Source of the DNA: Agromyces archimandritae
GTDB lineage: Bacteria > Actinomycetota > Actinomycetes > Actinomycetales > Microbacteriaceae
DNA length: 64,000 nucleotides
Direction of reading: 5' to 3'
Assembly: GCF_018024495.1 (NCBI RefSeq)
Contig: NZ_CP071696.1
Location: 2,542,001 to 2,606,000 of the forward strand
Part shown: positions 1 to 64,000 of the stretch, piece by piece
Numbering within the stretch: the stretch's first letter is position 1
Layout: every line of letters starts with the position of its first letter
Notes under the pieces: model-generated
What the model was told of the DNA's origin: nothing
What the model saw: only the letters and a program-made list of their open reading frames with translations
Database searches by the model: none
Position numbers and translations under genes: made by a program

Positions 1-359
1 TCGCCCTCGGCCTCGCCGCGATCGCCGCACCCATCACGGGTCTCGTCGCCCTCATGGGCCGGGCCGGCCTCGCCCTGGGCGCGGTGGTCATGATGCTCGT
101 GGCCAACCCGATCTCGGCGGCGGCGTTCCCGATGGAGTTCCTCGTCCAGCCCTGGGGTGCGGTCGGCCAATGGTTCCCGCCGGGGGCCGCGGCCACCCTC
201 GTCCGCGACCTCTCGTACTTCCCGGCCGCCGACGCATCCTTCCCTTGGCTCGTGCTCGGCACCTGGGCGCTCGCCGGGGCGCTCTGCTCGCTCATCGGCC
301 ACTTCCGTACCGCAGGCGGTGCCGAGCCCGACCGCGAAGCGGCCGTCGCCGCAGCCTGA
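1..359 (+). CDS. Membrane protein, C-terminal part (gene starts upstream of window)
   Basis: The reading frame is open from base 3 and stops at 359, so only about 118 C-terminal residues are visible. They contain hydrophobic stretches typical of the last transmembrane helices of an integral membrane protein, and a short charged tail (EPDREAAVAAA). The segment between helices, with PWGAVGQWFPPGAA, resembles the C-terminal region of actinobacterial ABC-2/YhgE-like permeases, but that is recollection, not a match I can verify. It converges on purU with 18 bp between the stops. Confidence 0.6.
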   Translation, partial: ALGLAAIAAPITGLVALMGRAGLALGAVVMMLVANPISAAAFPMEFLVQPWGAVGQWFPPGAAATLVRDLSYFPAADASFPWLVLGTWALAGALCSLIGHFRTAGGAEPDREAAVAAA

Positions 360-377
360 GCCGAGGCGGCGCCCGCG

Positions 378-1247
378 CTACCGGAAGATGATGGTGCGGG
401 CGCCGTCGAGCAGCACCCGGCGCTCGGCGAACCACTTCACGGCCTGGCTGAGCGTGCGGCTCTCCTCGTCCTGCCCGATCGCGACGAGCTGCGAGGGGCT
501 CCGCGTGTGGTCGACGCGCACCACGTTCTGCTCGATGATGGGGCCTTCGTCGAGGTCGCTCGTCACGAAGTGCGCCGTCGCCCCGATGAGCTTCACGCCG
601 CGCGCATGCGCCTGCCGGTAGGGGTTGGCCCCCTTGAAGCCGGGCAGGAAGGAATGGTGGATGTTGATGCAGCGGCCCGCGAGCGCATCGCACAGCTCGG
701 GGGAGAGGATCTGCATGTAGCGGGCGAGCACGACGAGCTCGATGTCGTGCTCCTCGACGGCGGCGAGCACGCGGGCCTCGAACGCCGCCTTCTCAGCGGT
801 ATCGGTGACGGGCGCCGCCTCGAACGGCACCCCGTAGAAGTCGACGAGTTCGCGGAGCGTTCCGTGGTTCGAGAGCACGAGCGGGATGTCGACGGGCAGC
901 TGGCCGGCCCGCTGCCGGAACAGCAGGTCGTTCACGCAGTGCCCCGCAGTGGATGCCAGCACGAGCGTGCGGAGCGGGCGCCCCACCTCGTCCACGCTCC
1001 ACTCGGCGTCGAAGCGTGCCGCGACCGGCGCGAGCTCCGCCTCGAAGGCGGCCCGGTCCGCGCTCGATTCGACCTGCAGGCGCATGAAGAAGCGCCCCGT
1101 GTCGGCACTCGTGAACTGCTGGCTCTCGGTGATGTTGCCGGCGGCGGCCACGATCGCGCCGCTGACGGCGTGCACGATCCCGGGCCGATCTTCGCAGATG
1201 AAGGTGACGACCCGGTGGAACCGGTGCTCGGGCGCGCTGCTGCTCAT
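378..1247 (-). CDS. purU: Formyltetrahydrofolate deformylase PurU
   Basis: PurU hydrolyses 10-formyltetrahydrofolate to formate and tetrahydrofolate, balancing one-carbon pools and supplying formate. The 289-residue length is normal. An N-terminal ACT domain (about residues 10-85, with CEDRPGIVHAVSG) precedes the formyltransferase-like hydrolase domain. That domain carries ARYMQILSPELC, the INIHHSFLPGFKGANPY block with the active-site His, and the conserved GATAHFVTSDLDEGPIIEQ. It is transcribed alone. A folate enzyme pair (glyA-folD) lies 9 kb away, but nothing shows common control. Confidence 0.95.
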   Translation of the reverse strand: MSSSAPEHRFHRVVTFICEDRPGIVHAVSGAIVAAAGNITESQQFTSADTGRFFMRLQVESSADRAAFEAELAPVAARFDAEWSVDEVGRPLRTLVLASTAGHCVNDLLFRQRAGQLPVDIPLVLSNHGTLRELVDFYGVPFEAAPVTDTAEKAAFEARVLAAVEEHDIELVVLARYMQILSPELCDALAGRCINIHHSFLPGFKGANPYRQAHARGVKLIGATAHFVTSDLDEGPIIEQNVVRVDHTRSPSQLVAIGQDEESRTLSQAVKWFAERRVLLDGARTIIFR

Positions 1248-1306
1248 CCGAACAGCCTACGCGGCGCGCCGCCGCCGGCCTGCCGCGAGGGCGTCCGGCG
1301 CCGCGG

Positions 1307-2452
1307 TCACGCGAAGCGCGCGTTGATCGCCTCGGGCGCGAACAGCTCGTCGATCGCGACGCGCGACAGCCCGATGAGGGCGGCGTCCTCGCCGAGGCGT
1401 GCCGATGAGACGTCGAGGTGGCGCGTCGCCCGCGGAAGCGAGCCGGCGTAGACCGCGGTGCGCACGCCGGCGATGAGCGCCGGATGCGCGAGCGAACCGC
1501 CGATCGTGATCGTCGCCGGATTCACGATGCCCACGACCGCGGCGAGCACACGCCCGATGAGTTCGCCGGCGCGGGTCAGCTCGGCGCTCGCCGCAGCATC
1601 ACCGGCTGCGATGAGGGCGTCGAGCGCACCCTCGTCGGAGACGGGGACCCCGGCCTCGCCGAGGCGGCGGAGGACGGCCACGCCGCTCGCTTCGGCGGCG
1701 AGGCATCCACGTCGCCCGCACCGGCAGAGGGCGTCGCCGCCGAGCTGCACATGGCCGATGTCGCCGGCGCCGCCGTCGACGCCGCGGTAGATGCGCCCGC
1801 CGAGCACGAGGCCGGATCCGATGAAGCTCGACGCCTTGACCAGCACGAAGGGGTTGGCGGCCGTCTCGCCGGCTTCGACGAACTCGCCGTACGCCATCGC
1901 GTCGGCATCGTTCTCGAGCGAAACCGGCACGTCGAAGCGTTCGCGGACGGCCTCGATGACCGGCCAGTCGCCCCAGCCCGGCATGACCGGCGGGTCGGCG
2001 AGGCGGTGCGTAGCCGGGTCCACGGGGCCGGGCACCGAGATCCCGGCCGCGCCGATGCGCGCTCGATCGAGGCCGGCATCGGAGAGCAGGGCGTCGAACC
2101 CGTCGAGTACCCGGTCGAGCACCGGCGACGGTCCGTCCTCGACGCGGACGTCGAGGCGATGGGTGGCGAGCACGTGCCCATGCGGGTCGAGGATGCCGGC
2201 GACCGCCCCGTCGGCCTCGATCGCGGCGGCGAGCACGATCGCGTCGGCAGGATCGAAGACGAACCGGGTCGCCCGGCGCCCCCCGGTCGCATCGCCGGCA
2301 CCGGCCTCTCGGATGATCCCGGCATCCACGAGGGAATCGACCCGCTGCGCGACCGTCAGCCGCGACAGCCCGGTCGCCTCGCCGAGCTCGCCGCGCGTGA
2401 CGGCCTCACCGCTGCGGATGAGCCGAAGGATGTCCCCCGGGCCTCTCGTCAC
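1307..2452 (-). CDS. ROK-family transcriptional regulator of the adjacent sugar transporter
   Basis: This 381-residue protein begins with a winged helix-turn-helix (about 1-65, with GELGEATGLSRLTVAQRVDSL) and continues into a ROK sugar-kinase fold. It keeps the zinc-type cysteine motif CRCGRRGCL near residue 245. The architecture is that of NagC/XylR repressors, which sense a sugar or sugar phosphate. The GTG start lies 3 bp after the stop of the upstream permease gene, so it is the last gene of the transporter operon and the likely local regulator. The inducer cannot be read from sequence. Confidence 0.9.
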   Translation of the reverse strand: MTRGPGDILRLIRSGEAVTRGELGEATGLSRLTVAQRVDSLVDAGIIREAGAGDATGGRRATRFVFDPADAIVLAAAIEADGAVAGILDPHGHVLATHRLDVRVEDGPSPVLDRVLDGFDALLSDAGLDRARIGAAGISVPGPVDPATHRLADPPVMPGWGDWPVIEAVRERFDVPVSLENDADAMAYGEFVEAGETAANPFVLVKASSFIGSGLVLGGRIYRGVDGGAGDIGHVQLGGDALCRCGRRGCLAAEASGVAVLRRLGEAGVPVSDEGALDALIAAGDAAASAELTRAGELIGRVLAAVVGIVNPATITIGGSLAHPALIAGVRTAVYAGSLPRATRHLDVSSARLGEDAALIGLSRVAIDELFAPEAINARFA

Positions 2453-2455
2453 GTC

Positions 2456-3322
2456 TCACCCCTTGTCTGCGCCGGCCGTGAGGCCCTCGGTCAGGGCGCG
2501 TTCGGCGAACCCGTAGAGCACCACGATCGGTACGGTCAGCAAGACGCTGCCAGCCATGAGGATAGTCTTCGAGACCTCCTGCCCGTCGGCCAGGCGCGTG
2601 AGTCCGAGCGACACGGTCCAGAGATCCTGCTTGGCCGAGAGGAACAGCAGCGCGAAGAGGAACTCGTTCCACGCGATCATGAACGAGTACAACGCCGTGG
2701 ACATGATCGTCGGCATCGCCAGCGGGATCGTGATGCGCGTGATGATCTGCCAGCGGTTCGCGCCGTCGACGAGGGCTGCCTCGTCGATCGACTCGGGGAT
2801 CGTGGCGAAGTAGTTCCGCAGCATGTGCACCGAGACCGGCACCGTGAGGGCGATGTAGGCGATGACGAGGCCCCAGAGGCTGCCGCCGAGGCCGAGCACC
2901 TGGAAGCCGACGAAGATCGGCACGGCGATGATGATGGTCGGGAAGAGGTAGACGGCGAGGAACAGCGCCGAGACCCGCCGGCGGCCGAAGAAGCGCAGCC
3001 GCGAGACCGCGTACGAGGCCGGGATCGTCAGGAGCATCGTGAGCAGCGTCGCCCCGGTGGCCACGATCGCCGAATTCGCCATGAAGCGGCCGAAGCCGTA
3101 GCCGCCCTCCTCGAGGGGCGCGAGCACTCGCCGATACGTCTCGACCGTGACCGAGCCGAGATCCGGGATCAGCATGAGCGGGTTCCGCAGCAGGTCCTCG
3201 ATGCGCACGAAGCTCATCATGAGCATGTAGAGGAACGGGAAGACGGTGACGACGAGGAGGACGGCGATGACGATCCAGCGGAGGATGCCGAGGGTGCGCT
3301 CCTGGGCGCGGACGATGCTCAT
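2456..3322 (-). CDS. Carbohydrate ABC transporter permease, MalG type
   Basis: This 288-residue inner-membrane permease is one of two in a CUT1-type sugar importer. It has about six transmembrane helices. The cytoplasmic EAA loop, which docks the ATPase, reads EAALVDGANRWQIITRITIPL around residues 175-200. The start was taken at ATG 3322 (MSIVRAQ) because it overlaps the stop of the preceding permease gene by ATGA. No ATPase gene is in the operon. Confidence 0.93.
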   Translation of the reverse strand: MSIVRAQERTLGILRWIVIAVLLVVTVFPFLYMLMMSFVRIEDLLRNPLMLIPDLGSVTVETYRRVLAPLEEGGYGFGRFMANSAIVATGATLLTMLLTIPASYAVSRLRFFGRRRVSALFLAVYLFPTIIIAVPIFVGFQVLGLGGSLWGLVIAYIALTVPVSVHMLRNYFATIPESIDEAALVDGANRWQIITRITIPLAMPTIMSTALYSFMIAWNEFLFALLFLSAKQDLWTVSLGLTRLADGQEVSKTILMAGSVLLTVPIVVLYGFAERALTEGLTAGADKG

Positions 3323-4257
3323 GAGGGGTTCCCTTCGCGTCGGACGAAGAACCGCAGGTACAGCAGCAGGGCGATGACGAGGAACGCGGCGAGGACGACC
3401 GCGTTCGCGCTCGCCGCACCGATGTCGCTCGAACCGACGAGCTGGTCGTAGACGCGCACCGCGGCGACCTGCGTGCCGGCGGCCCCGCCCGTGAGCAGGT
3501 AGACGTCGTCGAACTTGTTGAAGGTCATGACGAAGCGCAGCAGGGTGAGCAGCGCGATCGTCGGCATGAGCTGCGGCAGCACGACGAGCCGGAACCGCTG
3601 CAGGGGGGTCGCGCCGTCGACGACCGCAGCCTCCTCGACCTCGCGAGGCAGGCCGGTGAGGGCGGCGGCGAGGAACATGAACGCGAAGGGGAAGTAGCGC
3701 CACGTCTCGAAGAGGATCACGGTCCACAGCGCCTGCGGGGCGGTGCCGAGGAAGTCGACGGGGTGCTCCCAGCCGAGGATGCGGGTGCCCACGGCGTTCA
3801 CGAGCCCGTATTGCGGGTTCAGCAGCACCTCCCACACGAAGGCGACGGCGACGACGGGCGCCACATAGGGCAGGAGCATGACGGCGCGTACGAGTCCGCG
3901 GGCGGGGAAGCGGCGTCGCAGCGCGAGGGCGGCGACGAGGCCGAGGACGATCGAGCCGATCGTGGACCCGGCCGTGTAGACGACGGTCGTGCCGAGCGAT
4001 TTCCAGAACCCGGGCGAGGTGAGGACGTCGAGGTAGTTCTCGAGGGTGAGCGCGTTGAACAGCCCGTTGCGGGCGATGTCGGAGTAGCGCGCCTCCTGGA
4101 AGGAGAGCACGAAGGTCCACGCGATCGGCACGATGATCACGAGCGTGATGATGACGAGGAGCGGGCCCACCATGACGAGGCCGTCGCGGTTCTCGCGGCC
4201 GAGGATGGTGCGGCGGCGGGGCGGGTGCCTCGCCGCCGCGTGCGATGTCGCGGTCAT
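3319..4257 (-). CDS. Carbohydrate ABC transporter permease, MalF type
   Basis: This 312-residue partner permease has six predicted membrane helices. Its EAA loop reads EEAAVVDGATPLQRFRLVVL, followed by the usual proline-rich turn. The N-terminus has a basic cytoplasmic stretch (HPPRRRTILGREN). ATG 4257 sits 2 bp after the binding-protein stop, and the gene overlaps the next permease by 4 bp, so binding protein, both permeases and the ROK gene are translationally coupled. Confidence 0.92.
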   Translation of the reverse strand: MTATSHAAARHPPRRRTILGRENRDGLVMVGPLLVIITLVIIVPIAWTFVLSFQEARYSDIARNGLFNALTLENYLDVLTSPGFWKSLGTTVVYTAGSTIGSIVLGLVAALALRRRFPARGLVRAVMLLPYVAPVVAVAFVWEVLLNPQYGLVNAVGTRILGWEHPVDFLGTAPQALWTVILFETWRYFPFAFMFLAAALTGLPREVEEAAVVDGATPLQRFRLVVLPQLMPTIALLTLLRFVMTFNKFDDVYLLTGGAAGTQVAAVRVYDQLVGSSDIGAASANAVVLAAFLVIALLLYLRFFVRREGNPS

Positions 4258-4259
4258 GG

Positions 4260-5636
4260 TCAGCGGTCCGCGATCTCCTGCACGGCGTCCTGCATCTGCT
4301 GCTGCGCGGTGGATGCGTCGACGCCGCCGGCGGCGAGGTCGGCGATGATCTTGGCGATCGGCAGTTCGGCGGTGAGCGGGCCGACGAGCCGGCCCTGGCC
4401 CTGCGGGATCGCCCAGCGCGCGAGGTCGGCGGTCACGCCCTGGACGGCCTCGACCGTCTCTGCCGGGTAGATCTCGCCGAGCGGCGCGCGGGTGTCGACG
4501 CCCATCGCCAGCTTCGCCCAGGCGTCCGCGAACGCCGATGGGGCGTCGGAGGTGCCGAGCCGGGCGGGGAACTTGCCTTCGGGGGCCATCGCGAGCCATC
4601 CCTCGTAGCCGTCCGAGAGCATGTATTCGACGAAGCCGCTCGCACCGTCGCCGGCGTCTTCGGTGATCGCCCAGGAGGTGAGTTCGCCGTAGGAGCCGGC
4701 GTCGTCGGCGCTGGGGCCGGTCACGAGCGGGACGATTCCGGTGTGCTCGGCGAGCCAGCCCGGCTCGGCGCACTCGGGGCAAGACGGCATGGCGTCGTTG
4801 CGGAGGCCGGCGAGCTCGTCGAGCAGGAAGGTCGACCAGACGGTCATGGCCGCCTGCCCCGAGAAGTAGGCGGCGCGGGTCGAATCGACGCTCTGGGTCC
4901 CGTCGGGTGACGCGTCGCCGGCGAGGGCTCCGTACAGCTCGATCGTCTCGGTGCAGGCGTCGCTGTCGAGGGTGACGGCACCGGTGTCGTCCGCGAGTTC
5001 GCAGCCGTTGCCGAGCGCGAGCGATTCGAAGGTCTGCTGGGTGAACGGGTCGCCGGGGTCGGTCGCGATGGAGATCCCGTACCGGCCATCGGCGGTGAGG
5101 GCTTCTGCGGCCTCGAGCAGCGCGTCGTAGTCGTCGGGCGCTTCGAGTCCGGCGGCGTCGAAGAGGTCGGTGCGGTAGACGAGGATCTGCGCCCAGGCGT
5201 CGGCCGGCACGGCGAGCTGTTGGTCGCCGTCGCGGGTGAGGTCCAGGGTGGAGGCCTCCCAGGTGTCCGCACCGAGGGCCTCGACGACAGCGCCGGCCGC
5301 CTCGCGGTCGAGGTAGCCGTCGCCGTCGAACGAGCGCACGAGGCCGAGCGGGAGGGCTCCGATGACGTCGGGCATCTCGTGGGCGAGGGCGGCGGCCGAG
5401 AGCAGCTGGGGGATCTGCGCTTCTTCGACCGGCACGAGTTCGACGTCGACGCCGCTTTCGTCGGTGTACGCGTCGATGACCGCCTGCGTCGCAGCGACGC
5501 GGTCGGGCTGGACCTCGAGGGACCAGACGAGCAGTTTGCCGTCGTCGCCTTCGCCGCCCGAGCCGCAGGCGGTGAGCGAAACGGCGAGTGCGAGGCCTGC
5601 GGTGAGCGCGAGGGCGCTGCGGTGCGTGGTGCTCAT
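4260..5636 (-). CDS. Sugar-binding lipoprotein of ABC transporter
   Basis: This 458-residue extracellular solute-binding protein (family 1 type) has a lipoprotein signal peptide ending in the lipobox LTAC at about residues 18-21. It delivers its sugar to the two downstream permeases. ATG 5636 (MSTTHRS) is preferred over the in-frame ATG at 5651 because GAGGAG lies a few bases before it. The gene heads the operon and is divergent from a GH63-like hydrolase, so the substrate may be a small glycoside cleaved by that enzyme. This is inferred from position only. Confidence 0.92.
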   Translation of the reverse strand: MSTTHRSALALTAGLALAVSLTACGSGGEGDDGKLLVWSLEVQPDRVAATQAVIDAYTDESGVDVELVPVEEAQIPQLLSAAALAHEMPDVIGALPLGLVRSFDGDGYLDREAAGAVVEALGADTWEASTLDLTRDGDQQLAVPADAWAQILVYRTDLFDAAGLEAPDDYDALLEAAEALTADGRYGISIATDPGDPFTQQTFESLALGNGCELADDTGAVTLDSDACTETIELYGALAGDASPDGTQSVDSTRAAYFSGQAAMTVWSTFLLDELAGLRNDAMPSCPECAEPGWLAEHTGIVPLVTGPSADDAGSYGELTSWAITEDAGDGASGFVEYMLSDGYEGWLAMAPEGKFPARLGTSDAPSAFADAWAKLAMGVDTRAPLGEIYPAETVEAVQGVTADLARWAIPQGQGRLVGPLTAELPIAKIIADLAAGGVDASTAQQQMQDAVQEIADR

Positions 5637-5677
5637 GTCACTCCTCTTCATCGAGTACGGCTGGTGCGCCGGCAGAC

Positions 5678-5694
5678 TTATGTATAACGTATGA
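5678..5694. promoter_or_regulatory. AT-rich candidate operator in divergent promoter region
   Basis: The 96-bp gap between the binding-protein gene and the GH63-like gene contains one sharply AT-rich island, TTATGTATAACGTATGA, in otherwise GC-rich DNA. Its position suits a promoter element or regulator site shared by both transcription units. It is only weakly symmetric, so assigning it to the ROK protein is a guess. Confidence 0.35.
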
Positions 5695-5732
5695 GCAGAA
5701 GATGCACAAGAACTAGACATGAAGGGGTGCGC

Positions 5733-7013
5733 ATGGCCTCGAGCCCGGTGGATGCCGCGAGGGCGATCCTCGAGACGAACTGGACGGGCGGCCACACCGT
5801 TCCCGCGACGGGCCTCTACCCGCACCAGTGGAGCTGGGACTCGGCATTCATCGCGATCGGCCTGCGACGACTCGACCCGGTACGGGCCCGAACCGAGCTC
5901 GGCTCCCTCTTCGCCGCGCAATGGTCCGACGGCCGCCTTCCGCAGATCGTCTACGACCCCTCGCGCGATGACGACTATGCGCCCGGCGATGCCTTCTGGC
6001 GCTCGCGCGAGCTGCCGGAGGCCGGCCCGCTGCCGAGTTCCGGCCTGATCCAGCCGCCCAACCACGCCTGGGCGGCCTGGCTCGTGCACGAGGCCGACCC
6101 GGTCGGCTCCGAGGCGAGCGGATTCCTCGCCTCGGCGTATTCCCTGCTCGTGCGCTGGCACGACTACCTCGCCGAGCGCCGCCGCTCGCGACGCGACCGC
6201 CGCCTCGTCGTCATCCGCCACCCCTGGGAGGCCGGCACCGACAACTCCCCGCTCTGGGATGCGGCGCTCGCCCGCATCCCCGCATCGTCCACGAGCATCC
6301 CCCGCCCGGATCTCGACCATGCGGGCCTCGGCGAACGCCCCGGCGCACGCGAATACGCCAAGTACTACTGGCTCGCCGAACGATACCGAGCGGGCGGATG
6401 CCGCGACGGCGGCGACCGCCCGTTCGCGCTCGCCTGCCCGCAGTTCAACGCGCTCCTGGCCGTCTCCGAGCTCGCCCTCGCCCGCATGGCCGAGGAGCTC
6501 GGCCGCGACGGATCCGAGCACCGACGGCGGGGGCGTGAGATCGCCGAAGCCCTCGACGAAACCCTCTGGCACGAGGAGCTCGGCATCTTCACCGCTCGCG
6601 ACGAGGTCGACGACGAACTCGTGCCACGGCGCACCGTCAACGGCCTCATCCCGCTGCTCCTGCCCGGCATCTCGCACGCGGAACGCCTCACCGACACTCT
6701 CGCGGGCCCGGCATTCCTCGGCTCCTGCCGTTTCGTGCCGAGCAGCGACGCGAGCGCCCCCGAGTTCGACCCGGCCCTCTACTGGCGCGGCCCCGCCTGG
6801 TTCAACACGAACTGGATGCTGCTCCGCGCCCTCTGGGGCGCCGGATGCGAAGACCTCGCAGAGCGCCTCGTCCCCCTCTTCACCGAGGTCGCCGCAGAGG
6901 TCGGCTTCCCCGAGTACGTCGACCCGAGGGACGGGACGCCGCGCGGCACGCGATCCTTCTCATGGACGGCAGCGCTCGCCGTCGACGTGATCATGGAGCG
7001 CGCGGCGAGGTGA
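5733..7013 (+). CDS. GH63-like glycoside hydrolase (glucosylglycerate/mannosylglycerate hydrolase type)
   Basis: This 426-residue protein with no signal peptide is predicted to be cytoplasmic. The N-terminal block (YPHQWSWDSAFIAIGL, then AAQWSDGRLPQIVY) and the late block (YWRGPAWFNTNWMLLRALW) match the alpha/alpha-barrel enzymes of the GH63 glucosylglycerate and mannosylglycerate hydrolase group as I recall them. ATG 5733 is preferred, with GAAGGGG just upstream; a GTG 6 bp earlier is also possible. Divergence from a sugar ABC importer suggests import of a glycoside followed by intracellular hydrolysis. Substrate identity is inference. Confidence 0.75.
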   Translation: MASSPVDAARAILETNWTGGHTVPATGLYPHQWSWDSAFIAIGLRRLDPVRARTELGSLFAAQWSDGRLPQIVYDPSRDDDYAPGDAFWRSRELPEAGPLPSSGLIQPPNHAWAAWLVHEADPVGSEASGFLASAYSLLVRWHDYLAERRRSRRDRRLVVIRHPWEAGTDNSPLWDAALARIPASSTSIPRPDLDHAGLGERPGAREYAKYYWLAERYRAGGCRDGGDRPFALACPQFNALLAVSELALARMAEELGRDGSEHRRRGREIAEALDETLWHEELGIFTARDEVDDELVPRRTVNGLIPLLLPGISHAERLTDTLAGPAFLGSCRFVPSSDASAPEFDPALYWRGPAWFNTNWMLLRALWGAGCEDLAERLVPLFTEVAAEVGFPEYVDPRDGTPRGTRSFSWTAALAVDVIMERAAR

Positions 7014-7014
7014 C

Positions 7015-8984
7015 TCACCCGACCTCGTGCCCCGGCTCCTCGGACGGGCCCGACGCCGGAGCGATGAGGGCCGTGCCGGCCGGCCCGGTGCGGTCGCCGA
7101 CGACGTGCCGCACGGTCGCGCCGCTGAGCAGGGGGAGTGCGACGTGCGGGGCGGGCAGCGCCCGCGCCCACGGGCGGCCCCCGAACTCGGCGACGCCGGA
7201 GGCGTCGAGGGTGAGCGTCGTGGATCGGCCGTTCGAGAGGGTGAGGAGCACGTCGGCGCCGGGGGCGCCGGTGACCCGCAGCATCCACTCGCGGCCGCTG
7301 AGGTCGATGACCAAGCTCGGCGGCCCGGAGATCTCGACCTCCACGGTCGCGGCCGCAGAGACGGTGCCGGCTGCATCGGACTGACGCGCCTCGATGGTGT
7401 GGATGCCGGCGCCGAGCTCGTCGAGCACCGTGCTCCAGGCGCCGGCGGCGTCGGCGCGGGTCGTCCAGCTGCGTTCGGCGACCTGCAGTTCGACCACGGC
7501 GTCGGGTGCGGCGCTGCCGTGCACGAGAGGGTCGACGAGGCCGCCGCCGGTGTCGGCGCCGTGGATGCCGGGGGTCGCAGGGCCGGGGGCGATGGTCTCG
7601 GGCGAGGAGGGGGTTCGGGCTTCGACGGGCCGGGCGGGGCGACGACGATTCCGGGCAGGTCTTCGGGGTCGGACGCGGCGGGATCCTCCGTCTCACCGGG
7701 GCTGTCCGTCTCGCCGGAGTCGGCCGGGGCGGGCTCCGGGGCCTCGGGCCCGGGATCGACCGGGGCCGGGCCGGAGGGCTCTTCGGCGGCCGGGGGCGCC
7801 GTCTCGGCGGGCGGTTCCGCAGATGCCGCTTCCTCGGAGGCGGGCGGCTCGGCGGGTTCTGCGGGCACGATCGCTTCCGGGCCGGGGCCGGCCTCGGCCG
7901 AGATGCTCGGCGCGGATGCGGGCGAGGGCAGGTTCAGGGTCGCGGCCACAGTCGCTGCGGCGATGAAGACGCCGAGGAAGACGCCTGCGATCGAGCCAAT
8001 CACTCCGGGCCCCGACGAGGCGGTGGATGCCGCGTGCGCCCCCGATCCCCGTGGCCGCAGCACCCCCGACGCGCCCGGCGCTCCCGACGCGCTCGCCGGG
8101 GCGGCGGCGCTGCCGGCCGTGGTCAGCACCGGCGACGGGCCGGCCTCGAAGACGATGGACGGCGGGGCGCCGGCGGCGACGGCATCCGCCGCCGCCTCGC
8201 CCCGGCGCATCCACTCGGCATATGCCGTCGCGGCCCCCGAACCGGCGACGAGCGGCAGAAGGGCCAGCGCGAGCCGGGAGCCCGTGGTGCGCGCTTCGGC
8301 CGCCGCGAGCGTGCAGTCGGTGCAGCCGTCCAGGTGCCCCTCGAGGCGGCGGACCTCGCGGGCGCCGAGGCGGCCGCGCACCCAGCCGGCGAGGCGGCCG
8401 ACGGTCCACTCGCAGTCGGGGCGGCCCTCGACGGTGCGCAGGTGCGCGGTGATCCACGCCTGCCTGAGCCCCTCCCGGGCGCGGTAGGCGAGTGCCGAGG
8501 TGCTGTTCGGCGAGCGGCCGATGAGCAGCGCCGCGTCCTGCGGGCTCATGCCCTCGACCTCCGTGTACCAGAGGATCTCCTGCCAGCGCGGCGGAAGCGC
8601 CCGGAACGCCTGCGCGGCCGCGCTGCCGTCGAGGGCGACGAGCCAGGAGTCGTCGCCGCTCGCCGGGTCGGGCACGCTCTCGAGCGTATCGAGAGGGTGT
8701 TCGCGGCTCGCGCGGCCCCAGCCGGCGGCGGTGTTGCGAATGGTGGTGAACAGGTAGGGGCGGAACGCGTCGCGCGGCCCGCGACCGGAGAGCAGGGTCT
8801 GGTAGATGCGCGTGAAGGCCTCGGCTACGACATCGTCGGCGTCGAGCGAGGAGTAGGAGCGTGCGACCGTCCGGCCGGATGCCGCGTGGCGGCGCCACAG
8901 CTCGCCGTAGGCATCGCGATCGCCGGCGCGCGTACGGCTCAGCAGTTCGCGGTCCGAGAGCGCGAGCGCATCGGAGTCGGGCAC
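7015..8984 (-). CDS. ECF sigma factor fused to zinc-finger, membrane segment and Ig-like domain; interrupted by a frameshift
   Basis: Start is GTG 8984, with AGGAGG 5 bp upstream. Sigma region 2 lies around residues 15-95 (DADDVVAEAFTRIYQ) and region 4 around 125-180 (LPPRWQEILW; SPNSTSALAYRAREGLRQAW). An anti-sigma-like zinc motif follows (HLDGCTDC, about 216-223), then one membrane helix (about 325-350), a Pro/Glu/Ala-rich linker and an extracellular Ig-like domain. Near residue 457 the frame breaks at a run of five G on the plus strand (7609-7613). The linker is in one frame and the Ig-like domain, ending at 7015, is in another. One added base restores a continuous 656-residue protein. Unshifted, the frame runs into the GH63-like gene as junk. 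A sequencing indel or a true mutation both fit. Confidence 0.8.
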
Positions 8985-9132
8985 GGCGCCTCCTCGGGTC
9001 GGAGTCCGGCATGGGGAGGCCGGGACACCATTCCAACAGATTTTCACGGAACCCGCGTCATGAATTCCCTCGAATGACATCTCTCTGGGTGACAGGGCGT
9101 TCAACCCCTGTCTGTCGGTGGGGGCGCCGACG

Positions 9133-9160
9133 CCCGGCCGGTCCGCGAGGGCCGGCCGGG
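9133..9160 (-). terminator. Hairpin terminator candidate downstream of nagA
   Basis: CCCGGCCGG, a 10-nt loop and CCGGCCGGG form a perfect 9-bp stem about 90 nt past the nagA stop. There is no T-run, as is common in actinobacteria. A second inverted repeat (GACAGGG/CCCTGTC, 9091-9112) lies closer to the sigma-factor gene. Confidence 0.4.
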
Positions 9161-9252
9161 AGTGGCAGGGTCCGGTGGAAAGGGAACAGGCTGCCGGACC
9201 CCGCCGGGGGGCCCACGGCCGAGGCTGCGGCCCGGTCGCGCGGGTTCGGCGA

Positions 9253-10398
9253 TCAGCGCAGCCGCTCGCCCGCCGCCCACACCGCGCGCACCTCGAGCGC
9301 GTCGTCCAGCAGCACGGCGTCGGCCGCGTACCCCGCCTCGAGCCGGCCGAGATCGCGGGCGCGGCCGATCGCGGCCGCCGGCGTCTCGGTGAGGGCTCGC
9401 ACGGCCTCGGGCAGTTCGATGCCGGCGACCTCGACGGCGAAGCGCAGCGCCTGATCCTGGGTGAGGGTCGAGCCGGCGATGGTCCCGTCGGCGAGGCGCG
9501 CCACGCCGGCATCCACTCGCACCTCGAGCCCCCCGAGCAGGTACTCGCCGTCTGAGGCACCGGCGGCGGCCATCGCGTCGGTGATGAGGGCGATGCGGCC
9601 GGGGGCTCCGGCGAAGGCGAGACGGACGACGTCGGGGTGCAGGTGGATGCCGTCGGCGATGACCTCGAGGGTGACATGGTCGGCGTGCATGGCCGCGAGC
9701 ACGGGGCCCGGCGCCCGGTGGTGGATGCCGCGCATGCCGTTGAAGGCATGGGTCAGGATCGAGGCGCCCGCGTCGAAGGCGGCGAGGGCCTCGTCGAAGC
9801 CGGCGGCGGTGTGCCCGACGGCCACGCGCACGCCGGCGTCGGTGAAGCGGCCGATCGCGTCGGCGGCGCCCGGCAGTTCGGGGGCGAGGGTGATCTGCCG
9901 GAGGGTGCCGGCGGCGGCGTCGACGAGGGCGTCGGCGACGGCCGGCTCGGGGGCTGCGAGGAGCGCCGGATCGTGCGCGCCCTTGAACTCGGGGGCGAGG
10001 AAGGGGCCCTCGAGGTGGACGCCGAGCACGAGCGGGTCGGCGTCGGCGAGCCGGGCGATGCCGGCGAGGGAGTCGGCGAGGCGGGCGGGGGATGCCGTCA
10101 CGAGCGAGATCACCGAGCGCGTCGTGCCCGCTGCGCGGTGCACCGCGAGGGCGCGCCCGATCCCCTCGGGGCCGTCGTCGAAGGCGGCGCCGCCGCCCCC
10201 GTGCCCGTGCAGGTCGATGAAGCCCGGGGTGAGGATCGCGCCCCCGGCATCCACCACCCGAGCGGCCGGCTCGTCCCGCCACGAACCGCCCGCGCCGGCA
10301 TCGGCGATCACCGGCCCGTCGAAGCGCAACCAGGCGTCTGCGACGATGGTGCCGCCGCTGACCGCGAGGGCGGAGTGGATGACGGTCGTCTCGCTCAT
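9253..10398 (-). CDS. nagA: N-acetylglucosamine-6-phosphate deacetylase NagA
   Basis: NagA removes acetate from GlcNAc-6-phosphate to give glucosamine-6-phosphate in amino-sugar and cell-wall recycling. The 381-residue amidohydrolase shows [11 protein letters not shown] near residue 60, GVHLEGPFL with the metal-binding Glu, GHTAA and HAFNGM with metal His residues, and ITDAMAAAG with the catalytic Asp. Start ATG 10398 (MSETTV) fits family length. It stands alone; no nagB or GlcNAc transporter is adjacent. Confidence 0.93.
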
Positions 10399-10466
10399 CA
10401 CAGCCACTGTATTCGGGTCGCCCGCCCGATCCCGGCACGATCGCCGTATCCGCCGCGCCCCGTTGC

Positions 10467-10552
10467 TATGCTTGCCAGCGTCGCGACTGGCGTTGAGATG
10501 GAGACCCATCGGGGAGCGACTGGCACGGACCGACCGCACGCCTGGGCCGGGA
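10467..10552 (+). promoter_or_regulatory. Promoter and ZTP (pfl-motif) riboswitch controlling glyA-folD
   Basis: A -10 hexamer TATGCT (10467-10472) sits just before a leader with pfl-motif features. GCCAG.GTCGC (from 10474) pairs with GCGAC.TGGC (from 10515). A small hairpin GATGG/CCATC follows, next to the conserved GGGGAGCGAC, and CGCCTGGGC comes about 20 nt downstream (10539-10547). This class senses ZTP/ZMP, the purine intermediate that accumulates when 10-formyl-THF is short, and typically activates glyA and folD. Those are the two genes that follow. Confidence 0.85.
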
Positions 10553-10619
10553 CGGACGCCTCGGGCGCGAGTCGCCGAGGCAGCATCCCGCAGGTCCGCA
10601 TGTCACGAAGGAGCCAGTC

Positions 10620-11891
10620 TTGGCCGAGTCCGTCTTCACCCAGCCGCTTTCCGCCGTCGATCCCGAGATCGCCGAAGTCCTCGAACTCGAACTCGGTCGC
10701 CAGCGCGACTACCTCGAGATGATCGCGAGCGAGAACTTCGTGCCCGTCTCGGTCCTGCAGTCGCAGGGGTCCGTCCTCACCAACAAGTACGCCGAGGGCT
10801 ACCCCGGTCGCCGCTACTACGGCGGCTGCGAGTACGTCGACATCGCCGAGAACCTCGCCATCGAACGCGCCAAGTCGCTCTTCGGCGCCGAATACGCGAA
10901 CGTGCAGCCGCACTCCGGCGCCACCGCCAACGCCGCCGTGCTCTCGGCCATCACCACCCCCGGCGACACCATCCTCGGCCTCGAACTCGCCCACGGCGGC
11001 CACCTCACCCACGGCATGAAGCTGAACTTCTCGGGCAAGCTGTACAACGCCGTCGCCTACGGCGTCGACCCCGAGACCATGCTCGTCGACATGGACCGGG
11101 TGCGGGATGCCGCGCTCGAGCACAAGCCGCAGGTCATCATCGCCGGGTGGTCGGCCTACCCCCGCCACCTCGACTTCGCCGCGTTCCGCGCGATCGCCGA
11201 CGAGGTCGGCGCGAAGCTCTGGGTCGACATGGCGCACTTCGCCGGACTCGTCGCCGCCGGCATCCACCCCTCGCCCGTGCCCTACGCCGACGTCGTCTCC
11301 TCGACCGTGCACAAGACCATCGGCGGCCCGCGCTCCGGCTTCATCGTCAGCCGCGACACCGAACTGGCCAAGAAGCTGAACTCGAACGTCTTCCCCGGCC
11401 AGCAGGGCGGCCCCCTGATGCACGTCATCGCCGCCAAGGCGACCGCGTTCAAGATCGCCGCGAGCGACGAGTTCCGCGACCGCCAGGAGCGCACCCTCCG
11501 CGGCGCCCGCATCCTCGCCGAGCGCCTCACCGCCGAGGACTCCCGTTCCGCCGGCATCGACGTCCTCACCGGCGGCACCGACGTGCACCTCGTCCTCGCC
11601 GACCTCCGCAACTCGAAGATCGACGGCAAGCAGGCCGAAGACCTCCTGCACGACGCCCTCATCACCGTCAACCGCAACGCGGTGCCCTTCGACCCGCGCC
11701 CGCCGATGGTGACCTCCGGCCTCCGCATCGGCACGCCCGCCCTGGCCACCCGCGGCTTCGGCGACGCCGAGTTCACCGAGGTCGCCGACATCATCGCCCT
11801 CGCCCTGCAGGGCTCCGACACGGCCGCGCTGCGCTCGCGCGTCGAAGCCCTCACGAGCGCCTTCCCGCTCTACCCCGGGCTCCAGCAGTGA
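10620..11891 (+). CDS. glyA: Serine hydroxymethyltransferase GlyA
   Basis: GlyA is the PLP enzyme interconverting serine plus THF with glycine plus methylene-THF. It is 423 residues. [15 protein letters not shown] contains the PLP-binding lysine; [10 protein letters not shown] near residue 60 and [11 protein letters not shown] near 100 are family blocks. The start is TTG 10620, supported by AAGGAG 6 nt upstream. It is the first gene of the riboswitch-controlled operon, and its stop overlaps the folD GTG. Confidence 0.97.
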
Positions 11892-12778
11892 CGGCCGCCA
11901 GGCTCGACGGGCTCGCCGCGGCCGCCGCGGTCAAGGCCGACGTCGCCCGGCGCGTCGCCGCCCTCCGCGAGCGGGGCGTCGTTCCGGGGCTCGGCACCCT
12001 GCTCGTCGGCGACGACCCGGCATCCCGTTCCTACGTGACCGGCAAGCACCGCGACACCGCCGAGGTCGGCATGCACTCCGTGCGCGAGGAGCTGCCGGCG
12101 ACCGCCTCGCAGGCCGAGATCCTCGCCGCCGTCGACCGGCTGAACGCAGACCCCGCCGTCACCGCGTTCATCGTGCAGCTGCCGCTGCCCGACGGCATCG
12201 ACGAGAACACCGTGCTCGAAGCCGTCGACCCCGACAAGGACGCCGACGGCCTGCACCCGACGAACCTCGGCCGCCTCGTCCTCGGCGTCGACCCCGCCAC
12301 GGCCGTGCCGGCTCCGCTGCCGTGCACGCCCGCCGGCATCCTCGAACTGCTCGCACAGAACGAGGTGCCGGTCGCCGGCAAGCACGTCGTCGTCCTCGGC
12401 CGCGGCATCACGGTCGGCCGCCCGCTCGGCCTCCTCCTCACCCGCAAGGGCACCGACGCGACCGTGACCCTCACGCACTCCCGCACCCCCGACCTCGCGG
12501 CCGAAGTGCGCCGGGCCGATGTGGTCGTCGCCGCCGTCGGCGTGCCCCACCTCGTGAAGCCCGACTGGGTGAAGCCCGGCGCGGCCGTCCTCGACGTCGG
12601 CGTCACCCGCGTCGGCACCACCGAGTCCGGCAAGGCGAAGCTCGCCGGCGACGTCGACCCGGGCGTCGCCGACGTCGCCGGGTTCCTCTCGCCGAACCCC
12701 GGCGGGGTCGGGCCCATGACGCGGGCGCTGCTGCTGCGCAACGTCGTCGACGCCGCCGAGCGCTCGGTTCCGGCATGA
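11888..12778 (+). CDS. folD: Methylenetetrahydrofolate dehydrogenase/cyclohydrolase FolD
   Basis: FolD is bifunctional, converting 5,10-methylene-THF to 10-formyl-THF with NADP. It is 296 residues. Visible motifs are [17 protein letters not shown] with the catalytic Lys, [23 protein letters not shown], and [11 protein letters not shown] followed by the nucleotide-binding [14 protein letters not shown]. The GTG start overlaps the glyA stop (GTGA), and its own stop overlaps the next ATG, so expression is coupled to glyA and thus to the riboswitch. Confidence 0.96.
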
Positions 12779-14907
12779 CCCGGCGGCAGCACCTGCTCGG
12801 CGCGATCCTCGGGGCGCTCGGCGTCATCGGGGTGCTCGCGGGACCGGCGGCGCCGGCCGCCGCGGCTCCGGGCGCGCTCGACGCGCCGGCCGCTGCCCGG
12901 GCCGCCGTGACGCCCGCCGCGGTCGCGGCTCCCGCCGCCCTCGTCGCTCCGGCGGCGGCCGCTTCGGTCGAGGACTTCGTCTTCTCCTCCCTCGAGGTCG
13001 ACTACTACCTCTCCCGGGCCGAGATCCGCGACACCGCCGAACTGCTCGTCGTCGAACGCTTCGTCGCCGAGTTCCCGAACCGCGATCAGAACCGCGGCAT
13101 CATCCGCAGCATCCCGAACCGCGACGGGGCGAAGAGCCTCGGGCTCCGGGTCGTCGGCGTCACCGACGGCGAGGGCGGCGATGTGCCGTACACGATCGAC
13201 GAGGAGGCGCCGAGCGACGTCACCCGCCTCGTCATCGACGACGACGCCTACAAGCACGGGCCGACCGTGTACGAGATCACGTATCGGATGAGCGAGGTCG
13301 CCCGTTCCTTCGCCGACGGCGACGAGTTCTTCCCCGACGTCAACGGAACCGAGTGGGCCCAGTCCTTCGAGCGCGTCACCGCCCGCCTGCACGTCGCCGG
13401 CGAGACGTCGACCGCGTACCCGGATGCGCCGGATGCCCGTGATCCCGCCGCCCTCGACGGACTGCTGGACGGCCGGGCGGACTGCCTCACGGGCACGCAG
13501 GGCGCGCGCGGCGGCGCCTGCGAGATCGCCGAACCCGTCACGGGCGCCGCGGACTGGCCGGCGGACGCCGCCTCCCGACCCGCGACGGAAACCGTCGTCG
13601 AGGTCACCGCGGGCCCCCTCGTACCCGGTGAGAACCTCTCCTTCGTCGTCGGATTCGAACCCGGCACCTTCGCCCGGCCCGAAACCGCCGGCGAGACCGT
13701 CGCGGCGCACGTGCTCGCCCTGATCGCGGCCGTCCTCGCCGTTGCGACCCTCGCCGGCATGCTCATCGTGCGCGTCCGCGACCGCCTGGCCCTGCCTCGG
13801 CCTCGCATCGTCCAGTACACGCCGCCGAAGGACGTGCCGCTCCGCGTCGCCGCCTTCGTGCTGAACCGGCCGAACCGGTTGCTGCCCTCGGTCGTGACCG
13901 ACGCCGCCGTCCGCGGCCTCCTCGAGTTCCGCACCCGCCCGGGTACCGTGCGCAGCACCGATCCGCACGACCACTGGCTCGCCCGGCGCGTCGACCCGAG
14001 CGAGCAGGGCGCCGACGACGAGGCCCTGCTCCGTGCGCTCTTCGGCTCCGGGCCGACCCCGAAGACGAAGATCCGCCTCGACCGCATCAGCCGGCAGCGC
14101 GGCGAACGCATCGAGGAATACCGCGTCGCCAGTCGTGTCATGGCCGAAGACCTCGGCTACGTCGCCGGCCGCCGTACGGGCCTCGTCGCGGCCGCCGTCT
14201 GCGCCCTGGTCGTCTCCGGTCTGCTCGCCGCGTTCGTCGCCGCCTTCGCCGACGACGGCTGGATCTCCTGGTCGCTGGCCGCACCCACCGCTGCCGTCGT
14301 CTTCGTGTGCGCGGTCGTCGCGTTCCTGCTGCGTCCCTCGGCCGTGCGGCTGAGCCCGGCCGGGCACGAGCTCGTCCAGTATCTGGCGGGGATGCGCGAG
14401 TACATCCGCATCGCCGAGGCCGAGCGGCTGCGCATGCTGCAGTCGCCGACGACGGCGGAGGAACGCCGCGTCGGCGGCCTGCTGCCCTCGGACGCGGTGC
14501 GCGCGGGGGCCTCCGGCAGCGCGTCGGTGCCGGCCGGTGCGCCGGCCGAGGCCGGGGGCGCGCGCATCGGCGTGCTCGCGGCCGGCTGCGAGAGCCCCGA
14601 ACTCGTCCGATTGCACGTCTACGAGCGGATGCTGCCCTACGCCATCCTCTTCAAGCAGGAGAAGCAGTGGGCGCGCGTGCTCGCCGAGCTCGGGGCGGCC
14701 CCCGAGGCGGACGCCTCGAACGCGGCACTCGTCTCCGTCGCCGCGCAGGGCGCTTTGGTGCACATGATCGTCGCCGCGTCCGCAGCACCCCCGGTCGACG
14801 GTGCGAGCGGCAGCGGGTCCGACGGCGGCGCCGTCTCCTCGGGCTTCAGCGTGGGCGGCGGATTCTCGGGCGGCGGCTTCGGCGGCGGCGGAGGCGGCGG
14901 CCGGTAG
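12775..14907 (+). CDS. DUF2207-type membrane protein with Gly-rich tail
   Basis: This 710-residue protein has an N-terminal signal peptide, an Ala/Pro-rich spacer to about residue 60 and a large extracellular domain (DUF2207-like, about 65-300). One membrane helix follows near 307-330, a cytoplasmic stretch, then two helices at about 466-521. The C-terminus ends in a glycine run ([12 protein letters not shown]) typical of this family. Function is unknown. ATG 12775 overlaps the folD stop by 4 bp, so it shares the glyA-folD transcript, perhaps only by read-through. Confidence 0.8.
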
Positions 14908-14949
14908 GCGGTCTCGGGCGGTCTCGGGCGGGCGGGTGCGCGGTCCGGG

Positions 14950-15027
14950 TTCGCCGGTGGATGCCGTGGCGCCCGGCTCGCCGGGCTCAGCCGAGGCGAG
15001 TTCGCCGGTGGATGCCGTGGCGCCCGG
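14950..15027. repeat. Two copies of a 27-bp direct repeat, 51 bp apart
   Basis: The 27 bp beginning TTCGCCGGTGGATGCCGTGG occurs identically at 14950-14976 and 15001-15027. It fills the short space between the convergent DUF2207 and methyltransferase genes; the second copy abuts the methyltransferase stop codon. It contains the GGTGGATGCCG string common elsewhere in this genome. It may be a local duplication. Confidence 0.6.
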
Positions 15028-15663
15028 TCAGCCGGTGCGGCGGGCGAAGAGCACGGCGTCGTCCGCATGCTGCGGGCCGGCGCCGTGGTCGAGGATGCGG
15101 GCTCGCTCCTCGGCGGCGAGCACCTCGAACCCGGGCGGCAGCAGCCGTGCGATATCGGCGGCGAAGAACATCGCACGCCGCTGCGGGCCGTCGGCGTGGC
15201 GGTGCTCGCCCGTGGGCGCGTGGCCGACGACGAGCAGATGCCCGCCGGGGACGACGGCCGCCGCCAGGCGCGGCAGTACCTCGGCCATGCGCCCGGCGGC
15301 CGGGTGCAGGTAGTGGCTCGTGACGAGGTCCCACCGGCGCTCGCCGGGGTCGAAGTCGCGGGCGTCCACCCGCATCCACTCGACGCGCTCGGCGACGCCG
15401 GCGGCTTCGGCGGCACGTGCCGCACGGGCGAGCCCGTTCGCGGAGAAGTCGGCGCCCGTGACCTGCCAGCCGCGGGCAGCGAGCCAGAGCACGTCGCCGC
15501 CTTCGCCGCAGCCCATGTCGAGGGCGGTTCCGGGCGTCAGGTCCGCAGCGGCGGCCTCGAGCTGCGGGTTCGCCGAGCCGGCCCACACCCGCCCGTCGCC
15601 GGCGTAGCGCTCCTCCCATGAGGCGGGTTCGAACACCGCGCTCGGGTCGTCGTCGTCGCTCAT
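15028..15663 (-). CDS. Class I SAM-dependent methyltransferase
   Basis: This 211-residue protein has a Rossmann methyltransferase fold. Motif I is ALDMGCGEGGDVLWLA near residue 46, with acidic residues following and a conserved Trp-rich N-terminus (WEERYAGDGRVWAGSANP). It resembles small cytoplasmic methyltransferases acting on thiol/tellurite-type or small-molecule substrates, but the substrate cannot be assigned. It ends where a 27-bp repeat begins, and its start is 15 bp from the stop of the gamma carbonic anhydrase gene, so the two are probably cotranscribed. Confidence 0.85.
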   Translation of the reverse strand: MSDDDDPSAVFEPASWEERYAGDGRVWAGSANPQLEAAAADLTPGTALDMGCGEGGDVLWLAARGWQVTGADFSANGLARAARAAEAAGVAERVEWMRVDARDFDPGERRWDLVTSHYLHPAAGRMAEVLPRLAAAVVPGGHLLVVGHAPTGEHRHADGPQRRAMFFAADIARLLPPGFEVLAAEERARILDHGAGPQHADDAVLFARRTG

Positions 15664-15678
15664 CGGTGGTCCGCCGTC

Positions 15679-16215
15679 TCAGTCGACCGGGCTCTGGTGC
15701 ACGCGCGCGAGCTCGAGATAGTGGGCGGCGTTGCGCTGGAGCCCTTCGCGTTCGGCGGCGCTCAGCTCACGGCGGACCTTCGCGGGAACGCCGGCGACGA
15801 GCGAGCCCGGCGGAACCTGCGTGCCCTCGAGCACGACCGCGCCCGCCGCGACGAGCGAGCCTGCCCCGATGACGACGCCGTTCATGACGGTCGCGCTCAT
15901 GCCGATGAGGCAGTCGTCCTCGATCGTGCAGCCGTGCAGCACCGCACGGTGCCCGACCGAGACGCCCTCGCCGACCGTCAGCGGGAAGCCCGCGTCGACG
16001 TGCCCGGCGACGCCGTCCTGCAGATTGGATCGCGCCCCGATCGTGATCCGTTCGGCCTCTGCGCGCAGCACCGCGTTGTACCAGACGCTCGCTTCGGCGC
16101 CGAGATGCACATCGCCGACGATCACGGCACCGGCCGCGACGAAGGCGCTCTCATCGAGCTCGGGAGCGGCGATACCGGCGAGCGGCAGAACATGGGCGGA
16201 GGGATCGGCGGTCAT
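15679..16215 (-). CDS. Gamma-carbonic anhydrase family protein (left-handed beta-helix)
   Basis: This 178-residue hexapeptide-repeat protein of the PaaY/YrdA/CaiE type builds a trimeric left-handed beta-helix. Metal-ligand histidines are visible in VAGHVDAG, GHRAVLHGC and the surrounding repeats. Family members bind zinc or iron; carbonic anhydrase activity is proven only for some. The start at ATG 16215 faces a long repeat-rich divergent region. Confidence 0.88.
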   Translation of the reverse strand: MTADPSAHVLPLAGIAAPELDESAFVAAGAVIVGDVHLGAEASVWYNAVLRAEAERITIGARSNLQDGVAGHVDAGFPLTVGEGVSVGHRAVLHGCTIEDDCLIGMSATVMNGVVIGAGSLVAAGAVVLEGTQVPPGSLVAGVPAKVRRELSAAEREGLQRNAAHYLELARVHQSPVD

Positions 16216-16249
16216 GGCCCCAGCCTAAGGTGTGCCCCTCCGCGCCGGC

Positions 16250-16309
16250 CCTCCGCCCCGGCCCCCGACCCTCCGCCCCCGCCCCCGACCCTCCGCCCGG
16301 GCCCTCTAC
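16250..16309. repeat. GC-rich tandem repeat, about 20-bp unit
   Basis: About two and a half copies of a 20-bp unit, CCTCCGCCCCGGCCCCCGAC and close variants, start at 16250, 16270 and 16290. They occupy the upstream edge of the divergent gap next to the carbonic anhydrase gene. Confidence 0.6.
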
Positions 16310-16315
16310 GCGGTG

Positions 16316-16545
16316 GCGGCATCCGCTGCCGCCACCGTTCCGGAGATCGCCACGGTTCCGGATGGAGCGAGCTGAATCCATCCGAATCCGTGGCGATCTC
16401 CGATTCCGTGGCGGTGGCCGCGACGACGCCTGCGGCATCCGCTGCCGCCACCGTTCCGGAGATCGCCACGGATTCGGATGGAAGGAGCTGGATCCATCCG
16501 AATCCGTGGCGATCTCCGATTCCGTGGCGATGGCGATGGCGATGG
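16316..16545. repeat. Two tandem 116-bp palindromic units (long hairpins)
   Basis: Each unit begins GCGGCATCCGCTGCCGCC (16316 and 16432) and contains a long inverted repeat. In the second unit the 25-bp arms 16458-16482 and 16493-16517 are perfectly complementary around a 10-bp loop. In the first, arms 16342-16366 and 16377-16401 match at 23 of 25. An outer 7-bp arm (CCGCCAC/GTGGCGG) extends each stem. Arms are built on GGAGATCGCCACGG and GATTCGGATGGA. No credible protein is encoded on either strand. Confidence 0.75.
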
Positions 16546-16680
16546 CGATGGTGATGGCGGCGGCGGCGGCGTCGCGCGAGGCTCCACCACTGCGCAGCCG
16601 TCGCGCGGACTCCACCACTGCACTGCCGTCGAGCGGGGCCACCACTGCGCAGCCGTCGCGCAGCGCTCCACCGCGGCGGC
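16524..16680. repeat. GGCGAT hexamer run followed by an approximately 28-bp tandem repeat
   Basis: A GGCGAT-type hexamer array (about 16524-16560) merges into a GGC run. It is followed by three and a partial fourth copy of a 27-29 bp unit whose core CCACCACTGC begins at 16584, 16612 and 16639, with a degenerate copy near 16668. Each unit continues into GCCGTCGCGC or a close variant. Next comes the -10-like TACGCT (16689-16694) that probably serves the CPBP protease gene. Together with the preceding repeats this accounts for the whole 512-bp gene-free gap. Confidence 0.65.
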
Positions 16681-16727
16681 GCGGCCGATACGCTGGGTCC
16701 GCCGTCCGAGCTCGATGAGGAGACCCG

Positions 16728-17768
16728 ATGATCCCCGCACCAGACTCCGCCCAGCAGGTCCCGGCCCCGCGACCTTTCGTGCCGCAGCGACCCTCGCGCC
16801 CCGCCTGGCTCGGGCCGCTCGTCTTCTCGGCGCTCGCGATCGCGCTCGCGTGGCTCGTGGCTTCGCCCCTCTTCGTCACCGGCGGCCTCGCGAGCCCGGT
16901 GTTCCCGCTCATCGCGATGCTGGTCATGCTGACCCCGGGCGCCTCGGCGCTCATCACCGTGCGCTTCGTCGAGGGGCGTCGCGGAGTCTGGCGCGCCCTC
17001 GGGGCCTGGCCGTTGCGACCGGTCGGCCGCCTCTTCGCCTGGCTCGGGATCGCGCTGGGCGTGTGCCTCGCGCTCGTGTTCGCCGCGCTTCCGCTCGGCG
17101 TGCTGTTCGGCGTCTACGAGGCGGACTTCGCCGGCTTCGGCTTCTTCGCCGAGCAGATCACGGCCCAGCTCGCGGCGAGCGGCGCCGGGGGCTTCCCGCT
17201 GCCGATCGCGCTGCTCGTCGGCCTGCAACTGGCGATGATCGTGCCGGGCTCGCTCGTGAACATGCTCCCGGCCTTCGGCGAGGAACTCGGGTGGCGCGGA
17301 TACCTGTATCCGAGCCTCCGCAGGCTCGGCGTCGTGCCGGCGATCCTCGTCTCGGGGGTGATCTGGGGCGTCTGGCATGCACCGCTGCTGCTGCTCGGCT
17401 ACAACTACCCGGGGGTGGATCCGCTGGTGGCGATCGCGTCGATGTGCGGCATGTGCATCGTCATGGGCGGTGTGCTCGCCTGGGTGCGGGAGCGCAGCGG
17501 ATCCGTCTTGCCGGCAGCGCTCGGGCACGGGGCGATCAACGCCTCGGCCGGCACCGTGTTCCTCTTCGCCGCGGCGGGGTCGAGCGTCGACCCGACCCAG
17601 GCGGGGCTGCTCGGGTGGTCCGGGTGGATCGTGCCGCTCGTGCTCGTGGCGGTGCTCGTGGCGACGGGCCTGTTCCGCGGCCCGCGCGAGCAGAGGCCGG
17701 GTGCGGATGCCGCGCAGCCCGCGAGCGGCGGTGCCGGCGAAGCGGCTGCCGTAGGATCCGACGCATGA
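16728..17768 (+). CDS. CPBP-family intramembrane metalloprotease
   Basis: This 346-residue polytopic membrane protein of the CAAX-protease/Abi (CPBP) family has all three motifs: GEELGWRGYL (EExxxR) near residue 183, WGVWHAPLLLLGYN with the metal His, and HGAINAS. Around eight membrane helices are apparent. The ATG is preceded by GAGGAG. Possible roles include processing of membrane proteins or peptides; the substrate is unknown. It overlaps the YbaK gene by 4 bp. Confidence 0.9.
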   Translation: MIPAPDSAQQVPAPRPFVPQRPSRPAWLGPLVFSALAIALAWLVASPLFVTGGLASPVFPLIAMLVMLTPGASALITVRFVEGRRGVWRALGAWPLRPVGRLFAWLGIALGVCLALVFAALPLGVLFGVYEADFAGFGFFAEQITAQLAASGAGGFPLPIALLVGLQLAMIVPGSLVNMLPAFGEELGWRGYLYPSLRRLGVVPAILVSGVIWGVWHAPLLLLGYNYPGVDPLVAIASMCGMCIVMGGVLAWVRERSGSVLPAALGHGAINASAGTVFLFAAAGSSVDPTQAGLLGWSGWIVPLVLVAVLVATGLFRGPREQRPGADAAQPASGGAGEAAAVGSDA

Positions 17769-18256
17769 GCACTCCCTCGCACCCCGCCGTCGACCGCGTC
17801 ATCGAAGCCCTCGCCGGCAACGGGCTGGCCCCGGAGATCCGGTGGCTCGGCGACGCCGTGACGACGGCGCAGCTCGCGGCGGATGCGATCGGCGTCGAGG
17901 TCGGGCAGATCGCCAACTCGCTCGTGTTCACCCTCGATGGGGAGCCGATCCTCGTGCTCACGAGCGGCGCCCACCGGGTCGACACGGCCTGGCTCGGGGA
18001 GCGGATCGGCGGCACGATCGGGCGTGCGTCGAAGGAGCTCGTGAAGCAGGCCACCGGCCAGGTCATCGGCGGGGTCGCCCCGCTCGGGCATCCGGCGCCG
18101 GTGCGGACGTTCGTCGACACCGCGCTCGCCGCCTATGACGAGGTGTGGGCGGCCGCCGGGCACGCGAAGACCGTGTTCCCGACGAGCTTCGACGAACTGG
18201 TGCGGATCACGGGCGGCACGCCCACCGCCGTCGAACCCGACGCGGCTGCAGCGTAG
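17765..18256 (+). CDS. YbaK/EbsC-type aminoacyl-tRNA deacylase
   Basis: This 163-residue single-domain protein is related to the ProRS editing domain. Family members hydrolyse mischarged Cys-tRNA(Pro) and similar species. ANSLVFTLDGEPILVLTSG, RASKELVKQATGQVIGGVAPLG and the catalytic-type lysine are recognisable. It is cytoplasmic. It overlaps the CPBP gene (ATGA) and also has TAGGAT 7 bp before its own ATG, so an internal promoter is possible. Confidence 0.88.
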   Translation: MSTPSHPAVDRVIEALAGNGLAPEIRWLGDAVTTAQLAADAIGVEVGQIANSLVFTLDGEPILVLTSGAHRVDTAWLGERIGGTIGRASKELVKQATGQVIGGVAPLGHPAPVRTFVDTALAAYDEVWAAAGHAKTVFPTSFDELVRITGGTPTAVEPDAAAA

Positions 18257-18282
18257 GCGACGCCCCGGAGCCCGCGCTGCCG

Positions 18283-18549
18283 TCAGGCGGGTTCCGGCGT
18301 CGGCCGGCGCCGGTGCCGGAGTTCGCGCAGCCCGTCGGCGCTGCCGCCCTCGCCGGTTTTCACGCCGCCGTCGGCGATCCAGCCGTGCCGTTCGTAGAAG
18401 CGGATCGCGCGGGTGTTGCCGTCGAGCCCGTCGAGGATCTCACGGGAGACGATGCCCCGGTACGCCGCACGCCAGGAGGCGACGTGCACGGCGGCGACTC
18501 CGGCCGCGTCTTCGGGGCGTGCCTGACGCGCACGCAGTCCGTCGGTCAT
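18283..18549 (-). pseudogene. GNAT N-acetyltransferase with its central acetyl-CoA-binding core deleted
   Basis: The 88 codons read in frame but join only the two ends of a GNAT protein. The N-terminal helix (RPEDAAGVAAVHVASWRAAY) is followed within about ten residues by the C-terminal signature GNTRAIRFYERHGW. A normal GNAT has roughly 80 more residues between these, carrying the RxxGxG/A acetyl-CoA loop, which is absent. An in-frame deletion is the simplest reading, so activity is unlikely. ATG 18549 lies 1 bp after the galK stop, so it probably ends the gal operon. Confidence 0.7.
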
Positions 18550-18550
18550 C

Positions 18551-19704
<1,154 letters not shown>

Positions 19705-19708
<4 letters not shown>

Positions 19709-20826
19709 CGGGTGCTCCGTTCGACGGCGGCGCGCAGGGCCTCGGCCTGCGCCTCGGGTTCGATGTCGCCGACCCAGGCTCCCATGGCGGCCTCGGACCC
19801 GGCGAGGTACTTCAGCCGGTCGGCGCCGCGTCGGGGGCTCGTCAGCTGCAGCATGAGCCGTATCCCGTCGCGGCCGCGGTGCACGGGGGCCTGATGCCAG
19901 GCGGCGATGTAGGGCGTCGGCGTCTCGTAGAGGGCGTCGATGCCGCGGAGCAGCCTGAGGTAGAGGCCGGCGAGTTCGTCGCGTTCGTCGAGGCTCGTCG
20001 CCGCGAAGTCTGGCACGTGGCGGTGGGGGAGGAGGTGGACCTCGATCGGCCAGCGGGCGGCGAAGGGCACGAACGCCGTCCAGTGGCGGCCGGCGAGCAC
20101 GACGCGCGGCCCGCCGCGCTCGCGTTCGAGCAGTTCGGCGAAGAGGCCGGGCCCGACCGCGTCGACGGCCGCGAGGAGTCGCTCGGTTCGCGGCGTCACG
20201 TAGGGGTAGGCGTAGATCTGCCCGTGCGGATGCCCGAGGGTCACGCCGATCTCGCGCCCGCGGTTCTCGAAGGGGAAGACCTGCTCGACGCCCGGCAGCG
20301 CCTGGAGGGCGGCCGTGCGTTCCGCCCACGCCTCGATGACGGTGCGGGCCCGCGAGGCGGTCTGCGTGCCGAAGGATCCTTCGGTGTCGGGGCTGAAGCA
20401 CACGACCTCGCAGCGGCCGAAGGCGGGGCGGGATCGTTCGAAGCCGATGCGGGTGAGTTCGCCGGCTTCGCTGCTCGCGGCATCCGCCGCCGGCAGCCCC
20501 GGCCCGAACGACGGCGTGCGGTTCTCGAAGACGGCCACGTCGTAGCGGGCGGGGACCTCGGACGGATTGCCCGGGCTCTGCGGGGCGAGTGGGTCGAGTT
20601 CGGCCGGCGGCAGCACGACCCGGTGCTGGCGCGCGGAGGCGATGGCGATCCACTCGCCGGTCAGCACGTCCTGCCGCATGCGCGCGGTCGCGGGGCGTTC
20701 GGGCAGCGCTCGGGCGTCGATCGCGCGCTCGGGCGGGAGGCTCGTGTCGGCGTCATCGAAGTACCAGAGCTCGCGCCCGTCGGCGAGCCGGGCCTCGTGC
20801 CGGTTGATGCGTGCGTCGCGTTCCAC
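19705..20826 (-). CDS. galT: Galactose-1-phosphate uridylyltransferase GalT
   Basis: GalT exchanges UMP between UDP-glucose and galactose-1-phosphate. It is 373 residues. The active-site HPHGQIYAYP (His-Pro-His) is present around residue 185, with ENRGREIG before it and the second HIT-type block LLPHRHVPDF near 265. The start is GTG 20826 with only a weak ribosome site. It is first in the galTK operon and divergent from a DeoR-family regulator. Confidence 0.95.
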
Positions 20827-20847
20827 GGGGACACCCTACGCGGATTT

Positions 20848-20880
20848 TCGCTTTCGAAACAAATCGGCTTTCGAACTGGA
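20848..20880. promoter_or_regulatory. Candidate DeoR-family operators between galT and the regulator gene
   Basis: The 85-bp divergent gap contains two copies of GCTTTCGAA, with CTTTCGA starting at 20851 and 20868, 17 bp apart. They lie inside an AT-rich tract running from ATTTTCG to GGAAAATAC. TTCGAAA-type repeats are common DeoR-family half-sites. The placement suggests one repressor controls both its own gene and galTK. Confidence 0.55.
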
Positions 20881-20911
20881 AAATACGGCGAGGAACGGCG
20901 AGGATGTTCGC

Positions 20912-21802
20912 ATGTCCACCGATCCCCCCTCGCGCCGAGCGATGATGGTCGACCTCATCGTCCACCGCGGCTTCGCGAGCGTCATCGAGTTGAGCGAGAA
21001 CTTCGGCGTGACGACCGTGACGGCTCGCAGCGACCTCGACAGTCTCGAACGCGACGGCTCGGTGCGCCGGGTGCACGGCGGGGCGGTGCCGGTGGATGCC
21101 GCGGGCCGCCCCGAGCGGGAGCCGAGCTTCGAAGAGGCCCTCGAAGCCTCCGTCGTCCCGAAACGGCGCATCGCGCTCGCCGCGGCCGCGATGGTCCGAA
21201 GCGGCCAGAGCATCATCCTCGACGTGGGCACGACGACCCACGCGATCGCCCGCGCCCTGCGCGAGCGCGACGAGCTCGACGACGTCACGATCGTCACCAA
21301 CGGCCTCTCCATCGCCCTCGAGCTCGAAGCCGAGATCCCGCGCTTCACCGTCGTGGTCACCGGCGGCACGCTGCGCCCGCGCCAGCACTCGCTCGTGCAG
21401 CCGCTCGCGGGCACCGTGCTCGACGAGGTGCACGTCGATCTCGCGTTCATCGGCTGCAACGGGGTGGATGCCGCGGGCGGCGTCACGAACGCCAACCTGC
21501 CCGAGGCGGCAGTCAAAGCGCACATGCTGCGCCGCGCCGCCCGGCGCATCGTCGTCGCCGACGGGTCGAAGCTCGGGGACGTGCACCTCGGCCGCATCGG
21601 CCCGGTCGAGGCGTTCGATCTGCTCATCACCGACGAACGCGCCTCGGCGGACCTGATCGACGATCTCGGGGACGCCGGGCTCGAGGTCGTCCGCGCCGGC
21701 GACGCGCCGAACCCCGACGCACTGACCCCCGACGCGCCGAGCCCCGACGTGCCCTCCGAGAGCCCCGTTCCGGTCGGTGCCGGCACGTCCGGCACGCCGT
21801 AG
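20912..21802 (+). CDS. DeoR/GlpR-family transcriptional regulator, probable galactose-operon repressor
   Basis: This 296-residue protein has an N-terminal DeoR helix-turn-helix (about 8-60; FASVIELSENFGVTTVTARS then GSVRRVHGGA) and a DeoR sugar-sensor domain (about 80-250; LDVGTTTHAIARAL, IGCNGVDAAGG, ADGSKLGDVHLGRIG). The ligand is probably a phosphosugar, as in the family. The C-terminus is an extended low-complexity tail rich in Asp and Pro. Its divergence from galT and adjacency to galM argue that it governs galactose use. Confidence 0.88.
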   Translation: MSTDPPSRRAMMVDLIVHRGFASVIELSENFGVTTVTARSDLDSLERDGSVRRVHGGAVPVDAAGRPEREPSFEEALEASVVPKRRIALAAAAMVRSGQSIILDVGTTTHAIARALRERDELDDVTIVTNGLSIALELEAEIPRFTVVVTGGTLRPRQHSLVQPLAGTVLDEVHVDLAFIGCNGVDAAGGVTNANLPEAAVKAHMLRRAARRIVVADGSKLGDVHLGRIGPVEAFDLLITDERASADLIDDLGDAGLEVVRAGDAPNPDALTPDAPSPDVPSESPVPVGAGTSGTP

Positions 21803-21811
21803 GCTGTCGGC

Positions 21812-22756
21812 ATGACCGACCCGACCGGCGAACAGTTCGAACTCGTCACCGAGACCGCCAGCGGGCGGCTCCGCGCGACCGTCACGGCCGTGGCCGCCGG
21901 CATCCGGGAGCTGCAGCTCGAGGGGGTGGATCTCGTCGCGTCGTTCTCCGCCGACCGAGTGCCGCCGAGCGGGGCCGGCATCGTCCTCGTGCCGTGGCCG
22001 AACCGCATCCGCGACGGCCGCTGGGAGCACGACGGAACCGTCCACCAGCTCGCGATCACCGAACCGGCACTGCACAACGCCATCCATGGCCTGCTGCGCT
22101 ACACCGAGTACCGGCAGATCGCCCGCGAACCGGAATCGGTCACCCTCGCCGCGACGGTCTATCCGCAGCTCGGCTACCCGTACCTGCTCGGCACGGCCGT
22201 CCACTACGAACTCGACTCCGACGGACTGAAGGTCACCCATCTCGTCGAGAACCTCGGCGCGGAGGCGGCGCCGGTCGCCGTGGGCACCCACCCGTTCCTG
22301 AAGATCGGCGATGTGCCGACCGACTCGCTCACCCTCACCCTGTCGGCCGAGAGCCATTTCGAGGTCGACGACCGCCTGCTCCCGACCGGCGAGGTGCCCG
22401 TCGAGGGCACGGAGTGGGACCTGCGCGAGGGTCGCACGGTCGGGCAGCTGCACCTGGACGACGCCTTCGGCAAGACCTGGGCGGATGCCGACACCGGCCG
22501 CATCGAGCACACGCTGTCGGCCCCCGACGGTCGAAGCGTCTCGATCACGGCCGACCCCGATTTCGCGTTCGTGCAGGTGTACACGACGCGGGGGTTCCCC
22601 GGCGAGGACGGCGACACGGCGATCGCGATCGAGCCGATGACCGCGCCGGCCGATGCGTTCAATTCCGGCCGCGGCCTACGCTGGCTCGGACCGGGCGAGC
22701 AGTGGGAGCTCTCCTGGGGGATCCGCTTCGCCGGGTTCACGCCCGCCGAGCGCTGA
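21812..22756 (+). CDS. Aldose 1-epimerase family protein (GalM-like)
   Basis: This 314-residue mutarotase-fold protein interconverts alpha and beta anomers of hexoses, feeding galactokinase. Visible are VPWPNRIRDGRWEHDG, the catalytic-type His in HNAIHGLLR near residue 92, THPFLKIG with the second His, and a C-terminal Glu in AIAIEPMTAP. TAGGCT (21800-21805) lies 6 bp before the ATG, suggesting a leaderless transcript separate from the regulator gene 9 bp upstream. Confidence 0.88.
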   Translation: MTDPTGEQFELVTETASGRLRATVTAVAAGIRELQLEGVDLVASFSADRVPPSGAGIVLVPWPNRIRDGRWEHDGTVHQLAITEPALHNAIHGLLRYTEYRQIAREPESVTLAATVYPQLGYPYLLGTAVHYELDSDGLKVTHLVENLGAEAAPVAVGTHPFLKIGDVPTDSLTLTLSAESHFEVDDRLLPTGEVPVEGTEWDLREGRTVGQLHLDDAFGKTWADADTGRIEHTLSAPDGRSVSITADPDFAFVQVYTTRGFPGEDGDTAIAIEPMTAPADAFNSGRGLRWLGPGEQWELSWGIRFAGFTPAER

Positions 22757-22801
22757 GACGCTGCCTCGTTCCGAGGCGGGTCTCGGCGCGAAGCGCCGGC
22801 C

Positions 22802-23980
22802 TCAGCCCACGCAGCTGCCCGAACCGACCTGCTCGCTGAGCGACGGCGCCTCTGCGGCCAGCGGCGCCAGCTCCGACATCGGCACCGCATAGCCGACGTT
22901 GTCGACCGTCTCCGACTTGGCGAAGATCACGCCGGCGACGTCGCCGTCCATCGTCAGCAGCGGCCCGCCCGAGTTGCCGTGCTGCACGGTCGCGGCGAGC
23001 GTGATGACCTCCCGCGACGACTGCACGCCGTCGGATTCGACGAGGAGCGAGCCGGTGGACATCACTTCGGCCGCGCCGAGGGTGAACGGGCCGCCGAAGG
23101 GGTAGCCGGCGACGGCTGCGGGCGATCCGTCGCCGAGGGCGTCGGCGAGGTCGAGGGCGTCGGCGTCGAGGCCCGGTGCGGCGATGACGGCGAGGTCGTG
23201 CTCGGGGTCGAAGGCGACGACGCGGCCGGCGACGGGATCTTCGCCGGGGGCTTCGATGATGGGTTCGTCGACGCCGGCGACGACGTGCGCGTTCGTGACG
23301 ACCCGGTCGTCGGCGACGACGAATCCCGAGCCCGACAGGTTCTGCCCGCACTGGAAGGCGTTGCCGGTGACCCGCACGACCGAGTCGGTCGCGGTGACGA
23401 GCGCGGGGTTGTCGAGGGCGAAGTCGGGCAGGGCGGGCGCGGTCTTCGGCCCGCCGAGCACTTCGGTCAGCCACGGCAGCGCCTGCTCGGTCGCGGCGCC
23501 GCGCACCTCGGCGATGAAGCGCTGGGCGGGTTCGGGGGTGATCGCCTCGATGCTCCGCAGCACCCATGACGACGACAGTGCCGGCGAGAGCACGGGCACG
23601 GCCATCGCCCGCACGCCCGTGCCGACGAGCATGACGACGAGGGCGGTGACGAGCAGGTTGCCGACGGCGCCGAGGATGCGGTCCAGCATCCCGAGCTTGA
23701 CGGCCTTCGCCCCGCGTCGCAGTGTTCGGCCGACGGCCGCGCCGAGCCAGCTGCCGATGATGAGCAGCAGCACGGCGACCGCGATGGATGCCGCGACGCG
23801 CCACTCGGGGAACGGGATCCACGACATCGTCAGCGGCATGACGAAGAACGCGGCGATGCCGCCGGCGACGAGCCCGACGAGGCCGGCCGCGGTGCGCAGG
23901 AGCCCGGCGCGGAACCCGTTGACGAGCGCGCCGATGAAGACGAGGACGATGACGACGTCGATGAGCAGGGTCCAGGCCAC
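22802..23980 (-). CDS. MarP-type membrane serine protease (CvpA + trypsin-like domains)
   Basis: This 392-residue protein has four N-terminal membrane helices in a CvpA/colicin-V-production-like domain (about 1-130), then a periplasmic chymotrypsin-fold protease. The triad is visible as His232 (VTNAHVV), Asp262 (PEHDLAVI) and Ser337 (HGNSGGP). Cys212 and Cys390 could form the regulatory disulfide known in mycobacterial MarP. MarP homologues protect against acid and oxidative stress by cleaving a cell-wall hydrolase. The start is GTG 23980 with GAGAGGA upstream. Confidence 0.88.
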   Translation of the reverse strand: MAWTLLIDVVIVLVFIGALVNGFRAGLLRTAAGLVGLVAGGIAAFFVMPLTMSWIPFPEWRVAASIAVAVLLLIIGSWLGAAVGRTLRRGAKAVKLGMLDRILGAVGNLLVTALVVMLVGTGVRAMAVPVLSPALSSSWVLRSIEAITPEPAQRFIAEVRGAATEQALPWLTEVLGGPKTAPALPDFALDNPALVTATDSVVRVTGNAFQCGQNLSGSGFVVADDRVVTNAHVVAGVDEPIIEAPGEDPVAGRVVAFDPEHDLAVIAAPGLDADALDLADALGDGSPAAVAGYPFGGPFTLGAAEVMSTGSLLVESDGVQSSREVITLAATVQHGNSGGPLLTMDGDVAGVIFAKSETVDNVGYAVPMSELAPLAAEAPSLSEQVGSGSCVG

Positions 23981-24157
23981 GGGCGGGTCCTCTCGGGCGG
24001 AGCGGGGGTTCCAGCCTCGCGCACGATCCTCCACGAGCGCTGGGGGATACCGGCGGGTTCCCTTGTGGCTTCCGGCATCCATCGTCGGCGGATGCGCGGG
24101 GTTCGGGTAGGGTGCTGACCGCTGGCCGTGCCGCCGCGCACGGCAGGAGGGATCGTG

Positions 24158-25198
24158 ATGCGCGTCGGAATGATGCTGAACTACGCGGGCGGCTTCCGCG
24201 AGGCCGCGGACGAGGTCGCCCGGCTCGAGGAGGCCGGCGTGGACCTCGTGGTGGTGCCGGAGGCGTACTCCTTCGATGCGGTGAGCCAGCTCGGCTTCCT
24301 CGCCGCCCGCACGAGCCGGATGGAGCTGGCCAGCGGCATCCTGCAGACGTACACGCGCACGCCGACGCTCACCGCGATGACGGCCGCCGGCCTCGACTTC
24401 GTTTCGGACGGCCGCTTCACGCTGGGGCTCGGCGCGTCGGGCCCGCAGGTCGTCGAGGGCTTCCACGGGGTGCCGTACGACGCGCCGCTGACCCGGATGC
24501 GCGAGATCATCGAGATCTGCCGCATGGTGTGGCGTCGCGAACCGGTCGTCTACGAGGGCCGCAAGTACCGCATCCCGTTGCCGGAGGGCGAGGGCACGGG
24601 CCTCGGCAAGCCGCTGAAGCTCATCAACCGTCCGGTGCGCGAGCGCATCCCGATCATCGTCGCCGCGCTCGGTCCGAAGTCGGTGGCGCAAACCGCCGAA
24701 CTCGCCGAGGGCTGGCAGCCGATGTTCTTCAGCCCCGAGGGCGCCGATGCCGTATGGGGCGGGCCGCTTGCGGCGGGCCTGGCGAAGCGCGATCCGTCCC
24801 TCGGGCCGCTGGATGTGATCGCGGCCCCGCCGTTGGCGATCACCGACGCGCCCGAGCGCGCCTACCCCTTCGTGAAGCCGACCCTCGCGCTCTATATCGG
24901 CGGTATGGGCGCGCGCGGCAAGAACTTCTACCACGAGCTCTTCACCGGCTTCGGGTACGGGGCCGAGGCCGATCGCATCCAGGACCTCTACCTCGACGGC
25001 CGCAAGGACGAGGCGATCGCCGCCGTCACCGACGAGATGGTCCGCGCGGTCTCGCTCATCGGTCCGCCCGCCGAGATCGCCGACCGTGTCGCGGCCTTCC
25101 GCGAGGCGGGCGTGACGACCCTCGCGGTGACGACGCTCGCGCAGACGGGCGAGGAGCGCGTGCGGCTCATGTCGGCCTTCCGCGAGATCGTCGGCTGA
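24158..25198 (+). CDS. LLM-class F420-dependent oxidoreductase
   Basis: This 346-residue luciferase-like monooxygenase fold protein is typically F420-dependent in actinobacteria. Family features include the N-terminal beta strand MRVGMMLNYAGGF, the GRFTLGLGASGPQVVEGFHG loop near residue 90, the flavin/F420-site IPIIVAALGPKSVAQTAELAEGW around 165-190, and a late IGPPAEIADRVAAFREAGV block. ATG 24158 is preferred because AGGAGG lies 7 nt upstream. The substrate is unknown. It is monocistronic, with TAGGGT about 45 bp upstream as a possible -10. Confidence 0.88.
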   Translation: MRVGMMLNYAGGFREAADEVARLEEAGVDLVVVPEAYSFDAVSQLGFLAARTSRMELASGILQTYTRTPTLTAMTAAGLDFVSDGRFTLGLGASGPQVVEGFHGVPYDAPLTRMREIIEICRMVWRREPVVYEGRKYRIPLPEGEGTGLGKPLKLINRPVRERIPIIVAALGPKSVAQTAELAEGWQPMFFSPEGADAVWGGPLAAGLAKRDPSLGPLDVIAAPPLAITDAPERAYPFVKPTLALYIGGMGARGKNFYHELFTGFGYGAEADRIQDLYLDGRKDEAIAAVTDEMVRAVSLIGPPAEIADRVAAFREAGVTTLAVTTLAQTGEERVRLMSAFREIVG

Positions 25199-25247
25199 CG
25201 GCGAGCGGATGCCCCGGCGCGGTGGATGCCGGGGCGATCCGAAACGG

Positions 25248-25320
25248 TGGGCCCCGTGGGGCTCGAACCCACGACCCGCGGATTAAAAGTCCGCTGCTCT
25301 GCCAACTGAGCTAGAGGCCC
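25248..25320 (-). tRNA. tRNA-Lys (anticodon TTT)
   Basis: On the minus strand the 73-nt cloverleaf starts GGGCCTC, pairing with GGGGCCC at the 3' end. It has AGCTCAGTTGG in the D arm, the anticodon arm GCGGA-CTTTTAA-TCCGC giving anticodon TTT, and a T arm with GGTTCGAACC. The discriminator is A. CCA is not encoded. Confidence 0.97.
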
Positions 25321-25416
25321 GCCCGTCCACGATACCGTGAGCGGGCACTGCCTATCTCACACGGGTGCGCCTGCCCGGCGGAACGCCGCATACGCCCAGA
25401 CGGCCAGCAGCATCGG

Positions 25417-25530
25417 ATCGGCGCCCGCCTGCACCCGACCGGCAACACCGTCAAGACGCATGTCGCCGCGATCCTCGCCGAGCTCGGATTGCGCGATCGC
25501 GGGCACGCCGTCATCTGGGCGTACGAAGCA
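25417..25530 (+). pseudogene. Remnant of a LuxR/NarL-type response regulator (C-terminal HTH)
   Basis: One frame reads IGARLHPTGNTVKTHVAAIL then AELGLRDRGHAVIWAYE, the recognition-helix end of a LuxR-family DNA-binding domain. No start codon, receiver domain or first HTH helix is recognisable upstream (25321-25416), and the frame continues into Arg/Pro-rich noise. It lies between tRNA-Lys and the next gene, which fits a decayed gene fragment. Confidence 0.6.
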
Positions 25531-25589
25531 CGGCCTCGCCGACCGCGACGCCCCGCCTCCGCCCGGCCCGCACGGGTAGGGTGGGGCGG

Positions 25590-26228
25590 ATGGCCGCCGA
25601 CTTCCACCGTCCGACCCGGTTCCCGCCGGGGATGTTCGAGTCGTACATCGGCTCGGAGGACCCGGCGGAGCTGAGCCGTGCCGCCCACGACACGGCCGCG
25701 GCGGTCCTTTCGCGCGTGCGCGAGGATCCCGACCCCGAGATCGTCGACCGTCTCGTCCGCTACACCGACGAGCACGGCATCGACGCGATCGCCGAACTCT
25801 GGTCGCAGTCGCCCGCCAAGACGCTGCCGGGGGCGCTCTGGCGCATCTACCTGCTGCGCACCCTCATCCGGCAGGACGCGGAATCGGTCGCCTACGCCTT
25901 CCGTCGCGGCAGCGAGGTGTCCACGACGATCGACCAGGTCGTCGCAGGGGCGGCGACCCCGACGGGCCCGGCCGAGGTGCGCGAGCTCGCCGACCGCATC
26001 CTCCGCGGGCTCTTCACGGGCGACTTCGCCGTCGCCCTCGACCGGGCGTCGTCGTTCTGCCGGGTCGCCTCGGCCGGGTTCACGAGCCTCGCCGACGATG
26101 CGGATGCCGCGGATGCCGTGCACGAGCACCGCCCCCGCGAACTGACCCGCCGGGCCCTCCGCCTGGCCGAACTCGCCGACGAACTCGCCGCCTGCGCGCG
26201 CCTCTGGCGCCGCGAGTCCCTCGACTGA
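25590..26228 (+). CDS. Conserved actinobacterial protein of unknown function
   Basis: This 212-residue soluble, mostly helical protein has no signal peptide or membrane segment. Similar proteins in related genomes are sometimes labelled RNA polymerase beta subunit, which nothing in this sequence supports. Characteristic strings are RPTRFPPGMFESYIGSEDP at the N-terminus and LPGALWRIYLLRTLIRQD mid-protein. TAGGGT (25577-25582) lies 7 bp before the ATG, suggesting a leaderless mRNA. Function unknown. Confidence 0.75.
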   Translation: MAADFHRPTRFPPGMFESYIGSEDPAELSRAAHDTAAAVLSRVREDPDPEIVDRLVRYTDEHGIDAIAELWSQSPAKTLPGALWRIYLLRTLIRQDAESVAYAFRRGSEVSTTIDQVVAGAATPTGPAEVRELADRILRGLFTGDFAVALDRASSFCRVASAGFTSLADDADAADAVHEHRPRELTRRALRLAELADELAACARLWRRESLD

Positions 26229-26324
26229 CCGCGCCGCGGCATCCACCCGCCCCGCCGTGCGACCCCCGCGCGCACCTGCCGTCCGCGGCGACGCGCCCGG
26301 GAATAGCCGTGCAGCACCCTCCGT

Positions 26325-26418
26325 TACACTCGAATGGCCGGGCCGCAGTAACCCCGGGCTCCAAATTTCGCCGCTTCGAGCGGCCTCGCGCCGAGAGGCG
26401 TTCTGCGGCCCGGCTTTT
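26325..26418 (+). ncRNA. Candidate structured small RNA or leader with intrinsic terminator
   Basis: A -10-like TACACT (26325-26330) is followed 6 bp later by a perfect 12-bp outer stem (GCCGGGCCGCAG 26337-26348 with CTGCGGCCCGGC 26403-26414) ending in TTTT. Inside are GCCGC-TTCGA-GCGGC (26370-26384) and CGCC-GAGA-GGCG (26389-26400, GNRA-type loop), plus an unpaired ACCCCGGGCTCCAAATTTC. The result is an approximately 80-nt RNA with a multibranch fold. It matches no RNA family I recognise. It could be a free small RNA or an attenuator before the aminotransferase gene, which has its own -10 downstream. Confidence 0.5.
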
Positions 26419-26439
26419 CCATGCGCGTAGCATCGGAGC

Positions 26440-27327
26440 ATGTCGCACACGGTCACGCTGCTCATCGAACCGCTGCCGGCGGACGTCGACGACATCGACC
26501 CCGATTCCACGTTCCATGCGGTCGCGCCGTCTGCTCCGGCGCTGCGCGTCGCCGAACTGTCCACGCAGCGCGGCGACGGCATCTTCGAGACGATCGCCGT
26601 GGTCGACGGCCACGCGCAGGAGGTCGGCCCGCACCTCGAGCGCCTCCGGGCATCCGCCCGCATCACCGACCTGCCCGAGCCGAACCTCGAGCAGTGGCGC
26701 CGGGCCATCCACCGCGCGGTCGGCGAACTGCCCGCGCAGGGCGAGTACTCGGTGAAGATCGTTCTCAGCCGTGGCATCGAGGGCGGCCCGACGCCGACGG
26801 CGTGGCTCATGGGCTTCCCGAGCGCCGACCACCGGGCCGCGCGCGAGCACGGCATCCGCGCCGTCACCCTCGACCGCGGCTACGACCACGGCGCCGCTGA
26901 GCGGGCCCCCTGGCTGCTGCTCGGCGCGAAGACCCTCTCGTACGCGGTCAACATGGCCGCCCTGCGCGAGGCGAAGCGCCGCGGCGCCGACGACGCGATC
27001 TTCGTCTCGAGCGACGGATACGTGCTCGAGGGCCCGACGTCCAGCGTCGTCATGCGCATCGGCGACGAGGTCGCGACGCCCGCGGCGACGGGGCAGATCC
27101 TGCCGGGCACGACCCAGCGTTCGCTGTTCTCCCACCTGGTGGATGCCGGATCCACCGCGACGGAGCGCGACATCCGAGCCGAAGAGCTCGCGCGCGCCGA
27201 CGCCGTCTGGCTCGTCTCGAGCGTGCGGCTCGCCGTGCCCGTCGTGGAGCTCGACGGGCGGCCCGTGCCGTTCGACGCCGCCGAGACGGCCGCCTTCAAC
27301 GCCTACCTGCTGAGCCCGCGCGACTGA
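26440..27327 (+). CDS. Class IV aminotransferase, probable 4-amino-4-deoxychorismate lyase (PabC-like)
   Basis: This 295-residue PLP fold-type IV enzyme has the PLP lysine in LGAKTLSYAVNMAALREA (about 160-180) and the later block VLEGPTSSVVMRIG. N-terminal QRGDGIFETIAVV is typical. PabC members release pyruvate from aminodeoxychorismate to give p-aminobenzoate for folate; branched-chain or D-amino-acid aminotransferases are the alternatives. TAGCAT (26428-26433) 6 bp before ATG suggests leaderless transcription just after the structured RNA candidate. Confidence 0.8.
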   Translation: MSHTVTLLIEPLPADVDDIDPDSTFHAVAPSAPALRVAELSTQRGDGIFETIAVVDGHAQEVGPHLERLRASARITDLPEPNLEQWRRAIHRAVGELPAQGEYSVKIVLSRGIEGGPTPTAWLMGFPSADHRAAREHGIRAVTLDRGYDHGAAERAPWLLLGAKTLSYAVNMAALREAKRRGADDAIFVSSDGYVLEGPTSSVVMRIGDEVATPAATGQILPGTTQRSLFSHLVDAGSTATERDIRAEELARADAVWLVSSVRLAVPVVELDGRPVPFDAAETAAFNAYLLSPRD

Positions 27328-27363
27328 GCGGCGCCCGCGGGCCGCCGCCAGTCGCCGCGCCCC

Positions 27364-28530
27364 TCAGTCGGTCGCGGCGATCACCGCCGCCGCGACCGCA
27401 TCCGCGACCCCGGCCTCCAGCGGGCTCGGCACGATCCGCTCCGCGGTCGGCGCCTCGACCATGCCGGCGATGGCGGCCGCCGCGGCGAGCTTCATCTCCG
27501 TGGTGATGCGACGCGCCCCGGCGTCCAGCGCCCCGCGGAAGATGCCCGGGAAGGCGAGCACGTTGTTGATCTGGTTCGGGAAATCGCTGCGGCCGGTGGC
27601 GACGACCCGTGCGTGGCGTGCGGCGACCTCCGGGTGCACCTCGGGGTCGGGGTTCGAGAGGGCGAAGACGATGGCGTCCGACGACATCGCGGCGACGGCC
27701 TCCTCGGGCACGGTGCCGGAGGAGACGCCGATGAACACGTCCGCGCCGGCCAGGGCGACGTCGATGCCCCCGGTGAGTCCGCGCGGGTTCGTGCGCGAGG
27801 CGAGCCCGCACTTCACCCCATCGAGCTGCCGATCCGGTCCGAGGACGCCGCGCGAGTCGAGCACGACGAGATCCCGGACCCCGGCGTGCAGCAGCATCTC
27901 CGAGACGGCGACGCCTGCCGCCCCGGCACCCGAGACGACGATGCGGAGCGATTCGAGCGGGCGGCCGACGACGCGTGCGGCATTCGTGAGGGCGGCGAGG
28001 ACGACGACGGCGGTGCCGTGCTGGTCGTCGTGCATGACGGGCATGTCGAGGGCCTCGATGAGCTTCGACTCGAGCTCGAAGCAGCGCGGCGCCGAGACGT
28101 CCTCGAGGTTCACCGCGCCGAAGCTCGAGCGCAGCCGCACGAGCGTCTCGACGATCTCGTCCACGTCGTTGGTCTCGAGCACGATCGGGATCGAGTTCAG
28201 GCCGCCGAAGCGGCGGAACAGCGCCGATTTGCCCTCCATTACGGGCAGAGAGGCGGATGCCCCGATGTCGCCGAGGCCGAGCACGGCGCTGCCGTCCGAG
28301 ACGACCGCGACGAGCCGGCTCGCCCAGGTGTAGCTGCCGGCGGCGTCCGGCGCCTGCTCGATGGCGCGGCTGACCCGGGCGACGCCGGGCGTGTAGGCGA
28401 TCGAGAGATCCCGCTGCGTTTCGAGCGGGGCGCTGAGGGCGATCTCGAGCTTGCCGCCCTCGTGCGCGGCGAAGATCTCGGCGTCGGTGAGGGAGATGGG
28501 GGAGCGGTCGGTGCGTGCGTGGATGCTCAT
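27364..28530 (-). CDS. NAD(P)-dependent malic enzyme
   Basis: The enzyme converts malate to pyruvate and CO2 with reduction of NAD(P). At 388 residues it is the short, single-domain bacterial form. It shows the substrate-binding YTPGVARVSRAI, the metal-binding MHDDQHGTAVVVLAAL near residue 155, the Rossmann VVSGAGAAGVAVSEMLLHAG, and ALSNPDPEVHPE. ATG 28530 follows GAAAGG. It converges on the PabC-like gene with 36 bp between. Confidence 0.93.
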   Translation of the reverse strand: MSIHARTDRSPISLTDAEIFAAHEGGKLEIALSAPLETQRDLSIAYTPGVARVSRAIEQAPDAAGSYTWASRLVAVVSDGSAVLGLGDIGASASLPVMEGKSALFRRFGGLNSIPIVLETNDVDEIVETLVRLRSSFGAVNLEDVSAPRCFELESKLIEALDMPVMHDDQHGTAVVVLAALTNAARVVGRPLESLRIVVSGAGAAGVAVSEMLLHAGVRDLVVLDSRGVLGPDRQLDGVKCGLASRTNPRGLTGGIDVALAGADVFIGVSSGTVPEEAVAAMSSDAIVFALSNPDPEVHPEVAARHARVVATGRSDFPNQINNVLAFPGIFRGALDAGARRITTEMKLAAAAAIAGMVEAPTAERIVPSPLEAGVADAVAAAVIAATD

Positions 28531-28820
28531 CGCGAGCCTTTCGGTCGGCGGGGCGCACGCTGGCGCCCCGGACGGGCGGGGCCGGGTCGGCGCGCGAGCG
28601 GCCGTTGGGCGGGGCGTCGACTGCGGTTCGCTGGCGACCGTCGGTGTGCGACCGGTCGCGCTCTGGCTCGCCACGGGATGCGTCGCGAGGCCGGCGCGGA
28701 GGGTGTTCCGGGCGCCGGAGAGCCTCGACGCTAGCAGCGGCAGCGCGCCGGGGCATCCACTCGCGGGCCGTCGACCCGCGTAAGAACCCGCGATCTTTCG
28801 CTGAACGCAAGAAGCATCGG
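28531..28820. other. Gene-free interval upstream of malic enzyme, at island border
   Basis: These 290 bp separate the malic enzyme start from the end of the lower-G+C operon. No RNA gene or convincing ORF is visible. On the minus strand TAGCGT (28730-28735) could be a -10 for the malic enzyme gene. Base composition changes from GC-rich to lower G+C near 28790. Confidence 0.4.
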
Positions 28821-29408
28821 TTAGGGGAAGCGGTTGAGCATCCTGTGCACAAGATGTGTCGCGGCTGCAGCAGCGCTCGAAGCGGCTACGAGCCACCAGT
28901 CTCTGTCCGGGTCCCACGACGACAACGGGACCGCCCAGGGATCAGGTTCTGCCGCTCCGAATGCGAAACCCATCGCACCGCACACAAGAAAGTATCCGCA
29001 CGGAATCACGAACGCGAGTGAGGGCCAACGGGTCGCCGCGCCCAGTGTGGCGAGAGAGGCGAACAGCAAGACGTTTCGGGCCGTGCCGGGGGCTGTGCCC
29101 TCAGCGAGCATCGACGCGAGCAACAGTGCAAGCAACGGTGGGAGCAGTGCTGCTCCCAGATCAGCCCAAGCCACCGAGACCTGCCTCCGCCCGACCAGTT
29201 CAAGGGTGGACCGACCGCGCGAGACCAGGACGTACCAGAACAAAGCAGGGAAAAGGGCCAACGTGAAGCCCAGGGGCACCATGACGATACCGCCGCGGAG
29301 GCTCGGAAAGGCGTAGCGGAAATCCTGGACAAGCAGGCTTATGCAAGCCAAGACGACGAAGGAGATCAGCCACCACGCGATGCCACGCGACTTAGCCCAC
29401 AGCGTCAT
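28821..29408 (-). CDS. Polytopic membrane protein of the island ABC operon
   Basis: This 195-residue protein has about five to six hydrophobic helices (for example WWLISFVVLACISLLV near residue 12 and LGAALLPPLLALLLASML in the middle) and ends in a short basic tail. I do not recognise the family. ATG 29408 overlaps the ATPase stop by 4 bp, so it is the last gene of the operon. It could be a second permease subunit or an immunity-type membrane protein for the secreted product; both are inference. Confidence 0.75.
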   Translation of the reverse strand: MTLWAKSRGIAWWLISFVVLACISLLVQDFRYAFPSLRGGIVMVPLGFTLALFPALFWYVLVSRGRSTLELVGRRQVSVAWADLGAALLPPLLALLLASMLAEGTAPGTARNVLLFASLATLGAATRWPSLAFVIPCGYFLVCGAMGFAFGAAEPDPWAVPLSSWDPDRDWWLVAASSAAAAATHLVHRMLNRFP

Positions 29409-30145
29409 ACGGCCGAGTACTGCGACATGATCGCCCGATATGCGGATTCTGCTCGCCCGAGCCCAGGACTGATTGAATCAGCCAGGTCGAGGAACTCGTC
29501 GATCGTTCCCTGATATCGTACTCGACCCTCGCTGAGTATGACTGTCTGCCGATAAACATCCTCGATGTCTTCTGTTTGGTGGGTCGAAACCACGATGCCG
29601 GTAGAAGGGGCGATCCGAAGCAGAGTTTGGCGCACGCTGGCCCGTTGTTCGGGATCTAGTCCAGCGTAGGGTTCATCCAGCAATAGTACTGCGGGATTGT
29701 TCACCAACGCTTGACCGATGCCGAGTCTACGACGTTGACCGCCAGAGAGACGGCTGGCTTTCCGGTTTGCAAGAGACGTCAGGTTTGCGGCTTCCATTGC
29801 CGCGGGTGCGGCTTTTCGAGCCGCGCGGATAGTCATCCCTTTCAGCCATCCCGAGTAAGCGATCTGCTGTGCAACCGTCATTCCTGGCACCACTGGGACG
29901 TCTTGAGGCAACCATCCGACCTCAGCCCTGCGCCTAGCCGGGCCGAGGTCTTCCCCTGTGCCTACTCGAATGCTGCCGCGGCGTGGCCGGAGCACCCCGG
30001 CCAAAAGACTTAGCAGGGATGTCTTGCCTGCGCCGTTCGGGCCGAGAAGCACGACCGGCCCTTCGGGTATTGCGATGTCTAGGGCACGGAATACGTCACG
30101 CTTTCCCGCATATCCGAACGAGAGACCTTTTACATCGATGAACAT
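29405..30145 (-). CDS. ABC transporter ATP-binding protein of the island operon
   Basis: This 246-residue ATPase has all catalytic elements: Walker A LGPNGAGKTSLLSLL near residue 32, signature LSGGQRRRLGIGQAL near 125, Walker B VLLLDEPYAGLDPEQR, and H-loop VVSTHQTEDIED. ATG 30145 overlaps the preceding stop as TGATG, with AAGGA 6 nt upstream. Its partners are the membrane proteins on either side. The single-ATPase arrangement fits an exporter of the ABC-2 kind. Confidence 0.9.
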   Translation of the reverse strand: MFIDVKGLSFGYAGKRDVFRALDIAIPEGPVVLLGPNGAGKTSLLSLLAGVLRPRRGSIRVGTGEDLGPARRRAEVGWLPQDVPVVPGMTVAQQIAYSGWLKGMTIRAARKAAPAAMEAANLTSLANRKASRLSGGQRRRLGIGQALVNNPAVLLLDEPYAGLDPEQRASVRQTLLRIAPSTGIVVSTHQTEDIEDVYRQTVILSEGRVRYQGTIDEFLDLADSISPGLGRAESAYRAIMSQYSAV

Positions 30146-31464
30146 CACGAATCCTTGTCTGAGTCTGCGCAGATCGCTTGCGCCGTGAACCAACCTCGCG
30201 CAGATGATTCGGCATCGTTTACCGAGCGGATGGCGAGCATGTCGATCACCTGCTGACTCGAGAGCGCGGTGCCGACTTCCATGTTCACGCTAATGGCTTG
30301 GTCGGGTAGGACCCCGCTGGCATCGCCGCCCATGAGCATGGCGAGGGCATAGCCAGAGATCGTCTCAGGCGGGAGTTGTCCTTCGGCCCAATCGGATTCC
30401 GGGCAGGTGCGTGAGGATGCGATAACAGCGTCGGCATACGTCTTGATGATCGTGTCTCGCCCCGCCGTATCCACTACGCCGACGAGCGTCTCCGAATCTG
30501 GGCCTCGACCGTCCGCGTGGAGGATAGCTCCTGAAACCCGTGAAGGGATATCAATGTCGTGATCTGTTGCGGAGCGGTAGGCGTCTCTGAACGAGGCTTC
30601 GATGATGGTGGCATTCGAAGACGCCCATTGCTCTGGAAACAGGCATATCGAAGGATCGGTTCCTCGACAGACGAGGTCACTGGGTGTGCGCGCCGTTGCA
30701 CCTGTAGGGCCCGTACCTGAGACGATCGTGAGGGCCGCAATCACTCCGGCGGAGAGCACGACTGCACTGCTGGGTGCTGTGACCGACCGATGGGTTCCTC
30801 CTGCCGTGAAGAGAAATGCGGCAATAGCGGCTAGCCCGACCAGGAGCGGGCCGAGAAGAGCCTTCCAGTCTGGCGCATAGGCGAAGCTGTCACAGCAGCC
30901 GAAGAGGGCATATCCGGTAATGTTCCGCCAGGAGACATTCTCAGGGTCGGTATTCGGATAGACGGCCCAAGCGAGTAGGCCGAAGAGTGCGAGGCCAGTG
31001 GCGAGAGGAGCCGGCAAGAGCATTCCTAGCGCAGCTCCGATACTGATCGCTGTGACGGTTTGCACGACCGCGACGACGAGGAGAAGCGCCGCGCTTGTGT
31101 TCGGGGGTGCGGGCAGGGCGATAGCGGATTGGAGAGCCAGGACGGAGATGAAGCCCAGCGCACATGCCCCGAAGAGCGGCCATGTGTACTCCCAGACGAT
31201 CCGTACTGGCCATCGGACTCCGGCTCTCAATACAGCCGTGCTCTTGCGCATTCGGGTGCTGATCGTCCATGCGGCCGCTGCTGCAGCGATTGGAAGCGCG
31301 TACATGAAGCCGTCCGTGGTTCGCGCGACGTAGGCGGTCCAGGAAGGTTGGGGCGGGAATGGCTGGAGAATGCTGACCCAGACGTAGACCATGGCGAGGA
31401 TCACGACGGGGGATGCCCAGTAGGCCGGCGTCGACCACCAGGGGACGACCGGGTGCAGCCGCAT
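30145..31464 (-). CDS. Large membrane protein with C-terminal extracytoplasmic domain, ABC partner
   Basis: This 439-residue protein has about six N-terminal helices spanning roughly residues 10-240. A C-terminal domain without helices follows, starting near LVCRGTDPSICLFPEQW and holding cysteines in CRGTDPSIC, SRTCPE and QAICAD. This layout recalls membrane proteins paired with single ABC ATPases in other actinobacteria, but I cannot name a family firmly. The start follows AAGGAG 5 bp upstream. Because it overlaps the ATPase gene, the two should act as one transporter. Base use is lower in G+C than in the flanking genes. Confidence 0.8.
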   Translation of the reverse strand: MRLHPVVPWWSTPAYWASPVVILAMVYVWVSILQPFPPQPSWTAYVARTTDGFMYALPIAAAAAAWTISTRMRKSTAVLRAGVRWPVRIVWEYTWPLFGACALGFISVLALQSAIALPAPPNTSAALLLVVAVVQTVTAISIGAALGMLLPAPLATGLALFGLLAWAVYPNTDPENVSWRNITGYALFGCCDSFAYAPDWKALLGPLLVGLAAIAAFLFTAGGTHRSVTAPSSAVVLSAGVIAALTIVSGTGPTGATARTPSDLVCRGTDPSICLFPEQWASSNATIIEASFRDAYRSATDHDIDIPSRVSGAILHADGRGPDSETLVGVVDTAGRDTIIKTYADAVIASSRTCPESDWAEGQLPPETISGYALAMLMGGDASGVLPDQAISVNMEVGTALSSQQVIDMLAIRSVNDAESSARGWFTAQAICADSDKDS

Positions 31465-31536
31465 GGATGCTCCTTGAGGTTACTGTGGTGGAGTGGCGTC
31501 GGGTCATGTTCGAGATGACCCGACGCCACATGCTTC

Positions 31537-32070
31537 TCAGTGATTGATGACGACGCTGCTTGCGGAGAACAGATAGCTCCCCTTCGACCCGTGGTAGTAG
31601 CCGTTCGTGTCCGTGACCCCGTTGAGCTGGTAACGGAAGTTACCGGTGAGCCCTGATCCCCACGACATCGTGGTTCCGCAACTCGCCGTGCTGTTCCCGT
31701 ACGAAATCGGGGCGAGGGAGCCGTTCTGCTTTTGGAACTGCATCTGCACCGTGCTGACGGTGTTCCCTGACCCGGTGAGGTAGGACCAGACGCAGCCGCT
31801 CATTCTGATGGACTGCGTCACGGACGCGGACGCCGTCCGGTACGGCCCGACGGTCCCAGTCGTCCAATCGGACATCGTGGTCGTGACCGTCGTGGCATTT
31901 GCCGCGGCTGCACCGCCCGCAACGAGCGCGACGGTGGCCACGACGGTGGCCAACGTTCGCTTCGGTTTCTTCGTGATGGATCCTCTCTCGCTGACCCCGG
32001 CCCGGGAATCGGCGCTCAGTGAACTGGCTTTGTACTTTGGTTGTTTCGCGACAACGGCACTTCCTGACAT
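31537..32070 (-). CDS. Small secreted two-cysteine protein heading the island operon
   Basis: Read from ATG 32070 this is 177 residues. A basic segment (ITKKPKR, about 32-38) precedes a hydrophobic core LATVVATVALVAGGAAA and a signal-peptidase site after ANA (about residue 59). That leaves a mature protein of about 118 residues, rich in Ser, Thr, Gly and aromatics, with two cysteines (Cys93 and Cys131, likely disulfide) and a beta-rich look. The real start is uncertain: 31 residues precede the signal peptide and ATG 32070 has no close ribosome site. No family recognised. Being first in an ABC operon, it may be a bacteriocin-like or other exported effector. Confidence 0.65.
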   Translation of the reverse strand: MSGSAVVAKQPKYKASSLSADSRAGVSERGSITKKPKRTLATVVATVALVAGGAAAANATTVTTTMSDWTTGTVGPYRTASASVTQSIRMSGCVWSYLTGSGNTVSTVQMQFQKQNGSLAPISYGNSTASCGTTMSWGSGLTGNFRYQLNGVTDTNGYYHGSKGSYLFSASSVVINH

Positions 32071-32148
32071 CGTTCGGTGGATCCTATGAAGGAACCGCCC
32101 CGTCAGGTCAGGGCGTGAGTGCTTCGCGTAGCCGTGCACGTGGATGTG

Positions 32149-32204
32149 ATTCCACTGGAACGTCTAGTGCTCTGTCAACTTTCGGAATGCCCCCTGTCAG
32201 GGGG
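32149..32204 (-). promoter_or_regulatory. Promoter of the island operon with palindromes
   Basis: On the minus strand a consensus -35 TTGACA (plus-strand 32173-32178) is followed after 18 bp by TGGAAT (32149-32154) as -10. The perfect palindrome TTCCACTGGAA (32150-32160) overlies the -10, a good place for a repressor. Upstream of the -35 lies CCCCC-TGTCA-GGGGG (32190-32204), an operator or hairpin. The rest of 32071-32406 holds nothing I can identify. Confidence 0.5.
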
Positions 32205-32406
32205 TGCCTCCGAGCGTCGGGCCCGCCATACCGTCTTTCACGACGGGTCGTGCTGACGAGCCGGCCCGTGGATAGTGGCGTGCTCATACTCGGGGACCTC
32301 GACCCCCTACCCGCCAACCGTCACCGGCGGCCCTAACCCCCCCACCGGATGTCCGAGGTTGGCCCGCTCAACGGCGCTGGTACACGCGCGGAACGCGGCG
32401 GCGAAA

Positions 32407-33186
32407 TCAGCCGAAGCGCCCCGACACGTAGTCCTCGGTGGCCTGCACCGCGGGGTTCGAGAAGATCGTCGTGGTGTCGTCGTACTCGATGAGCTTGCCC
32501 GGCTTGCCGGTGCCGGCGATGTTGAAGAACGCGGTCTTGTCGGAGACGCGCGAGGCCTGCTGCATGTTGTGGGTGACGATGACGATCGTGTACTCGGTCT
32601 TCAGCTCCTCGATGAGGTCCTCGATCGCCAGCGTCGAGATCGGGTCCAGGGCCGAGCACGGCTCGTCCATGAGGATCACCTGCGGGCGCACGGCGATCGT
32701 GCGGGCGATGCAGAGGCGCTGCTGCTGCCCGCCGGAAAGCCCGGAACCGGGCCGGTCGAGGCGGTCCTTCACCTCGTTCCACAGGTTCGCCCCGCGCAGG
32801 GAGGTCTCGACGAGCTCGTCGGCGTCGGACTTCGTGATGCGGCGGTTGTTGAGCTTGACGCCGGCGAGCACGTTCTCCTTGATCGACATCGTCGGGAACG
32901 GGTTCGGCCGCTGGAAGACCATGCCGACCTGGCGGCGCACGAGCACAGGGTCGACCTCGGGGTCGTAGAGGTTGTCGCCGTCGATCAGCACCTCGCCCTC
33001 GACGCGGGCGCCGGGGATGACCTCGTGCATGCGGTTCAGGGTGCGCAGGAACGTCGACTTGCCGCAGCCGGAGGGGCCGATGAACGCGGTGACGCTGCGC
33101 GGCTCGATCGCGAGGTCGACGCCTTCGACGGCGAGGAACTTCGAGTAGTAGACGTTGAGATCGCGGACTTCGATGCGCTTGGACAC
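32407..33186 (-). CDS. pstB: Phosphate ABC transporter ATP-binding protein PstB
   Basis: This 259-residue ATPase energises high-affinity phosphate uptake. It has Walker [21 protein letters not shown], the Pst-typical insertion after it, Q-loop FQRPNPFP, signature [16 protein letters not shown], Walker [17 protein letters not shown] and the C-terminal DYVSGRFG characteristic of PstB. The start is GTG 33186 with AAAGGA upstream. It is last in pstSCAB, 23 bp after pstA. Confidence 0.97.
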
Positions 33187-33209
33187 GGGGGATTCCTTTG
33201 CTTGCGGGG

Positions 33210-34310
33210 TCAGCGGCCGAGTTTCGGCGCGAAGATGCGGGCGATGAGCCGGGCCACGAGGTTCAGCAGCATCACGATGAGGATGAGGGTGAGGGCCGCA
33301 GCCCACGCACGGTCGAGGTAGGCGTCGGCGGGGTTGCCCTGGTTGGCGTACTGCGTGTACACGAAGACAGGGATCGACTGCATGCGCCCGTCGAAGACGT
33401 TGTAGTTCATGCTCGCGGTGAAGCCGGCGGCGATGAGCAGCGGGGCGGTCTCGCCGATGACGCGCGAGATGGAGAGCATGATGCCGGTCGTGATGCCGGC
33501 GATGGAGGTCGGCAGCACGACCTTCATGATCGTCAGCCACTTCGGCACGCCGAGCGCGTAGGAGGCTTCGCGCAGCTCGTTCGGCACGAGCCGCAGCATC
33601 TCCTCGGAGGAGCGCACGACGACGGGGATCATGAGCACTGCGAGGGCGACGGCGCCGGCGATGCCGGTTCGGGTGCCGGGGCCGAGGAAGATCGCGAACA
33701 GCGAGTAGGCGAACAGGCCGGCCACGATCGAGGGGATGCCGGTCATCACGTCGACGAGGAAGGTGATGCCGCGGGCGAGGCGGCCGCGGCCGTATTCGAC
33801 GAGGTAGATCGAGGTGAGCAGGCCGATCGGGATGGAGATCACCGCGGCGGCCCCGGTCATCAGCAGGGTGCCCATGACGGCGTGCAGGGCCCCGCCGCCC
33901 TCGCCGGTGACGTTGCGCATCGACATCGTGAAGAAGTCGGCGTCGAAACGTGCGGCGCCCAGGCCCACGACGGTGACGGTGACGGACACGAGCGGGATCA
34001 TCGCGAGCAGGAACGCGCCGGTCACGAGCGCCGTCACGAGGCGGTCGAGTGCGCGGCGCCGCCCTTCGACGAGCAGCGAGAACACCCAGACGACGGGCAC
34101 GTAGAGCACGGCGCCGACGACGAGGGTGCCGATCCAGTTGAAGGCGGATCCGTCGGCGAGGGCGACGATGCCGAAGACGATCGCGCCGAGCGCGAGGGTG
34201 GATCCGAGGATGATCCACGGGGCGCCGTTCGGCAGTTTGCCGGCCGTCAGCGAGTTGCGGATCGGCGCCGTCTGGCGGGCGGGTGCGGGTGCGGGTGCGG
34301 TGGCGGTCAT
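33210..34310 (-). CDS. pstA: Phosphate ABC transporter permease PstA
   Basis: This 366-residue permease has an Ala/Pro-rich cytoplasmic N-terminus and about eight hydrophobic segments, two more at the N-terminus than the six of E. coli Pst[21 protein letters not shown] and the EAA-type loop [20 protein letters not shown] are diagnostic. ATG 34310 overlaps the pstC stop as TGATG. It forms the translocation channel with PstC. Confidence 0.96.
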
Positions 34311-35245
34311 CAGTTCGCTCCCGAGAAGTCTTTGCGGCGGTTCACGATCCAGCGGGCGACGGCGTTGACGGCGAAGGTCACGACGAAGAGGATGAGGCCG
34401 GTGGCGATGAGGACGTTGACGTTCAGCGCGTAGGCCTCGGGGAAGCTGAGGGCGATGTTCGCGGCGATCGTCGACGGGTTCGAGCTCGTGAACAGTTGGA
34501 GGGTGACCGCGCCGGTGGCCGAGAGCACCATCGCGACCGCCATCGTCTCGCCGAGGGCGCGGCCGAGCCCGAGCACGGAGGCCGAGACGATGCCGGGGCG
34601 GCCGAAGGGCAGCACCGCCATGCGGATCATCTCCCACCGGGTCGCGCCGAGCGCGAGGGCCGCCTCCTCGTGCAGCACGGGCGTCTGCAGGAAGACTTCG
34701 CGGCAGATGGCGGTCATGATCGGCAGCACCATGACGGCCAGCACCACGGCGGCGGTGAAGATGGTGCGGCCGGTGCCGGAGACGGGCCCGGCGAACAGCG
34801 GGAACCAGCCGAGGTGCTCGACGAACCAGCTGTAGACGGGTTGCACGGCCGGGGCGAGCACGCCGATGCCCCAGAGGCCGAAGACGACCGAGGGCACGGC
34901 GGCCAGCAGGTCGACGACGTAGCCGAGCACGGAGGCCAGGCGCCGCGGTGCGTAGTGCGAGATGAACAGGGCGATGCCGATCGAGACGGGCAGCGCCATG
35001 AGCAGGGCGATGAGCGCCGCCCAGACGGTGCCGAACAGGAGCGGCCAGACGTAGTCCCAGAAGTTCGTCGGCAGGATCGAGGCGTCCTCGCTCGTGGCGA
35101 AGAGGGCGGGGATCGACTGGACGATGAGGAAGATCGCGACGGCGGCGAGCGTGACGAGGATCAGCAGGCCCGCGAACACCGCCGAGCGCGAGAAGATGCG
35201 ATCCCCGGGCCGCGGTTTCGCTTTCAGCGGGGCTGTGCTGGTCAT
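34310..35245 (-). CDS. pstC: Phosphate ABC transporter permease PstC
   Basis: This 311-residue permease has six helices, [18 protein letters not shown], and the EAA-type loop [23 protein letters not shown] 35245 (MTSTAP) is preferred over ATG 35254 because GAGGA sits 9 nt before it but directly on the other. It is preceded by pstS at 81 bp. Confidence 0.96.
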
Positions 35246-35326
35246 CTGGCGCATTCCTCGGTGTCGTTTCGTGGGACATGGCCGTGCCCGACCCCGACGC
35301 GAACGAGGGGGTCGGGCACGAACCTA

Positions 35327-36421
35327 CTACTCGATGGTGTCGATCGCGGTGACGATCCGTTCCCGGAGCGTGTCGGAGATCGGGGCGGATCCGGCCGACT
35401 CGGCGGCCGCGGCCTGCCCGTCCTCGCTGGCGAGGTAGGAGAGGTACTCGGTGACGAGTTCGACGTTGTCAGGCTCGGCGTACTCGCTGCAGGCCACGAG
35501 GTAGCTGACGAGCACGACGGGGTAGACGTCGGCTTCGGCAGAGCTCCGGTCGAGTTCGATCGCGAGGTCGGTGTCGGCGCGGCCGGCGGTAAGCGGCGAG
35601 GCGTCGACGATCGCGGCGGCCGCCTCGGGGGAGTAGGCGACGTATTCGTCGCCGACCTTGATCGAGACGGTGCCGAGGCCGTCGGCGCGGGATGCGTCGG
35701 CGTAGCCGATCGTGCCGGTGCCGTTGGTGACGGCATCCACGACCCCCGAGGTGCCCTGGGCGGCCTCGCCGCCGGCGAGCGGCCAGACCCCGTCGGGCTC
35801 GGCCGTCCACGCCTCGGGGGCGGCCTGCGCGAGGTACTCGAGGAAGTTCTCGGTGGTGCCGGAGTCGTCGGAGCGGTGCACGGCGGTGATCGCCGCGTCC
35901 GGCAGTTCGACGCCCGGGTTCTGCGAGGCGATCGCCGGGTCGTTCCACGTGGCGATCTCGCCGGTGAAGATCTTCGCGACGGTGGCCGCATCGAGGTCGA
36001 GCGAGTCGATGCCGTCGAGGTTGAAGACGATCGCGATGGGCGAGATGTAGAGGGGCAGTTCGACGAGGTCGGTGCCCGGGGTGCAGGCGGCGAAGTCGCC
36101 GGTGAGCTCGTCCTCCTTGAACGCGCGGTCGCTTCCGGCGAAGTCGACCGCGCCCTTCTGGAACGACTCGCGGCCCGCGCCGGAACCGGCCGGGTCGTAG
36201 TCGATCGTGACGTCGGGGTTCGCGGTCTGGAACGCGGCGATCCAGGCCTCCTGGGCGGAGCCCTGCGAGGAGGCGCCGGCGCCGACGAGGGTGCCGGAGA
36301 GCGCCGCCGCGTCGTCGCCGGGGGCGGCTGTGGCTCCGCCCTCGTTCGTCGCGCAGGAGCTGAGGGCGAGTGCGGCGGCCACCGCCACGACGGCGGGAGC
36401 ACCGAAGCGTGTGAGGTTCAC
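35327..36421 (-). CDS. pstS: Phosphate-binding lipoprotein PstS
   Basis: This 364-residue periplasmic-type phosphate receptor is lipid-anchored through the lipobox LSSC near residue 23. Phosphate-site elements AGASSQGSAQEAW, DPAGSGAGRESF and FAGSDRAFKEDE are present, plus HRSDDSGTTENFLEYL. The start is GTG 36421 with GAAGGGA upstream. It is first in pstSCAB and preceded by PHO-box-like repeats about 100 bp upstream. Confidence 0.97.
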   Translation of the reverse strand: MNLTRFGAPAVVAVAAALALSSCATNEGGATAAPGDDAAALSGTLVGAGASSQGSAQEAWIAAFQTANPDVTIDYDPAGSGAGRESFQKGAVDFAGSDRAFKEDELTGDFAACTPGTDLVELPLYISPIAIVFNLDGIDSLDLDAATVAKIFTGEIATWNDPAIASQNPGVELPDAAITAVHRSDDSGTTENFLEYLAQAAPEAWTAEPDGVWPLAGGEAAQGTSGVVDAVTNGTGTIGYADASRADGLGTVSIKVGDEYVAYSPEAAAAIVDASPLTAGRADTDLAIELDRSSAEADVYPVVLVSYLVACSEYAEPDNVELVTEYLSYLASEDGQAAAAESAGSAPISDTLRERIVTAIDTIE

Positions 36422-36516
36422 GAGATTCCCTTCCGGGGTTCCGATTGCAGGTTCCGGGCCGGGTGCCGGCCCGCCTGCGACGCTAAGCAGCTCGTGCGAC
36501 GAGCATCCCCCGTGCG

Positions 36517-36534
36517 CGTGAACGGAAGGTGAAC
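36517..36534 (-). promoter_or_regulatory. PHO-box-like direct repeats upstream of pstS
   Basis: On the minus strand GTTCACCTTCC is followed immediately by GTTCACGCGCA, two 11-bp units sharing GTTCAC in direct orientation. This is the pattern of actinobacterial phosphate-response-regulator boxes. They lie 96-113 bp upstream of the pstS start, and the window also encodes SenX3-RegX3. Confidence 0.65.
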
Positions 36535-36587
36535 TCCGGGCATCCACTGCGTGGTGCCGGGCTGGGAAGGGCCTGCGAAGCGTCGCC

Positions 36588-37532
36588 TCAGCGCTGCGCG
36601 GGGTACGTCTCGATCGAGATGATCCCGGATGCCGGGTTCGTCGCCGACAGGTGCACGACGCTGAACGCGCCCGGCTCGAGGGCGGCCGCCTCGTCGACGT
36701 AGCCGCCGAGCGGGGTCGCGGTCGCCAGGGCGAGCTCGCGGAGGATCCCGGGCAGCACGGGCCCGTGGCTGCAGACCACCGCCGACTTGCCGACGCGGAC
36801 GCGCTTGCCGATGACTCGGCGCACCTCGTCGTCGCCGGTCTCCCAGGCGTCCTGGCTGATGCCCTCGTCGCGCCTGACCTCGAGGCGGGCGGCGGCCGCG
36901 AGCGGGGCGACGGTCGTCACGCACCGCACGGCCGGGCTCGTCACGATCCGCTTCGGCGCCCACGCCCGCACCGTCGGCACGAGGGCCGCCGCCTGCTCGA
37001 CGCCGCGCGGGGTGAGCGGCCGGGATGCGTCGGGGCCGTCCCAGTCGCCCCGGCTGACCGTCTTGGCGTGCCGCATGACGACGATCGCGAAGGTCCGGGT
37101 GATCTCCTGCGCGAGGAGCTTCTCGAAGGCCTCGACGATCTCGACGTCCTGCGGGTAGCTGAGGTAGCCGCGGGCCCGTTTCGGGGTGACCCATTCGAGC
37201 GCGGCGATCTCGGCGTTCGGCCGGAACGTGGAGTGCTGCACCGCCCGTTCGGTGGCCTCGGCGGCCCAGTAGTGCACGTACTTCTCCCGGCCGCTCGGCA
37301 GCGTGTAGTGCGAGATGCCGAGCGGGGCGCCGAGGGCGACGCGGATGCCGGTCTCCTCCTCGATCTCGCGTACGGCCGTCTGCGGCAGCGTCTCGCCGGG
37401 GTCGACTTTGCCCTTGGGGATGGTGACGTCGCCGTAGGCGGTGCGGTGGACGAGCAGGATGTGCATCTTGCCGTCGATCACGCGCCAGCACACGGCCCCC
37501 GCCGCGTAGACCGCCTTCTCGCTCGCGCTCAC
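36588..37532 (-). CDS. NUDIX hydrolase-histidine phosphatase fusion (MutT1 type)
   Basis: This 314-residue two-domain protein has a NUDIX domain (about 8-145) with the box [18 protein letters not shown], then a SixA-like histidine phosphatase (about 150-314) with the catalytic VVMRHAKT and a later CSHGP. Mycobacterial MutT1 with this layout degrades 8-oxo-GTP/dGTP and diadenosine polyphosphates. GTG 37532 overlaps the ppk stop, a gene order seen widely in actinobacteria, so the pair is cotranscribed. Confidence 0.9.
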
Positions 37533-39706
37533 CGTCGCTTCCCCGTGCGGGAACGGCCCGCGATCTCGTGCATGAGCTTATTCTGCAGGTCGGCGAGCGG
37601 ATGCCCGGAATCGTCGACGGAGCGGCGCGTCCACACCCCGTCGGCGCCGAGGTGCCAGGAGCTCGTGCCGGCATCCATCGCGAGGTCGAAGAGCGATGCG
37701 ATCTCGGCGAGGTGGCCGGGGTCGGTGAGCCGGACGAGGGCTTCGACGCGCCGGTCGAGGTTGCGGTGCATCATGTCGGCCGAGCCGATGTAGACCTGCG
37801 GATCCCCGCCGCCGGCGAAGGAGAAGACGCGCGAGTGTTCGAGGTAGCGGCCGAGGATCGAGCGCACCCGGATGTTCTCGCTGAGCCCGGGCACGCCCGG
37901 CTTCAGGCTGCAGATGCCCCGCACCCAGACATCCACCGGCACCCCCGCGTTCGAGGCGCGGTACAGGCCGTCGATGATCGCCTCGTCGACCATCGCGTTG
38001 ACCTTGATGCGGATGCCGGCCGGTCGCCCTTCCTCGGCGGCGCGGATCTCGCCGGCGATGAGCTTCAGCAGCCCCTTGCGGAGGTGCAGCGGGGCGACGA
38101 GCAGGCGTTTGAATTTCTTCTCGATGGCATAGCCGGAGAGCTCGTTGAAGAGTCGGGTGAGGTCTTTGCCGACCTGCTCGTCGGCGGTGAGGAGGCCGAG
38201 GTCCTCGTAGCTGCGGCTCGTCTTCGGGTTGTAGTTGCCGGTGCCGATGTGGCTGTAGTGGGCGAGTTCGCCGTGCTCCTGTCGGATGACGAGGGCGAGT
38301 TTGCAGTGCGTCTTCAGCCCGACGAGGCCGTAGACGACGTGCACGCCGGCCTTCTCGAGCTTGCGCGCCCAGCTGATGTTGGCCTGCTCGTCGAAGCGGG
38401 CCTTGATCTCGACGAGGGCGAGCACCTGCTTGCCGGCTTCGGCGGCATCGATGAGGGCTTCGACGATGGGGCTGTCGCCGGAGGTGCGGTACAGGGTCTG
38501 CTTGATGGCGAGCACGTCGGGGTCGGCGGCGGCCTGTTCGAGGAAGGCCTGCACGCTCGTCGCGAACGATTCGTAGGGGTGGTGCAGGAGCACGTCGCGG
38601 CGGCGCACGGCGGCGAACACGTCGGGGCGGATCTTGCCCTCGCCGGGCTGCAGCTGCGCGGCGGTGGCCGGCACGTGCGGCGGGAAGCGGAGTTCGGGCC
38701 GGTCGAGGCGGCCGAGGTCGAAGAGCCCGCCGAGGTCGAGCGGGGCGGGCAGCCGGTAGACCTCCTGCTCGGTGATGTCGAGCTCGCGGACGAGGAGGCC
38801 GAGGGTGACCTCGTCCATGTCGTCGGTGACCTCGAGACGGATCGGGGGGCCGAAACGCCGCCGCAGCAGTTCGCGTTCGAGGGCCTGCAGGAGGTTCTCG
38901 GTCTCGTCCTCCTCGATCTCGACGTCCTCGTTGCGGGTGACGCGGAAGACGTGGTGCTCGATGATCTCCATGCCGGGGAACAGGTCGCCGAGATGGTTGG
39001 CGATGAGTTCCTCGAGGGTGATGTAGCGGGCGTCGACGACGCTTTCGGCGGGGGCGACGCGCACGAAGCGCGGCAGCATCTGCGGCACCTTGACGCGGGC
39101 GAACTCCTGCCGCCCGGTGCGGCTGTTCCGCACGCGCACCGAGAGGTTCAGCGACAGCCCCGAGATGTAGGGGAAGGGGTGGGCCGGGTCGACGGCCAGC
39201 GGCATCAGCACGGGGAAGATCTGGCGTGCGAAGTAGTCGCGCAGGTGCGCGCGCTCGGTCTCGCCGAGTTCGTCCCACGACACGACGCGGATGCCGGCGG
39301 ATGCGAGTGCGGGCTTCAGCCCATCCTGGTAGGCGCGCGCGTGGCGGGCCTGCAGTTCGTGCGCCTTCGCGGAGATGTCGGCGAGGACGTCCAGGGGAGC
39401 CCGGCCGACGTTGGTGGGCACGGCGAGCCCGGTGTCGATGCGGCGCTTCAGCCCGGCGACGCGCACCATGAAGAACTCGTCGAGGTTCGAGGCGAAGAAC
39501 GCCAGGAAGTTGGCCCGTTCGAGCACGGGTACCGTCTCGTCCTCGCCGAGTTCGAGCACGCGCTGGTTGAAGGCGAGCCAGCTGAGCTCGCGGTCGAGGT
39601 AGCGGTCGCTGGCGAGTTCGGGCGCGCCCTCTTCGTCGAGCGGCTCGAAGTCGTCGTCGAAATCGCTCGACGACCGTTCCTCGGTCAGCGGTGAGTCGGC
39701 GGTCAT
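37529..39706 (-). CDS. ppk: Polyphosphate kinase Ppk1
   Basis: This membrane-associated kinase makes polyphosphate from ATP. It is 725 residues. It has the N domain ([19 protein letters not shown]), the head domain, and two phospholipase-D-like catalytic domains containing [21 protein letters not shown] and [20 protein letters not shown] with an active-site His. ATG 39706 is chosen over a start 30 bp upstream on family length; CATGAT lies 6 bp before it. It sits between pst genes and phosphate regulators. Confidence 0.96.
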
Positions 39707-39781
39707 CCACTCATCATGCCAGCGGCCCGCCGACATCGGCAGGGGTCTTCGGCGGGTGCGGATGCCGGGGCGCGCCGCGCC

Positions 39782-40459
39782 TCAGGCGGTGCCGACCTTG
39801 TCGTCGTCCTGCACGTTGAAGCGGTACCCGACGTTGCGCACGGTGCCGATGAGGCTCTCGAGCTCGCCGAGCTTCGCGCGCAGCCGTCGCACGTGCACGT
39901 CGACGGTGCGGGTGCCGCCGAAGTAGTCGTAGCCCCACACTTCGCTCAGCAGTTGTTCGCGGGTGAACACGCGCGAGGGGTGGGCGGCGAGGAAGCGCAG
40001 CAGTTCGAACTCCTTGTACGTGAGGTCGAGGGGCTTGCCGTGCACCTTCGCGGAGTAACTAGCCTCATCGATGACGACGCCGGAGGTCTGGATGCGTTCG
40101 CTGTGCGGCGCGGTCTGCGTGCGGCCGATCGCGAGGCGGATGCGGGCGTCGATCTCGGCGGGGCCGGCCTGTTCGAGGATGACGTCGTCCACGCCCCAGT
40201 CGGGCGTGACCGCGGTCAGGCCCCCCTCGGTGACGACGAGGACGAGCGGCACCGAGAGTCCCGTGGTGCGGAGGATCTGGGCGAGCGCCTTGATGCCGGC
40301 GAGGTTCGTGCGGGCATCCAGCAGCACGAGATCCGATTCGGGGGCGCGCACCAGCTGCTCGGGTGAGGCGGGGATGACGCGCACCCGGTGCGTCAACAGG
40401 GACAGGGCCGGGAGAACGTCGTTGTTCGCGGCCGGCGTCAGGATCAGCAACTGCGCCAC
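39782..40459 (-). CDS. glnR: Nitrogen-regulatory orphan response regulator GlnR
   Basis: This 225-residue OmpR-family protein has a receiver-like domain that is atypical ([31 protein letters not shown]). Its C-terminal winged helix contains [38 protein letters not shown] and [11 protein letters not shown]. GlnR governs glutamine synthetase, ammonium transport and nitrate genes and crosstalks with phosphate control in actinomycetes. The start is GTG 40459 with GGAGG 5 nt upstream; TAGTAT is a plausible -10 about 30 bp upstream. Confidence 0.88.
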
Positions 40460-40565
40460 GCGAACCTCCAGCTGGTAGGTGGGGAACATACTACGGGAAC
40501 GCGCGGGCCGCGCCTCGCACGGGCGGGTACGAGACGCACCCCGCCCCGCATGGGAGAATGGCGGG

Positions 40566-40886
40566 GTGACGACGACGGATTCGGCAGCGCCCCGCGGCGG
40601 GCGGCTGGCGACGGGGCTGGTGTGGGCGCTCGCGCTCGCCGGGGCCGCGGTCGTCGTGGGCGTCTCCTATGCGGGCGGGGAGTGGATCGCCGCCGGTCGC
40701 GACCTCGGGATGTACGGGGCGCTCGGCGTGGTCCTGGCGATCACGGTGCTGCTGGCCCTCCTCGTCCAGCTCGTCGCCGGCCCTGCCGGCTACCTGCTGC
40801 GGGCGACGGCGAGCGTGGGCGGTTCGGTCGCGATCATCGCGGTCGGGGCGATCGCGCTGGCCCCTGCGGCCCTCGCGGCGGCGTAG
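40566..40886 (+). CDS. Small three-helix membrane protein, function unknown
   Basis: This 106-residue protein has three hydrophobic segments (for example [20 protein letters not shown] and [20 protein letters not shown]). I recognise no domain. The GTG start lies 5 bp after a GAGAAT -10-like hexamer. It is the first of a row of closely spaced plus-strand genes running to 43854, so it could share transcription with the 38-residue membrane protein and FABP-like genes. Confidence 0.6.
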
Positions 40887-40910
40887 TCCGCGGCGGGATA
40901 GACTCTCAGC

Positions 40911-41027
40911 ATGTCTTCCCTCGTCGCGCTCGAACTCTTCTTCATCGGCTTGCTGGGCCTGGCGACCCTCTCCATCCTCTGGATCAGCGGCGTGGTCGTC
41001 TACAAGCTCTTCCGGGGCCAGCGCTAA
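40911..41027 (+). CDS. 38-residue single-span membrane protein
   Basis: ATG at 40911 opens a 38-codon frame with a hydrophobic core (FFIGLLGLATLSILWISG) and a basic end VYKLFRGQR. TAGACT (40899-40904) is 6 bp before the ATG, a typical leaderless promoter, and the stop is 3 bp before the next gene. Codon use matches the neighbours. Function unknown; it is too short for most gene finders. Confidence 0.6.
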   Translation: MSSLVALELFFIGLLGLATLSILWISGVVVYKLFRGQR

Positions 41028-41030
41028 GCG

Positions 41031-41657
41031 ATGATCGAGCTGCCCGTCGATCTGCCGGCCGAGCTCGTCCCGCTCTCCTGGCTCATCGGAGTGTGGGAGG
41101 GCACGGGCGTCATCGACTACGCGATCGACGAGGGCGTGCACGTCACCCGCGAGTTCGGGCAGCGGCTGAGCTTCGGCCATGACGGTCTGCCGTATCTGAA
41201 CTACACCTCCTCGGCCTGGCTGCTGCCGGCCGACGGCGAGGGCGGCGCCGATGCCGAGCCCGAGCCCCTCGGCGGTGAAACGGGGTACTGGCGCCTCGAC
41301 CGCCCGCTCGAGGCCGGCGACCCCGGCCCCGGCATGCTCCCCGCCCGCGGCGAGCGCCCCTATCCCGACGCCGAGTCGGTCGAGCGGCTCCGCAACGCCG
41401 ACGGCGGCTTCGACCTCCAGGTGCAGATCGTCCAGCCGGGCGGGGTCGGCGAGCTGTACCTCGGCCAGGTGAAGGGCCCGCGCATCGACCTGGCGACGGA
41501 TGCCGTCATGCGCGCCCCCGGTGCGAAGGAGTACGCGGCGGCCAGCCGCCTCTACGGCCTCGTGGACGGGCATCTCCTGTGGGCGTGGGACATGGCCGCG
41601 CTCGGCAACCCGCTCGTCAGCCACGCATCCGCCCGCCTCGCGAAGGCCGCCGGATGA
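41031..41657 (+). CDS. FABP/nitrobindin-like heme-binding beta-barrel protein
   Basis: This 208-residue protein carries the THAP4/nitrobindin signature IGVWEGTG near residue 17, the glycine motif of a ten-stranded barrel. The C-terminal KEYAAASRLYGLVDGHLLWAWDMAALG is typical of the actinobacterial DUF1794 group. Relatives bind heme and isomerise peroxynitrite; that activity is known only for some. An insertion (about 65-110) is rich in acidic residues. It overlaps the YgfZ gene by 4 bp. Confidence 0.88.
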   Translation: MIELPVDLPAELVPLSWLIGVWEGTGVIDYAIDEGVHVTREFGQRLSFGHDGLPYLNYTSSAWLLPADGEGGADAEPEPLGGETGYWRLDRPLEAGDPGPGMLPARGERPYPDAESVERLRNADGGFDLQVQIVQPGGVGELYLGQVKGPRIDLATDAVMRAPGAKEYAAASRLYGLVDGHLLWAWDMAALGNPLVSHASARLAKAAG

Positions 41658-42781
41658 CCGCCTCCCCGCTCCTGTCCGTCCCCGGCGCCGTGCCCGCCGA
41701 GGGTCGCGACGCCGGCATCGCCGCCCACTACGGCAACCCGCTCGTCGAACAGCGCGAGCTCGAGGCCGGGCGGGCGATCGTCGATCTCTCGAATCGGGGC
41801 GTCGTCGCCGTGAGCGGCCCCGACCGCCTCGGCTGGCTGCACTCCATGGCGAGCCAGGCCCTCCAGCACCTCGCGCCCGGCGAGAGCGCCGAGGCGCTCT
41901 TCCTCGACGCCAACGGGCACGTCGAGCACGCCGTGCACCTCGTCGACGACGGCGAGACCGCCTGGCTCGTCGTCGAAGGCTCCGAAGCGGCGGCGCTCGC
42001 CGGCTTCCTCGACCGGATGCGGTTCATGCTGCGCGTCGAGGTCGCCGACCGCAGCGCCGAGTTCGCCGTGATCGGCGGCTTCGGCGACGCCCTCGCCCAG
42101 GCCCCGGCCGGGGCCGCACCCGACTGGGCCGACCCGTGGGCCGCGCTGCAGCGCGGCGGCCACCAGTACGCCCGCGAGGCGGAGCATCCGGCATCCGCAT
42201 GGCGCTGGCGCGAACGCATCGTCCCCGCCGCCGCGCTCGACGGGCTCGCCGCCGAGGCCGCGGCCGGGCGTGTGCGGCTCGCCGGCACGCTCGCCCTCGA
42301 AGCGCTCCGGATCGCCGCGTGGCGGCCCCGCCTGGCCGCCGAGGTCGACGAGAAGACCGTGCCGCACGAGCTCGACTGGCTGCGCAGCGCCGTCGACCTC
42401 GGCAAGGGCTGCTACAAGGGCCAGGAGACCGTCGCGAAAGTGCTGAATCTCGGCCGGCCGCCGCGCAGGCTCGTCATGCTGCACCTCGACGGCAGCGACA
42501 CGATCCTGCCGGAGCCGGGCGACGCGGTCGTCGCGCTGAAGGATCAGGGCGACGGGGAGCCGGAGCGGCGCACGGTCGGCCGGGTGACGAGCGCCGGCAT
42601 GCACCACGAACTCGGGCCGATCGCGCTCGCCGTCGTCAAGCGCGCCGTGCCCGCCGGCCTCGAACTCATCGTCGAAGCGCACGGCGTCGACGTCGCCGCC
42701 GCCCAGCAGGAGATCGTCCCGGCCGACGCGGCATCGGCCGTCGACGTGCCGCGCATCCCGCGCCTCGGCCCGCGGGCGTGA
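41654..42781 (+). CDS. Folate-binding YgfZ/GcvT-like protein
   Basis: This 375-residue protein has a GcvT-like fold with the YgfZ hallmark KGCYKGQET (Lys-Gly-Cys-Tyr-x-Gly-Gln-Glu) around residue 255. N-terminal RAIVDLSNRGVVAVSGPDRL is typical. YgfZ supports Fe-S cluster protein maturation with folate. It is cytoplasmic. ATG overlaps the FABP stop; its own stop overlaps the GTG of the FUSC gene, indicating one operon. Confidence 0.88.
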   Translation: MTASPLLSVPGAVPAEGRDAGIAAHYGNPLVEQRELEAGRAIVDLSNRGVVAVSGPDRLGWLHSMASQALQHLAPGESAEALFLDANGHVEHAVHLVDDGETAWLVVEGSEAAALAGFLDRMRFMLRVEVADRSAEFAVIGGFGDALAQAPAGAAPDWADPWAALQRGGHQYAREAEHPASAWRWRERIVPAAALDGLAAEAAAGRVRLAGTLALEALRIAAWRPRLAAEVDEKTVPHELDWLRSAVDLGKGCYKGQETVAKVLNLGRPPRRLVMLHLDGSDTILPEPGDAVVALKDQGDGEPERRTVGRVTSAGMHHELGPIALAVVKRAVPAGLELIVEAHGVDVAAAQQEIVPADAASAVDVPRIPRLGPRA

Positions 42782-43854
42782 GGCGCGTGAGCCCGGCGCC
42801 CGCACTCGCGTCCGGGTGGCGGCGTCTCGTCGAATCGACCCCGGGGATCGTGCAGATCTCGGTGACGGCGCTGGCCTCATGGGCGTTCGCACACTACGTG
42901 CTCGGCCATCCGTACCCGATCATCGCGGCCGTCGTCGCGATCACCGCGCTCGGCTTCGTCGCGGACACGCGGCCTCTGCGCGTGCTCGAGACGGTCGCGG
43001 GCATGACCCTCGGCATCGCCCTCGCCGAGCTCCTCCTCATCGCCTTCGGCCCGGGCGTCGTGCAGTACGCCGTCGCGCTCGTCCTCACCCTTTCGGTGGC
43101 GCGCTTCGTCTCGGCGACGCCGGGCTTCGCGATCTCGGCGGCCGTGCAGTGCACCCTCGTCATGATCATGCCGGCGCCCGACGGGGGGCCGTTCACGCGC
43201 ACGATCGACGCCCTGATCGGCGGTGCGGCGGCCCTCGCGGCGACCGCCCTCATCCCGCGCGATGCGGGACGGGCGGCGATGCGAGCCGGCCGGCGGCTCA
43301 TCGGCGAGCATGCGGCGGTGCTCGATGCCCTCGCGGATGCCCTGGCGCACGGCGACGCGCCCGCCGTCGAAGCGGTGCTCGAACGGGCCCGCACGATCGA
43401 CGCCGCGGTCGAGTCATGGCGGACGGCGGTGGATTCCGGCATCGCGATCGCCCGGGTGTCGCCGTTCGCGAGGCGCCGCCGCTTCGACCTCGAACGCCAG
43501 CGCGGCATGCTGACGGCGATGGATCTCGCCACCCGCAATCTGCGCGTGGTCGCCCGCCGATCCGCCTGGGCGGCGCGCGAGGGAATCCCGAAACCCGAAC
43601 TCGGCGACCTCGTCGGCCGGGTCGGGCTCGTCGCCGGCATCCTCGCCGACTCCCTCGACGACGTCTCGCTCGCGGCCGTTGCCCGGCAGTCGCTCTCCGA
43701 GATCGCCAAGCACCTCGACCCGGGCCGCATGCTGCCGGCCGAGGCGATCGCGGAGCAGAACGTCGTGCACGCGCTCCGGCCCTACACGGTCGACCTGCTG
43801 CAGGCGACCGGCCTCGGCATCGACGAGGCCAGGGGGCGGCTCGCCCCGCTCTGA
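42778..43854 (+). CDS. FUSC-family inner membrane protein
   Basis: This 358-residue protein has about six membrane helices in the first 160 residues (such as GIVQISVTALASWAFAHYVL) and a cytoplasmic helical C-terminal domain. It resembles fusaric-acid-resistance/YccS-type aromatic acid exporters. GTG 42778 overlaps the YgfZ stop; GTG 42787 is an alternative. It converges on the methyltransferase gene with only 5 bp between stops. Confidence 0.82.
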   Translation: MRRVSPAPALASGWRRLVESTPGIVQISVTALASWAFAHYVLGHPYPIIAAVVAITALGFVADTRPLRVLETVAGMTLGIALAELLLIAFGPGVVQYAVALVLTLSVARFVSATPGFAISAAVQCTLVMIMPAPDGGPFTRTIDALIGGAAALAATALIPRDAGRAAMRAGRRLIGEHAAVLDALADALAHGDAPAVEAVLERARTIDAAVESWRTAVDSGIAIARVSPFARRRRFDLERQRGMLTAMDLATRNLRVVARRSAWAAREGIPKPELGDLVGRVGLVAGILADSLDDVSLAAVARQSLSEIAKHLDPGRMLPAEAIAEQNVVHALRPYTVDLLQATGLGIDEARGRLAPL

Positions 43855-43859
43855 CGCGA

Positions 43860-44666
43860 TCAGCCCGGCGCGACCGCCGACCACGCGACGGTGAGCTCGC
43901 CGAGCCTGGCGCGCCGGCGCGGCCCGAGCAGCGGCCAGCCCTCGCGGCGCAGCGCGTCGACGGTCGCGATCCACCGCTGCGAGGCGCCGTACACCGAGAG
44001 CGGCGCGTGATGCATCCACGCCCGGTCGAGGGCGGTGAGGAAGGTATGGACGGCCTCGCCGGGCACATTGCGGTGGATGAGCGCCTTCGGCAGCCGCTCG
44101 GCGACGATCGAGGGGCGCTCCAGGCCCTCGAGGCGCAGGCTCACGCTGAGCGCGCGCGGGCCGGCGGCGGTCACCGCAACCCAGGCGGCGACCCGGCCGA
44201 GCTCGTCGCAGGTGCCCTCGACGAGCAGCCCGCCCGGCTGCAGGGCGGCCGTCATCCGCTCCCACGCGGCCGGCACCTCGTGCTCCTCGTACTGGCGGAG
44301 CACGTTGAAGGCGCGCACGATCGCCGGCCGCCGCCCGCCGGTGGGCAGTTCGAAGCCGCCGAGGCCGAACCGAACGGCGGCGTCGGCGGCGAAGCCCGTG
44401 CCGCCCTCGCGCACCAGGGCGAGCTGTTCGCGGGCGCGGGCGACGCGACCCGGGTCGATCTCGAGCCCGAGCACCTCCGCGTCCGCACGGCGGAGCGCGA
44501 GCCGCCGGTGCAGTTCGAGCACGGTCACGGCGCTCGCCCCGTAGCCGAGATCCACGACGAAGGGGTCGTCGGCCCGGCGCAGCACGGCCGAGTCGGCGAT
44601 CCAGCGGTCGACGCGTCTGAGACGATTCGTGTTCGTCGTTCCGCGGGTGAGTCGGCCGATGGGCAT
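43860..44666 (-). CDS. Class I SAM-dependent methyltransferase-like protein
   Basis: This 268-residue protein has the Rossmann SAM motif DPFVVDLGYGASAVTVLELH near residue 35 and an acidic follow-on motif LGLEIDPGRV. The rest (IVRAFNVLRQYEEHEV; LVEGTCDELGR) is a conserved actinobacterial family of unknown substrate. It is divergent from gpmA and appears monocistronic. Confidence 0.8.
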   Translation of the reverse strand: MPIGRLTRGTTNTNRLRRVDRWIADSAVLRRADDPFVVDLGYGASAVTVLELHRRLALRRADAEVLGLEIDPGRVARAREQLALVREGGTGFAADAAVRFGLGGFELPTGGRRPAIVRAFNVLRQYEEHEVPAAWERMTAALQPGGLLVEGTCDELGRVAAWVAVTAAGPRALSVSLRLEGLERPSIVAERLPKALIHRNVPGEAVHTFLTALDRAWMHHAPLSVYGASQRWIATVDALRREGWPLLGPRRRARLGELTVAWSAVAPG

Positions 44667-44752
44667 CCGAGCATTCTCACAAGCGGCCGCCGAACGTTTC
44701 CTGAAGAGACGCGGGCGCGGGGCCGAAGCGGCCGCGCCGATAGGCTGGGAGC

Positions 44753-45499
44753 ATGTCGTACACCCTCGTGCTGCTCCGCCACGGCAACAGCGAATGGAAC
44801 CGCAAGAACCTCTTCACCGGCTGGGTCGACGTGCGCCTCAGCGAGCAGGGGGTGGAGGAGGCGAAGCGTGCCGGCGAGCTCCTGGCCGAATCGGGCCTCC
44901 TGCCCGACGTGCTGCACACCTCGGTGCTGACCCGGGCCATCCAGACGGCGAACCTCGCGCTCGACGTCGCCGACCGGGCGTGGATCCCGGTGCGGCGCTC
45001 GTGGCGGCTGAACGAGCGGCACTACGGCGCCCTGCAGGGCCTCGACAAGGCCGACACGCTCGAGAAGTACGGCCCCGAGCAGTTCCAGACCTGGCGGCGC
45101 TCCTTCGACACGCCCCCGCCGCCGCTCGCCGACGACAGCGAATGGTCCCAGGCCGGCGACCCGCGCTACGCGCTGCTCTCCGACGACGAGCTGCCCCGCA
45201 CCGAGGCGCTCGTGAACGTCATCGAGCGGCTCCTGCCGTACTGGCAGGACGACATCATCCCCGACCTCGCCGACGGCAAGACGGTGCTCGTCACCGCGCA
45301 CGGCAATTCGCTGCGCGCGCTCGTCAAGCACCTCGACGGCATCTCCGACGAGGCGATCGCCGAGCTGAACATCCCCACGGGCATCCCGCTCGTCTACCGC
45401 CTCGGCGACGACTTCCGCCCCGAGGGCCCGGGCCGGTACCTCGACCCCGAGGCCGCTGCGGCCGGCGCAGCCGCGGTCGCCGCCCAGGGCGAGAAGTAG
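44753..45499 (+). CDS. gpmA: 2,3-bisphosphoglycerate-dependent phosphoglycerate mutase GpmA
   Basis: This glycolytic enzyme interconverts 3- and 2-phosphoglycerate. At 248 residues it has [18 protein letters not shown] with the phosphorylated His near residue 10, [20 protein letters not shown] near 85, and a second His in [23 protein letters not shown] lies 6 bp before ATG (leaderless-type). It converges on phoU with a terminator hairpin between. Confidence 0.97.
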
Positions 45500-45506
45500 G
45501 GGTCGG

Positions 45507-45528
45507 CGGCGCCCGCTCCCGGGCGCCG
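45507..45528. terminator. Bidirectional hairpin terminator between gpmA and phoU
   Basis: CGGCGCCCG, loop CTCC and CGGGCGCCG form a perfect 9-bp stem in the 48-bp gap between convergent stops. Confidence 0.6.
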
Positions 45529-45547
45529 CGCGATCCGCCCAGCCGGC

Positions 45548-46201
45548 TCAGGCGTCGTCGGGCACCCAGTCGCCGGTCGCGAGGTACTGCACCTTCTTCG
45601 CGATCGAGACGGCGTGATCGGCGAATCGCTCGTGGTAGCGGCTCGCGAGGGTCGCGTCGACGGTGTCGACGGCCTCGCCCTTCCAGGTCTCGCCGAGCAC
45701 CTTGTCGAAGACGTCGAGGTGCAGGGCGTCGATCTCGTCGTCCTCGTTGCGGATCTCCTCGGCGAGCTTCACGTCCTCGGTGCGCAGCAGCTCGACGAGC
45801 TTGCGCGCGATCTCGACGTCGAGCCGGCCCATCTCGGCGAAGGTCGGCCTGAGCGTCTTCGGCACGACCTTGTCGGGGAAGCGGTACCGGGCGAGCTGCG
45901 AGATGTGCGTCGACATGTCGCCCATGCGCTCGAGCGAGGCGCTGATGCGTAGCGCGCTCACGACGATCCGCAGGTCACGGGCGACGGGCTGCTGCCTGGC
46001 GAGGATCGTGATCGCGAGCTCGTCGAGGGCGACGGCCCGGGCGTCGATGCGGTCGTCGTCGGCGATGACCTCCTCGGCGAGACCGACGTCGGACTCGTTG
46101 AAGGCGCGGGTGGCCTTGTCGATCGAGTTCGCCACGAGTTCGGCGATCTCGACGAGACGCTCCTGCACCTCGGCGAGCTCCTGCTGGAACACTTCACGCA
46201 T
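45548..46201 (-). CDS. phoU: Phosphate signalling protein PhoU
   Basis: This 217-residue all-helical protein with two three-helix bundles links PstB to the histidine kinase and restrains the phosphate response. Metal-binding patterns ERMGDMSTHISQLA and the matching second-repeat ERFADHAVSIAKKVQYL are visible. It is divergent from senX3 across a 177-bp region with PHO-box-like repeats. Confidence 0.95.
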   Translation of the reverse strand: MREVFQQELAEVQERLVEIAELVANSIDKATRAFNESDVGLAEEVIADDDRIDARAVALDELAITILARQQPVARDLRIVVSALRISASLERMGDMSTHISQLARYRFPDKVVPKTLRPTFAEMGRLDVEIARKLVELLRTEDVKLAEEIRNEDDEIDALHLDVFDKVLGETWKGEAVDTVDATLASRYHERFADHAVSIAKKVQYLATGDWVPDDA

Positions 46202-46278
46202 CGTCTCTCACGTCCTTCTTCCGTTCCGCGGCGCGGTCGAGCCCCGCACGGGGCGGTCCGGCCATCCTCCCGGCGCAA

Positions 46279-46307
46279 GGTGAACAGCGGGTGCCGGGAT
46301 GGCGAAC
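46279..46307. promoter_or_regulatory. PHO-box-like 11-bp repeats between phoU and senX3
   Basis: GGTGAAC (46279), GGTGCCG (46290) and GGCGAAC (46301) are spaced exactly 11 bp apart in the same orientation, matching the repeat period and core of the pstS site. Their location between divergent phoU and senX3 fits feedback control by RegX3. Confidence 0.55.
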
Positions 46308-46378
46308 ACTGTCTAACGTAGCGCCGGACGGGGCCTTTCCGGCCGGTGACGGGCAGGGCGCCTGGTTATGGTTGAGCC

Positions 46379-47578
46379 ATGGACTCCACCTGGTTGGTGC
46401 TGGCCGCGCTGGCACTCGGCCTCTTCGTGGGCTCCGCGTTCGTGGTCGTGCTGCACATGGCGGAGCTGCGCGGCAGCAATGCCGTGAAGGTCGTGAACCC
46501 CGTGGTGCCCGATGGGGTGGATCAGGTGCTCGACGCGCTCGACTCCGCCGGCCTCGTGCTCGACCCGTCGAACAACGTCTTGCGCGCATCGCCGGGGGCG
46601 CTCGCGATGGGGATCGTGCGCAATCAGGCGGTCGTGCATCCCGAGCTTCTCGAACTCGTCGACCGGGTGCGGCGCACGGGCGAGCCGGAGAACGCGGAGC
46701 TGCAGCTCGCGCGCGGGCCGTTCGCCGATGCGCCCATGCTGCTGAGCGTGCAGCTCGCCCGCCTCGGCACCAGGTTCGTGCTGCTGCTGGCCGAGGACCG
46801 CACTGAAGCGCAGCGCCTCGACGAGGTGCGCCGCGACTTCGTCGCGAACATCTCGCACGAGCTGAAGACCCCGATCGCCTCGGTGAGCCTGCTGGCCGAG
46901 GCGATCGACTCGGCAGCCGACGATCCCGAGCAGGTGCGCCGCTTCGCCGAGCGGCTCGGCGCCGAGGCCGGGCGCCTCGCGCGCATCACGAACGAGGTCA
47001 TCGAGCTCTCGCGGCTGCAGGCCAGCGAGGCGGTGAACGCACCGCGCCTCGTCGACGTCGATGAGGTCGTGGCCGCTGCGGTGGATCAGAACCGCGTCGT
47101 GGCCGGGGCGAAGCACGTCGAGGTCGCCGTGCGTGCGAAGACCGGCGCCCGCGTCTACGGCGACCCGGCGCTGTTGTCGGTGGCCGTGCACAATCTCGTC
47201 GCCAATGCGATCGCGTATTCCGAGGAGGGCGGCCGGGTAGGCGTCGGGGTGACCGCCTCGGGCGGCGCGGTCGAGATCGCCGTCACCGACCAGGGCGTCG
47301 GCATCGAGCCGGCCGAGCTCGATCGCGTGTTCGAACGCTTCTACCGGGTGGATCAGGCCCGGGCCCGCAACACCGGCGGTTCGGGGCTGGGGCTCGCGAT
47401 CGTGAAGCACACGGTGCAGAACCACGGCGGCGATGTGCGCGTGTGGTCCCAGCCCGGCCGCGGCTCGACCTTCACCGTCCGCCTGCCCGAGGCCGAGGAG
47501 CCGCCGGAGGCCGAAGCACCCGCAGACCCGGCATCCGACCCGGCATCCGCCGCAGAACCCGAGGAGACCCGCCAGTGA
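46379..47578 (+). CDS. senX3: Sensor histidine kinase SenX3
   Basis: This 399-residue phosphate-sensing kinase has an N-terminal membrane helix pair region (about 1-30), a PAS-like segment (about 40-140), HisKA with RRDFVANISHELKTPIASV, and HATPase_c with N-box VHNLVANAIAYSEEG, TDQGVGIEPAEL and GGSGLGLAIVK. The acidic tail is rich in Glu/Pro/Ala. TATGGT is 6 bp before ATG. It overlaps regX3 by 4 bp. Confidence 0.93.
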   Translation: MDSTWLVLAALALGLFVGSAFVVVLHMAELRGSNAVKVVNPVVPDGVDQVLDALDSAGLVLDPSNNVLRASPGALAMGIVRNQAVVHPELLELVDRVRRTGEPENAELQLARGPFADAPMLLSVQLARLGTRFVLLLAEDRTEAQRLDEVRRDFVANISHELKTPIASVSLLAEAIDSAADDPEQVRRFAERLGAEAGRLARITNEVIELSRLQASEAVNAPRLVDVDEVVAAAVDQNRVVAGAKHVEVAVRAKTGARVYGDPALLSVAVHNLVANAIAYSEEGGRVGVGVTASGGAVEIAVTDQGVGIEPAELDRVFERFYRVDQARARNTGGSGLGLAIVKHTVQNHGGDVRVWSQPGRGSTFTVRLPEAEEPPEAEAPADPASDPASAAEPEETRQ

Positions 47579-48255
47579 CCCGTATCCTGCTCGTCGAGGA
47601 CGAGACGGCCATCTCCGAGCCCCTCGCCTTCCTGCTCGAACGCGAGGGTTACGAGGTGGGCATCGCAGGCGACGGCCCCGCCGCGGTCGCCGCGTTCGAA
47701 CGCGGCGGCGCCGACCTCGTGCTGCTCGACCTCATGCTGCCGGGCATGCCGGGCACCGAGGTGTGCCGGCAGATCCGCACGCACTCGCAGGTGCCGATCA
47801 TCATGCTGACCGCGAAGGATTCCGAGATCGACATCGTCGTCGGTCTGGAGCTCGGCGCCGACGACTACGTCACGAAACCGTATTCGACGCGGGAACTGCT
47901 CGCGCGCATCCGCGCCGTGCTGCGGCGGCGGACCGAGGCGGCGGATGCGGGCGATGCCGTGCTCGAGGCCGGCCGGGTGCGCATGGACGTCGACCGTCAT
48001 GCCGTCGAGGTCGACGGCATGACGGTGCCCATGCCGCTGAAGGAATTCGAGCTGCTCGAGCTGCTCATGCGCAACGCCGGCCGGGTCATGACCCGCGGCC
48101 AGCTCATCGACCGGGTGTGGGGCGCCGACTACTTCGGCGATACGAAGACGCTCGACGTGCACATCAAGCGCATCCGGGCGAAGATCGAGCAGGTGCCCTC
48201 CGAGCCGGTGCAGCTCGTGACCGTGCGGGGGCTCGGCTACCGGTTCGAGGCCTGA
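47575..48255 (+). CDS. regX3: Phosphate response regulator RegX3
   Basis: This 226-residue OmpR-family regulator has a receiver domain with EDE near residue 9, phospho-acceptor Asp in LVLLDLMLPGMPG near 53, and YVTKPYS with the conserved Lys. The winged helix reads KEFELLELLMRNAGRVMTR and KTLDVHIKRIRAKIE. It probably activates pstSCAB and related genes under phosphate limitation. The GTG start overlaps senX3. Confidence 0.95.
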   Translation: MTRILLVEDETAISEPLAFLLEREGYEVGIAGDGPAAVAAFERGGADLVLLDLMLPGMPGTEVCRQIRTHSQVPIIMLTAKDSEIDIVVGLELGADDYVTKPYSTRELLARIRAVLRRRTEAADAGDAVLEAGRVRMDVDRHAVEVDGMTVPMPLKEFELLELLMRNAGRVMTRGQLIDRVWGADYFGDTKTLDVHIKRIRAKIEQVPSEPVQLVTVRGLGYRFEA

Positions 48256-48302
48256 GGCGCCTCGCCCTTGCGCCGCAGGACCGGGCGGGCCAGCATCGAG
48301 GC

Positions 48303-48710
48303 ATGACTTCGAACGCACCGGCCGGCTGGTACGACGACGGGGGTGGACGCACCCGCTACTGGGACGGCGCCGCGTGGACCGATCGCTTCGTCGACGACCC
48401 CGGGCAAGCCTCGGTCGCCACGGCGGCAGAGGCTCCGGCGAAGGCGGGATCGCCGATGCTCGGCCTCATCGGCCTGGGTCTGGCCGTCGTCGCCCTGGTC
48501 GGCGTCGCCCTGCCGTGGATGCTCGTCGAGCTCATCGGCGGGGTGCTGCTCATCGCCGCGTTCGCGGTGACGATCGTGGCGTTTTCACGACGGGGTCCGC
48601 GGTGGCCGGCGATCGCGGCCATCATCGTGTGCGTCGCGGCCGTCGTGGTCGCCGCCGTGATGTTCGTGATCGGCTTCATGGCCGGGTACGCCGGAGCGGT
48701 CTCCGGGTAG
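48303..48710 (+). CDS. DUF2510 domain membrane protein
   Basis: This 135-residue protein has an N-terminal DUF2510 motif (APAGWYDDGGGRTRYWDGAAW, roughly residues 5-30), a short linker, and three hydrophobic helices filling residues 50-130. DUF2510 is a short Trp-rich motif common in actinobacterial membrane proteins; its role is unknown. It may be a separate unit after regX3 (47 bp gap). Confidence 0.8.
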   Translation: MTSNAPAGWYDDGGGRTRYWDGAAWTDRFVDDPGQASVATAAEAPAKAGSPMLGLIGLGLAVVALVGVALPWMLVELIGGVLLIAAFAVTIVAFSRRGPRWPAIAAIIVCVAAVVVAAVMFVIGFMAGYAGAVSG

Positions 48711-48759
48711 CCACGGCCGGGCGCGAGGCCCGTCGGCGCAGGGCCAGTCGGCGCGGGGC

Positions 48760-49272
48760 TCAGTCCGCGTCGGCGGTCGGCTCGGGCGTCTGCTCCGGCA
48801 CGGCCTCGAGGACGGCCGCGTACTCGGGCAGGGCGCCGTCGAGGACGGGCACGAGGTGCTCGCCGCCCTCTGCGGTGCCGTACTGGAAGTAGAGGGCCGA
48901 GAAGTCGCCGGCGGCGACGCCGAGGTCGGCGATCGGCAGTGCGGGTTCGTCGGCGCCGCCGAAGACGATCGACGTGCCGGCGGGGATGAGGAGCGTCTGC
49001 GTGACGCGCTCGCCCGTCGCGTCCTCGTACTGCACGGCGAGGTCGACGTCGGCGTCGGTCGGGTTCGTCACCGTCATCGCGAGCGCGGCGGACTCGCCGT
49101 CATCGGTGAGGAGCAGGGCGTTGCGCACGTGCACCGAACCGATGTCGGCGTTGATGCCGTCGCTGGCGGCATAGTGCTCGGTCGTCGCCTGCGGGGTGAT
49201 GAAGGTGCACCCTGATGCGCCGATGGCGATGCCTGCTGCCAGAGCGATGGATGCCGCGAAACGCGCCTTCAC
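48760..49272 (-). CDS. LpqE-like conserved lipoprotein
   Basis: This 170-residue lipoprotein has a signal peptide with lipobox GASGC near residue 22. The mature part has a beta-sandwich-like pattern (IGSVHVRNALLLTDDGESAAL then MTVTNPTDADVDLAV) resembling mycobacterial LpqE and copper-chaperone-like folds, and ends in an acidic, Pro-rich tail. Function unknown. It is divergent from carD. Confidence 0.75.
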   Translation of the reverse strand: MKARFAASIALAAGIAIGASGCTFITPQATTEHYAASDGINADIGSVHVRNALLLTDDGESAALAMTVTNPTDADVDLAVQYEDATGERVTQTLLIPAGTSIVFGGADEPALPIADLGVAAGDFSALYFQYGTAEGGEHLVPVLDGALPEYAAVLEAVPEQTPEPTADAD

Positions 49273-49432
49273 AGAACCTCCAAGATCACGGACGTCGGCG
49301 CACGGAACATCGGCGCACGACGGTGGGAACGAAGCGAGTCTAGCCTACCCGGCGGCGCGCGCCGGCGAGGGTCGCAAACCTTAGCACGAAGCCGCTGTGG
49401 TATCCTGAAAGTTGCCGAAAGGACAACGATTC

Positions 49433-49915
49433 ATGCTTTTTGAGGTTGGCGAGACCGTCGTTTACCCCCATCACGGTGCTGCAACGATCACCGAGGTCAA
49501 GAAACGCATCATCAAGGGCGAAGAGAAGCTGTACCTGAAGCTGAACGTCACCCAGGGCGACCTCGTCATCGAGGTTCCGGCCGAGAACGTCGACCTCGTC
49601 GGCGTCCGCGACGTCATCGGCAAGGAGGGCCTCGACCAGGTGTTCGAGGTGCTCCGCGCCCCCTTCACCGAGGAGCCGACCAACTGGTCGCGCCGCTACA
49701 AGGCGAACCTCGAGAAGCTGGCTTCGGGCGATGTCATCAAGGTTTCGGAGGTCGTGCGCGACCTGTGGCGCCGCGATCAGGATCGCGGGCTCTCCGCCGG
49801 CGAGAAGCGCATGCTCGCGAAGGCACGTCAGATCCTCGTGTCCGAGCTCGCCCTCGCCGAGAAGACGGACGAGGAGAAGGCCGCGGGCCTGCTCGACGAG
49901 GTGCTCGCCTCGTAA
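49433..49915 (+). CDS. carD: CarD-family transcriptional regulator
   Basis: This 160-residue RNA-polymerase-binding activator stabilises open complexes at rRNA and many other promoters. The N-terminal RNAP-interaction domain ([37 protein letters not shown]) is followed by a helical DNA-binding domain with [13 protein letters not shown] and the conserved Trp in [23 protein letters not shown] 49433 has AAAGGA upstream; TATCCT (49401-49406) is the probable -10. Confidence 0.95.
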
Positions 49916-49929
49916 TCGTCTGCAGCTCG

Positions 49930-49960
49930 CGAACGGGTCGGCCGGTGGCCGGCCCGTTCG
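49930..49960 (+). terminator. Hairpin terminator after carD
   Basis: CGAACGGGTCGGCC, loop GGT and GGCCGGCCCGTTCG form a 14-bp stem with one G-T pair, 14 bp after the carD stop. No T-run follows. Confidence 0.6.
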
Positions 49961-49997
49961 TCGTCTGCGGGGTTCGCGGGCCGGTTACCCTCGGAGG

Positions 49998-51161
49998 GTG
50001 AGCACCGTCCATCTCGCCGTGATCGTCGTCGCCGCCGGCTCCGGCACCCGGCTCGGCGCCGACGCGCCGAAGGCCTTCGTCGACCTATCCGGCCGCACCA
50101 TGCTCGAGCGGGCATGCGCGAGCGTCGCAGCCCTCGCCGAGCCCGTCGAACTCGTCGTCGTCGCTCCCGAGGAGCGGCTGGGCGAGGCCCGGGCGGTCGC
50201 CGCCCGGGCCGGAACCGAGGGCGCGGTCGTCGTGGCCGGCGCCGCGACGCGCCAGGGTTCGGTCGCCGCGGGGCTCGCGGCGGTCGCGCCCGGCATCGAG
50301 ACCGTCCTCGTGCACGACGCCGCCCGTGCGCTCGCGCCGACGGCCCTGTTCGCGCGGGTCGCCGCGGCCGTCCGCGAGCACGGCGACGGGGTCGTGCCCG
50401 TGCTCCCGGTCGTCGACACGATCAAGCGGGTGGATGCCGGAGGCGCCGTCCTCGGCACCGTCGACCGCTCCGAGCTCGCAGCCGTGCAGACGCCTCAGGG
50501 CTTCCCGCGGCAGCTGATCGAACACGCCTTTGCGGTCGCCGGCGCCGAGCACACCGATGACGCCGCCCTCGTGCAGTCCGCGGGCGGCACCGTCCGCGCC
50601 GTCGCCGGCGAGGAGATCGCGTTCAAGATCACGACCCCCGCCGACCTCGAGCGGGCCGAGCGCCTGCTCGGCGGCCCCGCGGCATCCGCCCCCCGCATCG
50701 GCACGGGCGTGGACGTGCACGCCTTCGCCGACGACGACTCCGTCCCCCTGTGGATCGCGGGCCTCGAGTGGCCGGGGCAGACGGGCCTGGCCGGCCACTC
50801 CGACGGCGACGTCGTGGTCCACGCGATGTGCGACGCCCTGCTCGCGGCGGCCGGCCGCGGCGACCTCGGTGCGATCTTCGGCACCGCCGACCCCGCCTTC
50901 GCCGGCGCCCATGGCGAGGTCTTCCTGCGGGAGACGCTCCGGGTCGTCGGCGAGGCCGGCTTCCGGGTCGGCAGCGTCAGCGTGCAGCTGATCGGCAACC
51001 GCCCCAAGCTCGGCACCCGCCGGGCCGAGGCCGAGGCGCTGCTCTCGGGCGTCCTCGGCGCCCCCGTGAGCGTCGCCGCGACGACCTCCGACGGCCTGGG
51101 GTTCACGGGGCGGGGCGAGGGCCTCGCGGCGATCGCCACCGCGATCGTGCACGCGGCCTGA
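49998..51161 (+). CDS. ispDF: Bifunctional IspD-IspF isoprenoid enzyme
   Basis: This 387-residue protein catalyses two steps of the MEP pathway. The N-terminal IspD part (1 to about 230) makes CDP-methylerythritol; it has [20 protein letters not shown] and the HDAARAL block. The C-terminal IspF part (about 235-387) forms the cyclodiphosphate; it has GTGVDVHAF, the zinc-type SDGDVVVHA and [15 protein letters not shown]. The intervening CDP-ME kinase, IspE, is not nearby. The start is GTG 49998 with TACCCT 6 bp upstream. Confidence 0.94.
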
Positions 51162-51270
51162 TCCGTCGCCGGCTCGCGGCCGGGGGCCCGCCCGGACCGC
51201 CGGCCGCTCGCGATCGCATCGCCCGCGTCACACCGCGGGTCGCCGCAGCCGCCGCCGGTAGGCTTGACGG

Positions 51271-52686
51271 GTGACGATCCGCCTCTACGACTCGAAGGCC
51301 CAGGCCCTGCGCGACTTCGTGCCCCTCAGGGAGGGTGCCGTCGGCATCTACGTCTGCGGCCCGACGGTGCAGTCGAGCCCGCATATCGGGCACCTGCGGA
51401 GCGCCCTCGTCTACGACGTCATGCGGCGCTGGTTCGAGCACCGGGGCCTGCGCGTCACCTACATCCGCAACGTCACCGATATCGACGACAAGGTGCTCCT
51501 GAACGCCGCCGAGACCGGCGAGGAGTGGTGGGCGCTGGCCTACCGCGTCGAACTCGAGTTCACCGCGGCGTACCAGACGCTCGGCATCCTCGCGCCGAGC
51601 TACGAGCCGCGCGCCACGGCATCCGTTCCCGGCATGCAGGAGCTCATCGCGCGCCTCATCGATCGCGGCCACGCCTACGTCGCCGACGACGGCTCGGGCG
51701 ACGTCTACTTCGATTCGGGATCCTGGCCGGCATACGGCGAGCTCACCCGGCAGTCCCGCGATCACATGGAGGCCGCCGCCGACGCCGACCCGCGCGCCAA
51801 GCGCGACCCGCGCGACTTCGCGCTCTGGAAGGGGCGGAAGGCCGACGAGCCCGCCTCAGCCGTCTGGACCTCGCCGTGGGGCGACGGCCGCCCCGGATGG
51901 CACATCGAGTGCTCGGCGATGTCGACCCGCTACCTCGGGCCCGAGTTCGACATCCACGGCGGCGGGCTCGACCTGCGTTTCCCGCACCACGAGAACGAGC
52001 TCGCCCAGTCGGCCGCGGCCGGCGACGGCTACGCGCGGTACTGGGTGCACAACGGCCTCGTGAACGTCGGCGGGCAGAAGATGTCGAAGTCGCTCGGCAA
52101 CTCCGTCTTCGCCGCCGAACTGCTCTCGCTCGAGACGCCGCTGGCCGTCCGATACCTGCTGGGAGCCGCGCACTACCGGTCTACGATCGACTACAGCCCG
52201 GCCGCGCTCGGCGAAGCCGCCGCCGCGGTCGAACGCATCGCCTCCTTCCTCGAACGCGTCGAGCGCCGCTTGGCCGGCACCCGCTTCGACGGCGCAGGCG
52301 CCCCCGTCGTTCCCGACGCGTTCGGCCGGGCGATGGACGACGACTTCGGCGTGCCGCAGGCCCTCGCGGTGCTGCACGACACCGTGCGCGCCGGCAACCA
52401 GGCCCTCGACGACGAAGAGCTGCACGAGGCCGCCGCGGCCCACGGCGCCGTCGGCGCCATGGTGCAGGTGCTCGGCATCGACCCCCGCGACGAGCATTGG
52501 CGTGCGGCGGATGCCGGGCCGGCATCCGGAGCCCTCGGCGTGCTCGTCGAACGCCTGCTCGCCGAACGTTGCCTCGCCCGCGAGGACAAGGACTACCAGG
52601 CCGCGGATCGCATCCGCACCGAGCTCGCCGACGCGGGCATCGCCATCGAAGACAGTCAGACCGGAACGCATTGGAGCCTCGGATGA
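51271..52686 (+). CDS. cysS: Cysteinyl-tRNA synthetase CysS
   Basis: This 471-residue class I synthetase has the zinc-ligand Cys in [19 protein letters not shown] combined with a HIGH motif, FALWKGRK, the zinc-site WHIECSAMS and [15 protein letters not shown], and [14 protein letters not shown] is 6 bp before the GTG (leaderless-type). Its stop overlaps the rlmB ATG, a conserved pairing that yields tRNA charging and 23S rRNA methylation enzymes together. Confidence 0.97.
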
Positions 52687-53702
52687 AGGGCAGCGGAAAG
52701 CCTCGCGCGGGAGCCGTGCGCAAGACGAAGAAGGGCTCGCAGGCAGGCACCGGCGGGCACGGCCGCAAGGCCCTCGAGGGAAAGGGGCCCACGCCCAAGG
52801 CCGAGGACCGCGCCTGGCACCCCGCGGGCAAGCGCAAGGCCGCGGCCGAGCGCTACCGCGCCGCAGGAGGCAGCGGCAAGCCCGGCGGCGGGAGCCGGCA
52901 GGCGCCGCGCGGCGCGTCCGGAGCGTCCCGGCGCGCCAAGAGCGGCGATGAGTCCGAGATCGTGACCGGCCGCAACTCGGTCGTCGAAGCGCTGCGGGCG
53001 AAGATCCCCGCCCAGACCCTCTACCTCGCCGCACGCATCGAGATGGACGACCGCGTGAAGGAGGCCTCGAAGATCGCCGCGAACCGAGGCATCCCGATCC
53101 TCGAGGTCATGCGCCCCGAACTGGACCGCCTCGCCGGCGAGGGCGGCGTGCACCAGGGCATCGCCCTCAAGGTGCCGCCGTACGAGTACGCGCACCCGGT
53201 CGAACTCCTCGACGAGGTCGTCGCCCGCGGGCAGACCCCGCTCTTCGTCGCCCTCGACGGCGTCACCGACCCGCGCAACCTCGGCGCCATCATCCGCTCC
53301 ACGGCGGCCTTCGGCGGCCAGGGCGTCATCGTGCCCCAGCGCCGCTCGGTCGGCATGACGGCCTCGGCGTGGAAGACCTCGGCCGGTGCGGCGGCGCGCG
53401 TGCCCGTCGCGATGGCGCCGAACCTGACGCAGACGCTGAAGGCGCTGAAGGAGCGCGGCCTGTTCGTGCTCGGCCTCGACGGCGGGGGAGACGTGAGCCT
53501 GCCCGGCCTCGACTGGGCCGAACGGCCGCTCGTCGTCGTCGTCGGCAGCGAGGGCAAGGGGCTCTCGCGCCTCGTCACCGAGACGTGCGACGCGATCGTG
53601 TCGATCCCGATCGAGAGCTCGACCGAGTCGCTGAACGCGGGCATCGCCGCCTCGGTGACCCTCTACGAGATCGCGAAGCTGCGGGCCGCCGCTTCCGAAT
53701 AG
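52683..53702 (+). CDS. rlmB: 23S rRNA (guanosine-2'-O-)methyltransferase RlmB
   Basis: This 339-residue SpoU/TrmH enzyme has a basic, Gly/Lys-rich disordered N-terminal extension of about 90 residues. A substrate-binding domain ([16 protein letters not shown]) follows, then the knotted SAM domain with [33 protein letters not shown] and [18 protein letters not shown], the three SpoU motifs. It is coupled to cysS by a 4-bp overlap. Confidence 0.94.
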
Positions 53703-53714
53703 GCGGCCGGTCTT

Positions 53715-55031
53715 TCAGACCTTCGAACGCCAGTCGTCTTCGTCGTCGTCGTCGACGGGCACCGTGCCCGTCGCCGGCGCGATCGCGTCCAGCGCGGTCG
53801 TCACCGTGCCCGTCGGCGGGTTGAACATCGCCGCCTCGTCGCGGCGGTGCGCGAGCACCGTCGACAGGTAGCTCGTCACGGCCTCCGCGAGCGGGACGTC
53901 GCGACCGGCTTCCTGCGAGAGCCGGCGTCGGTGGTCGAGGAGTTCGTGGAAGACCTCGGCCGGTTCGAGCTTACCGCGCAGCTCCACCGGCACCGCCCGC
54001 ACGACCGGTTCGAAGACGCGCACGAGCCATTCGTGCGCGACGACCTCCTCGTCGAGGTCGTTCTTCTCGAAGGCGGCGCGGTACGAGTCCAGGTCGTTCA
54101 GCAGACGGCGCGCCTGGTTCTCGCCGGTGTCGAGCCCGGTGAGGCGGATGAGCCGGCGCTGGTGGTGGCCGGCATCCACCACCTTCGGCTGGATGCGCAC
54201 CGTCGAGCCGGTGTCGTCGGTTCTGATCTGCAGCTCCTCGATGTCGAAGCCGAGCTCGTTCAGCCGCGCCACCCGCTCGTCGATCCGCCACCGTTCGGCC
54301 CGTGGGAACGACTCCGAGCCCGTGAGCTCCTGCCAGAGCCTGCGGTACGCCTCGAGGATGCCGTCGGAGATCCGCACCGGGTCGAGCTCGTCGGAGACCC
54401 GCCCGCCGGCCTCGAGGTCGAGCAGCTCGCCGGCGATGTTCACCCGGGCGATCTCGAGGTCGTGCTCGCGCTGTCCGTCCGAGAGGCCGTGCTCGTAGAG
54501 CTTGCCGGTCTCGGCATCCACGAGGTAGGCGGCGAACGCACCCGCATCCCGCCGGAACAGCGTGTTCGACAGCGACACGTCGCCCCAGAAGAAGCCCACG
54601 ATATGCAGCCGCACGAGCAGCACCGCGAGCGCATCGACCAGGCGCGTGGCGGTGTCGGGCCGGAGGGTCTGCGAGAACAGGGCGCGGTAGGGCAGCGAGA
54701 ACCGCAGGTGCCGGGTCACGAGCACGGGTTTCAGCGGATCGCCGTCGGCGTCGCTGCGGTTCGTGATCACCGCCAGCGGCTCGACGCAGGGGATCTCCAG
54801 CCGCTGCAGGGCGCGCAGCATCTCGTACTCGCCGCGCGCGAGCTCCGCCGTCGTCTCCTTGACCGCGATGACGTGGTCGCCGAGGCGGGCGAAGCGCACG
54901 AGATGGCGGGAGATGCCCTTCGGCAGGGCCGCGATCGCTTCGCTCGGCCAAGCTTCGAGGGGCACATCCCACGGCAGGTCGAGCAGGGCCGAGTCCACCG
55001 TCGCCGCCGTGATCGAGAGCGAGCCGCTCAT
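53715..55031 (-). CDS. DUF4032 kinase-like protein
   Basis: This 438-residue protein is cytoplasmic. The N-terminal half resembles a lipopolysaccharide-kinase/RIO-like fold: HVIAVKETT (VAIK-like Lys), VGFFWGDVSLSNTLFRRDAG in place of the HRD loop, and AYLVDAETGKL for the metal Asp. The C-terminal half is the actinobacterial DUF4032 region. Kinase activity and substrate are not established. It follows msiK by 75 bp on the same strand and may be cotranscribed. Confidence 0.82.
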   Translation of the reverse strand: MSGSLSITAATVDSALLDLPWDVPLEAWPSEAIAALPKGISRHLVRFARLGDHVIAVKETTAELARGEYEMLRALQRLEIPCVEPLAVITNRSDADGDPLKPVLVTRHLRFSLPYRALFSQTLRPDTATRLVDALAVLLVRLHIVGFFWGDVSLSNTLFRRDAGAFAAYLVDAETGKLYEHGLSDGQREHDLEIARVNIAGELLDLEAGGRVSDELDPVRISDGILEAYRRLWQELTGSESFPRAERWRIDERVARLNELGFDIEELQIRTDDTGSTVRIQPKVVDAGHHQRRLIRLTGLDTGENQARRLLNDLDSYRAAFEKNDLDEEVVAHEWLVRVFEPVVRAVPVELRGKLEPAEVFHELLDHRRRLSQEAGRDVPLAEAVTSYLSTVLAHRRDEAAMFNPPTGTVTTALDAIAPATGTVPVDDDDEDDWRSKV

Positions 55032-55106
55032 CCCGTCCTCCCCGGTGGATGCCGCACGGCGGGCGGCCCCGCGAAGGAGCCGCCCGCCGTCATGCGATGC
55101 GTGCGA

Positions 55107-56210
<1,104 letters not shown>

Positions 56211-56489
56211 GATCGGGTTCTCCTTCACCGGCAGGTACGTGCCGGACGATCCGTAGTGAATGGATGATCTGCGCCGACGCCATCGGCGACGCGACCCTCA
56301 GTATGCCACCATCCCTGGTGGGCCGTGCAACCGTGTCGGGGCGGGCCGGGGCGGCTCTCGCCGAGCATCCGCCGTGCATCCGAACACCGCCCGCTCCGCC
56401 TTGGACGATTCCCAGACACCGGCCCTACTATCGTGGAGGCGCGGGCCTGGGATGCTCGCGCAACCCTTGTCGACCGGAGTGACCACAGC

Positions 56490-57422
56490 ATGACGTACGG
56501 CGGACCGAATCAGCCTCGCCCCACGCGGAACCAGCGCCGCGATGCCGCCCGTGAGAAGGCGCGCGCCCTCCGCGAGCAGCAGAAGAAGCGCGAGCGCCGC
56601 AACAAGGTCCTCCTGCAGGGCGGGATCATCGTCGCCGTCGTCGTCGTCGCCGCGCTCGTCGTGACGCTCATCATGCAGAGCGTCAAGCCCGCCGGCCCCG
56701 GCCCGAAGAACATGGCCAGCGACGGCATCGTCCTCACCGCAGGCGAGGATGGCGGCGTCGGCTATGTGGAGACCCCCGCGATCCCCGCCGGCGAGAAGCC
56801 GACGCCCTCCGAGCCCGACACGAGCGGCGACATCGCCAACATCGTCATGTACATCGACTACCTGTGCCCGTACTGCGGTCAGTTCGAGCAGGCGAACGCC
56901 GACACCATCCGCACGATGGTCGAAGAGGGCGCCGCGACCGTCGAAGTCCACCCGATCGCGATGCTCAACAACAAGTCCGCCGGCACCCAGTATTCGCTGC
57001 GCGCCGCGAACGCCGCCGGCTGCGTCGCCGAATACGACCCCACCTCGTTCCTGGACTTCAACGAGGCGCTCTTCGCCGACCAGCCCGAGGAACTCTCCAC
57101 GGGCCTCACGAACGACCAGCTCAAGCAGCGGGCGAAGGACGCCGGCGTCGGATCCCTCGGCGAGATCGAATCGTGCATCGACGACGTGCGCTTCAAAGGC
57201 TGGGTGAACGACGCGACCACGCGTGCGATGACCGAGCAGCTGCCGAACTCCGACGAGAACCTGTCGGGCACCCCGACCGTGCTCGTCAACGGGCTCCCGT
57301 ACCAGGGCTCGATCTCCGACCCCGACGAGTTCCGCTCCTTCGTGCAGCAGGCCGCCGCCGCGAGCTACTCCGAGCAGCTTCCGACCGAGTCGCCCGCGCC
57401 CACCGAAACCCCCGCCGGCTGA
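56490..57422 (+). CDS. DsbA-like thioredoxin-domain membrane-anchored protein
   Basis: This 310-residue protein has a basic cytoplasmic N-terminus, one membrane anchor (about 44-65; VLLQGGIIVAVVVVAALVV) and an extracytoplasmic DsbA-type domain. The redox motif CPYC sits in YIDYLCPYCGQFEQ near residue 128, with cis-Pro in GTPTVLVNG near 270. It probably oxidises secreted proteins. Tail rich in Thr/Pro. Confidence 0.9.
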   Translation: MTYGGPNQPRPTRNQRRDAAREKARALREQQKKRERRNKVLLQGGIIVAVVVVAALVVTLIMQSVKPAGPGPKNMASDGIVLTAGEDGGVGYVETPAIPAGEKPTPSEPDTSGDIANIVMYIDYLCPYCGQFEQANADTIRTMVEEGAATVEVHPIAMLNNKSAGTQYSLRAANAAGCVAEYDPTSFLDFNEALFADQPEELSTGLTNDQLKQRAKDAGVGSLGEIESCIDDVRFKGWVNDATTRAMTEQLPNSDENLSGTPTVLVNGLPYQGSISDPDEFRSFVQQAAAASYSEQLPTESPAPTETPAG

Positions 57423-57458
57423 CGCGCGGGCTAGGATGGGCGACTGGACGCACGTCCG

Positions 57459-57531
57459 GCCGGCTTGGCGCAATTGGTAGCGCACCGCTCTTGTAAAGCG
57501 GTGGTTGCGGGTTCGAGTCCCGCAGCCGGCT
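57459..57531 (+). tRNA. tRNA-Thr (anticodon TGT)
   Basis: A 73-nt cloverleaf: acceptor GCCGGCT pairs with AGCCGGC; D arm GGCGCAATTGGTAGCGC; anticodon arm CCGCT-CTTGTAA-AGCGG gives TGT; T arm GCGGG-TTCGAGT-CCCGC. CCA is not encoded. Confidence 0.97.
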
Positions 57532-57543
57532 CGTGTTTGTGAG

Positions 57544-58494
57544 ATGAGCAGAAGGACACCCCACCTCCCGGTCTGGCTCGCCCTCGTCGTCGCCGCCGGC
57601 TGCGGCGCGCTGATGGCGCTGCAGGCCCGCATCAACGGCGAACTCGGCGAGCGCATGCACGACGGCTTCGCCGCGGCCGTCGTCTCCTTCGGCGTCGGCC
57701 TCGTCATCCTCGCGGTCTGCCTCGCGGCCTCCCGTCGCGGGCGCCGAGGGTTCGCCGGAGTCGCCCGCGCCCTGCGCGAGGGCCGGCTCAGCTGGTGGAT
57801 GCTGGGCGGCGGCGCCGCAGGCGCCTACCTCGTGCTCACACAGGGGCTCGTGGCAGCCTCGCTCGGCGTCGCGCTGTTCACGGTCGCGATCGTCGCCGGG
57901 CAGACCGTCTCGGGGCTCGTGATCGATCGGATCGGGCTCGGGCCGAGCGGCCGGCATCCGCTCACCCTCACGCGCGTGCTCGGTGCGGCCGTCGCCCTCG
58001 CGGCCGTCGTGTGGTCGGTATCGGGGCAGTTCGCCGCGGGCACCGCCTGGTGGACGGTGGCGCTGCCGCTGCTCGCGGGCCTCGGCATGGGCTGGCAGCA
58101 GGCCGTGAACGGCCGCGTCCGCCTCGCCGCCGACAGCGCGCTGACGGCGACCTTCGTGAACTTCGCCGTCGGAACCGCGGCGCTCGTCGTCGCGACGATC
58201 GTGCATGCGGCGATCGTCGGCCCGCCGGCGCCGCCGCCTGCGGAACCGTGGCTCTATCTCGGCGGTGCGATCGGCTGCGTGTTCATCGCGCTCACCGCAG
58301 TGCTCGTCCGCTCGACGGGCGTGCTGCTGCTCGGTCTGGCCACGATCGCCGGCCAGCTGCTCGGCGCGCTCGTGCTCGACCTCGCGGCGCCGTTGCCCGG
58401 CGAGGGCCTCGAACCGGCCACGATCGCCGGAACGATCCTCGCCCTCGCGGCCGTCGCGATCGGCTCATGGGCACCCCGGCGCGCCCGGGCGTGA
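57544..58494 (+). CDS. DMT-family (YdcZ/DUF606 type) transporter
   Basis: This 316-residue protein has ten predicted helices made of two similar halves. Each half has the pattern of DUF606 small-multidrug-like proteins (GALMALQARINGELGERM in the first, GMGWQQAVNGRVRLAADSAL in the second). The substrate is unknown. ATG 57544 lies only 12 bp after tRNA-Thr with no clear ribosome site, so transcription may come through the tRNA. Confidence 0.85.
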   Translation: MSRRTPHLPVWLALVVAAGCGALMALQARINGELGERMHDGFAAAVVSFGVGLVILAVCLAASRRGRRGFAGVARALREGRLSWWMLGGGAAGAYLVLTQGLVAASLGVALFTVAIVAGQTVSGLVIDRIGLGPSGRHPLTLTRVLGAAVALAAVVWSVSGQFAAGTAWWTVALPLLAGLGMGWQQAVNGRVRLAADSALTATFVNFAVGTAALVVATIVHAAIVGPPAPPPAEPWLYLGGAIGCVFIALTAVLVRSTGVLLLGLATIAGQLLGALVLDLAAPLPGEGLEPATIAGTILALAAVAIGSWAPRRARA

Positions 58495-58509
58495 GCGTGC
58501 TGCCGGCCC

Positions 58510-58911
58510 TCAGGCCTCGGGCGTGAACCCGAGCGAGACCGAGTTCATGCAGTAGCGGTCGCCGGTCGGCGTGCCGAACCCGTCGGGGAAGACGTGCCCG
58601 AGGTGCGATCCGCAACGGGCGCAGCGCACCTCGGTGCGCACCATGCCGAGCGAGGTGTCTTCGATCAGTTCGACCGCTTCGGGGCGCACCGACTCGTAGA
58701 AGCTCGGCCACCCGCATCCCGAATCGAACTTCGTGCCGCTCTTGAAGAGCTCTGCGCCGCAGGCCGCGCAGGTGTAGACGCCGGCTCGCTCCTCGTCGAG
58801 GAGCTCGCCCGTCCAGGGGCGCTCGGTCGCGGCCTCGCGGAGCACCGAGTACTGCTCGGACCCGAGTTCCTCGCGCCACTGCTCCTCGGACTTCGATACC
58901 TCGTAGGCCAT
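58510..58911 (-). CDS. msrB: Peptide methionine-(R)-S-oxide reductase MsrB
   Basis: MsrB reduces methionine-R-sulfoxide in proteins. The 133-residue protein has two zinc CxxC motifs (YTCAACGAELF and VRCARCGSHLG), the CGWPSFYE substrate loop and the catalytic Cys in DRYCMNSVSL. ATG 58911 has GGGAG 6 nt upstream. Confidence 0.96.
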   Translation of the reverse strand: MAYEVSKSEEQWREELGSEQYSVLREAATERPWTGELLDEERAGVYTCAACGAELFKSGTKFDSGCGWPSFYESVRPEAVELIEDTSLGMVRTEVRCARCGSHLGHVFPDGFGTPTGDRYCMNSVSLGFTPEA

Positions 58912-59090
58912 CGCATGCTCCCTTCCGCCGTTCATCCTACGTGCCGGTGTTCCGCCGACGAACCGTACAACGTCACGATGACGCCGGCTGTTCCCGGGGC
59001 CGCCCGCAAGGCGCGCCGTCGCGCTCGGCCGCCTCTCGGGCAGGCCGTCCTAGGATGTGCAATGGCCGTTGCAGGACAGGAGGTGCGGGG

Positions 59091-59354
59091 ATGGACGACC
59101 TGGATGACCGCTCCGCGCGCATCCTCGAGTTCGAGCGTCGCGCCTGGCAGCATCCGGGCGTCAAGGACGAGGCGATCCGAGACGAATTCGGGCTCTCCTC
59201 CGCACGGTACTACCAGGTGCTCGGCGCCCTGCTCGACGAGCCGGCCGCGCTCCGCCACGACCCCATCCTCATCCACCGGCTGCAGCGCATGCGCGACGAC
59301 CGTCGCGCCGCGCGCGACCGCCGAACGCTCCAGATCGGCCGCCCGCTCGTCTGA
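59091..59354 (+). CDS. DUF3263 protein
   Basis: This 87-residue cytoplasmic helical protein of the actinobacterial DUF3263 family has a helix-turn-helix-like segment (KDEAIRDEFGLSSARYYQVL) suggestive of DNA binding. ATG 59091 has AGGAGG 7 nt upstream. It is followed after 27 bp by a LytR_C protein, a gene pair common in actinobacteria. Confidence 0.87.
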   Translation: MDDLDDRSARILEFERRAWQHPGVKDEAIRDEFGLSSARYYQVLGALLDEPAALRHDPILIHRLQRMRDDRRAARDRRTLQIGRPLV

Positions 59355-59381
59355 GCTCGGCCCCGACCATCGACAGGACCC

Positions 59382-59924
59382 ATGGCCGAACCAGAGTTCC
59401 CCCGCGATCGATTCGATTCCGTCCCGCGCGGCATCGAGCGGGTCGGCGCGCACCGCGCGCCGGTCCGGCGCCGCGGCTGGGTCGGGTTCGTCTGGGCGGC
59501 TGCGGCGACCGTCGTGCTCGCCGGTGCCGGCATCGTCGCGGTCATGATGTTCAACGACCGGCTCGACATCGCCGAACCCTCGGCGGCGAGCACCGGCTCC
59601 CCCTCGCCCACGGTCGAGCCCACGATCGACGCGGCCGTGCCCGTCATCGTCCTGAACGGCACCGAGACCGCCGGACTCGCGGCCCAGGCCGCCGAGGTGC
59701 TCGGCGGCTCGGGCATCACGATCGCCTCGACGGCCAACGCCGACGAAAGCGACATCGCCGAGACCGTCGTCTACTACGTCCGCCCCGAGCTGGAGGGGGC
59801 CGCTCGCGGTGTCGCGGGGCTGCTGCCGGAGTCCGAGGTGAAGCACGCGGAGTCGTTCGCCGAGATGGGCGCCGAGATCGTCGTGGTGCTCGGCGGAGAC
59901 TACGCGACCGCCGTCGGAGGCTGA
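59382..59924 (+). CDS. Membrane-anchored LytR_C domain protein
   Basis: This 180-residue protein has a cytoplasmic basic N-terminus, one membrane helix (about 33-56) and a C-terminal LytR_C domain (about 85-175; VPVIVLNGTETAGLAAQAAE). LytR_C domains accompany cell-envelope ligases of the LCP family and may bind cell-wall polymers; the catalytic LCP domain is absent here. Confidence 0.87.
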   Translation: MAEPEFPRDRFDSVPRGIERVGAHRAPVRRRGWVGFVWAAAATVVLAGAGIVAVMMFNDRLDIAEPSAASTGSPSPTVEPTIDAAVPVIVLNGTETAGLAAQAAEVLGGSGITIASTANADESDIAETVVYYVRPELEGAARGVAGLLPESEVKHAESFAEMGAEIVVVLGGDYATAVGG

Positions 59925-59940
59925 ACAGAAACGCCGTGAA

Positions 59941-60154
59941 TATCGCGGAATCGCGGAATCGTGACCATTTCGCGACCATTCGCTCCGATCTGCCCCTTGT
60001 GCGAAATCCCTGGCTCGTTACTATCTGGAACTGGTCGCTCATTCCCGTGTGATCTCGCGGCGCCGCTCAGGCGGGTCCATGTCAGCGCGAACGAGGGGGC
60101 CCGGTACAGCGACAGGCTCGTGCTGATCGAACCACGGCAATATGGGAGCAACGC
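59941..60154 (+). promoter_or_regulatory. cspA-type promoter and long 5' leader
   Basis: TTGTGC (59997-60002) and TACTAT (60019-60024), 16 bp apart, form a good promoter. They leave a leader of roughly 120 nt before the cold-shock gene, as in temperature-responsive csp mRNAs. Just upstream are paired direct repeats: ATCGCGGA twice (from 59942), then GACCATTTCGC and GACCATTCGC. Confidence 0.5.
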
Positions 60155-60358
60155 ATGGCGAACGGAACCGTCAAATGGTTCAACGCTGAAAAGGGATACG
60201 GATTCATCACCGTCGACGGCGGGGGTCAGGACGTCTTCGTCCACTACTCCGCAATCGACATGGCGGGGTACAAGGTGCTCGAGGAGGGCCAGCAGGTCGT
60301 CTTCGAGGTCGGCTCCGGCTCGAAGGGGCCGCAGGCCGAGTCGGTCCGTCCGGCTTAG
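60155..60358 (+). CDS. Cold-shock protein, CspA family
   Basis: This 67-residue OB-fold nucleic-acid chaperone has RNP1 KGYGFITV and RNP2 VFVHYSAI, with [17 protein letters not shown] at the N-terminus. It melts mRNA structure at low temperature or in normal growth. It is monocistronic with a hairpin terminator. Confidence 0.97.
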
Positions 60359-60375
60359 GCACCGCCAGGAACGTC

Positions 60376-60410
60376 CGAGGACGTCGTCGCCGCGCGCGAC
60401 GGCGTCCTCG
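60376..60410 (+). terminator. Hairpin terminator after the cold-shock gene
   Basis: CGAGGACGTCGTCGC, loop CGCGC and GCGACGGCGTCCTCG form a 15-bp stem with one G-T pair, 17 bp after the stop. Confidence 0.65.
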
Positions 60411-60442
60411 CGCATGTCCGCCGAGCCGCCTAGGCTGGCTGC

Positions 60443-61462
60443 ATGGGGATCAGGGGGATCCACCGGCTCGCCACGGCGGCCGTCGTCGCAGCCTCGGCGC
60501 TGCTGCTCGCCGGCTGCGGGCCCTCGCTCGCCGACCTGGATCGACCGGTGCCGGACGACCCGGCGCCGCCGGTGGCCGTGGCCGTCGCGCCGCTGACCGG
60601 GCGCATCGTGGAGCCCGGGAGCCTCGCGCGCCCCTCGCTCGCGGCGAAGATCGACAACCACGGCGCCGCCCGCCCGCAGATCGCCCTGAATCGCAGCGAC
60701 ATCGCCTTCGAGGAGCTCGTCGAGGGTGGCATCACCCGCTACCTCGTCGTCTGGCATTCGGATGTGCCGGAGGAGATCGGGCCGGTGCGTTCGATCCGGC
60801 CCATGGACCCCGACATCGTCTCGCCGTTCGGCGGCATGATCGCCTACTCGGGCGGCCAGCCGCAGTTCGTCGAGATGATGCAGGACGCCCCGGTCGTCAA
60901 CCTCGCCTTCGACACCGACACGAGCGGCCTGTTCCATCGCGTCGACGACCGCGAAGCGCCCCACAACGTCGTGCTGGACGCTCCGGCCGCGATGGCGGCG
61001 AACGCCGATCTCGCGCCGCCGCCGATCCAGTTCCGGTACGGCTCGGCCGATCCGCTGGCCGCGAAACGCTTCGAGGCCGCTGCGACCGACCGCATCGACC
61101 TCGTCTTCTCGGCGGCCCGCTACCCGAGCTGGGGCTGGGACGCCGACGCCGGGGTGTGGCTGCGTTCGCAGGAGGGCGAGCCGGATGCCGAGGCGTCCGG
61201 CGACCGGGTGCGCGCCGTGAACGTCGTGACGCTCAGAGTCGAGATCGACACGAGCGGCGAGGTTCCGCGCACGGTGATGGTCGGTTCGGGAGAGGCGTGG
61301 GTGTCGTCGGCCGGCCGCACGGCCCACGGGACGTGGGAGAAGAAGGACCGCGACGGGCGGATCGTCCTCACCGCCGACGACGGCCGGGCGCTTCCGCTCG
61401 CACCCGGCAACACCTGGGTCGAGCTGGTGCCCGACAACGGCGAGGTCGCGTTCTCGGGGTGA
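60443..61462 (+). CDS. DUF3048 lipoprotein (YerB-like)
   Basis: This 339-residue lipoprotein has lipobox LLAGC near residue 25. The DUF3048 domain shows AAKIDNHGAARPQIAL, EIGPVRSIRPMDPDI and the later HNVVLD, with a C-terminal DUF3048_C part ending TWVELVPDNG. YerB-like proteins are cell-surface proteins of unknown function. TAGGCT 6 bp before ATG indicates a leaderless start. Confidence 0.88.
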   Translation: MGIRGIHRLATAAVVAASALLLAGCGPSLADLDRPVPDDPAPPVAVAVAPLTGRIVEPGSLARPSLAAKIDNHGAARPQIALNRSDIAFEELVEGGITRYLVVWHSDVPEEIGPVRSIRPMDPDIVSPFGGMIAYSGGQPQFVEMMQDAPVVNLAFDTDTSGLFHRVDDREAPHNVVLDAPAAMAANADLAPPPIQFRYGSADPLAAKRFEAAATDRIDLVFSAARYPSWGWDADAGVWLRSQEGEPDAEASGDRVRAVNVVTLRVEIDTSGEVPRTVMVGSGEAWVSSAGRTAHGTWEKKDRDGRIVLTADDGRALPLAPGNTWVELVPDNGEVAFSG

Positions 61463-61482
61463 GCGCGGGCGCCGGCGCCCGC

Positions 61483-63207
<1,725 letters not shown>

Positions 63208-63225
63208 GTCCGACCCCGCACGACG

Positions 63226-63260
63226 CGAAGGGCGTCTCCCGTTCCGGGAGGCGCCCTTCG
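63226..63260 (+). terminator. Strong hairpin terminator after groEL
   Basis: CGAAGGGCGTCTCCC, loop GTTCC and GGGAGGCGCCCTTCG form a 15-bp stem with one G-T pair, 18 bp past the groEL stop. Confidence 0.75.
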
Positions 63261-63325
63261 CCGTTCCGCGGGCCGACGGCCCGGCCGTCCGCATCAGGCG
63301 TCCGCCGGTCGTCGACCCGATCGCG

Positions 63326-63616
63326 TCACCGCATGAACAGGCGCGCATTCGCCTGCTCGGCCTCGAGGTACTGGGTGGCCGCCATGCCCAGCGCACCGTG
63401 CAGCCGGGCGAGCTGCTGCTCGACCTGCTGATGCAGCCCCCGCCAGTCCGAGACGGCGGCCTGGAAGGCGGTGGCCGCCTGACCCGTCCAGCTGCCCTGC
63501 AGGGCGTTCAGCTGCCCCATGAGCGAGCCGACGTCGGCCTGGATCCGGTCGATCGTGGCGCGCGTGGTCTGGGAGGCCTGCTGCACCTCGATGCTGTCGA
63601 CCTGGAATCTCGTCAT
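63326..63616 (-). CDS. WXG100-family (ESAT-6-like) protein
   Basis: This 96-residue four-helix-hairpin-type protein has the turn motif SWTG (WxG) at about residue 43 and a helical C-terminus (TQYLEAEQANARLFMR) ending in a YxxxE-like pattern, the type VII export signal. GGAGG lies 5 nt before ATG. No second WXG100 gene or ESX component is beside it in the window. Confidence 0.9.
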   Translation of the reverse strand: MTRFQVDSIEVQQASQTTRATIDRIQADVGSLMGQLNALQGSWTGQAATAFQAAVSDWRGLHQQVEQQLARLHGALGMAATQYLEAEQANARLFMR

Positions 63617-63749
63617 GGCTGCCTCCTCGGCGTTCGCCGTCGCCCGGTGCGACGGATGCCGTCACGCTACGCGGCGGCCGGGCGGAGATCCGGCCCGTTC
63701 CCCGAAGCCGTGGAGAACGCCGGCGGGCGACCCGCGTGTGGAGGAGAGG

Positions 63750-64000
63750 TCAGGACTCGGGCGCGGCGACCGGCTGCGGCGCGGCGGCCGAACCCATGAG
63801 CGGGAGCGCGATGCGGAACGTCGCCCCGCCGCCGGGGGTCTCGACGACATCCACGACGCCATTGTGGGCGGCGATGATCGAGGAGACGATCGCGAGGCCG
63901 AGGCCCGTGCCGCCCGTCTCGCGGGTGCGGGAGGTGTCGGCCCGCCAGAAGCGCTGGAAGATCTTCTCCCGGATCTGCGGAGGGATCCCCTCGCCGTGGT
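63750..64000 (-). CDS. Sensor histidine kinase, C-terminal fragment (continues beyond window)
   Basis: About 83 C-terminal residues of a HATPase_c domain are visible: GEGIPPQIREKIFQRFWRAD (F/G1 region), then GTGLGLAIVSSIIAAHNGVV (G2) and ATFRIALPL, followed by an Ala/Pro tail. The gene starts beyond base 64000. Confidence 0.88.
   Translation of the reverse strand, partial: HGEGIPPQIREKIFQRFWRADTSRTRETGGTGLGLAIVSSIIAAHNGVVDVVETPGGGATFRIALPLMGSAAAPQPVAAPES

Follow-up and report, generated by a model that had tools for sequence, protein, structure and literature searches.

A mobile four-gene set joining a secreted two-cysteine protein to ABC transporter genes across actinomycetes, a candidate toxin-immunity cassette

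The window considered here, a stretch of 64,000 nucleotides from Agromyces archimandritae, contains four minus-strand genes flanked by pstB on one side and a malic enzyme gene on the other. Their products are a secreted protein (SEC), two membrane proteins (MEM1 and MEM2) and an ABC transporter ATPase. The tight linkage claimed for these genes in the preliminary description is borne out by a TGATG overlap at 30147-30143 and an ATGA overlap at 29408-29405. The features of the locus are as follows.

32408..32700 (part shown only), minus strand: 3' end of the flanking gene pstB, which adjoins the malic enzyme gene in six cassette-free relatives
31537..32070, minus strand: SEC, secreted two-cysteine protein with a Sec-type signal peptide; its start is uncertain, either the ATG at 32070 or a position near 31977-31974
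31493..31529, minus strand: inverted repeat between SEC and MEM1 with a perfect 15-bp stem, a 7-nt loop and no T run
30145..31464, minus strand: MEM1, membrane protein of 439 aa with an ABC-2-like transmembrane domain and a DUF7224-related C-terminal ectodomain
29405..30145, minus strand: ABC transporter ATPase (PF00005, E 1.6e-28)
28821..29408, minus strand: MEM2, second membrane protein, 195 aa, no family match
27364..28530, minus strand: malic enzyme gene, the flank on the opposite side of the insertion

The drop in base composition described for this region is real: from 29 to 32 kb, the G+C of each kilobase is 0.60-0.63. Positions 28821-32204 have a G+C of 0.613, whereas equally long windows average 0.715 (sd 0.027), and the lowest of these in the whole 64 kb starts at 28801. 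The gap between pstB and the malic enzyme gene measures 4002 bp here versus 343-500 bp in six genomes of the same genus, and because it is short and empty in these relatives, the island is an insertion. MEM1 was found in only one of 60 genomes of the genus, its own, with a single weak fragment in a second. Horizontal acquisition had been proposed earlier, and the presence of orthologues at this locus in most relatives was named as evidence to the contrary; none turned up in the 60 genomes sampled, and acquisition is supported by the empty site, the near confinement of MEM1 to its own genome, the G+C dip and the relatives found on plasmids.

Where SEC begins is uncertain. Five homologues start, with their signal peptide, at a position that corresponds to GAGAGAGGA TCC ATC ACG AAG AAA CCG in the window (near 31977-31974), and no standard start codon (ATG, GTG or TTG) is present there. 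The in-frame ATG at 32070 places 32 extra residues ahead of this homologous start, and the resulting 177-residue reading of the protein is doubtful. The frame itself is intact through the conserved C-terminal end. As had been noted, the protein carries two cysteines; both are present in 23 of 25 copies and neither in the remaining two, a computed pattern of joint presence and absence from which we infer a single disulfide. The structure model is confident and all-beta, and the signal peptide is, judged by sequence, of the ordinary Sec type. Searches of Pfam, NCBIfam and the PDB matched SEC to no family, in keeping with the earlier statement that none was recognised, and no clear match emerged to a known enzyme, which had been named as the finding that would speak against an effector. 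Fold searches with the model returned generic jelly rolls at background-level scores, with Ena2A and Ena3A, self-assembling spore appendage subunits, among the weak neighbours and no lactococcin 972 entry among the matches listed.

The inverted repeat at 31493-31529 is absent from the preliminary description. The SEC-MEM1 intergenic stretch that contains it has a z of -6.0, and a strong hairpin lies 3' of SEC in many copies, in a comparison where the ATPase starts at L073 and L074 were probably placed too early (compare L129), which shortened the junctions L073b and L074b. It is possibly an attenuator or a processing site. The shared consensus-like promoter reported for the operon, on the other hand, was not recovered by a consensus scan of 28400-32700 on either strand. 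A perfect TTGACA lies at 32178-32173, and the hexamer 18 bp behind it, inspected by eye, is TGGAAT, without an A at the second position.

MEM1 combines a transmembrane domain (approximately residues 4-228), whose ABC-2-like fold resembles that of ABC-2 exporters, with a conserved ectodomain (approximately residues 250-439) that bears cysteines, confirming their earlier assignment to an extracytoplasmic part of the protein. The ATPase, MEM1 and MEM2 genes co-occur in 30 of 31 loci, and their products presumably assemble as one complex. MEM1 appears to share a wider family with the DUF7224 proteins (PF23866), and the two have the same neighbors in the fetched loci. PF23866 is matched by three of six aligned MEM1 relatives (best 7.7e-8), and the window MEM1 falls below detection, with no hit at E <= 10. 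A second transporter locus in the same genome encodes a protein that passes the PF23866 cut-off and is homologous to the window MEM1 (E 7.5e-12); it has no SEC and a transposase gene upstream, and SEC could have been lost there only recently, via the adjoining insertion element. A full-text literature search on the name DUF7224 returned no paper, and the family carries no stated function.

Database searches returned nothing for SEC at E <= 1 among 608 candidates and only the query itself for MEM1 (best 7998 candidates scored); relatives of both were obtained by six-frame genome searches. A SEC match at E <= 0.01 was found in 34 genomes. In six of these, including the source genome, the match reached E <= 1.3e-6, and MEM1 adjoined it every time; the other 28 (best E 3.3e-5 to 0.0096, several with internal stops) were set aside. 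No such transporter gene was seen on rescanning five of the 28 (L017, L018, L020, L023 and L024, loci of about 3.1-3.2 kb) or L122 and L123, the two weak SEC hits of the reciprocal search. With gene matches at transporter loci accepted at E <= 0.001, SEC, MEM1, the ATPase and MEM2 are kept together across actinomycetes in three gene orders. In 15 of 31 transporter loci SEC leads the cassette and shares its strand, the Streptomyces plasmid loci found via SEC carry the full set with SEC first in six of seven cases, and the reciprocal SEC search met a full transporter at all three new confident places. The gene set recurs, is mobile and as yet has no name; it occurs in several actinomycete families and on Streptomyces plasmids. 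The functional link between the secreted protein and the ABC genes suggested in the preliminary description is strongly supported by an association that persists through shuffled gene orders. Confident SEC without a transporter occurs once, at the truncated locus L133. Transporter cassettes that lack SEC or adjoin an unrelated secreted protein are frequent: among 20 class-level transporter loci, six have SEC, three another small secreted protein and ten none that was found, and one is cut by a contig end, although other secreted proteins were searched for only roughly and the asymmetry may be overstated.

It had been proposed that the ABC genes protect against, export or sense the secreted product. 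Protection fits best, and a dedicated exporter is not needed because SEC has its own Sec-type signal peptide. The asymmetry, the Sec-type export and the patchy, plasmid-borne distribution together lead us to favor a toxin with an immunity transporter over a dedicated exporter, and we consider the chances about evenly balanced that this is a mobile toxin-immunity cassette comprising a bacteriocin-like weapon and a self-protection pump. If so, SEC would be exported through the general Sec pathway, fold outside the cell into a small all-beta protein with one disulfide, and attack the envelope of related bacteria without the cassette. The ATPase, MEM1 and MEM2 would form an ABC-2-type transporter that, like LanFEG, pairs a single ATPase with two dissimilar membrane subunits and protects the producer by clearing SEC, or target-bound SEC, off the cell surface. 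The MEM1 ectodomain would be the part that recognizes SEC, and the hairpin 3' of SEC would keep its expression above that of the pump. Computation establishes the gene set with its conservation and shuffling, the insertion, the paired cysteines, the domain architecture of MEM1 and the hairpin; toxicity, target and immunity, like the roles of ectodomain and hairpin, are things we infer. Several observations count against a toxin-immunity function. Across six operons, mean pairwise identities are 31% (mature SEC), 28% (MEM1 membrane part), 24% (MEM1 ectodomain), 41% (ATPase) and 23% (MEM2), so that the arms-race sign of a SEC evolving faster than its partners was not found in this set. In addition, the two weak SEC-like hits of the reciprocal search (G522 and G443, 21-22 bits) have no transporter within their 3.2-kb loci, and the second transporter locus of the genome may have lost its SEC in recent times.

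Seen as a toxin-immunity system, the cassette has a layout like that of lactococcin 972 and a logic like that of LanFEG. Lactococcin 972 binds lipid II and blocks septation. According to two reports, a Sec-secreted beta-type protein leads the operon of lactococcin 972 or streptococcin B, followed by dedicated ABC genes of presumed immunity function (PMC4055356, PMC11796350), and a similar arrangement, with SEC modeled as all-beta, is found here. Such loci combine a bacteriocin of the lactococcin 972 family (PF09683) with a large membrane protein and an ABC ATPase. Nevertheless, none of the 14 SEC copies compared with PF09683 gave a hit at E <= 10, a limit at which HMMER filtering already removes most hits weaker than about 0.1, and hhalign of these 14 against three PF09683 proteins aligned 25 columns, all in the signal peptide, with the mature part not alignable. 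The partner at the actinomycete lactococcin 972 loci L114 and L115 is one membrane protein of 692-696 aa, as opposed to the 439 aa of MEM1 plus the 195 aa of MEM2; no large membrane partner was seen at the third fetched locus, L116. SEC also resembles BLB8/JUQZ-1 (NF053514), reported as a bacteriocin in PMC11747845, in being secreted by means of a signal peptide. We rejected this assignment on E values of 0.33 and 0.11 (11-13 bits versus a cut-off of 40); NF053514 was matched by one of 14 SEC copies. LanFEG, according to PMC4239024, is an ABC-2-type self-immunity transporter made of a single ATPase and two different permeases and has orphan copies in non-producers. The cassette likewise has one ATPase and two unlike membrane proteins (30 of 31 loci), as well as copies without bacteriocin genes, and may also be of ABC-2 type, to judge from the ABC-2-like fold of MEM1. 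In contrast to LanFEG, MEM1 has a large ectodomain, and the partner is a folded protein rather than a lanthipeptide; the NCBIfam models for LanE/LanG-type lantibiotic permeases matched neither MEM1 nor MEM2 of the window at E <= 1, and the genome has no LanC-like gene.

Alternatively, the transporter may serve SEC by extracting, modifying, anchoring or assembling it on the surface as a fiber, adhesin or wall component. We judge this unlikely: SEC almost always leads an operon with the transporter, its weak neighbors Ena2A and Ena3A self-assemble, and acyl-carrier and acyltransferase-like genes, which a toxin-immunity function does not predict, adjoin two SEC copies, but cassettes without SEC are common (no secreted gene was found in 10 of 20), three others adjoin unrelated secreted proteins, SEC bears a Sec signal and its structural neighbors are generic. 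A role in signaling or kin recognition, with SEC as the signal and the ABC unit and ectodomain as a BceAB-like sensor or uptake system, seems to us quite improbable. BceAB-type units sense peptides, and both the conserved cysteine-bearing ectodomain and the tandem SEC copies at L073, L074, L129 and L135 are compatible with such a role; however, the pstB-malic enzyme interval holds the four genes only, with no kinase or response regulator gene, and the MEM1 membrane domain is like those of ABC-2 exporters. We give similarly little credence to decay of the window copy, in which transfer would have been followed by loss of the SEC start codon and the transporter alone would be retained as protection. 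The missing start codon and the second locus, with its transposase gene and no SEC, speak for such decay, but the SEC frame is unbroken, an in-frame ATG lies 32 codons upstream, and the GAGAGAGGA motif precedes the homologous start. Finally, an ordinary envelope operon, inherited vertically within the genus and low in G+C by coincidence, is scarcely credible, for its one point in favor, the intactness of all four genes, is set against a site empty in six same-genus genomes, a MEM1 nearly confined to its own genome and an island at the G+C minimum of the window.

Returning to the toxin-immunity interpretation, a slightly more tentative possibility is that such cassettes are previously undescribed modules of actinobacterial antagonism, in which Sec-exported, disulfide-stapled folded-protein bacteriocins are paired with an ABC-2 guard whose fused ectodomain recognizes the folded protein. 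Their cargo may be exchangeable, since small secreted proteins of three or more unrelated kinds are found next to the DUF7224-type transporter. What appeared to be an isolated low-G+C oddity becomes a recurrent mobile gene set. Should it prove to be a weapon and its guard, it would add a family of folded-protein bacteriocins, give a function to the DUF7224 proteins and provide a case in which an ABC transporter recognizes a folded protein on the cell surface.

The gene set formed by a secreted protein with a Sec-type signal peptide (SEC), two membrane proteins (MEM1 and MEM2) and an ABC ATPase is a recurring system. Its genes lie in the window as follows:

31537-32070, minus strand, SEC
30145-31464, minus strand, MEM1
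29405-30145, minus strand, ABC ATPase
28821-29408, minus strand, MEM2

At the MEM1-ATPase and ATPase-MEM2 junctions the stop codon of one gene overlaps the start codon of the next, and a perfect 15-bp hairpin separates SEC from MEM1. Linkage and overlaps are as the preliminary description had them, and so is the low-G+C island: G+C content falls to 61.3% over 28821-32204, the lowest value within the 64 kb, where windows of equal length average 71.5% (sd 2.7 points). The shared consensus-like promoter also proposed there was not recovered by a consensus scan. A perfect palindrome, TTCCAGTGGAA, seen by eye at window 32160-32150 (minus strand) just downstream of a TTGACA upstream of SEC, is a possible operator.

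The cassette is an insertion between pstB and the malic enzyme gene. Malic enzyme, which flanks the cassette on one side, was searched for in 60 genomes of the genus (E <= 1e-80) and matched in 14 including the own genome, seven of the others at 79-82% identity. In six of these seven, pstB and malic enzyme are directly adjacent: the pstB stop codon and a conserved motif of malic enzyme are 343-500 bp apart, compared with 4002 bp in the window. The locus of the seventh (L098) yielded no pstB. MEM1 matched in 2/60 genus genomes, the own genome and G715 (a weak fragment with an internal stop, 25 bits). The horizontal acquisition first suggested from sequence alone is supported, the site being empty in six same-genus genomes and same-locus orthologues not being seen in the 60 sampled. 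Elsewhere, the own genome carries a second ABC-MEM1-MEM2 set without SEC (L047:5452-9141; G000:C1:1473451-1477140), just downstream of an IS481-type transposase gene.

Among 398 family genomes, own included, MEM1 was found in seven and SEC at E <= 1.3e-6 in six, a count that excludes 28 genomes with weaker SEC matches; the proposed synteny check found the two genes adjacent in five relatives. By sequence, MEM1 is linked to the domain of unknown function DUF7224 (PF23866), which matched 3 of the 6 MEM1 proteins tested and 23/296 class genomes (above cut-off in 16). Of the 25 places listed, 20 were fetched, L047 was already included and four were left out. Profiles for the four proteins were run on 31 loci (the window, 7 earlier loci, 20 DUF7224 loci and 3 from a reciprocal SEC search): MEM1 and the ATPase were present in all 31, MEM2 in 30 (absent in L090), and SEC stood first and on the same strand in 15, in the orders SEC-MEM1-ABC-MEM2 (6), SEC-ABC-MEM1-MEM2 (6) and SEC-MEM1-MEM2-ABC (3). 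A further locus, L046 (G220), has a short SEC-like frame on the opposite strand, and at L046:6472-9485 MEM1 is apparently split over two frames (pieces searched separately); this copy is probably decaying. Tandem SEC pairs precede the transporter genes at L073:2320-3248, L074:2146-3064, L129:6001-6929 and L135:6001-6917.

Six of the 15 SEC copies (L073, L074, L078, L081, L083, L085) were found by inspection upstream of the transporter and, because they were found through it, provide no test of the SEC-transporter link. The reciprocal SEC search of 246 class genomes matched seven genomes at nine places, four already known; at all three new places with E <= 4.6e-7 (G415, G611 and a second in G453) the full transporter set adjoins, and the 3.2-kb loci of two weak matches (G522, G443) lack transporter genes. 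Searching PLSDB with the L073 SEC matched seven Streptomyces plasmid records, six with the full cassette and the seventh with a truncated SEC only. SEC and both membrane proteins are annotated as hypothetical on five of the full-cassette plasmids; the sixth record is unannotated. Upstream of the cassette are an annotated Mu-type transposase and ATP-binding protein at L135:1308-4806 (Streptomyces sp. NBC_00158) and annotated IS5 transposases at L129:3169-5350 (Streptomyces sp. NBC_01006). At L133:5965-10466 (Streptomyces sp. S8), a truncated SEC lies a few kb from an annotated cyclase-domain protein and Pycsar system effector, probably a phage-defence system.

SEC consists of a signal peptide followed by about 115 residues. 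The 177-residue start first assigned to it is doubtful, because five relatives begin at the position of ATC ACG AAG AAA in the window, behind GAGAGAGGA. An AlphaFold2 model from six input sequences is all-beta (pLDDT 82, pTM 0.72; signal peptide at low confidence), and its structural neighbours are generic jelly-rolls only. In an alignment of 25 copies, many of which share an ESRRWxD-like stretch, two cysteine positions are jointly occupied in 23 and jointly vacant in two (L044, L045), with no copy having just one of them, making a disulfide likely. Since L044 and L045 are each other's closest match (43% identity), the absence of Cys may be a single event.

We consider it about an even bet that SEC and the transporter are toxin and immunity. 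A dedicated exporter would be unnecessary because SEC has a Sec signal. The transporter would instead be a guard, often kept without its weapon, and SEC a weapon hardly ever without its guard, as a toxin-immunity pair would predict; the one confident SEC without a transporter is truncated. For LanFEG transporters, orphan copies in non-producers are described in the accessible text of PMC4239024. Among the 20 DUF7224 loci, six have SEC, three other small secreted proteins, one (L086) is cut by the contig end and ten have none by a crude signal-peptide scan; highly divergent secreted genes may be hidden among the SEC-less loci. The three other proteins, SEC-unrelated by profile, lie directly upstream of the transporter genes, ahead of the ATPase, at L084:7010-7330, L089:5101-5403 and L088 about 3100-3535 (read by eye). 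Against toxin and immunity speaks that faster evolution of SEC than of its partners was not found. So do acyl-related genes near SEC in two loci, which that reading does not predict: a protein with phosphopantetheine-attachment and GNAT-like (acyltransferase-like) matches upstream of SEC in both (L127:264-1882, L128:1382-4665), a SnoaL-like protein also upstream in both (Pfam match in L128 only) and an AMP-binding ligase gene in L128. These neighbours make acyl modification tied to the cassette possible. That transporter and SEC serve surface assembly seems to us rather improbable.

Membership of SEC in the lactococcin 972 family (PF09683) was rejected by profile and alignment tests; that family occurs in 3/197 class genomes and was not found in the own genome. 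Lactococcin 972 loci nonetheless resemble the SEC cassette in layout, with two further genes presumed, in the accessible text of PMC4055356, to give immunity, a role described as unproven in that of PMC11796350. Literature searches found nothing on the cassette gene set, and window SEC and MEM1 have no NCBIfam match above cut-off. Bacteriocin-like proteins guarded by an ABC transporter are an established type of system; here SEC and MEM2 match no Pfam family.
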